From an uncultured Rhodospirillales bacterium (lineage in GTDB: Bacteria; Pseudomonadota; Alphaproteobacteria; Azospirillales; Azospirillaceae): a stretch of 32,207 bases of DNA. Both the position numbers and the translations under genes were made by a program. Under the pieces are notes generated by a model. It was not told where the DNA came from, did not search any database, and saw only the letters and a list, made by a program, of their open reading frames with translations. The stretch spans positions 1 to 32,207 of the forward strand of contig CAIZDL010000043.1 in the NCBI GenBank assembly GCA_903931735.1. Direction: 5' to 3'. This document shows positions 1 to 32,207 of the stretch, piece by piece (position 1 is the stretch's first letter; every line of letters starts with the position of its first letter).

Positions 1-1197
1 GGCGGGGCCGCGATGGCCGGACCGCCGATCGTGATTGGGGCGGCGGCGCCTCATCGCGATGGCCGGGAGGCGATGGATTGCGGGATCTGCCACCAAATGT
101 TGCCGCGCGCCGGGCAGGCTCCACGTCCGGCTGCAACCGTGGCGCGTGGTTTGACTGCGGCGGCGCCGGGCGGGGCAATGATGGCCGGACCGCCGATCAC
201 GATTGGTGCGCCAGCGCCGCACCGTGATGGCCGAGAGGCGATGGATTGCGGGATCTGCCACCAAATGTTGCCGCGCACCGGGCAGGCTCCGCGTCCGGCT
301 GCAACCATGGCGCGCGGCGTGACTGCGGCGGTGCCGGGCATGGCGCCACCGCCGATTGTGGCCGGCACGCCGCCTCCCCACCGCGATGGCCGGGAGACGA
401 TGGATTGCGCGATGTGCCACAAGTTTATTCCGGCCGGCGGGGCGGCGACGGCGGCTCCGGTGGCGCAAACCGGGGCGGGCGGCGGGCTTCAGTTCGCGCG
501 GCCCCCGGCGACATTTGCGCTGAATGTCGCGGCGGCGGTTCCGGGCGGCGCGCCTCCGGGGGGGATTTTGATTTTGGGCGCGAGCACCTTGCCGGTTACC
601 GCCGCTTTGGCCGCGCAAACCGGGCAGACTGAGGGTAAGGGGGTGTTTGTCGCCCAGGTGGTTCCGGGGTCGCCAGCGGCGGTTGCGGGGCTTGAGGCGG
701 GGATGGTCATCGAGAAGGTGGATGGCCGCCGGTTGCGCGCGCCCCGCGATTTGGTCTCGGTGATCGAGGCTGCGAAACCGGGAGATCGGCTGCGGTTGGC
801 GGTGACCGGGGATAAGGGGCGCCGGGAATTGCAACTTATCGTTTCGGTGCTGCCGGTGGCGGCGCCGGGCGCGACTGGCGCTGCGGGCGGCGTCGCCCCC
901 AAAGTGCCGACCGAGTTTAATTGGCGCGGTATGGAGATTGAGACGTTCGCATCGGTGGGGACCCCGGGCAACGGCGGCGGCGCGCAGCTTAAGGGTGCGG
1001 TGATTGCCGAGGTGGTTCCGGGCTCGCCTGCCCAGCGGGCCGGGTTGCAGGCGAATGATATTATCGTGGAGGTTGCCGGGCAGTCGGCGGCAACTGCCGC
1101 GCTGCTCAACCATGCAGTGCAGGCGGTCACAGGTAAGCGCGAAATTATGATGCGAATGGCGCGCAGTAATCGTGAGTTTTTCGTCGTTCTGCCGTGA
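1..1197 (+). CDS. mamE: MamE, C-terminal part (magnetochrome repeats plus two PDZ domains), 5' truncated by window
   Basis: The reading frame is open from base 1 and has no supported start here, so this is the 3' part of a longer gene. From the ATG at 13, three magnetochrome units follow each other, each with a PPI...PHRDGRE stretch and a CxxCH haem motif (C23/C26/H27, C79/C82/H83, C132/C135/H136). Two PDZ domains then follow (about residues 185-285 and 300-394, each with a VVPGSPA...AGL core). In Magnetospirillum, MamE is a membrane HtrA-like protease with this same order after the protease domain, and mamJ and mamK follow it as they do here. MamE acts in the magnetosome membrane, where it sorts proteins and controls crystal maturation; its haems bind through CxxCH. 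MamP also has PDZ and magnetochrome domains, but it has one PDZ placed before the haem motifs, which does not fit. The protease domain lies outside the window and cannot be judged. Confidence 0.9.
   Translation, partial: GGAAMAGPPIVIGAAAPHRDGREAMDCGICHQMLPRAGQAPRPAATVARGLTAAAPGGAMMAGPPITIGAPAPHRDGREAMDCGICHQMLPRTGQAPRPAATMARGVTAAVPGMAPPPIVAGTPPPHRDGRETMDCAMCHKFIPAGGAATAAPVAQTGAGGGLQFARPPATFALNVAAAVPGGAPPGGILILGASTLPVTAALAAQTGQTEGKGVFVAQVVPGSPAAVAGLEAGMVIEKVDGRRLRAPRDLVSVIEAAKPGDRLRLAVTGDKGRRELQLIVSVLPVAAPGATGAAGGVAPKVPTEFNWRGMEIETFASVGTPGNGGGAQLKGAVIAEVVPGSPAQRAGLQANDIIVEVAGQSAATAALLNHAVQAVTGKREIMMRMARSNREFFVVLP
13..339 (+). repeat. Tandem duplication of magnetochrome-encoding unit in mamE
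   Basis: Two near-identical in-frame units lie head to tail: 13-180 (168 bp) and 181-339 (159 bp). Both begin ATGGCCGGACCGCCGATC and carry the same CGIC-H haem motif and linker. A third, more diverged unit starts at 340 and keeps only the haem-motif core. The four codons before base 13 (Gly-Gly-Ala-Ala) resemble the Pro-Gly-Gly-Ala linker before the second unit, which suggests that another unit may lie upstream. Confidence 0.9.
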
Positions 1198-1305
1198 CCA
1201 AGGGATGGCCGGCATTCCGGGCGCGGAGCGATTTTGGCGTGAAGGCGTGCGGGGCGGTCGGGGACGGATGGGTCGCCATACAATTCGGTCTAGGCGGGGG
1301 ACAGG

Positions 1306-3051
1306 ATGCGTCTAAAGCGCGTTAATACGAAAGCGGGCGCAACGAAAGCGCGCGCGAGCGCTGCCGCCATTGATGCGCTGGTGGCTGCCGTGGTCCCAGC
1401 CGGTCCCGCGACCGGCGCTGTCGAGTCGGCGACGCCGGATGGTGAGACTGCGGCTGAGGCGGCGGTGGTCGTCGCTGTGGTTGGGCTTGACGACGCGGGG
1501 GGTGTGCCGGCCCCCGAGGCGGTGGTGGTGGACGTTTTTCCCGAAGCGGCGGGTGTTGCCGCCGGGCCTGAAGCGGCCCCCGAGGCGGTGGTCCCGGTGC
1601 GTGAGGTGGAGCTGGAGGTGGTGTTCGCGAGCCGGCTGGTTGGGCAGACGGTGCGGATTCGGGATAATCTGCGGGATCGTCCCGAGGAGGATTGGGCGGC
1701 GCTGATTGCAACGTCTGCGTGGGTTCAGGCGAGCGAGCCGGGGCGGGCCGAGGCCGGGCCAGCACCGGAGTCGGGGATTAACCCTTATCGCGCGACAACG
1801 AAGGCGCGACGAATTTCAAATTGCGATATAGAAAGCTTGTGTGCGTTACCTGCGGTAGTGGCGGATGATGATCGGCTGAGCCAAGTTGCGCTGGTGGCGA
1901 GCCCGGTGCAGGGTTCGGTTCGGATGCCCGGGCCACTGCGATCGGAGGTGGTGGCCACGATGTCGGTCACGATCATGCCGGCTTCCGGGCAAGCTTCCGA
2001 GCCGGAAGCCGCCGATGAAACCGAGGTTGCAACGACCTTCGATCGGTGGGCCGAAGGTGAGGGGGCATGGCACCAAGACCAGGATGCCGATGGTGAGCCG
2101 ACCGACCAAGCTCCGGCCTCCGATGCCCTGGCGCTGGTCTTGGAGACTGCGGATGACGCGGTGGAAAGTTGCGCTGCAATGTTTGCCAGCGAGCTGATTG
2201 CCGCCGTTTCTTTGGAATTAAATCCGCCGGCCGAGCCTCACTGTTCTGTGGCCGATCTCGTTTCGGCCGCTGCGGCCGTTTCGCTGGAGTTGAACCCGCT
2301 GGCTGAGCTGGCCGAGCCGGTTGATCCACCGCCGGCGTCAGTATCGCCCGTTGTGTCGACGCCTGCGCCTATGCCGCCGGTTGAGCCACCTCCGGCGTCA
2401 GTATCGCCCGTTGTGTCGACGGCTGCGCCTATGCCGCCGGTTGAGTCACCTCCGGCGCCAGTACCGCCCGTTGTGTCGACGCCTGCCCCGTCGCCGGCTG
2501 AGCCACCAGTTCTACTGCCGGGGGGTGTTCAAGAGTCGCCGCAGGCTCCGGTCGTCGTTCCAGAAATGGTTGCTGTTCCCTCTCAGGTTGCGTTGCCCCC
2601 TTTGCCTGCGGGTTTTCGGCAGGTCCGAACCTTGTTGTTCGATGATGGGCCGCTGTTTTCGGCGCATCCGTTGTTGGTTACGGTGATTATCGAGCCGCTG
2701 CCCCGGTCCGGCGAGTCGCCGCCGCCGCAAGTGGCCTTGTCGGTCGAGCCTCCGCCGCCCCCCGCGCCGCCGCCTGCGCCGAATCCGCCGATGCCGCCAA
2801 CCCCCGCGCCGAAGCCTGTTCCGCTGGCGTCGGCCAAGCCAAAGCTGGCCGAGCCGAGCCGGGTCACGCCGGTGGCTCCGGTGTCGTTGGTGGGCGGCGT
2901 GGTGGCGTTTGGGGCCTCGATCGGTCGGGCGCTGGGCCTGGGCGCCCCGCCACGCGGTCTGGTGGCGGGAGTGCAGAAAAAGTCGGCGGTTGCGCACGGG
3001 GGAGGCGGAAAAGTTCGGCCTTCGGGTGTACAAGGAAGACCTGGGCGGTGA
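1306..3051 (+). CDS. mamJ: MamJ-like Pro/Ala/Glu-rich protein
   Basis: This encodes a 581-aa low-complexity protein rich in Ala, Val, Pro and Glu. It sits exactly between mamE and mamK, where mamJ lies in Magnetospirillum. MamJ is an acidic, repetitive, poorly conserved protein that tethers magnetosomes to the MamK filament. The residues here include an acidic, Ala-rich N-terminal half, a Pro-rich repeat block at about 341-395, a second Pro-rich tract at about 465-520, and a C-terminal hydrophobic Gly/Ala stretch (VSLVGGVVAFGASIGRALGLG region, about 528-548) with a basic tail. The ATG at 1306 follows a GGGGGACAGG ribosome site directly. The name rests on position and composition, not on recognisable sequence identity. 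The protein is longer than the roughly 430-470 aa usual for Magnetospirillum MamJ. Confidence 0.65.
   Translation: MRLKRVNTKAGATKARASAAAIDALVAAVVPAGPATGAVESATPDGETAAEAAVVVAVVGLDDAGGVPAPEAVVVDVFPEAAGVAAGPEAAPEAVVPVREVELEVVFASRLVGQTVRIRDNLRDRPEEDWAALIATSAWVQASEPGRAEAGPAPESGINPYRATTKARRISNCDIESLCALPAVVADDDRLSQVALVASPVQGSVRMPGPLRSEVVATMSVTIMPASGQASEPEAADETEVATTFDRWAEGEGAWHQDQDADGEPTDQAPASDALALVLETADDAVESCAAMFASELIAAVSLELNPPAEPHCSVADLVSAAAAVSLELNPLAELAEPVDPPPASVSPVVSTPAPMPPVEPPPASVSPVVSTAAPMPPVESPPAPVPPVVSTPAPSPAEPPVLLPGGVQESPQAPVVVPEMVAVPSQVALPPLPAGFRQVRTLLFDDGPLFSAHPLLVTVIIEPLPRSGESPPPQVALSVEPPPPPAPPPAPNPPMPPTPAPKPVPLASAKPKLAEPSRVTPVAPVSLVGGVVAFGASIGRALGLGAPPRGLVAGVQKKSAVAHGGGGKVRPSGVQGRPGR
2326..2490 (+). 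repeat. 60-bp tandem repeat in mamJ, 2.75 copies
   Basis: In-frame units at 2326-2385, 2386-2445 and 2446-2490 (partial) encode PPASVSPVVST followed by PAPMPPVE-like segments. The copies differ at only a few bases. A shorter SLELNP repeat precedes them (about 2209-2310). Repeat blocks are typical of MamJ proteins, and copy number would be expected to vary between strains. Confidence 0.9.
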
Positions 3052-3153
3052 CGGGTCAGTAACATCGGTGAGTTTTTTTGGTAAGGAATTCGGCGCGCGT
3101 GGGTTTGAGTAGGTCCCCGTGTCCCGGCAATGATCAAACTGGAGGATTGGTGA

Positions 3154-4209
3154 ATGAGTGACGATAAGCTGCAACAGCAAGGGACCGACAACCAGGTGAT
3201 CGTCGGCATCGACTTGGGGACCTCGCAGACCTCCGTGATTTCGAATCGGGGACTTCGGCGGGTATTTCAGTCGGTGGTCGGTTATCCGAAGGACGTGATT
3301 GGTGTGCGCCTGCTGGGTGCGCCCTTTATTGTTGGCGAAGCCGCATACGAAAAGCGCTCGTTTCTTGAGTTGCGCTATCCGTTACAGGAAGGCGTGATTA
3401 AAGAGGCCAATTCGAAAGACTTGACTGCGGCTCGTGAAGTCCTGAAATACGCAGTTGCCCTCGCTGGTGCCGCTCCGGGCGATGAGATCCGGGCAATTAT
3501 CAGCGTTCCCGCGCGCGCGTCGGCGGGCGACAAGTCGGTGGTTTTGCAGATTGCCGAAGAAATTGTTCACGTTGCCGTTGTGGTTTCTCAGCCGTTCCTG
3601 GTTGCTTACCATTATGGCAAGCTCTACAATTCGTTGGTCATTGATATTGGCGCCGGTACTGTCGATGTTTGTGCGCTCAAGGGCATGATGCCGCCCCCCG
3701 ACGATCAGATCACGCTGAAGAAGGCTGGTAACTACATTGATCAGCGTTTGATGGAAGGTATTCTTGATCGTTACCCCGATGTGCAGATCAATCTGAACAT
3801 CGCGCGCGGCATCAAGGAGGCTCACGCCTTTGTCGGCAAGCCCGCGGCCCCGGTCCAGGTTGAGTTGCGCTCCAACGGCTTGCCGGTGCTGTGCGATATC
3901 ACCGAGGAAATGCGCACGGCGTGCGAAGCGATCGTTCCCGATATTATCGAAGGTGTCGAGGCGTTGTTGAAGCGCTTCCAGCCCGATGATTTGCCAAAAG
4001 TTCTGCAAAATGTGATTGTGGCTGGTTGCGGATGCCGCATTACGGGTATTTCTGATCTGCTGGCTGCCAAGCTGCGCGCATATGGTGATGTCAAGATCGC
4101 GTTGGCCCGTGACCCCGAATTCGATGCCGCTTCTGGTGCATTGCTGATGGGGCAAGAGCTGCCGCCCAAGTTCTGGGATCAGATTGGTGAGATGATCGGC
4201 GAGAGCTGA
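3154..4209 (+). CDS. mamK: MamK, actin-like magnetosome filament protein
   Basis: This encodes a 351-aa actin/MreB-superfamily ATPase that polymerises into the cytoplasmic filament organising the magnetosome chain. Visible motifs are phosphate-1 GIDLGTS (about 18-24), SVVGYPKDVIG (about 40-50) and SVPARAS (about 117-123), phosphate-2 DIGAGTVD (164-171) and the adenosine-site VAGCGCRITG (about 288-297). Compared from memory with Magnetospirillum MamK, the whole chain aligns. D164 matches the catalytic D161, but the position of the catalytic E143 (motif SEPF) is Gln here (Q146 in SQPF, codon CAG at 3589-3597). The ATG follows GGAGG with good spacing (3141-3145). The gene lies between the mamJ-like gene and mamL. 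MamK-specific sequence separates it clearly from MreB. Confidence 0.95.
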   Translation: MSDDKLQQQGTDNQVIVGIDLGTSQTSVISNRGLRRVFQSVVGYPKDVIGVRLLGAPFIVGEAAYEKRSFLELRYPLQEGVIKEANSKDLTAAREVLKYAVALAGAAPGDEIRAIISVPARASAGDKSVVLQIAEEIVHVAVVVSQPFLVAYHYGKLYNSLVIDIGAGTVDVCALKGMMPPPDDQITLKKAGNYIDQRLMEGILDRYPDVQINLNIARGIKEAHAFVGKPAAPVQVELRSNGLPVLCDITEEMRTACEAIVPDIIEGVEALLKRFQPDDLPKVLQNVIVAGCGCRITGISDLLAAKLRAYGDVKIALARDPEFDAASGALLMGQELPPKFWDQIGEMIGES

Positions 4210-4253
4210 GGAGAGTTGCGGCAATAATGCCGAAGCAAAGCTTGATTATTACC

Positions 4254-4288
4254 GGCAGGGAGGGGGATCTATACTCCCCCTCTTTGCC
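4254..4288 (+). promoter_or_regulatory. Strong hairpin between mamK and mamL
   Basis: A 13-bp stem (4254-4266 paired with 4276-4288, including two G:U pairs) closes a 9-nt loop. Its core is GAGGGGG / CCCCCTC. No T-run follows, so it is not a standard intrinsic terminator. It lies in the 159-nt mamK-mamL gap inside the operon. It could act in mRNA processing, in stability, or as a weak attenuator that changes the mamK to mamL ratio; which of these applies is inference. Confidence 0.55.
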
Positions 4289-4368
4289 GTGATATCGGGC
4301 CGCTTCGGAGCTGTTTGGTGTCGATGGTTGTTTGAACCAAGACGAGTGAGAGGGGGCGGGGCCAGCCG

Positions 4369-4605
4369 ATGCGACGCGTCCTGGTGATTATAGGGTTGAT
4401 GTTGGCGCTGTTGTTCGTGTCGCAGAACCTCGACGTCGTGGAGATCTCCCTGGTCATCGGGCGGCCGGTTGAGGTGCCGCTGGCGCTGATCATTATTGGA
4501 GCATTTTTGGGCGGTTTCGTTGCGGGGATTGGGGCTGTTTTGGAACGGCGCTTTCGCCGCAACCGGGCCAAGGAAGAAGCCGAGGAAGACGAATTGCAAG
4601 AGTGA
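4369..4605 (+). CDS. mamL: MamL, small magnetosome membrane protein
   Basis: This encodes a 78-aa protein with two hydrophobic segments (about residues 4-24 and 36-55) and a charged tail that is first basic (ERRFRRNRAK) and then acidic (EEAEEDELQE). This is the LapA-like architecture of MamL, which is required for magnetosome membrane invagination in Magnetospirillum. The basic patch in the tail has been proposed to bend the inner membrane. The position between mamK and mamM matches the conserved operon order. A purine-rich AGGGGGCGGGG stretch at 4351-4361 serves as ribosome site for the ATG at 4369. MamL proteins are usually about 75-125 aa, so this one is full length. Confidence 0.9.
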   Translation: MRRVLVIIGLMLALLFVSQNLDVVEISLVIGRPVEVPLALIIIGAFLGGFVAGIGAVLERRFRRNRAKEEAEEDELQE

Positions 4606-4668
4606 GCCCGCCAGGGCCGGTGTCGATAACTATAGGGTTGAACACGAAAGGTATGACTGGTCAGGCCG

Positions 4669-5634
4669 ATGAGATTCAGGAACTGCGTCAGGTGCTCAAA
4701 ATACATTGGCTGGGTTGGCCTGGCGGCGAACTTTGCGCTGATGTTGATGAACTTGTTCATCGGCTTGGTTGCCGGCTCTCAGGCGCTGGTTGTCGGCTCG
4801 ATGTATTCTTTAAAAGATATGGCGACCTCGGTGTTTGTCATCGTTGGCGTGACCGTCGGCCGCAAGCCGCTTGATCGAGAGCACCCTTACGGACATGGCA
4901 AGATCGAATTCTTGATGTCATTGGTGTTCGGCATTGTTTTGTTATTCCTTGCTTCATTTTTACTTTATCACGCCATTGATACCCTGCTCCACGCCGAACG
5001 GAACGTGGCCCCCCGGTTGGTCGCGGTTTGGGCGGCGTTTGTCTCGGTGCTGGCCTATACTTATACCTTTTACTACGCAAGTTGCGTGGCGACCGAGAGT
5101 AATAGCCCGATTGTGCGCATGATGGCCCGCCATCACCACTCCGACGCGGTGGCTGCCGGGGTTGCCGGCCTGGGAATCATCGGGGCACACCTTTTTGATC
5201 TGCCCTGGGTTGATACCGTGGTCGCGTTTTTTGAAGCGCTGGACCTGACCTTGCTCGGGATCAAGGTGTTTTGGGACTCGTGTAAGGGGCTGCTCGATCG
5301 CAGCCTCGACCCCGGAATGCGCACCATGATCCGCAAGATCGCCGAGGATACCGAGGGCGTCAAAGAGGTTAAGGCCTTGAAAACGCGCCTGACCGGGCAT
5401 CAAATCTGGTCGGACCTGATTATTGGCGTCGATGCCGAGTTGACCGTGGAAGAAGCCCATGTGATTTGCGAAAGAGTGCGGGCGCGAATCGTGGAAAGGT
5501 TGCGCCATGTTGGCTCACTGAGCGTGGATGCGGAAATTTGCGAGCGTGAAATCGAAAAAAATCGCGACTTGAGCGCGCGTTGGCGGGCGGCAAATCTCGC
5601 AGTTAGCGAAACCGGGGCGGTGGTGAAGTCATGA
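4669..5634 (+). CDS. mamM: MamM, magnetosome CDF-family iron transporter
   Basis: This encodes a 321-aa cation diffusion facilitator that moves iron into the magnetosome and, in Magnetospirillum, stabilises MamB. Residue numbering matches Magnetospirillum MamM exactly. The transmembrane metal site Y46/D50 (MYSLKD) and H155/D159 (HHHSD) is present, as are the CDF HPYGHGK loop (72-78) and the cytoplasmic-domain residues W247, D249, H264 and E289. The reported cytoplasmic ligand H285 is Ser here. The start at 4669 gives the MR.xxCxxCSKxIGWVGL opening seen in other MamM proteins; its ribosome site is weak. The 3' end overlaps mamO by ATGA, so translation of the two is probably coupled. There is no mamN between them. 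The partner MamB is not in the window. Confidence 0.95.
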   Translation: MRFRNCVRCSKYIGWVGLAANFALMLMNLFIGLVAGSQALVVGSMYSLKDMATSVFVIVGVTVGRKPLDREHPYGHGKIEFLMSLVFGIVLLFLASFLLYHAIDTLLHAERNVAPRLVAVWAAFVSVLAYTYTFYYASCVATESNSPIVRMMARHHHSDAVAAGVAGLGIIGAHLFDLPWVDTVVAFFEALDLTLLGIKVFWDSCKGLLDRSLDPGMRTMIRKIAEDTEGVKEVKALKTRLTGHQIWSDLIIGVDAELTVEEAHVICERVRARIVERLRHVGSLSVDAEICEREIEKNRDLSARWRAANLAVSETGAVVKS

Positions 5635-7655
5635 AGGAGCCGATCGGAAGAGAGGCGGATAACGCGATTATGTTCTGCACGCGGCCGTGGCGCGTGATGG
5701 GCATCGCGGTGATGGCCCTGGTCGGCCTGACGCTGATTTGGGGCATGATCATCCTCACCACGTATCGGACCGATGATCGGTTTGGCACCGACCAAACATT
5801 GTCCGTTACAGAATTTATGAGCCGTAATATCGCATTGCCCGGCTCGATCAGTTTGCCCGATGCCGTTGCGCCTGCGGTGGTGGCGGTGGATGGCGGCAAG
5901 ATAAACGGCGGTGTGGTTGCTTCGGGCGCCATTGTCGGGGCAAATGGTTATGTTTTAACCACCCTGCACTCGATTGAAGGCTTGCCCGAGATTACGATCC
6001 ATGTGCGCACAAAGGCTGGTTTACGAAGTTTTACTGCTCAGTTGGTCAAAAAGGCGCCGAGCCATGATCTGGCGTTGCTGAAGATCCAGTCGCCCGGTAG
6101 CTTCCTTTACTTGTCACTTGCCGATACCACTGGGGGCATGGGCGGCTCGGTGTTTGCCTTTGGCCTGGGGTCTCGGGGGGATCTGGTCGTGCGGCAGGGC
6201 GGTATTTCGCCGCAACCGGTCCCGTTGACGGTCGAGGGCTTACAAATTTCCCATTTGCGCCTGACCGATGCGGTCTATTCATGGGAGCAAAACGGTGGGC
6301 CGGTGATCAATAGCGATGGGGCTGTGGTCGGCGTAACCATCGCGGTTCGCGATGCCGATGGCACGGTGCGCGGATATGTTGTGCCAGCCGATGTGATTAT
6401 TTCTCATTTTCGGGATGTGCTGAACTTTAAGACCATAGCCCCCTCGCCGGTTGCAGCAGCGCCACCCGTGTCGGTGGCGATGGCCGGGGCGCGCGGCCCG
6501 CAAATGATCGAAGCGGCCATGGCGCCTCCCGTGTTTGGCGGTGCTGGGGCTTCGGGCTTGATGGGGGCGGGGCCCTTGACCGGCGGGCCGGTACTGAATG
6601 GTGCGGCGAACTGGTGGGTTCGCGCCGCCAATCAGGTGGGGGCGGTTCCGGCCCAAGCGGTGGGGCTGGCCGGTGCGCCCGCCAATACGAATGTCGGCGG
6701 GCAGGGGCAAGGTGTCGTGGCGCCGATGGATGTCGAGCATTTGTTGGGGTTGCGTATTGCTGGGTTCTCGGTGGAGGATTTAATCGGGCTGACCGCACTG
6801 GCGCTGGTCAAAGGCGTCATCGGCGGCATGATGACCATGGGTGGCGGCGTATTTCTTGTTGCCGGCATGATGATGTTCTTTGGCTATGGGCTGTTTTTAA
6901 TCCGGCCAGTCGCCTATTTGACCAATATCTTCGTTTATAGCGCCTCGTCGCTGCGCCACCACCGCAACGGGTTGGTGATGTGGGATGAGGTCAAATCGCT
7001 GGCCCCTTGGGCGGTGATTGGCGTGGTTGTGGGGTATTTTGTCGGCAACGCGATCAGCGATCGGATCATCGAGATCCTCCTCGGGTTGTTCGCGGTGATG
7101 ATCTCGGTGAAAGCCGCTCATGAAGTGTTGAGTAATCAGGGCGACGAGATCCTGTTGACCAGGAACAACGACGCCACTCGCACCGATAGTGACGATGATG
7201 ATGCTGACAAAACCGCTAGCGCAGCCGATCTTTCCGACGACGACGTTGCGGCGGCGCCTGCCGCATTTAGTCTTAAGTCATGGACCAAGCCCGCTTTGCT
7301 TGCTTTGCCTATGGGCGTGATCAGCGGTATTCTTGGCATTACCGGCGGCGTGATCGAAGTGCCGTTGCAGCACTATGTCGGCAAGATCCCCCTGAAAAAC
7401 GCCATTGCCAACAGCGCGGTGCTGGTGTTCTGCGCCTCGCTGACCGGCACCGTGCTCTCGTTCGTCCACGGCACCGCCACCGGCATCATCGATTGGCGCA
7501 CCCCGCTGACCCTCGCCGCAATCCTGATCCCCGCCTCTTTCGCCGGCGGCATCGCCGGCGCCCACCTCACCAAACTAGCCCCCAAACCCGCCCTGAAAGC
7601 CGTCTTCTCCCTCTTGATGATGGCCGTGGCAATCCGGATGTTTATTGGCAACTAA
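5631..7655 (+). CDS. mamO: MamO, degenerate trypsin-like protease fused to TauE/SafE-like membrane domain
   Basis: This encodes a 674-aa protein with an N-terminal membrane anchor (about 22-43), a trypsin/HtrA-like domain (about 75-265), a Gly/Ala-rich linker (about 270-375) and a multi-pass TauE/SafE-type domain (about 385-674). The triad positions read H113 (LHSIEG), D146 (SHDLALL) and N221 (QNGGP, where proteases have SGGP), so the nucleophile is lost. AMB-1 MamO likewise lacks it, with Thr there. H145 and H259 fall at the places of the two His residues that bind metal in AMB-1 MamO (H148 and H263), so the metal-binding role in magnetite nucleation looks preserved. An acidic insert (TDSDDDDADK, about 516-525) sits in the loop between the two TauE halves. 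This is the last magnetosome gene in the window. It overlaps mamM by 4 nt. Confidence 0.93.
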   Translation: MKEPIGREADNAIMFCTRPWRVMGIAVMALVGLTLIWGMIILTTYRTDDRFGTDQTLSVTEFMSRNIALPGSISLPDAVAPAVVAVDGGKINGGVVASGAIVGANGYVLTTLHSIEGLPEITIHVRTKAGLRSFTAQLVKKAPSHDLALLKIQSPGSFLYLSLADTTGGMGGSVFAFGLGSRGDLVVRQGGISPQPVPLTVEGLQISHLRLTDAVYSWEQNGGPVINSDGAVVGVTIAVRDADGTVRGYVVPADVIISHFRDVLNFKTIAPSPVAAAPPVSVAMAGARGPQMIEAAMAPPVFGGAGASGLMGAGPLTGGPVLNGAANWWVRAANQVGAVPAQAVGLAGAPANTNVGGQGQGVVAPMDVEHLLGLRIAGFSVEDLIGLTALALVKGVIGGMMTMGGGVFLVAGMMMFFGYGLFLIRPVAYLTNIFVYSASSLRHHRNGLVMWDEVKSLAPWAVIGVVVGYFVGNAISDRIIEILLGLFAVMISVKAAHEVLSNQGDEILLTRNNDATRTDSDDDDADKTASAADLSDDDVAAAPAAFSLKSWTKPALLALPMGVISGILGITGGVIEVPLQHYVGKIPLKNAIANSAVLVFCASLTGTVLSFVHGTATGIIDWRTPLTLAAILIPASFAGGIAGAHLTKLAPKPALKAVFSLLMMAVAIRMFIGN

Positions 7656-7872
7656 GGGGGGGCCGCTATGACATTCATGGCGGTGGCCGTGCGGGCCCGT
7701 TGGGAGTCCGTTGACGAAAGGCCCGGCAAGGTATAGCTTTATATCAGTTGTCGTGCTTTTCGCCGGGGTTGGGTTGGGCTGGAGGTCTCGGCCGGCGCCT
7801 AGCGGGCAATCGGGATGTTACCTGCTGTGTAGGCAAACACAGAGGCGGAGTTGAGACGAACGGGGGAGCCGG
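7656..7872. other. mamO 3' intergenic region
   Basis: These 217 bp separate the mam block from unrelated genes. No T-tailed terminator follows mamO. A small perfect hairpin, CTGTGT / ACACAG, lies at 7825-7842, just ahead of the next gene. No coding frame with a ribosome site was found, and no insertion-sequence ends or tRNA gene are visible at this junction. Confidence 0.5.
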
Positions 7873-8523
7873 ATGATCATCGGGTCGCTCTCCACACGAG
7901 CAATACCTCGTCAGGACGCTGGGGGCGCGAGTAGCCCGGTGTCCGATGGGGGGGCAGTGTCTGCGACCACCCGGACGAATAGCCCTGCCGCGCCGAGTGG
8001 CGGCGGCAGTGCGAGTGGGGCTGTGAGCTTCGTTAGCCCGTTTTCCCGTTATGATTACTCCAGCCGGCTGGAAATTTTGCAGTTTCGCGATTCCCAAACC
8101 GGCAAGGTCAGTTTGCAAATTCCCTCCGAGCGGATTGTGGATGCTTATCGGCGGGGCACCATTATTAGTGCCAAACCGTTGGCGACCCATGAGGCCGCGC
8201 CTCAACCGGCAGCGCAGCAAGCCCCGGTGCCCGCGAGTCGGCAGGCTGGGGCGGCAGAGGCCGGGCGGCCTGTTGGGTCGGTCGGCGAGGCTTCCGCTGC
8301 TAAGGCAACCGATGGGGCGCCGGCCGTAGCTCCGGCCGGCGTCGCTGCCACCTCAACGCCCGCTCCAGAGCCGGTACAGGCCGCGCCCTCGCCGCCCTCG
8401 CCGGCCGTTGCCGCCCTCGCGGGTATTGCGGTCGCGGCCCCGGTTCAGGCGCCGGCCCCTGCTCCGGCGCCGGTGACTGAAGCAAAGCCGGTTGGCGGTT
8501 CCGGGAGCGTTGGCGCGGTTTAG
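7873..8523 (+). CDS. Ala/Pro-rich protein with FlaG-like segment
   Basis: This encodes a 216-aa protein that is mostly low-complexity Ala, Pro, Ser and Gly. A single ordered stretch at about residues 58-95 reads YDYSSRLEILQFRDSQTGK, followed by QIPSERIVDAYRRG. It resembles the short FlaG-type pattern (hydrophobic strand, D-x-x-T-G, then QIP). Short alphaproteobacterial proteins of this kind are often annotated as hypothetical or flagellar FlaG-like. The ATG at 7873 follows CGGGGGAGCC. The TAG stop lies inside the repeat element that follows. Function is unknown. Its position directly after mamO makes a magnetosome link possible, but nothing in the sequence shows one. Confidence 0.55.
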   Translation: MIIGSLSTRAIPRQDAGGASSPVSDGGAVSATTRTNSPAAPSGGGSASGAVSFVSPFSRYDYSSRLEILQFRDSQTGKVSLQIPSERIVDAYRRGTIISAKPLATHEAAPQPAAQQAPVPASRQAGAAEAGRPVGSVGEASAAKATDGAPAVAPAGVAATSTPAPEPVQAAPSPPSPAVAALAGIAVAAPVQAPAPAPAPVTEAKPVGGSGSVGAV

Positions 8524-8620
8524 AGCACGATGCGATCAAGCAGAACCGCCTCATGCTCTAACTTTTGTTTTTAGAGCGGATCAACCTACGGGCGGATTCC
8601 ATCCTTCGTGACCAGCTCTA
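8521..8620. repeat. Double-hairpin intergenic repeat (alphaproteobacterial type)
   Basis: Two consecutive imperfect hairpins are bounded by TAGAGCA / TGCTCTA (8521-8527 with 8554-8560) and TAGAGC / GCTCTA (8572-8577 with 8615-8620), joined by a T-rich spacer. The pattern TAGAGCA(C/T)GATGCGAT...TGCTCTAAC...TTTAGAGCG is, from memory, a dispersed intergenic palindrome common in alphaproteobacteria. It includes the stop codon of the preceding gene and may also serve as a transcript 3' end. Confidence 0.65.
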
Positions 8621-8739
8621 GTGTTCCGACTCCGACGGACCGTTCCGTCTCGTCGGCCCGGAACCCTAGCTTTTTCTATCTGTTGTGTTGTTCCCGAGAC
8701 ACGATCATTGGGAATGAAGCGTCTCGGTCACAACACTAG
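8618..8739. repeat. Intergenic repeat element, copy A
   Basis: The element is bounded by CTAGTGTT (8618-8625) and AACACTAG (8732-8739), a perfect inverted repeat. Internally, CCGAGAC (8694-8700) pairs with GTCTCGG (8721-8727). Bases 8621-8648 match 16883-16910 with one mismatch in 28. The element directly abuts the double-hairpin repeat on its left. The remaining gene-free sequence up to 8863 shows no further structure or coding frame. Confidence 0.65.
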
Positions 8740-8863
8740 GCGGGGCGCCGGGTGCTTGGGGGCACAGTTTGCCAGGCGATTGCTTGCGGGCCGTATAACC
8801 GTCGACAAGTGCCGTTGATCGGGGCATACAGCGTGGGGAACCCAGGCTGGACGTGGTGGTGTT

Positions 8864-10111
8864 ATGATCTTTTCGCCCTTTGAGCGCATGGTGGCGATGC
8901 GGTACCTGCGGGCGCGGCGGCAGGAGGGCTTCATCTCGGTGATCGCCGGCTTTTCCCTGATGGGCATTGGCCTTGGCGTCGCAACGTTGATCATCGTCAT
9001 GGCGGTGATGAACGGCTTTCGTGCTGAGTTGCTGGGCCGGATTTTGGGGCTGAACGGCCATCTGAATGTGTTCAGCATGGTTCCCGGGCCGCTGCAAAAT
9101 TTTGATGACCTTGCGGTGCGGATTCGGGCGCGGCCGGGGGTGGTCAGCGTTACGCCGACCGTCGAGGGGCAGGCATTGATCAGTATGCACGGCAGCGCGT
9201 CGGGCGCGGTGGTGCGCTCGATTCGCCCGGAGGATTTTCGGGTTCGGCCGACCCTATCCACCAACATCGTGGAGGGGACCGCGGAGAATTTTGCCGAAGA
9301 CCGGGTGGCGATTGGCTCCCGCATGGCGCAGCGGTTGGGTTTGCGGGTGGGGGACAAGCTTACGCTGATCGCACCCCAAGGTAAAACCAGCGCTTTTGGT
9401 ACTATCCCACGGATGCGGGCCTATCCGATTGGCGCTATCTTTAATGTTGGCATGTATGAGTTCGATAATAACTTTGTTTTTATGCCGCTTGAAGCGGGGC
9501 AGGTGTTTTTTCAACACCAGGGTACGGTCTCATCGCTTGAAGTGTTTGTGAAAAACCCCAACGATGTCTTCGAAGCGGTTGCAACGGTGCTGCCGGTTGT
9601 GGGAAACCGAGCGCGGGTTGTCGACTGGCAGCAGACCAATTCCAGCTTTTTTACTGCGCTTCAGGTCGAGCGCAACGTAATGTTCCTGATATTGACGCTG
9701 ATTATTCTGGTTGCGGCCTTTAATATTATTTCGAGCTTGATCATGCTGGTAAAGGACAAGGGGCGCGATATTGCGATTTTGCGCACCATGGGCGCGACGC
9801 GGGGCATGATTATGCGGATCTTTTTGCTTTCGGGTGCCAGTGTCGGGGTGGTTGGTACGGTGTTCGGTCTGGTGCTGGGGGTGGCATTTTGCCAAAATAT
9901 TGAGGCAATTCGTCAGCTTATTCAGAGTCTTTCGGGGACTGATCTTTTCTCGGCCGAAATTTATTTCCTTTCCCATTTACCGGCTAAGCTGGATTGGGGG
10001 GAGGTCGGTCAAGTTGCGATGATGGCGCTTGGTTTGTCTTTTGCTGCCACGCTCTATCCTTCGTGGCGTGCCGCGCGCCTCGATCCGATTGAAGCCCTGC
10101 GCTACGAGTGA
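8864..10111 (+). CDS. lolC: Lipoprotein-releasing ABC transporter permease LolC/E
   Basis: This encodes a 415-aa inner-membrane permease of the LolCDE complex, which extracts outer-membrane lipoproteins from the inner membrane and hands them to LolA. The family pattern is clear: an N-terminal [14 protein letters not shown] stretch and first membrane helix with [19 protein letters not shown] (about residues 30-48), a long periplasmic domain (about 50-265), and three C-terminal helices with the FtsX-like [19 protein letters not shown] motif (about 298-316). It ends in PIEALRYE, as FtsX-family permeases do. Alphaproteobacteria usually have one such permease rather than separate LolC and LolE. 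lolD follows 10 nt downstream. No strong Shine-Dalgarno is visible before the ATG at 8864. Confidence 0.93.
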
Positions 10112-10121
10112 GGATGCGACG

Positions 10122-10787
10122 ATGATCGAACTTGATGGTGTCGTGCGCACTTACGTTCAAGCGGGAACCGAGTTGAAGGTGCTTAACGGCGCCTGTTTGC
10201 GAGTCCGGCCGGGAGAATTGGTGGCGCTGGTTGGGCCTTCCGGGGCCGGTAAATCCACCCTTTTGCACTTGGCCGGTTTGCTGGAACATCCCGATCAGGG
10301 CGAGGTGCGAATCGCCGGCCAAGCCACCGCCGGGCTGGGCGATTTAGAGCGGACGCTGCTGCGCCGCAAAAGAATCGGCTTTGTGTATCAGTTTCACCAC
10401 CTGTTGCCCGAGTTTTCCGCTGAAGAAAACATCGTGTTGCCTCAAATGATCGCGGGCGTTGCGCGCTCGGTGGCCCGGGTGCGGGCGCGGGAACTGCTGG
10501 AGCGAATCGGGCTGGGGCCGCGCGCCACCCACCGGCCGGGGAAGCTTTCCGGCGGCGAGCAACAGCGGGTGGCCATTGCTCGTGCGCTGGCCAACGCGCC
10601 CGGCCTCTTGATCGCCGACGAGCCGACCGGGAATTTGGATCACCACACCGCCGAGGGCGTGTTCGCGCTGTTGATGAAGCTGGTGCGCGATGATGGCCTG
10701 GGCGCCCTGGTGGCCACCCACAACCTTGAGTTGGCCCACCGGATGGACCGGGTGCTTGAACTGCGCGATGGTGTGCTGATTGGCTGA
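10122..10787 (+). CDS. lolD: Lipoprotein-releasing ABC transporter ATPase LolD
   Basis: This encodes the 221-aa ATPase of the LolCDE complex. Walker A (GPSGAGKST), Q-loop ([10 protein letters not shown]), ABC signature ([15 protein letters not shown]), Walker B ([12 protein letters not shown]) and the H-loop (VATHN) are all present and in order. The [10 protein letters not shown] stretch is characteristic of LolD. The start at 10122 gives [11 protein letters not shown], the usual beginning. The frame extends further upstream but only within lolC. The 10-nt gap to lolC indicates a two-gene operon. Confidence 0.95.
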
Positions 10788-10892
10788 AGGCTGCGGCCTT
10801 GTGGGGTGTGAGTGGCAAGCCTTGTTGCAGCCGATGGAGCTGTGTGCGACAAGGGAGGGTGGTCGAGCAACCGGCGGCGAGGCGGCAGGAAA

Positions 10893-11465
10893 ATGGCGGA
10901 GGTTCCCCCCAGAATGCGTCATGGGCGACAGAGCGGGCCAATGGATGACCGGCCGGGGCCGAGCGATCTCGATGACGGGCCGCCCGAGCGCGAGCGGGAG
11001 CGTGATCACCGTCATGCCCCGAGCCACGATGATTTTCCGCCGGAAAATGACGATGAGCGCCGGCTGGCTCGAATCGATGAGTGGACCGCCCTGGCCGACC
11101 GCCGGTTGGAGCGTCTCGATACCAAAATAGACCGGCTTGCGGTGGCGCTGGACCAGCTTAATAGCCAGTTCAACGCCGTTCTTACCGAGATGCCGACCCG
11201 CCGGGGGATCAACCTCTATCTGGTTGGCGGGCTGGTTGGCGGCCTTGCGGTGGGGCTCGCGATCATGGGGATCACCATTGGTGGATTCGTCGGCGGGCTT
11301 TCGTCGCTAAAGCCCGAGGCGGCCCAGCTCGCCGCCCCCAACGCCTACCAACAACAGCCGCCGCAGCCAATCATCATCCAGATGCCGGCGGGCGCCATGC
11401 AGGGCATGGTTCCCATGGTGTCGCCGTCTTTGGCACCGTCGTCTCCTTCCGTTTCCGTTAAATAA
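10893..11465 (+). CDS. Coiled-coil single-pass membrane protein, function unknown
   Basis: This encodes a 190-aa protein I cannot name. It has a charged, disordered N-terminus (about 1-52, rich in Arg, Asp, Pro and His), a probable coiled coil (about 55-98, heptad-like RLERLDTKIDRLAVALDQL), one Gly-rich hydrophobic segment (about 106-136) and a Gln/Pro/Ser-rich tail. The start at 10893 was chosen because AGGA at 10888-10891 sits close upstream; the frame is open further back to 10812, so a longer form is possible. The gene lies between lolD and trxB with short gaps and may be cotranscribed with either. Confidence 0.6.
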   Translation: MAEVPPRMRHGRQSGPMDDRPGPSDLDDGPPERERERDHRHAPSHDDFPPENDDERRLARIDEWTALADRRLERLDTKIDRLAVALDQLNSQFNAVLTEMPTRRGINLYLVGGLVGGLAVGLAIMGITIGGFVGGLSSLKPEAAQLAAPNAYQQQPPQPIIIQMPAGAMQGMVPMVSPSLAPSSPSVSVK

Positions 11466-11482
11466 AGCCGAGTCGCAGTCTT

Positions 11483-12436
11483 ATGGGTCACCATCACTCA
11501 AAAGTCATGATCATCGGTGCCGGCCCGGCCGGCTACACCGCAGCGATTTATGCCGCCAGAGCCAATCTGGAGCCGATGGTGATTGAGGGGCTGCAACCGG
11601 GCGGGCAGCTCACCATCACAACCGAGGTGGAGAATTATCCGGGGTTCGCCGAGCCGGTCCAGGGACCATGGCTGATGGAGCAGATGCGCGCGCAGGCGGA
11701 GCATGTCGGCGCGCGGCTGGTTGGCGATATCGTGATTTCCATCGATCTTTCGCGGGCGCCGTTTCGGGCCGAGGGCGATTCTGGTGATACCTATTCGGCC
11801 GACAGTCTGATTATCGCAACCGGCGCCCAAGCGCGTTGGCTTGGCCTGCCGAGCGAGAAGCGCTTCCAGGGGTTTGGGGTTTCGGCCTGCGCCACCTGCG
11901 ACGGTTTTTTCTTTCGGGGCAAGGAAGTTGCGGTGATCGGTGGCGGTAACGCTGCGGTTGAGGAGGCGATGTACCTCACGAATTTCGCCAGCAAGGTCAC
12001 GGTGGTTCATCGGCGCTGCCAGTTCAGGGGCGAGAAGATTTTGCATCAACGCTTGTTCCGCAACCCCAAGATCGAGGTTGCCTGGGATAGTGTGGTAGAT
12101 GAAGTGCTGGGCGAGGGCGGTAACGGGCAGCCCACCGGGGTCACCGGCCTTCGGATCAAAAATGTTAAAAGCGGCGCGCTTTCCACGCTGCCGGTGGAGG
12201 GGGTGTTTATCGCCATTGGGCATGACCCCGCCACCGGATTGTTCACCGGGCAGTTGGCCATGGATGATGAGGGCTATCTCGTCACCGCGCCAGACTCGAC
12301 CGCGACCAATATTCCGGGCGTGTTCGCGGCGGGCGATGTGAAAGACAAGGTTTATCGTCAGGCGGTTACGGCCGCCGGCATGGGCTGCATGGCCGCTCTT
12401 GAAACTGAACGCTGGTTGAGCGCCCAGCACGGGTGA
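11483..12436 (+). CDS. trxB: Thioredoxin reductase
   Basis: This encodes a 317-aa flavoprotein that reduces thioredoxin with NADPH in the cytoplasm. It has the FAD-binding GAGPAGYTAAIYAARA (about 12-27), the redox-active CATC (C136/C139), NADPH-binding GGGNAAVEEA and HRRCQFR motifs, and the C-terminal FAD motif GVFAAGDV. Length is normal for the family. The usual HRR-D-x-R at the NADPH site carries Cys where Asp is typical. The short MGHHHSK start is native sequence. The stop codon overlaps the GTG start of the next gene. Confidence 0.95.
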   Translation: MGHHHSKVMIIGAGPAGYTAAIYAARANLEPMVIEGLQPGGQLTITTEVENYPGFAEPVQGPWLMEQMRAQAEHVGARLVGDIVISIDLSRAPFRAEGDSGDTYSADSLIIATGAQARWLGLPSEKRFQGFGVSACATCDGFFFRGKEVAVIGGGNAAVEEAMYLTNFASKVTVVHRRCQFRGEKILHQRLFRNPKIEVAWDSVVDEVLGEGGNGQPTGVTGLRIKNVKSGALSTLPVEGVFIAIGHDPATGLFTGQLAMDDEGYLVTAPDSTATNIPGVFAAGDVKDKVYRQAVTAAGMGCMAALETERWLSAQHG

Positions 12437-12813
12437 GTTTTTGGGGGGCCTCGAAATCGATGTTGCCATCGCCGTCGTCACCGCAGCACGATCGCCGTCG
12501 CCACCAGCGCAAGGGTGGCGACCTGGGGGATCGGGGGTATTTCACGGTGGGCGGCTTGCCGGCGCAGTTGTCCGACTGGTCGTTTGGTGACCTTGGGGTT
12601 GCGCTCGGTCAGCCGGCCCAGTTTGGGGTCGATGATGTGGTGGAACTGCGCATCTATAACCCAGCCCAGGAATGCTGGGACACGCTCAGCGGCCAGATCC
12701 GCCGGGTGGAAGCCGACGGAACTCTTGGTATTACCTTTGACGATGATGGTGAAAATACGGTGCGGGTGTTGTTGCACCTGTTGACCAACCGCCTGTCGCG
12801 CACCCTGATCTGA
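12433..12813 (+). CDS. PilZ-like domain protein
   Basis: This encodes a 126-aa protein beginning with a GTG that overlaps the trxB stop (GTGA), which suggests coupled translation. An internal ATG at 12460 is an alternative start. A basic RRRHQR motif (about 18-23) is followed about 25 residues later by DWSFGDLGV, resembling the RxxxR and D/N-x-S-x-x-G signatures of cyclic-di-GMP-binding PilZ domains; the second motif has two extra residues. The rest fits a small beta-barrel (FDDDGENTVRVLLHLL end). If correct, it would be a cyclic-di-GMP receptor affecting motility or envelope processes. The assignment rests on short motifs only. Confidence 0.5.
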   Translation: MSFWGASKSMLPSPSSPQHDRRRHQRKGGDLGDRGYFTVGGLPAQLSDWSFGDLGVALGQPAQFGVDDVVELRIYNPAQECWDTLSGQIRRVEADGTLGITFDDDGENTVRVLLHLLTNRLSRTLI

Positions 12814-12942
12814 AGCCGGGGCCGCCATAGTTTGGCGGAATCCCTGCTTTCATGGCTGACCGGAGAAGCCCGTACGCAAAAAACCTTGATATCGTCGCTG
12901 TGCTCAACCATGCTTACAGCAGTCGAGAAAAGTCAGTGGCCC

Positions 12943-13881
12943 ATGCCTACATTGCTCTTTACCCATACCGCCTGTATCCAGCACGATACCGGCGAGTATC
13001 ACCCCGAGTGTTCTGATCGGCTGCGGGCGGTCCTGCGTATTCTGGATCACCAGGATTTTTCGTATTTGCTGCGGGAGGAGGCTCCGAAGGCAACGTTGGA
13101 GCAATTGTTGCGGGCGCACACCGAGGCTCATGTCGCGCATATTCTGGGTTCGGTCCCTGACGGGGATGATATTTACGAGCTGGATTCCGATACCTTCATT
13201 TCGCGCCACTCAGGTGAGGCCGCGCTCCGGGCGGCGGGGGCGGTGGTGGCTGCGGTGGATGAGGTGGCGGCCCGGCGTTGCCGCAATGCGTTTTGCGCTG
13301 TTCGTCCCCCCGGCCATCATGCGGAGGCCGATGCGGCGATGGGGTTTTGTCTTTTTAGCAACGCCGCCATCGGTGCCCTTCACGCCCGCGCGGTTCATGG
13401 CTTCCAGCGGGTGGCGGTGATCGATTTCGACGTTCATCACGGCAACGGCACCCAGCGGATTTTGTGGGACGTTCCCGGTACATTTTACGCGTCGACTCAT
13501 CAGGTCGATGCGTTTCCCTATTCCGGCACGGCCGAGGAAACCGGCGGCCATGGCGGAGGGATCGTGGTCAATGTACCGCTTGCGGCCGGCAGCGGGTCGG
13601 AGGCGTTTCGCGCCGCTTATACCGATATCATTCTGCCGCGCCTGCGGGCGTTTGCGCCGGATTTCCTTTTGGTGTCGGCCGGGTTCGATGCCCATGCCGC
13701 CGACCCGATCGCCCATTTGCGGCTCCATGTTTCAGATTTTGAATGGCTGACCCGCGAGCTTACCTCCATTGCAGGCGAGTTCGCCGACCACCGATTGGTT
13801 TCGGTGCTGGAGGGGGGGTATGATTATCGTGCGCTGGCCGCCAGCGTTGCCGCACATCTGCGGGCTTTGATGGGAGGGTGA
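12943..13881 (+). CDS. Histone deacetylase family (class II-like) hydrolase
   Basis: This encodes a 312-aa zinc deacylase of the arginase/deacetylase fold. The catalytic elements are clear: RPPGHHAE with tandem His (H125/H126), DFDVHHGNGT carrying zinc ligands D163 and H165, SAGFDAH with the third ligand D249, and LEGGYD near the end. Bacterial members include acetylpolyamine amidohydrolases and acetoin-utilisation-like proteins; the substrate cannot be told from sequence. The start at 12943 gives MPTLLFTHTAC, the usual opening; the open frame begins further upstream at 12832 but that part has no family similarity. The stop overlaps the region just before the hemerythrin gene by tight spacing (5 nt). 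Confidence 0.88.
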   Translation: MPTLLFTHTACIQHDTGEYHPECSDRLRAVLRILDHQDFSYLLREEAPKATLEQLLRAHTEAHVAHILGSVPDGDDIYELDSDTFISRHSGEAALRAAGAVVAAVDEVAARRCRNAFCAVRPPGHHAEADAAMGFCLFSNAAIGALHARAVHGFQRVAVIDFDVHHGNGTQRILWDVPGTFYASTHQVDAFPYSGTAEETGGHGGGIVVNVPLAAGSGSEAFRAAYTDIILPRLRAFAPDFLLVSAGFDAHAADPIAHLRLHVSDFEWLTRELTSIAGEFADHRLVSVLEGGYDYRALAASVAAHLRALMGG

Positions 13882-13886
13882 GTAGA

Positions 13887-14384
13887 ATGACCGACGCCCC
13901 CGGCTCTGATATTGCCCCTGCTGAAGGCGAACCTGTCGCGAGTTTTATTGCCTGGACCGAGGCCATGTCGGTGGGGCATGAGCGGTTCGACGGTCATCAC
14001 CGGGTCATTATCGATGGCCTGAACCGGGTGCATCCGTTGCTTGGCACCACCGGCCGCGAGGCCGAAGTTCATGCCGTAATCGAAACATTGGAAGATTTCG
14101 TCCTCGTTCATTTCAGCGAGGAGGAGCGGTTGCTTCGGGAGATCGGTTACCCCGATTGGCGGCCTCACAAGGCCATGCACGACGCGATGTATGAGTTGGT
14201 CTTCAAAATGAAGGCCGACATTGAGCACGGCCGCACCCCCGATGCGCAATTGCTGTTCGCAATTCTCAATGACTGGTTGGTTGGTCACATTTTGGGCGAG
14301 GATCGCAAGTATATCCCCTATTTGGACCATCCCGCGCCGAGGGCCGAGCCGATATGGCACCGCTCCAATGGTCGGCCCTTTTAA
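13887..14384 (+). CDS. Bacteriohemerythrin
   Basis: This encodes a 165-aa single-domain hemerythrin with all seven di-iron ligands in place: H38 (FDGHH), H75 and E79 (HFSEE), H94 and H98 (HKAMH), H134 and D139 (GHILGED). Such proteins bind O2 reversibly and deliver or sense it; they are numerous in magnetotactic bacteria, which live at the oxic-anoxic boundary. The ATG at 13887 has a GGGAGGGTGAG ribosome site. It follows the deacetylase gene by 5 nt, so both are likely on one transcript. A second hemerythrin lies at 20720-21178 with the same ligand numbering up to H98. Confidence 0.92.
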   Translation: MTDAPGSDIAPAEGEPVASFIAWTEAMSVGHERFDGHHRVIIDGLNRVHPLLGTTGREAEVHAVIETLEDFVLVHFSEEERLLREIGYPDWRPHKAMHDAMYELVFKMKADIEHGRTPDAQLLFAILNDWLVGHILGEDRKYIPYLDHPAPRAEPIWHRSNGRPF

Positions 14385-14400
14385 ACCGGTGCGGTGAGGG

Positions 14401-15549
14401 TTAGCGGCCCTCCACCCCGGAGTTTTCCACCCCGGAGCTTTCCACAAGCGTGATAATGTCGCGGGCGCGGCGTTCCCAGGTGTGATGCGCGAGCGCACGG
14501 GCTTGGCCGGCGGCGGCGCGTTTGCGGGCGGCGGCGGGGTCGGCTGCCAGGGCAGTGAGCGCTTCGCCAAGGCTTTCCGGCCGGTCGCAATCGATGAAGC
14601 TGACGTGCTCGCCGCTCACCACTTCCGCGATTGGCCCAAGGTTGCTGACCACGGCGGGCGTGCCGCTGGCGAGGGCCTCAAACAGCTTGAGCGGCGACAT
14701 CCATTGGTGTGTCCCAACGTCGCGGGTGTAGGGCAGCAGTACGCTGTCGTAGGAGCGCAGCAGCCGGGGGATTCGGTCGTGAGCCACGGCGGGCAGCACC
14801 AGCACGTTGGGCAGGTCGAGCCCGCCGGCGTGTGCTGCGGCAACATCGGCAGCCGTGCCGCCAATCAATACGAAGCCATGGTCCGGCAACGCCTTGGCCG
14901 CCGTGGCAATCAGGCTCAGCCCGCGCTCGGGCCGCAGGGTGCCGTAATAAAGGTGGACCAGCGCGGTATCGGTGGCGGGACGCGGCCGTTCGGCCGCCGG
15001 GAGCGGCTCGGCCTTGGCAAACGCCGGATAATCAACGGCGTCGTGGCAGGCGGCGGCTTGGGCGGCCGGTACCCCATAAACGCTGATAATATGCTCGCGT
15101 AGATTGCCCGAAATCCCGACCCAGTAAACCCGCCGGGTTAAGAGCGGCGCCGCGAGGCGTGCGCCGGCCTTAAGATCCCGGTGTAACTCCAGCACCAGCC
15201 GCCGCGACACCAGTTGGCCGACCAGCGCCACCCCAAGAGACCGCGTGACCACCACGCTGTTCCCCCCGGCTAGCCGGCGAAGGGGGGAGAGCAACCGGGC
15301 CAAAAACTCCCCATAGCGGGCCTTGCCGTAACGGGCTTGGCACCGGATCGGGTGAAGCGTGATCGGCAGCCGCGCCAGCGCTGGCACAATCTTGTCATAC
15401 GCCGGCCACAGATACGTAACGTCGCACCCAATCGCCGCGAACGCCTCCAGCATCCGGCAAGTCTGGAGAACATGCGCGGTCTCGTTCTCCATGATCATGT
15501 TGTTCGCAACGATCACGGCGGGCGGCGAGGGAGGGGTGGCGGTGGCCAT
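14401..15549 (-). CDS. Glycosyltransferase, GT4-like
   Basis: This encodes a 382-aa GT-B type glycosyltransferase. The C-terminal half carries HLYYGTLRPERGL (about 210-222), IGGTAADV, LPYTRDVGTHQWMSPLKLFEALASGTPAVVSN (about 285-317) and a terminal helix, which matches the nucleotide-sugar site of family 4 enzymes. The N-terminal half (NNMIMENETAHVLQTCRMLEAFAAIG) fits an acceptor-binding domain. It would act at the cytoplasmic face on a surface glycan; donor and acceptor are unknown. It starts 9 nt after the argG stop, so it is probably cotranscribed with argG, although the pairing has no obvious functional logic. No clear ribosome site precedes the start. Confidence 0.8.
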   Translation of the reverse strand: MATATPPSPPAVIVANNMIMENETAHVLQTCRMLEAFAAIGCDVTYLWPAYDKIVPALARLPITLHPIRCQARYGKARYGEFLARLLSPLRRLAGGNSVVVTRSLGVALVGQLVSRRLVLELHRDLKAGARLAAPLLTRRVYWVGISGNLREHIISVYGVPAAQAAACHDAVDYPAFAKAEPLPAAERPRPATDTALVHLYYGTLRPERGLSLIATAAKALPDHGFVLIGGTAADVAAAHAGGLDLPNVLVLPAVAHDRIPRLLRSYDSVLLPYTRDVGTHQWMSPLKLFEALASGTPAVVSNLGPIAEVVSGEHVSFIDCDRPESLGEALTALAADPAAARKRAAAGQARALAHHTWERRARDIITLVESSGVENSGVEGR

Positions 15550-15558
15550 GGCCGGCGG

Positions 15559-16788
15559 TCAGGTATTGCCGGCCATGGCGCGCAGGCGCAGGCGCAAGGC
15601 GTTGAGCTTGATGAAGCCTTCGGCATCCTTTTGGTTGTAAACGCTATCCGCCTCAAAGGTGACGTAATCGAGGCGATAGAGCGAGTTGGGCGATTTGCGG
15701 CCGGCGACGGTGGCGGCACCCTTAAAGAGTTTCAGCCGAACGACGCCGCTCACCCGCTCCTGGGTTTGATCGATCAACGCTTGAAGGGCTTCGCGTTCGG
15801 GGCTGAACCAAAAGCCGGTGTAAATCAGCTCGGCATAGCGCGGCATCAACTCGTCTTTGAGGTGGGCGGCGCCGCGGTCGAGGGTCAGGCTCTCGATTGC
15901 CCGGTGGGCCACGCTAAGGATGGTGCCGCCGGGGGTTTCGTATACCCCGCGGCTTTTCATGCCGACATAGCGGTTTTCCACCAGATCGAGCCGACCGATA
16001 CCGTTGGCACCGCCAAGCTCGTTGAGTCGTGCCAGCAAATTGGCGGGTGATAGTGCCACCCCATCCACCGCCACCGGGTCGCCCTTTTTAAAGGTGATCT
16101 CGACGTAGGTTGCCGTGTTGGGTGCGTTTTCGGGTGATACCGAGCGGGTGAACATGTCCTCGTCGGGCTCGACCCACGGATCTTCCAGCGCCTTGCCTTC
16201 ATAGGAGATGTGCAAAAGGTTGGCGTCGGTGGAATAGGGCGCCTCGCCGCGCTTATCCTTGGCGATTGGGATTTGATGCTTTTCGGCGTAATCGATAAGT
16301 TTGGTGCGGGAGTTCAGCTCCCATTCGCGCCAGGGTGCGATTACCTTGATGTCCGGCTTCAGCGCGTAATAGCCAAGCTCGAAGCGGACCTGATCGTTGC
16401 CCTTGCCGGTGGCGCCATGACACACCGCATCTGCGCCCACCGCGCGCACAATGTCGATTTGGCGTTTGGCGATCAGCGGCCGGGCAATGGAGGTGCCGAG
16501 CAGGTAAACACCTTCATAAAGGGCGTTGGCCCGGAACATCGGGAACACAAAGTCCCGCACGAATTCTTCGCGCAGGTCGTCGATGTAGATGTTTTCGGGC
16601 TTGATGCCGAGGAGTTCGGCCTTGGCTCGGGCGGGCTCCACCTCGCCGCCCTGACCGAGATCGGCGGTAAAGGTAACCACTTCGCAACGGTAGGTTTCTT
16701 GAAGCCACCGCAAAATAACCGAGGTGTCAAGGCCGCCGGAATACGCCAGCACCACCTTTTTGATGTCTCTACGCGCACCACCGCTCAT
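15559..16788 (-). CDS. argG: Argininosuccinate synthase
   Basis: This encodes a 409-aa enzyme that joins citrulline and aspartate with ATP to form argininosuccinate, the penultimate step of arginine synthesis. It has the N-type ATP-pyrophosphatase P-loop (AYSGGLDTS), the [12 protein letters not shown] aspartate/citrulline-site motif and the SVSPENAPN-type region. It ends near [14 protein letters not shown], as usual for alphaproteobacterial ArgG. The start at 16788 gives [19 protein letters not shown], close to the family norm; the frame extends to 16827. No strong ribosome site is seen for any of the candidate starts. Confidence 0.95.
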
Positions 16789-16881
16789 GGAAAAAACCCG
16801 CATCAAAAGGGAGAGGGAGAAGCTCAAAAACGTTGCCCGACACTAAGGCCAACCACGGCCGGGCGCAAGGCGGTTGCGGCG

Positions 16882-16960
16882 AGTGTTCCTACTCCGACGG
16901 ACCGTTCCGTTCCATCGGAGTCGGAGCTTTAGCTGGTGTGTTGATGGTGTGGTGAACACT
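16882..16960. repeat. Intergenic repeat element, copy B
   Basis: A 79-bp element is bounded by AGTGTTC (16882-16888) and GAACACT (16954-16960). Inside, ACTCCGACGGA (16891-16901) pairs with TCCATCGGAGT (16911-16921) with one G:U pair. It shares its first 28 bp with copy A at 8621 (one mismatch). The element overlaps the last codons of the minus-strand gene ending at 16929, so it contributes that protein's C-terminal residues. Confidence 0.7.
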
Positions 16961-17222
16961 CGCTGGCGGAAGGAGGGGCTTCGTGCGCTCCCCCTTCCGC
17001 CGGCCATGCGGCATAAGCGAACAGCCACACGGCCAGCAAATCCAGCCAAGGCACCAGGAGGGCCAAAATCCACAGCGGGCTACGTCCGGCTCGCGCCAGC
17101 ATCCAGCCACCAAGCGCCAGTTTTGCGGTGATCATGACGCCGACGATCAGGTTGGAGCTGAGCACATCGAGCTGCATCAGCACCGTGTAGGGCCAAATGT
17201 AGAGATCGAACAGAACGCTCAT
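16929..17222 (-). CDS. Small membrane protein, function unknown
   Basis: This encodes a 97-aa protein with two hydrophobic segments (about residues 22-42 and 50-70) and a hydrophilic, His-rich tail. Its ATG overlaps the TGA of the upstream gene (17219-17222), so it is translationally coupled to it. Its final residues are encoded by repeat copy B, which suggests that the repeat insertion changed the original C-terminus. I recognise no family. Confidence 0.6.
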   Translation of the reverse strand: MSVLFDLYIWPYTVLMQLDVLSSNLIVGVMITAKLALGGWMLARAGRSPLWILALLVPWLDLLAVWLFAYAAWPAEGGAHEAPPSASECSPHHQHTS

Positions 17223-17455
17223 GTCACGACTCTCCGTGCTTTGCGGATTGGCCGCGGTTGCCGGGCGATCAGCGGCCAGCGGGCGAGCGCCAGCACCGTC
17301 ACCACCACCAGCAAACCGATTACCGGCACGAACACCAACAGGGACAAAGCCGGTGTCAGGCCAACGCGCCGGAAAATGCGCCACAAGGGCCAGACCGCCG
17401 CCACGTTGAAAAGCAACACCCCGGCGCCGGGGCCAATTCCGATTATGTCCTGCAC
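17219..17455 (-). CDS. Small membrane protein, function unknown
   Basis: This encodes a 78-aa hydrophobic protein with two membrane segments (about 10-28 and 33-60) and a strongly basic C-terminus (RQPRPIRKARR). It starts with GTG at 17455, and no ATG is available in frame. The central PALSLLVFVPVIGLLVVVTVLALARWP stretch recalls small phospholipase-D-N-type or DUF805-like membrane proteins, but that is only a resemblance. It overlaps the next gene by ATGA, which forms a two-gene unit. Confidence 0.55.
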   Translation of the reverse strand: MQDIIGIGPGAGVLLFNVAAVWPLWRIFRRVGLTPALSLLVFVPVIGLLVVVTVLALARWPLIARQPRPIRKARRVVT

Positions 17456-17462
17456 TTTATTT

Positions 17463-17508
17463 CACCACTCGCATCGTGCCCGCATTCCACCACTCGCATC
17501 GTGCCCGC
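17463..17508. repeat. 21-bp direct repeat, two copies, 25-bp period
   Basis: CACCACTCGCATCGTGCCCG followed by C occurs identically at 17463-17483 and 17488-17508, separated by 4 nt. The repeats lie just upstream of the minus-strand gene starting at 17455, so they could be paired binding sites for a regulator. No further copy was noticed in the window. Confidence 0.8.
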
Positions 17509-17663
17509 CGAATCGCCCCACGCAGGTCCGCCTTTGCGATTTTTGCTCAATCACAGGCCTATGATTTCATCTTTTCCCGTGGATTTCCAGACCAGATCGC
17601 TCCCATGATGATCGGGTCGAACATGACGCGGTTGGGGCCGTTCGTCGAGCCGAAGGATGCGGG

Positions 17664-19790
17664 ATGGTTGCCAGCGCCACAACGTTGAAAGCACCGGAAG
17701 GACAGGCGATCGAGTGGCCCGGCCATGGGCTGTGGGCCGGGCTCGCAGCGCTGGCGGTGGCCCCGCTGGCAGTTGTTGCCCTTGAGGGGGTGCTTGGGGG
17801 TTGGCATCTGACGTGGCGTGAAATTTTGGTTGAGGCGGTGGCGATCTGGGTGGTTTTGGGCGCGTTTGCCTGGCCGGTGTTGGGGCTGGTGCGGCGGTTT
17901 CAGCGCTTGGCGGAGGTCTCGCGGGAGCGGGAACACCGGTTGTTGCGGATGGTGGAAGGGTTGCCGGCCGGCGCCGTTCATGTGGAGGGGGGGCAGATTT
18001 CCCTTAATCGCAAGGCCGAGGAGATCACGGGCTTTCATCGGGACGAGCTTACGACTCTGACCAGTTGGTTTGAGGCGCTCTACCCCGATCACAGCGAAAC
18101 GGTTCGGCGCATTTATTTTGCGGCCCTGGCAACCGGGTTCCGTCAGCCGATCGTGACGCCGTTGTTGCGCAAAGACGGCACCAAGCGTTCGATGGAGTTT
18201 GCGGTTTGTGGCGATGCCGACGAGGCGGTTTGGCTGCTGCACGACATTACCGACCGGCTGCTGGCCGAGCAGGAGTTGCGCACCTCCACCAGCCGGTTGA
18301 CGGCCCTGGTGCGCACCCTGCCCGATACCGTGTTTATTTTGGATGAGGATGGCCGCGCGGTTGAGGTCATTCGCCAGGACCGGGCGGTGCGGGAGGTGGC
18401 CCAGGGGATTGTGCTCGGCAAATTACTGAGCGACTTTTTACCGGCCAAGGGCGCCGAGGTTGTGCTGGCGGCGCTTCGTCACACCATCAAAACCGGGCTC
18501 AGCCATAGTGTCGAATACCGGATCGAGGGCGGTGCGGGTGGTTGCCTTTGGTATGAGGGGCGGACAGCGGCATTACCGTTCGATTTTGCGCCGCGCCCAG
18601 CGGTGTTGCTCAGTGTTCGCGATATCACCCCCCGGCGCCGGGTTGAAGATGCCCTTCGTGAGTCGGAGGCGCGGTATGCGTTGGCGGTGCACGGCGCCCG
18701 CGATGTGGTCTGGGATTGGACCCTCGACACCGACGAGGTGTTTTTCTCCGAAAATTGGCCGGGGCGGCTCGGCTATGATGAGGGCGAACTGCCGTCGGGC
18801 CGGGCTGGTTGGGACGCGACCATCTTGCCCGAGGACCGGGCGGCGGTGTGCGCCGTGATTGCCGCATCCAGGCGGGGGTGCGGTCCGACCTTGGAGGTTA
18901 GTTACCGGGCGGTGGCGAAATCAGGCGAGACGCGGTGGCAGTTGGCGCGCGGGCAGGTGTTGCGCGATCCCGATGGCGTGGCGCTTCGGCTTACCGGCAC
19001 TCTCACCGATATTACCGAGGCAAAAAAAGCCGAAGAGGAGTTGCTGAAGGCTAAAGAAATCGCCGAGCGGGCCAACGAGGCCAAATCGCAGTTTTTGGCC
19101 AATATGAGCCACGAGTTGCGCACCCCGCTTAACGCGATCATCGGCTTTTCCGAGATTCTCGCCCGGGAGGGCGACCGGCCGCTCAATCGGGAGCGGACAA
19201 TGGAATATGCTGGATATATTCTTTCCAGTGGCGTTCATTTACTTAATTTGATCAATGATCTTTTGGATATGTCGCGGCTCGATGCCGGATTGTATCAACT
19301 CCAGGAAGAAGATATCGATATCGCCCAGGTTTTCGATACCTGCCTTGCCGCCATCGATGTTAAGGCGGCGGAAGGCCGGGTTGGCCTTGTTTGTCGGCTT
19401 GATCCGAATATCGGGTTCATGATTTGGGGGGATCGGCGGGCGCTTCAGCAAGTTTTGCAAAATATTTTGTCCAACGCGGTAAAGTTTACGCCCGCCGCCG
19501 GCAGCGTTACCCTCGCGGGGGCCCGCACGCCGGATGGCGGCTTTGCGATCACGGTGGCGGATACCGGCATTGGCATTGAGCCCGGCGTTCTTGGCCGGGT
19601 GATGGAGCCCTTTCAGCAGGCCGACATGACCATTAGCCGCAAGTTCGATGGGTCTGGGCTGGGGCTGGCCATTGCCCGCAATTTGGTCTTGCTTCACGGC
19701 GGCGCGCTGACGCTGGCCAGCACGCCTGGGGCCGGCACCACCGCGACCATTACCTTGCCCCCGCACAGAGTGATCGAATTTCCCAGTTGA
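17664..19790 (+). CDS. Membrane PAS-domain sensor histidine kinase
   Basis: This encodes a 708-aa histidine kinase. Two membrane helices lie at about 24-46 and 53-75, with only a short loop between them. Three PAS-like domains follow (about 90-200, 210-330, 335-455; each ends near a D-I-T-D/P-R motif such as DITDRLLAEQ). The HisKA domain holds the phosphorylated H483 in SHELRTPLN, and the HATPase domain has the N-box (NILSNAVKF), G1 (DTGIGI), F-box and G2 (GSGLGLAIARNL). No receiver domain or adjacent response regulator is present, so its partner lies elsewhere. The signal is unknown; cytoplasmic PAS domains commonly sense redox or small ligands. A GAAGGATGCGGG site precedes the ATG. Confidence 0.9.
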   Translation: MVASATTLKAPEGQAIEWPGHGLWAGLAALAVAPLAVVALEGVLGGWHLTWREILVEAVAIWVVLGAFAWPVLGLVRRFQRLAEVSREREHRLLRMVEGLPAGAVHVEGGQISLNRKAEEITGFHRDELTTLTSWFEALYPDHSETVRRIYFAALATGFRQPIVTPLLRKDGTKRSMEFAVCGDADEAVWLLHDITDRLLAEQELRTSTSRLTALVRTLPDTVFILDEDGRAVEVIRQDRAVREVAQGIVLGKLLSDFLPAKGAEVVLAALRHTIKTGLSHSVEYRIEGGAGGCLWYEGRTAALPFDFAPRPAVLLSVRDITPRRRVEDALRESEARYALAVHGARDVVWDWTLDTDEVFFSENWPGRLGYDEGELPSGRAGWDATILPEDRAAVCAVIAASRRGCGPTLEVSYRAVAKSGETRWQLARGQVLRDPDGVALRLTGTLTDITEAKKAEEELLKAKEIAERANEAKSQFLANMSHELRTPLNAIIGFSEILAREGDRPLNRERTMEYAGYILSSGVHLLNLINDLLDMSRLDAGLYQLQEEDIDIAQVFDTCLAAIDVKAAEGRVGLVCRLDPNIGFMIWGDRRALQQVLQNILSNAVKFTPAAGSVTLAGARTPDGGFAITVADTGIGIEPGVLGRVMEPFQQADMTISRKFDGSGLGLAIARNLVLLHGGALTLASTPGAGTTATITLPPHRVIEFPS

Positions 19791-19829
19791 TAATTCGGGC
19801 GCGGCCGGGCTTTTGGAGAGACAGGACCC

Positions 19830-20723
19830 TTGATCAAAACACAGGTGGATGGTTCGGCCAGTGGCGCTCATGGGCGAGAAACCTCGGGCGCGATTATGTT
19901 GATGCTGGTCGCGATGGCGGTTTTCTCGGTCATGGACGGCGTTTCAAAAGGGTTGACGGGGCGATTGTCGCCGGTGGAAGTGAGCTGGGCGCGCTATTTC
20001 TTTGGGTTGCTGTTTATGGTCCCGGTTGTGCTGGTCCGGGGTGGGTTTGGCTTGCTCGAAACCCGGCGGGTGCTGCCCCAGGTGGCGCGCGGGGCGCTGT
20101 TGTTTGGCTCCAGCGTTCTTTTTATTACGGCGTTGCGCAGTTTGCCTATGGCAGACGCCGCCGCCGTGGGCTTTGTTGCCCCGCTGATGGTGACGGCGTT
20201 GTCGATTCCGTTGTTGGGCGAGCGGGTCGGCTCGGGCCGCTGGCTCGCGGTTTTGACCGGGTTTGGCGGCGTGCTGTTGGTGGTGCGGCCGGGGGGCGCG
20301 AGTTTTGAGGCCGCCTCGTTGTTGCCGGTCGCGTCGGCGGCGTGCTGGGCGGTGGCGTTGATCATCACCCGGCGGTTGGCCGCCACCGAGTCCGCCTTGA
20401 CTACGCTCCTCTACACCGGGCTTACCGGCCTTGCCCTTTCCACGCTGTTGTTGCCCGGTCTTTGGCGCGCTCCCGGTGGGGAGGATTGGCTGTTGATGGC
20501 GGTGGCGGGGGGTCTTTTTACCTTGGGCCAGTTTTTGGTGCTCAAAGCGTTTTTGGTCGCTCACGCCTCGGTGCTGGCGCCGTTCCAATACAGCCAGATC
20601 GTGTGGTCGACCGCGATTGGGCTGGTCTGCTTTGGCGCAATCCCCGATGGCTTCACCGCAGCCGGCGCCAGCGTGATCATTGGCAGCGGGCTCTATGTCT
20701 GGTGGCGCGAGCGCAAAGCCTAA
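19830..20723 (+). CDS. EamA/DMT-family transporter
   Basis: This encodes a 297-aa protein with about ten hydrophobic segments in two similar halves, the drug/metabolite transporter (EamA) fold. The first half contains VFSVMDGVSKGLTGRLSP and YFFGLLFMVPVVL, the second AACWAVALIITRRLA and VLAPFQYSQIVWS, typical of RhaT/EamA permeases. The substrate is unknown. The frame offers a TTG at 19830 just after AGGA; a later ATG at the first helix is also possible, so the start is uncertain. The stop overlaps the convergent hemerythrin stop by 3 nt. Confidence 0.85.
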   Translation: MIKTQVDGSASGAHGRETSGAIMLMLVAMAVFSVMDGVSKGLTGRLSPVEVSWARYFFGLLFMVPVVLVRGGFGLLETRRVLPQVARGALLFGSSVLFITALRSLPMADAAAVGFVAPLMVTALSIPLLGERVGSGRWLAVLTGFGGVLLVVRPGGASFEAASLLPVASAACWAVALIITRRLAATESALTTLLYTGLTGLALSTLLLPGLWRAPGGEDWLLMAVAGGLFTLGQFLVLKAFLVAHASVLAPFQYSQIVWSTAIGLVCFGAIPDGFTAAGASVIIGSGLYVWWRERKA

Positions 20724-21178
20724 TGCTCGACCCGGCCTCTCAACAAGTATCGCCCAAGTTGTTTGTCGGCGCTAAGAATATGGCCGCTGAGCCATTTGGC
20801 AAGGAAGCTCAGGAGAAACGCCGCAAGATCTGCCCCGATGGAAAGATGCTTATCAACATCTTCGACCTGCCGGATAAACGTATCGTGCATCGTTTTGTGG
20901 CGAGCGAAATCGGGGTAATCGACTTCGTGCATCAAAAGCTCTTCCCGCGCGAAGTGATAATGGGTGTAGTCGAGCAGATCGTCGAGGACCCAGCGCACGA
21001 TCGCGTCGCCCTTACCCGCGTTGACCGCCAGGGAAAACTCATTGAAAAGCGCGAGTAGCCGTTGATGATCGGAGTCGATACCGGCATTCCCGGTGGCGTA
21101 CTCATCTGTCCACTGGATGGCGTCCCAATGGGCTTCCATGTCGGCCAAAGGGGGCTTTGCCGTTGCCAGGGTTTGCAT
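20720..21178 (-). CDS. Bacteriohemerythrin, second copy
   Basis: This encodes a 152-aa hemerythrin with the complete di-iron ligand set: H38 (IDSDH), H75 and E79 (HFARE), H94 and H98 (HKTMH), H133 and D138 (GHILSAD). The start at 21178 has a GAAAGGCGA ribosome site; the frame stays open upstream without family similarity. It is only moderately similar to the copy at 13887, so this is not a recent duplication. A role in O2 binding or delivery is inferred from the family. It converges on the EamA gene. Confidence 0.92.
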   Translation of the reverse strand: MQTLATAKPPLADMEAHWDAIQWTDEYATGNAGIDSDHQRLLALFNEFSLAVNAGKGDAIVRWVLDDLLDYTHYHFAREELLMHEVDYPDFARHKTMHDTFIRQVEDVDKHLSIGADLAAFLLSFLAKWLSGHILSADKQLGRYLLRGRVEH

Positions 21179-21805
21179 TGCCAATCGCCTTTCAGGCTGG
21201 GAAGTGGCGAGCGGACACCGAACGCCATCACTATACGCCCCGGCCCCAAAACCGCAATGAACAGCCTCGCTAGCGACGAAATGCCTCATACGATTTTTCG
21301 CTGATGAGACCCCATCAGCGAAGCGGCCCATTTGCCGGCGCCAGCCCGCCGGCTTGGCTCCGCCGCATGGGCGGTGCGGTGGCGGTCGCCGCCGATACCA
21401 AATCTCGATCGGTTGCCCTCAGGGGGATTTGGTATAAGCACCGTCTTTGGTCAATTTCACACCGGAATTTTGCAGTTTAAGCGGGAAAATGGCTTTGCTA
21501 TGGTGCCGCAGTTTCGGGTTGGAGAGGTGGGTATTCGGCAGAGGAAGATCGGCTCATGGTGGACCTACGATAGATGTCTGGAATACCCCTATCCCACCGC
21601 TCCCACGCCTATCAGACGGCCCACCCCGCCCCAACCGCGGGCGCAGTTCGGATTGAGGGGCAAGTTGCCCGGGGGCACGCGGCTCAGGTGCAGGTGAGCA
21701 GCGCTCTGAGGGCTTCGGCCGCAGTGGATGCCGAGCGCCACAGCGCGGCAGCAAACGGCCCCCCGCCAAAGTCGGTCAACCCAAGTCTCGGAACCAAACT
21801 CGATA
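21179..21805. other. Long gene-poor region
   Basis: About 630 bp lie between the divergently placed hemerythrin start and the mnmA stop. It holds one clear inverted repeat (21395-21435) and one weak short reading frame (21574-21816). No tRNA-like cloverleaf, terminator or transposase remnant was seen. The length is unusual for this otherwise compact region. Confidence 0.5.
21395..21435. repeat. Perfect 10-bp inverted repeat, hairpin
   Basis: ATACCAAATC (21395-21404) and GATTTGGTAT (21426-21435) pair perfectly around a 21-nt loop. No T-run follows on either strand. This may be a short dispersed intergenic palindrome or a regulator site for the minus-strand hemerythrin gene, whose start lies about 220 bp away. 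Confidence 0.7.
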
Positions 21806-21816
21806 TCAGAGTATAA
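21574..21816 (+). CDS. Possible small protein, doubtful
   Basis: This is an 80-aa frame with no good ribosome site, overlapping the convergent mnmA 3' end by 11 nt. It is rich in Ala, Ser and Pro and ends [12 protein letters not shown]. That end faintly recalls the strand pattern of short alphaproteobacterial proteins with an N-P-x-L-G-hydrophobic motif, so this could be a truncated remnant. It could equally be chance. Confidence 0.2.
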
Positions 21817-22960
21817 GCTCTCGGCTCTGGGCGGTCGGTGCTGCGGGGCTGGAGATCCAGCCGCCACCGAGCACGCGGTCGCCCTGATAGGCGACACACG
21901 CTTGGCCGGGGGCGACGCCATATTGGGGTTCGGCGAAGATCACCTCGGCGCTGTTGGCTTTGGTGGCGCGAATAATGGCGGCAATCGCAGGTTGGGACGA
22001 GCGTAGTTTGACCGAAACCGCAAGCCCGGCGGCGGAAAGCGGGGCGCTGTCGAGCCAGTTGAGGCTGGTGAGGCTCACCTGGGAGCAGGCCAGCGCGGCC
22101 CGAGGCCCCACAATCACCTGCCGGTTGTGGGGATCGAGCCCGACCACAAACAACGGTTGGTTGGCCTCGCCGCGCCGGGCGCCCAGCCCCAGCCCTTTGC
22201 GCTGGCCGATGGTGTAATGAACAATGCCGGGGTGGCGCCCAAGGATGTGCCCGTCTTCGGCCACGATTTCCCCTGGCGCTGCTGCTTCGGGCCGGCGGGC
22301 GGTGACCAGTGCGGCATAAGAGCCTTCCGGGACGAAGCAAATATCCTGGCTGTCGGGCTTGGCCGCAACCCCGAGGTTATGGCGCGCGGCGAGCGCCCGG
22401 GTTTCCATCTTATCGAGTGCGCCGAGCGGAAAGCGCAGAAACGCCAGTTGCTCCCGCGTCGTCGCGAAGAGAAAATAGCTCTGGTCCCGGGCGGGCTCGG
22501 CCCCGCGATGCAGTTCAGGGCCGGAGCAACCAAGTATTTGGCGGGCATAATGCCCGGTGGCCATAGCATCGGCACCAAGATCGCGCGCTGTCGCAAGCAG
22601 ATCGTGAAACTTGATCTGCTGGTTACACCGAACGCACGGATTCGGTGTTTCGCCCCTAAGGTAGCTATCGACAAAATCCTCAATCACCACTTCGGTGAAG
22701 CGTTGCTCGTAGTCGAGCACATAATGAGGAATGCCGAGTCGTTCAGCGACCTGCGAAGCGTCGTAAATATCCTGGCCGGCGCAGCACGCGCCTTTGCGTC
22801 CGACCGCCAAGCCGTGGTCGTAAAGTTGGAGCGTGATGCCGATGACATCATAACCGTGCTCCACCAGCAGCGCCGCCGCCACCGAGGAGTCCACCCCGCC
22901 CGACATGGCCACCACAACACGCGTTGCCGCTGGCGACTTGTCGAATCCCAGTGCGTTCAT
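21806..22960 (-). CDS. mnmA: tRNA-specific 2-thiouridylase MnmA
   Basis: This encodes a 384-aa enzyme that thiolates U34 of tRNAs for Lys, Glu and Gln, using ATP and relayed sulfur. It has the pyrophosphatase loop [11 protein letters not shown] (about 19-29), the catalytic-Cys motif [12 protein letters not shown], the ATGHYAR motif, the second catalytic Cys in [11 protein letters not shown] and a C-terminal beta-barrel with GQRKGL. Length is normal. The ATG at 22960 is the natural start. Downstream it meets the gene-poor region; upstream is the DUF465 gene. Confidence 0.95.
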
Positions 22961-23021
22961 GATGCTGACACGCGCCCGCTGCCCCGCCCGTTCCTTAGCT
23001 TACCTGTTGGGCCGGCTGGGG

Positions 23022-23195
23022 TTAGCGATCGGCGTAAATTTCCAACTCCCGCCGCAGGCTTCTGGCTTCCTGACGCAAGGCCGACAGTCGGGCCAAATCC
23101 GGGGCTGGGCGCTTTTGCTCGGCCGCGATCTGATCTTCCAACTGCCGCTCCTCCTGACGGACGATGCTGAACAGCGCATTTCGTAACATTGCCAT
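23022..23195 (-). CDS. DUF465 (YdcH-like) small protein
   Basis: This encodes a 57-aa, all-helical, charged protein. It opens MAMLRNALFSIVRQEERQL, and the core EDQIAAEQKRPAPDL is followed by a second amphipathic helix (RQEARSLRRELEIYADR). The helix-hairpin with the AEQ-x-RPAPD turn is typical of alphaproteobacterial DUF465 proteins, whose role is unknown. The ATG at 23195 is preceded by GGGAGG with good spacing, which supports a real gene despite its length. It lies between rph and mnmA on the same strand. Confidence 0.8.
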   Translation of the reverse strand: MAMLRNALFSIVRQEERQLEDQIAAEQKRPAPDLARLSALRQEARSLRRELEIYADR

Positions 23196-23319
23196 GATCA
23201 TCCTCCCAAGAACAACTTCGGAGGTTAAGTCAACACTGAGGCAATTTCAACACCAATCCGCATTATTTTCGGATAAAAAAGGGCTTAAATTTGCTGCATC
23301 GCAACAAATTAACCTACCG

Positions 23320-24060
<741 letters not shown>

Positions 24061-24111
24061 GATGTGATAATCCGGATGATGCTAACGGGCGCCGACCTTA
24101 GCCCGCACGCG

Positions 24112-24177
24112 CACAGCCGTCCAGCGCCGATACGCGCGGCCGTCCAGCGCCGATCCGCGCGGCGTTGGACGGCTGTG
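24112..24177. repeat. 17-bp hairpin stem containing a 23-bp tandem repeat
   Basis: Bases 24112-24128 pair with 24161-24177 (CACAGCCGTCCA / TGGACGGCTGTG plus five more pairs, one G:U). The left arm is part of a 23-bp unit (24117-24139) repeated at 24140-24162 with one mismatch. It lies between the transglycosylase stop and the rph start. No T-run follows on the minus strand, so if it ends transcripts it is not a classical intrinsic terminator. Confidence 0.7.
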
Positions 24178-24190
24178 GGGTAACCAAACT

Positions 24191-25159
24191 TTAGTGGTTG
24201 GGGTAGGCGACCGGAACGTACCAGCCCGGCGGCAGGGTTGGCCGATGCTCGGGCAGGCGTTGTGCGCCCGCAGGGTGAGTTGCCGGGTGTTGAACGGCGG
24301 CGGTCCGTGCCGGTTGGCGGTGTTCAGGCCGGGCCTGGGTCACCGGCGAGCGGCCGGGACGCGGCGCCAGATCGTCTTCATCGTCCTCGCCGCCACCATC
24401 AAGCACCATCGGCGCCGCCGTTGGCGTTGAGCGAATTGCGGTGGGGATTGAGCGAATTGCGGCGGGGATCGAGGGTGGACTCGGGGCCTGCGGTTCCAGG
24501 CTTGCCAGCTCCACCAGGGCTGGAGCGGGCGTTGCGGCAGGGGCCGCGACTGGGGGAAGCGCTGCCACCGCCGTTGGCCGACTCGGCGAAGGGCCATCGG
24601 GCAGGGTGCCATGAAGCCGGGGCGCGATCACTGCAACATAGTGCCGGGTTTCCGGCGGCAACGGCCGGTGCTTGCGCAGGCAGCTCTCATAGCGGCCGGG
24701 GCCGGCATTATAAGCGGCCAAAAATCCGGGCGACCCATAAAGGTCGTACATCTCGCGCAGATAGGCGGTGCCGGCGATGATATTGTCGTGGGCGTCGTAG
24801 GGGTCGGTGCCAAGCTTGTGGGCGGCGCGGAGATAGCCCCAGGTTGCCGGCATGAGCTGCATCAGGCCCATGGCGCCCTTGGGGCTGACGGCCCGGAGTC
24901 GGCCGCCGCTTTCCTGGCGCATGACCGCGTTAATCCAGGGAACGGGGATGTTGAAGCGCACCGAGGCTTCCCGGATCGACGCTTCCACCGTTGGCCGTTG
25001 CGCGGGGGTGGCGTCGGTGATCGGAGGCATTGCTGTGCCCGCGCACCCGCCGAGCAGCCCCGGTATGGCAACCACGGCCACGACAAAAAAGAAGCGCAGG
25101 CAGCCCCGGAAGACGAAGTGGTCACCCGGCAGCGGGTGCAGGCGATCCTTTTGCGTCAT
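24191..25159 (-). CDS. Lipoprotein lytic transglycosylase (SLT domain)
   Basis: This encodes a 322-aa peptidoglycan-cleaving enzyme. The N-terminal hydrophobic segment (about 21-38) ends in a lipobox LLGGC with C39, so it is probably an envelope lipoprotein. The SLT domain follows (about 60-185) with catalytic E83 in MRQESGG, then SPKGAMGLMQLMPATW and AAYNAGPGRYE. The C-terminal 130 residues are Ala/Pro-rich with a short internal repeat (IRSIPTAIRSTPTA) and an acidic patch (GGGEDDEDD), and look disordered. The start at 25159 was chosen for the lipoprotein signal; the frame continues to 25195. Such enzymes remodel the wall during growth or around envelope machines. Confidence 0.88.
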   Translation of the reverse strand: MTQKDRLHPLPGDHFVFRGCLRFFFVVAVVAIPGLLGGCAGTAMPPITDATPAQRPTVEASIREASVRFNIPVPWINAVMRQESGGRLRAVSPKGAMGLMQLMPATWGYLRAAHKLGTDPYDAHDNIIAGTAYLREMYDLYGSPGFLAAYNAGPGRYESCLRKHRPLPPETRHYVAVIAPRLHGTLPDGPSPSRPTAVAALPPVAAPAATPAPALVELASLEPQAPSPPSIPAAIRSIPTAIRSTPTAAPMVLDGGGEDDEDDLAPRPGRSPVTQARPEHRQPARTAAVQHPATHPAGAQRLPEHRPTLPPGWYVPVAYPNH

Positions 25160-25380
25160 CGTTTCCGCCCCCCTGTGTTTTCGCGAATATCTCAAACACT
25201 ATTAAAATGAACCAGTTGGCCCAGTCACTTCATAAGCGCTCAGAGGATAACCGTATAACATCGCCCCTGTATAGCAAAATTTTGATCGGTCACGCGACTT
25301 TTTTGCCGCCCCGGCTCGGGCTGATCGTCGCAGCCAGCCGAGTGCCGTAACCCTCTTGAAAACAAGGAAGATATCGTAGA

Positions 25381-25394
25381 GGTATTATAATACC
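25381..25394. promoter_or_regulatory. Perfect 14-bp palindrome GGTATTATAATACC
   Basis: A perfectly symmetric, AT-rich palindrome stands in GC-rich surroundings 37 bp upstream of the predicted -35 box. It has the form of a dimeric regulator operator, or an upstream promoter element. The binding factor is unknown. Confidence 0.5.
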
Positions 25395-25430
25395 GCGCGC
25401 CAACACTTTGTCACCTCGACGTATTTCCGG

Positions 25431-25459
25431 TTGACAGGAACGAGGGCTGGCTTTAGAAA
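25431..25459 (+). promoter_or_regulatory. Predicted sigma-70 promoter of rplM-rpsI
   Basis: TTGACA at 25431-25436 is followed by a 17-nt spacer and TAGAAA at 25454-25459. The -35 box is perfect and the -10 box matches 4 of 6. It is correctly oriented for rplM, 135 nt upstream of its ATG. Confidence 0.55.
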
Positions 25460-25522
25460 GCCGGTCTCTATCTGGACGGGTTTGGGTGCGGCTGCGCCGT
25501 CGGGACGATACGGTTTCTGGGG

Positions 25523-25549
25523 AATCATACCGCTGGGAAATCATACCGC
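25523..25549 (+). repeat. Direct repeat AATCATACCGC in rplM leader
   Basis: AATCATACCGC occurs at 25523-25533 and 25539-25549, a 16-bp period, within the untranslated leader of rplM. L13 represses its own operon in other bacteria through the leader, so a role in autoregulation is conceivable but is not shown by the sequence. Confidence 0.5.
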
Positions 25550-25593
25550 CGGACAAACACACCGTCTAAGAAACGCACTGTCGAGAGCTAACG

Positions 25594-26058
25594 ATGAAAA
25601 CCTTCAACCTCAAACCCTCGGAGATCGAGAAGAAGTGGCTTCTCGTGGATGCCGATGGGCTCGTCCTGGGGCGGTTGGCCAGCGTCCTGGCGACCATCCT
25701 GCGGGGCAAGAACAAAGCAACTTACACGCCTTACCTTGATTGCGGTGATAACATCATCGTGATCAACGCTGAAAAGGTTCGCCTAACCGGGAACAAGCGT
25801 AAGGACGACATTTTCTATTGGCACACCGGCTATCCGGGTGGCATCAAGGGTCGTTCCAAGGGCCAGATTCTCGACGGCCGCTACCCCGAGCGGGTGCTGA
25901 TCAAGGCGGTTGAACGCATGGTGCCGCGCGGGCCGCTTGGTCGGCAGCAGATGAGCAACCTTCGGGTTTATGCCGGGGCCAACCATCCCCATGAAGCCCA
26001 GCAACCGCAAGTGCTCGACGTCGCGTCGCGCAATCCCAAGAACAAGAGGAGCGCGTAA
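25594..26058 (+). CDS. rplM: Ribosomal protein L13
   Basis: This encodes the 154-aa large-subunit protein L13. It starts [20 protein letters not shown] and contains [23 protein letters not shown], the TGYPGGIK motif and the [19 protein letters not shown] region, all diagnostic. The gene precedes rpsI by 5 nt, the standard two-gene arrangement. Confidence 0.98.
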
Positions 26059-26063
26059 AGCCC

Positions 26064-26564
26064 ATGGCCGGCGCAACCCTGACTCTGTCCAGCCTCAAAG
26101 ATCTTGGCGCCCCTGCCGCCCCGGTCGCGAGCGCTGCCCCCTCCAAGCCCGAGCCTGTGGAGCCTAAGATCGACTCCCAGGGTCGGTCGTATGCCACCGG
26201 CAAGCGGAAAAACGCGGTCGCCCGCGTTTGGATTAAGCCGGGTAATGGTTCGGTGACAATCAATGGCCGTGAGAGCAAGGCTTATTTCGCTCGCCCGGTG
26301 TTGCGGATGATTGTTAGCCAGCCTTTCGGCATCGTAAATCGCGTCGATCAATATGATGTTGTGGCCACTGTGGTTGGCGGCGGGCTTTCGGGCCAGGCCG
26401 GCGCGGTTCGGCACGGCATTTCCAAGGCGCTGACCTACTATGAGCCGGCTCTCCGGGGGCCGTTGAAAGCTGCCGGGTTCCTTACCCGCGACAGCCGCGT
26501 CGTTGAACGTAAAAAGTACGGCCGGGCCAAGGCACGCCGCAGCTTCCAGTTCTCGAAGCGTTAA
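26064..26564 (+). CDS. rpsI: Ribosomal protein S9
   Basis: This encodes the 166-aa small-subunit protein S9. The core begins at [18 protein letters not shown] and ends with the basic tail [24 protein letters not shown], which reaches the ribosomal P-site. The first 40 residues are an Ala/Pro-rich extension found in alphaproteobacterial S9. AGGAGCG before the ATG acts as ribosome site. A hairpin terminator follows. Confidence 0.98.
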
Positions 26565-26578
26565 TCTCCCGCTGGCAG

Positions 26579-26616
26579 GCCGTGGTCGCTTTGGCGGCCA
26601 CGGCTGGCCGGTTTTT
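26579..26616 (+). terminator. Intrinsic terminator of rplM-rpsI
   Basis: An 11-bp stem (26579-26589 with 26594-26604, one G:U pair) closes a TTTG loop. A TTTTT run follows 7 nt after the stem. It begins 15 nt after the rpsI stop. Confidence 0.75.
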
Positions 26617-26726
26617 GTTTGGGCGCCGCGTCTGCGTCACGGGGGCACCGCTATGCGCGATGGTGTTCCTGCGGTGGTTTCTATGGTAAGGTTTCCCGTG
26701 TTCGCCCCCGCGCAGCAGGACTAGAT

Positions 26727-27722
26727 GTGCCGACCGGTCCAGATGCCCAGCCAAATCCTGAAGACGATAAGGCCGAAGGGGCTCCGACGGAGCGGCGCCG
26801 TTTGTTTGGCAGCGTCGTTGGGGCGTTGGGGTTAACCAAGCGAAATCCGCTGGTTACCGCGTCGCGCAGCTTGTGTTCAAAACTCGGTTTGATCCCCGGA
26901 CCCAATCGGCCGCGCGAAAATTGCGCCCCGCTCCATGGTGCCGCCTTGAAAAAGGCGTTGACCGAGCTGATCTGCGAGCGGGCACTGACACAGGAGTCAT
27001 ACGAGAACGATAAAAATAACTGGCAGCCGATGACGTTTGCCCAGTGGCAACATATGTATTTGAAAAGCTATTGCGTTTTTAGCTTTAACGATCACCGGCT
27101 TAATCTCACACTGTTCATGCGTCACTGGGAACAGGTGGTGCAACAGTCTTTGATGTTTGATCCTGATAATTTTCAAAATGAATTAAACGTTATTATCAAC
27201 GAATTTGGCTGGTTTGTTGAGAGTTTTACCATGCCAGACCAGAGCGTGACTGTCACTTTTCGCCATTTTAACAGCCAGATGATGATCCGGCAGCCGCCGG
27301 GCTCGCTTTATTATTTCGCAGCGGCTTGGAATAAGAATGATATCTTAAAGAATGGGTTGTTGCCCACCACCTCGGTCGATTCGTCGATCGGGCGGCGGGT
27401 CGCCGATTATGATGTGATGTTCAAGGCGTTTAATCTTGTTCACATCCGCTCGATCGCCAAAGATATGTATGAGTCGGCGGTGGGGTATAGCGACAGCGAA
27501 GATGTCTCGACCAATATTTTGCGGTTGATCGGCTATATGCCGATTATCGTTTTCAGGATCAACACGCAGAAAATTTCTGAAAATGTCTGGTCGCGGCGGA
27601 TGCCGATCTTTGATGAAGATAAAGATTCGGGCATCCTGCTGTCGTATACGTACTTGCCGGTCCCCGCGTTTGAACAGGTTATGCACGAGGACCCGATTCC
27701 GGATATCCTCGGACAGTTATGA
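26727..27722 (+). CDS. Unrecognised protein with possible ADP-ribosyltransferase-like segment
   Basis: This encodes a 331-aa protein of no family I can name. A GTG at 26727 with AGCAGGA six bases upstream is the best start; the frame stays open back to 26619, but that stretch begins right behind the rpsI terminator. After a Pro-rich, charged N-terminus (about 1-60), the core from about 95 onward is globular and rich in aromatic residues. Around residue 191, SLYYFAAAWNKNDILKNGLLP resembles the opening of KptA/DarT-like ART folds (L-Y-H-x-T...I-L-x-x-G-L-L-P), but the usual His is Tyr or Phe. A later PIIVFRINTQKI strand (about 273-284) fits the same fold. Its third-codon use is more AT-rich than that of its neighbours. 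The ART idea is tentative. Confidence 0.55.
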   Translation: MPTGPDAQPNPEDDKAEGAPTERRRLFGSVVGALGLTKRNPLVTASRSLCSKLGLIPGPNRPRENCAPLHGAALKKALTELICERALTQESYENDKNNWQPMTFAQWQHMYLKSYCVFSFNDHRLNLTLFMRHWEQVVQQSLMFDPDNFQNELNVIINEFGWFVESFTMPDQSVTVTFRHFNSQMMIRQPPGSLYYFAAAWNKNDILKNGLLPTTSVDSSIGRRVADYDVMFKAFNLVHIRSIAKDMYESAVGYSDSEDVSTNILRLIGYMPIIVFRINTQKISENVWSRRMPIFDEDKDSGILLSYTYLPVPAFEQVMHEDPIPDILGQL

Positions 27723-27740
27723 CCGATGGCGGAGCAGATC

Positions 27741-28118
27741 TCAGCGCGTGCCGGAGCGGGGCTTGGGGCGAAACGCGGTCGCCTGCCACGCTTCGAGGGC
27801 TTGCCGCGCGTCGGCTGGGCTGACCGTCAAGCTATCCGACCGTCCCTGGTGCGCGTGCTCCGGGGCGGCGGTTTCCTCACTGGTGATGGGGGCATCGAGC
27901 ACCGTTTCCGCCGGCCGCGAGATCGGAATCGGACCCGGGGCCTTGACCAAATAGGCGTCGTAAAGGCTGACTTGCGGCAGTGGCGGCCGGCGAATCACCT
28001 CCCGCGCTTTGACGACGGGCGCGGGCTCCGGAGGTGCGTTGATCAACGATGGCGCCACCGCCTTGGGGTTGGCGTCACCTTTTGCGCGCATCGTCTGTGT
28101 TTCGTCTTTGGTCGCCAT
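27741..28118 (-). CDS. Small Pro-rich hypothetical protein
   Basis: This encodes a 125-aa protein, hydrophilic and rich in Pro, Ala and Arg, with no membrane segment and no motif I recognise. The start at 28118 was chosen for AAAGGGGGCC upstream; the frame continues to 28187, which would overlap the divergent GTPase gene. It converges on the preceding gene (18-nt gap) and diverges from the GTPase with only 50 nt between starts, so the two may share a promoter region. Confidence 0.5.
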   Translation of the reverse strand: MATKDETQTMRAKGDANPKAVAPSLINAPPEPAPVVKAREVIRRPPLPQVSLYDAYLVKAPGPIPISRPAETVLDAPITSEETAAPEHAHQGRSDSLTVSPADARQALEAWQATAFRPKPRSGTR

Positions 28119-28168
28119 TCGTGGCCCCCTTTGCGTCCGTTGCCAAAACAAGACTGGCCTATCATACC

Positions 28169-29755
28169 ATGACTTGGTGGATTGCACCTCTCCGATGGAC
28201 GAAATTTCTTCGGCGGGCCTCCCTCGCCGCGCTGATCAGCCCTGAACGGCGGTTGGCGGAGCGGTTGCTTGCTCTGGAGGCTCATCTCAAGGCCGAGCAG
28301 CCGGATTTGGAGTCGTTGCTTCCCCTGATCCGGGCCTTTGATCGGGTGTTGGCCGATCTTGGCCTGCTTGGCCGGGGCGAGAGCCTTGCCGCCCGAGTCG
28401 CGTGGTGGCCGACCGTTAGCGTGCTGGGGCTCTATTCTGCCGGGAAGTCGAGTTTTATCAATACGTTCCTTGGGGTCGAGCTTCAAGCGGCGGGCAACCA
28501 GGCGGTCGATGATTTGTTCACCGTGATCACCCATGGCAGCGGATCTTCGCTGGCGGCCTTGCCGGGAAGTGCGATCAACGCCGATATCCGGTTTCCGTTT
28601 TACCGGGTGGCCGATGAGCTGGACCGGATCGCCGCCGATGAAGGCCGGAACATCGACTCCTACCTTCAGCTCAAAGTGTGTTCCAGCCCGCGTTTGAAGG
28701 GGCGGATTATCGTCGATTCTCCAGGTTTCGATGCCGGGGAGCAGCGTCGGGGCACTTTGGGGATTATCGAACATATCGTCGAGGTCTCCGACCTCGTGTT
28801 GATGTTTTTCGACGCGCGACGGCCGGAACCGGGTGCGATGCCAGACATGCTGGGTCATTTGGTCGGCCCAGCAGCAAACAGGGCCGATGCCGGCAAGTTG
28901 ATTTATGTTTTAAATCACTGCGATAGTACAGCCCGCGATGATAATCTGGATGAGGTTGTTGGCGCTTGGCAACGAAGCTTGGCTCAGGCCGGAATCGTCT
29001 TGACCCGCTTTTATTGTGTTTATAACACCGATGCCGCCCCGGTGATTCCCGATCAGGCGGTGCAGGCGCGGTATCAGGCCCGTTGCACCCACGATATGGC
29101 TGAAATTTACGCCCGCATCGCGGCGGTGGATGCCGGGCGCGGCCATCGGTTGTTGGGCCAATTGGCGGCGCTGGCGCGGGAACTGGAACAAAAAGTGCTG
29201 CCCGAACTGGAGTCGGCAACAACGAGGTGGCGTCGGGGGGTGCTGGCCGGGGGCTGGCCGTGGTGGCGGGGTGATGTTCGGCGGGAGATCGCGTCGCGCT
29301 TGCCCGAGCGCCTGGAGTCGATGGGGTTAGGCTTGCGCGCGGCTTTTTTGCGCAATAGCGGCCAAGCTGGCACGCTGGTGCTGGGGCATCCCGTCGGGTG
29401 GCCCCGCGCCCGCAAGGCGATTCCGCTGCTTCGTCATGCGGTTGAGCACCATACCCGGCTCTGGAATGATCGTTGCGTTGGCCTAAGCTCGACCCCGCGC
29501 CCCGAGCAACCGGCCCCAAAGAAGGGCGCGCAGCCTCGGCCGCCCGTGCCCCCATCGCCCCCCGCCGGGCGCCCGCCCTTATCGCCGCCAGTTTCGTGGG
29601 ACGAGGAGCCTTACTCCAGCCCGTTGCTGCAAACCGAATCGTTGCTCGCCAAGGCGGCTGGGTTGTTTGGCGCCGGGCGCGTTGCTGGCCGCCGAAAGTC
29701 CCGCCCGCCGTGCCGTCCACGCGACGATGAGGATATTGACTTTTTCGACGGTTAG
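28169..29755 (+). CDS. Dynamin-like GTPase
   Basis: This encodes a 528-aa large GTPase of the dynamin/EHD type. G1 is GLYSAGKSS (87-95), G3 is DSPG (183-186) and the G4 position reads NHCD (249-252), where most members have NKxD. Helical segments flank the GTPase domain (about 25-70 and 275-400), as in EHD and bacterial dynamin-like proteins. A WWRGDVRREIASRLPERL stretch (about 365-382) could touch membrane. The final 85 residues are Pro-rich and disordered, ending in the acidic DDEDIDFFDG. Such proteins bend or fuse membranes. The start at 28169 gives MTWWIAPL with a weak ribosome site. In a magnetotactic cell a link to membrane invagination is tempting but unsupported. Confidence 0.75.
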   Translation: MTWWIAPLRWTKFLRRASLAALISPERRLAERLLALEAHLKAEQPDLESLLPLIRAFDRVLADLGLLGRGESLAARVAWWPTVSVLGLYSAGKSSFINTFLGVELQAAGNQAVDDLFTVITHGSGSSLAALPGSAINADIRFPFYRVADELDRIAADEGRNIDSYLQLKVCSSPRLKGRIIVDSPGFDAGEQRRGTLGIIEHIVEVSDLVLMFFDARRPEPGAMPDMLGHLVGPAANRADAGKLIYVLNHCDSTARDDNLDEVVGAWQRSLAQAGIVLTRFYCVYNTDAAPVIPDQAVQARYQARCTHDMAEIYARIAAVDAGRGHRLLGQLAALARELEQKVLPELESATTRWRRGVLAGGWPWWRGDVRREIASRLPERLESMGLGLRAAFLRNSGQAGTLVLGHPVGWPRARKAIPLLRHAVEHHTRLWNDRCVGLSSTPRPEQPAPKKGAQPRPPVPPSPPAGRPPLSPPVSWDEEPYSSPLLQTESLLAKAAGLFGAGRVAGRRKSRPPCRPRDDEDIDFFDG

Positions 29756-29848
29756 AGCGGGGCTGGGAATCGCACAGTGGCGACAGCTTGTTAGTTCTAA
29801 TCATTGCGGCAGTGACCTAGAATGCCCTGCCAAGCTGCGAGGAAAACG

Positions 29849-30202
29849 ATGGATACTGAATTGAAATGCCCTCAGTGCGCCTCTGAACATGTTTATCAAG
29901 ACGGCAGTCTTTGGGTTTGCCCGGAGTGTGCGCATGAATGGAACCCGCAGGCCGTCGCCGCTGCCCCCGGGGCGGAGGGGTCGCAGGGCGTGCGCGATGC
30001 CAACGGAAACGCGCTCACCGATGGCGATACGGTGACTGTGATCAAAGATTTGAAGGTCAAGGGGTCATCGTTGGTTGTCAAAGGCGGGACCAAGGTTAAA
30101 AATATCCGTCTGGTCGATGGTGCCGATGGGCACAACATAGCGTGCAAAATTGACGGGATCGGGGCTATGAACTTGAAATCTGAGTTTGTTAAAAGGGCTT
30201 AG
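29849..30202 (+). CDS. PhnA/YjdM-family zinc-ribbon protein
   Basis: This encodes a 117-aa protein with an N-terminal zinc ribbon (C7/C10 in CPQC and C24/C27 in CPEC, then HEWNP) and a C-terminal SH3-like domain ([53 protein letters not shown]-like end). This is the PhnA/YjdM family, widespread and of unclear function; it is not a phosphonoacetate hydrolase despite the old name. GAGGAAAACG precedes the ATG at 29849. Confidence 0.9.
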
Positions 30203-30266
30203 TGGGGCGAAGTCAACAGGGAGATATCGTCCCGGATTCCCGGTCTCTATCACACAGGAGAAAGCG

Positions 30267-30626
30267 ATGCTTAGAACCATAATCATTAGTGTTGCCATGT
30301 CCTTACTGGTCGGCTTTTCGGGCGGTGTCGCTGGCGCAGGCGGCATAATCGATGATAACACCAGAGATTATGCCAAGTTTACATGTAAAGATCTGTTGGT
30401 TGATACCGCCGATGACATTAAAAAGGGCACTTCAAAGGAAGAGGCGGCGAAATTGAATTTAATTGCCGTCGTAATGTGGGCACATGGCTACGTCAGCCAG
30501 GGGAGCGATAATACAGAAATTTCGATACAAGACCTGGGGCAGGCGATGATCGCGGTTGGAACCGCCTGCAAGAAGCCCACGAACATGGTCATTGTCGATA
30601 TTGTTCGCCAGGCGACCGGCCATTGA
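30267..30626 (+). CDS. HdeA/HdeB-like periplasmic protein
   Basis: This encodes a 119-aa protein with an N-terminal signal peptide (about 1-25, hydrophobic core IIISVAMSLLVGF, cleavage near GAGG). The mature part has two Cys (C40 in FTCKDLL and C101 in GTACKK) and helical segments, the pattern of HdeA-family acid-stress chaperones, which need that disulfide. Function here is inferred from the fold pattern only. ACAGGAGAAAGCG before the ATG is a good ribosome site. A second small periplasmic gene follows 24 nt later. Confidence 0.7.
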   Translation: MLRTIIISVAMSLLVGFSGGVAGAGGIIDDNTRDYAKFTCKDLLVDTADDIKKGTSKEEAAKLNLIAVVMWAHGYVSQGSDNTEISIQDLGQAMIAVGTACKKPTNMVIVDIVRQATGH

Positions 30627-30650
30627 TGACTTAAGGGTTGGTGGCGGGGA

Positions 30651-31109
30651 ATGACTGGGATTCAGCGGCTCCGAACCCTCATGTGGCCCCTGCTTGGCGG
30701 GGTCGTTGCTGTGCTTGGGGGCGTTCTCGCAAGCCCGGCGGTGGCCGAACAGCCTGGGCTTGCCGAGAGCGTTCTTGCGCAACCAGCGCAGCCTCGCCCA
30801 CGGGACTGCGAGACTGTCGACATGATCACGCTGAAATTCTGTGCCGTCGCAGATTTTCGGGCGGCCGACAAAGCGCTCAACGCCGCTTATCAGAAGGCCC
30901 GGACTGCCTCGGCCGATGATGCTAACCGGGCGTTGCTTGTGGCGGCGCAGCGGGCATGGCTGCGTTTTCGCGATGCGGCGTGCGAATGGGAGGGCGATGC
31001 AGACGGCGGCAATCGGGGTAATCGTATGGCCGGGCTAATAATACTCACCTGCCTTGCGCGCATCACGATCGAACAAACAAAGGCTCTGGAGCGCGCGCTT
31101 GAGCCCTAG
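30651..31109 (+). CDS. LprI-like (DUF1311) exported protein
   Basis: This encodes a 152-aa protein with a signal peptide (about 1-32, ending SPAVAEQ). The DUF1311 pattern follows: DCE...T-x-FC near the start of the domain, ADKALNAAYQKA, LLVAAQRAWLRFRDAACEWE and a C-terminal CLARITIEQTKALE helix. LprI-type proteins in other bacteria inhibit lysozyme or act in the envelope; that role is not proven for this branch. A GGTGGCGGGGA site precedes the ATG. It is probably cotranscribed with the HdeA-like gene. Confidence 0.75.
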   Translation: MTGIQRLRTLMWPLLGGVVAVLGGVLASPAVAEQPGLAESVLAQPAQPRPRDCETVDMITLKFCAVADFRAADKALNAAYQKARTASADDANRALLVAAQRAWLRFRDAACEWEGDADGGNRGNRMAGLIILTCLARITIEQTKALERALEP

Positions 31110-31144
31110 CCCAGGTTAAATTAGGGCGTGGCGGTAACCAGTAT

Positions 31145-31972
31145 TTAGGTATGGCTCTGAAACCAGTGTTTGTATAATTTTGCCATGTCCAACAGGCCAT
31201 CGCACCCCACCTCCGAGAAGATTTTGTCGCGATCTTTTAAATCAGAATTAGGAAGCCGTTTTCGCTCCTCGACCAGTTCTCCGGCCATTTCTTTGTCGGT
31301 TATGGGCGCTGCTGTTCTTTTGACGTATTTGACGAATTCTTCGGATAGGCCGGCGGCCAATTTTGGGTCGTAACTGCACCCCAAGTAATCGAGTCCGTCT
31401 AAAACGCTTAAAACATCTTGAGCCTGATCAAGGATGCGCGAAGGATTCACCGGGGCATCGTTTGGCGCGATAGTTTTCCGCAGGGAAGGTATCTCGGCAG
31501 GATCCCCCTTTGCAGGGTGATGAATATAGGATTGGCGCGCCAACCCGCCGCCAACAGGCCGATTTGCGTTCATCGCGGCATCGTCTTTATGACCAGTGGG
31601 ATTATGCGCAAAATAAGAGGATAATAGCGCTGCGATGATAACCGCGATCACCCCCCCGACCCAATAAACTTTTCTTCCGAACAGCCCCGAAGTCGCGTCC
31701 GACTCGGGTCGGAAGGTTGAGTCTTTGTGGGTTTGGTTGTCGTGAGTAACGCGCTTTGATAGCAGTTTGTGATATATTATACTATTCGTCGTGGTTCCCG
31801 TCGGCTCGTCAAAGTCTACTCGCTTAATTCTCACGGCATCGAAGGAAAGGCGAATGCTTGGAATGTTGAGCAGGCACTCGTGTGCTGCTTCTTCCATTGT
31901 ACTGTATTCGGTCAAGGAATATTCTCTCCAGTCCGCTCGGCGCGCGACCTCAATTATGAACTTGGTAATCAT
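31145..31972 (-). CDS. Single-pass membrane protein, function unknown
   Basis: This encodes a 275-aa protein. An N-terminal soluble part (about 1-110) is followed by one membrane helix (about 102-122, VYWVGGVIAVIIAALLSSYF) and a C-terminal domain with two Cys (LGCSYDP and VGCDGLL), helical and charged. The start at 31972 is supported by AGGAGCGGCG; the frame is open further upstream to 32125 without similarity. Base composition is more AT-rich than the window average. It converges on the LprI-like gene. No family recognised. Confidence 0.6.
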   Translation of the reverse strand: MITKFIIEVARRADWREYSLTEYSTMEEAAHECLLNIPSIRLSFDAVRIKRVDFDEPTGTTTNSIIYHKLLSKRVTHDNQTHKDSTFRPESDATSGLFGRKVYWVGGVIAVIIAALLSSYFAHNPTGHKDDAAMNANRPVGGGLARQSYIHHPAKGDPAEIPSLRKTIAPNDAPVNPSRILDQAQDVLSVLDGLDYLGCSYDPKLAAGLSEEFVKYVKRTAAPITDKEMAGELVEERKRLPNSDLKDRDKIFSEVGCDGLLDMAKLYKHWFQSHT

Positions 31973-32207
31973 GACGCCGCTCCTGCAAAACTGACATAGT
32001 ATATATTCAAAACCGGGTAAAAACAATGACCGCCCACGGGAGCGAGGTGCGCCTTTCGCGGCCCAAGGCGGCGGCAGACAACGAGCGTCTTTTGGCCTAA
32101 ATTGCGCACCAGTGATCAACAACACCTGCCTATCCGGTTGACGCAGACACCCACTAGGTATAGTATTTTATAGAAAGTTGCTGGTCTGGCCAGCAATGCG
32201 TTGGAAA
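31973..32207. other. Right-edge intergenic sequence
   Basis: These 235 bp upstream of the minus-strand gene hold no supported coding frame. The AT-rich stretches TATATTC (about 32001) and TATAGTATTTTATAG (about 32159) could belong to promoters, but no paired -35 box is clear. Confidence 0.35.

Follow-up and report, generated by a model that had tools for sequence, protein, structure and literature searches.

The mamAB operon is regarded as a compact unit able to spread horizontally between genomes; in one study it reportedly sufficed for magnetite formation in a model strain. A literature search for gene strings split between mamO and mamP found only one report (PMC9938234), which describes Rhodovastum atsumiense G2-11 and, in the part available, presents mamH1IEKLMOH2 and feoAmBm-mamPAQRBST as separate operon-like clusters lying within one 27.5-kb region. 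According to the same account, the authors trace the origin of these clusters to an Azospirillaceae-related magnetotactic bacterium, and a more acidic frame of 563 aa, located between mamE and mamK, restored the chain-like arrangement in a mamJ deletion strain of MSR-1 (PMC9938234). Magnetosome clusters have also been published for the Azospirillaceae magnetotactic bacteria CCP-1, CCP2-SC-5 and CCP5-WCLP8 and for related lake MAGs (PMC11773610, PMC9938234). The break between mamO and mamP is thus not new in itself, having been published for G2-11 (PMC9938234). The genome presented here adds its flanks, a divergent mamB/mamV-like gene before mamP and a different arrangement of the modules.

The DNA analysed (the window, 32,207 bp) is a whole contig, C43, whose position 1 is a contig end. 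It belongs to a short-read draft genome (3,481,197 bp, 291 contigs) with a stated completeness of 100% and contamination of 0.98%, in which the magnetosome genes are spread over four contigs (C43, C153, C65 and C99). Judged from its relatives, the genome probably falls in the same family as the Azospirillaceae magnetotactic bacteria or in one near it, and its magnetosome system is known from the genes of this uncultured draft genome alone. With high confidence, mamAB is here divided at the boundary of mamO and mamP into two single-copy blocks, mamE-J-K-L-M-O on the window and mamP-A-Q-R-B-S-T on C153 (Table 1).

Table 1. Positions of the features of the window (C43) and of contig C153; bit scores refer to NCBIfam profiles unless another source is named.
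Feature	Contig	Position	Strand	Basis
mamE, C-terminal 398 aa only	C43	1..1197	+	MamE 289 bits (cut-off 800), profile to 659/659
Direct repeats of mamE carrying magnetochrome motifs	C43	1..446	+	168-bp copies 89% alike
mamJ-like frame, 581 aa, pI 4.5	C43	1306..3051	+	position and acidity only
mamK	C43	3154..4209	+	MamK 462.6 bits (cut-off 400)
mamL	C43	4369..4605	+	LapA domain; profile built from related loci, 85 bits
mamM	C43	4669..5634	+	MamM 370.1 bits (cut-off 350)
mamO, final mam gene of the block	C43	5631..7655	+	MamO 716.2 bits (cut-off 800), positions 6-648/648
Junction of mam block and conserved flank	C43	7656..7859		place of mamP in other loci
Conserved flank gene ("FlaG-like" by eye in the initial annotation)	C43	7873..8523	+	homologues directly upstream of lolC in G001, G002, G003
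Composite of dispersed repeat elements	C43	8516..8739		pieces recur across the genome
lolC (flank)	C43	8864..10111	+	lolCE 481.7 bits, over cut-off; 92% identical to G002
lolD (flank), real start probably later	C43	10029..10787	+	LolD 251.4 bits (cut-off 307.75), best-named match
ribF	C153	9680-10720	+	
mamB/mamV-like paralogue	C153	10754-11695	-	MamB 365.1 bits (over cut-off), MamV 364.7 bits (below cut-off)
mamP, true start probably later	C153	11772-12749	+	MamP 312.4 bits, over cut-off
mamT, end of the block	C153	ends at 16838		MamT 192.1 bits, below cut-off, best-named match
Quinone oxidoreductase gene	C153	16902-18089	-	

The order mamE-J-K-L-M-O, described as conserved in the initial annotation, was read correctly, and mamE, mamK, mamM and mamO are named by NCBIfam, mamL by its LapA domain and a profile; however, only the C-terminal part of mamE is present, and the frame called mamJ has no family match in NCBIfam or Pfam and owes its name to its place and acidity. 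The mamE fragment encodes three magnetochrome motifs (Pfam MCR x3) and two PDZ domains (Pfam PDZ x2), the protease part being removed by the contig end. Since the contig starts inside the direct repeats of mamE, whose 107-bp core occurs in three copies at 100, 91 and 74%, these repeats are the likely cause of the assembly break. The MamE profile recognised the protease part on no contig end of this genome, and, the smallest among 20 sampled contigs being 2,182 bp long, a short piece carrying it may have been filtered out. Matches of the same profile on C151, C98 and C102 were rejected as the missing start of mamE, as none of them is cut off by a contig end and they look like HtrA proteases of the general kind. 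The mamM and mamO frames share 4 bp, and mamN is therefore absent between them. No mam gene is found in the 24.5 kb downstream of mamO, that is, in the rest of the contig, and the earlier statement that no tRNA marks the break holds for the whole window.

The point at which the mam genes give way to ordinary chromosome was determined by comparison with congeneric genomes (G001 to G004) from a family set of 82 species in 13 genera, the same set being obtained at order level. Similarity between the window and the sister genome G002 resumes at 7860 with 21 identical bp. Upstream of this position, none of the best alignments to G001, G002 and G003 scores higher than the top value among 200 shuffles, although the G003 score lies above the 95% level. 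The junction is therefore placed as in Table 1, which keeps the start of the interval first proposed (7656-8740) and greatly shortens the rest. The gene that follows, regarded at first as a FlaG-like orphan, gives no Pfam match at E ≤ 0.1 and is part of the flank, because in three congeners a homologue of it precedes lolC where no mam genes are present; in G004, lolC sits at a contig start. More distant paralogues of this gene occur elsewhere in the congeneric genomes, and farther upstream of it a chemoreceptor gene (G001), its homologue (G003) or lepA (G002) is found. The lolC-lolD call stands, with lolC over its cut-off and lolD as a best-named match below it, and lolD follows lolC in all four congeners. 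When 21 proteins of the mam contigs were compared by tblastn with 12 congeneric stretches, only the flank gene was recovered and no mam genes.

The repeat noted at 8521-8739 as the only oddity at the break is real, but its pieces are dispersed in the genome and it lies on the flank side of the junction. Complete copies of the piece at 8619-8739 are found at C65:39918-40035, where mamZ ends 24 bp earlier, and at C160:89-205, and C125 holds a partial copy; relatives of the remaining pieces occur on C140, C1 and C65. The repeat was rejected as a scar of the break, since it falls within the flank, where the two genes around it are neighbours in the congeners, and is composed of dispersed pieces. 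An enrichment of such repeats near mam genes, to which the copy after mamZ might point, was likewise not accepted, as one full and one partial copy in a 248-kb sample were not counted as enrichment.

The genes that continue the operon in other loci, mamP, mamA, mamQ, mamB, mamS and mamT, were all found on C153 (locus L022, 19,722 bp), together with mamR, intact and in order. This contig carries successively ccm-type genes, a MaoC-type gene, ribF, the mamB/mamV-like paralogue, mamP-A-Q-R-B-S-T, the quinone oxidoreductase gene and a HAMP-domain frame, which is cut off by the contig end at 2.9 kb from mamT. MamQ (255.8 bits) and MamB (403.3 bits) exceed their NCBIfam cut-offs, and MamA (165.8), MamR (72.3) and MamS (156.9) stay under theirs, yet are best-named matches. 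The flank of C153 is also native to the genus: the MaoC-ribF pair recurs in G001 to G004, with MaoC 85-97% identical, and the ccm-type genes recur in G002. It might be supposed that C43 or C153 is chimeric and that mamP really follows mamO in the cell, as the assembly is a short-read draft of 291 contigs and C43 and C99 end in or beside repeats. Such an artefact is very improbable, because two independent joins, that of mamO with its flank and that of ribF and the paralogue with mamP, would both need to be false. Within the 351.5 kb of this genome compared, no second copy of either join sequence turned up, which makes a chimera there less likely; moreover, the flanks of both contigs belong to the genus, and the dispersed repeat lies beyond a gene pair conserved in the congeners.

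Whether the operon is split or truncated was left undecided in the initial annotation; the split is supported by the intact second half, and truncation finds no support. In genome-wide profile searches, MamK was found at one place, MamM at one (C43) and MamB-type genes at two, both on C153 and over the cut-off, the second of them being the divergent paralogue (37% identical to MamB of the same contig) and not a second copy of mamB. By the magnetochrome domain, mamE (C43), mamP and mamT (C153) and mamX (C65) are each represented by one gene. The single-copy result covers MamK, MamM, the MamB-type genes and the magnetochrome genes; no complete second mamAB appeared among the genes searched, and a plasmid search with MamK gave no match. 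According to the available part of one report, alphaproteobacterial magnetotactic bacteria commonly carry mamAB in duplicated, inverted or partly lost copies (PMC6819731), and the window could accordingly be read as a truncated or partly duplicated mamAB, with a complete copy elsewhere or the second half lost. With the second half present, and with the genes searched in single copy apart from the MamB-type paralogue, this reading is extremely unlikely for the present genome, although reciprocal loss after duplication may have been the historical route. In Terasakiella sp. SH-1, as described there, mam genes occupy two chromosomal places that hold copies of the same genes (PMC6819731), whereas here the two contigs carry complementary halves of mamAB with no overlap in content.

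Two other contigs hold further magnetosome genes. C65 carries mamX (345.3 bits, NCBIfam cut-off 400) and mamZ (932.1 bits, over its cut-off), and C99 (6,108 bp) carries feoB (574 bits), a feoA-like frame, which was named by eye and has no NCBIfam match, and mamH (483.6 bits, over its cut-off), which ends 83 bp before the contig end, the contig itself ending in a dispersed repeat. In the canonical operon, mamH-I stand directly before mamE; here C43 begins within mamE. The mamH of C99 and the mamZ of C65 are the only MamH profile matches in the genome, and none follows mamO.

The continuous mamAB clusters of Magnetospirillum and of relatives such as LM-1, SS-4 and UT-4 match each half found here in gene content and gene order, with mamP within a few hundred bp of mamO; in the present genome the operon is interrupted there, and it lacks mamN. 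When genome contigs were scanned with two aligned MamK sequences, 132 relatives were obtained, and the best 80 loci among them were examined; 45 of these were without a full mamO on the + strand, 4 had less than 800 bp after mamO and 31 were evaluable. mamP lies 39-264 bp after mamO in 30 of the 31, mamA follows mamO directly in the other one (L171, SAR324), and no evaluable locus among these best 80 of 132 stops after mamO, so that continuity is the usual state. Seven of the 31 are named Alphaproteobacteria outside Magnetococcales (L108, L109, L110, L113, L114, L116 and L122), and mamO-P-A-Q-R-B are also together in the alphaproteobacterial genome G422; neither G2-11 nor CCP-1 appears by name among the best 80 loci. 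Among the 45, the gene order near mamO is broken in other ways as well, as in L180, where mamO-P-A are together but inverted after mamM, and in L176, where mamE-K-L-M is followed by mamQ and mamO and mamP were undetected. The division of mamAB between mamO and mamP, with both halves kept, is a real and uncommon feature.

As far as the available part of its description allows, G2-11 resembles this genome in the break between mamO and mamP, the intact mamPAQRBST, the large acidic frame between mamE and mamK and the lack of a listed mamN (PMC9938234). The two differ in what adjoins the halves: in G2-11, mamH2 follows mamO and feoAmBm precedes mamP, whereas here mamO is followed by the conserved non-magnetosome flank, mamP is preceded by the divergent mamB/mamV-like gene and feoB precedes mamH. 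Moreover, G2-11 is described as having neither mamX nor mamZ, which are present here on C65, and its clusters lie within 27.5 kb, whereas here they occupy four contigs, with mamP at least 36 kb from mamO in the forward sense, as calculated from the assembled contigs (PMC9938234 for G2-11). A closer arrangement, in which the halves are only a few tens of kb apart in one interspersed region, perhaps in swapped order, would resemble that of CCP-1, a member of probably the same or a near family, whose clusters are reported to be interrupted by more than 20 non-magnetosome genes (PMC9938234). The contigs could indeed be ordered in such a way that mamT is separated from mamE, or else from feoB-mamH, by about 3 kb and a gap. 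This arrangement, which would likewise amount to a split operon, is an appreciable though rather unlikely possibility for the present genome; apart from the distance in the forward sense, it has against it that G001 carries ribF, lolC and the oxidoreductase gene on three different contigs, where ribF and lolC, which flank the two halves here, are separated by 94 kb or more.

The history of the two halves was compared in trees of MamK+M+O and of MamP+A+Q+B, each with 28 rows (26 of the 80 named loci, G422 and this genome). In both trees this genome falls in the same nine-row clade, which includes L109, G422, LM-1 and Magnetospirillum, with support of 99 and 97 by a quick method; its end branch is long (1.16 and 0.99, respectively) and its exact placement unsure. 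The long branches, as well as the spread of the draft over four contigs, count against the split explanation. The same placement of both halves fits one ancestral cluster broken later, although it is not proof of it. Since the halves sit between different flanks, and since G2-11 shows, in the account available, that such clusters move between families (PMC9938234), they might have been acquired separately from different donors. The shared position of the halves in the trees and their complementary, non-overlapping content make this a very improbable origin, and the authors of the G2-11 report found, in the part available, no different histories for their two parts (PMC9938234). GC content is 60.3% in the first half and 59.6% in the second, compared with 60.6% in the window flank and 59.1% in a genome sample, and the tetranucleotide correlations of the halves rank 10 and 24 among 32 sample windows; a recent foreign island was therefore rejected for both halves as without support. 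In the opposite direction, C99 ranks 4 of 32, and the GC content of mamX-mamZ is 53.7%.

Among the 82 family genomes, magnetochrome genes were found in two only, this genome and G002. In G002, mamX-mamZ are located on one contig and the mamS end, mamT and mamH on another, with mamH directly after mamT. Within the stretches compared, mamX-mamZ and mamT have other neighbours in G002 than in this genome. Searches of the G002 assembly for MamK and MamB gave no match, probably owing to missing contigs. Identity to G002 amounts to 83.8% for MamT, 79.4% for MamX, 79.3% for MamZ and 77.8% for MamH, and to 92.3, 80.7 and 82.7% for LolC, RibF and the oxidoreductase. pN and pS are 0.09-0.13 and 0.53-0.74 for mamT, mamX, mamZ and mamH, against 0.05-0.13 and 0.57-0.64 for lolC, ribF and the oxidoreductase gene. 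The four mam genes thus look constrained about like ordinary genes, a comparison that concerns accessory genes only, as the mam genes of the window are missing from the G002 assembly.

The organisation described above may have arisen when one ancestral continuous operon was broken by a rearrangement. The first block, probably preceded by mamI and with mamH now beside feoB, would have been set upstream of the unit of conserved gene, lolC and lolD, and the second between ribF and the quinone oxidoreductase gene, with mamX-mamZ as a further block. An operon with internal promoters could be cut at little loss if its second part keeps or gains a promoter, and each half would then be transcribed from its own. 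The internal promoters described for the mamAB of Magnetospirillum are consistent with a tolerated break. In M. gryphiswaldense (MSR-1), start sites are reported within mamH, mamE, mamL, mamO, mamP, mamA and mamQ, and deletion of the primary mamAB promoter silenced only mamH; the mamO promoter gave no reporter signal unless the ribosome site was optimised, and, in the part of the report available, the internal promoters are described as mostly not conserved outside Magnetospirillum (PMC8547445). These last two points weigh against the view that each half is transcribed from its own promoter. A start site within mamO was also seen in G2-11, according to the account available (PMC9938234). On C153, no promoter was recognised before mamP, and a hairpin with a U run lies just before this gene (z -4.8, 0 of 200 shuffles as stable); the lack of a recognised promoter and the strength of this hairpin count against the split explanation. 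A second hairpin follows mamT (z -2.5, 4 of 200 shuffles as stable). The proteins encoded by the separated halves would still meet on one magnetosome membrane, so that membrane formation, iron transport and crystal maturation could proceed with the genes in trans.

Summarizing, it may tentatively be proposed, at somewhat less than even confidence, that in this genus the mam genes no longer form an island and exist as three or four modules at least, each placed independently of the others and with its own neighbours, which differ even between sister species, the genes remaining under selection. The modules in that reading would be feoB-mamH, mamE-J-K-L-M-O, mamP-A-Q-R-B-S-T and mamX-mamZ. Surveys that expect one continuous mamAB, or that rely on bins of short contigs, can misjudge magnetotactic genomes, and G002, in which only the mamS end, mamT, mamH, mamX and mamZ were found, looks like such a case. 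A lineage with separated halves offers a test of whether operon continuity is needed for the assembly of the organelle or only aids its transfer, and independent modules, if the proposal is true, would represent a magnetosome operon that is coming apart without loss of the organelle.

One dispersed element is common to the window and to the contig of the same genome that carries mamX and mamZ (C65), its two copies being 92% alike. The first lies 860 bp past mamO, beyond the gene between mamO and lolC, and the second 24 bp past mamZ; further copies were found on contig C160 and, in partial form, on C125. At the contig end of the window, mamE contains at least three near-identical magnetochrome repeats.

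The mamP contig of this genome (C153) carries a second gene for a MamB-type transporter, which is divergent from mamP. Its product was scored equally by the MamB and MamV profiles and is 37% identical to MamB. Immediately 5' of mamP stands a strong hairpin with a U run, possibly a terminator, an attenuator or a relic; upstream of it there is only the beginning of this divergent MamB-type gene. In the sister genome G002, mamH directly follows mamT, whereas in the window's genome it follows feoB.

Coordinates of the features described
Feature	Location	Positions	Strand
Dispersed element	window	8619-8739	
Dispersed element	C65 (L037)	39918-40035 (918-1035)	
mamE repeats	window	22-438	
MamB-type paralogue	C153	10754-11695	minus
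Hairpin, U run	C153	11749-11786	
mamT-mamH	G002 C134 (L035)	4824-6818	
Inverted mamO-P-A	L180 (PEAO01000070.1)	12917-16269	

Other arrangements were observed in Magnetococcales, among the best 80 of 132 MamK relatives. Locus L176 (JADFZU010000005.1) reads mamE-K-L-M and then mamQ, with neither mamO nor mamP detected between mamM and mamQ. In L180, the inverted mamO-P-A segment is placed after mamM and is another rearrangement at the mamM/mamO boundary.
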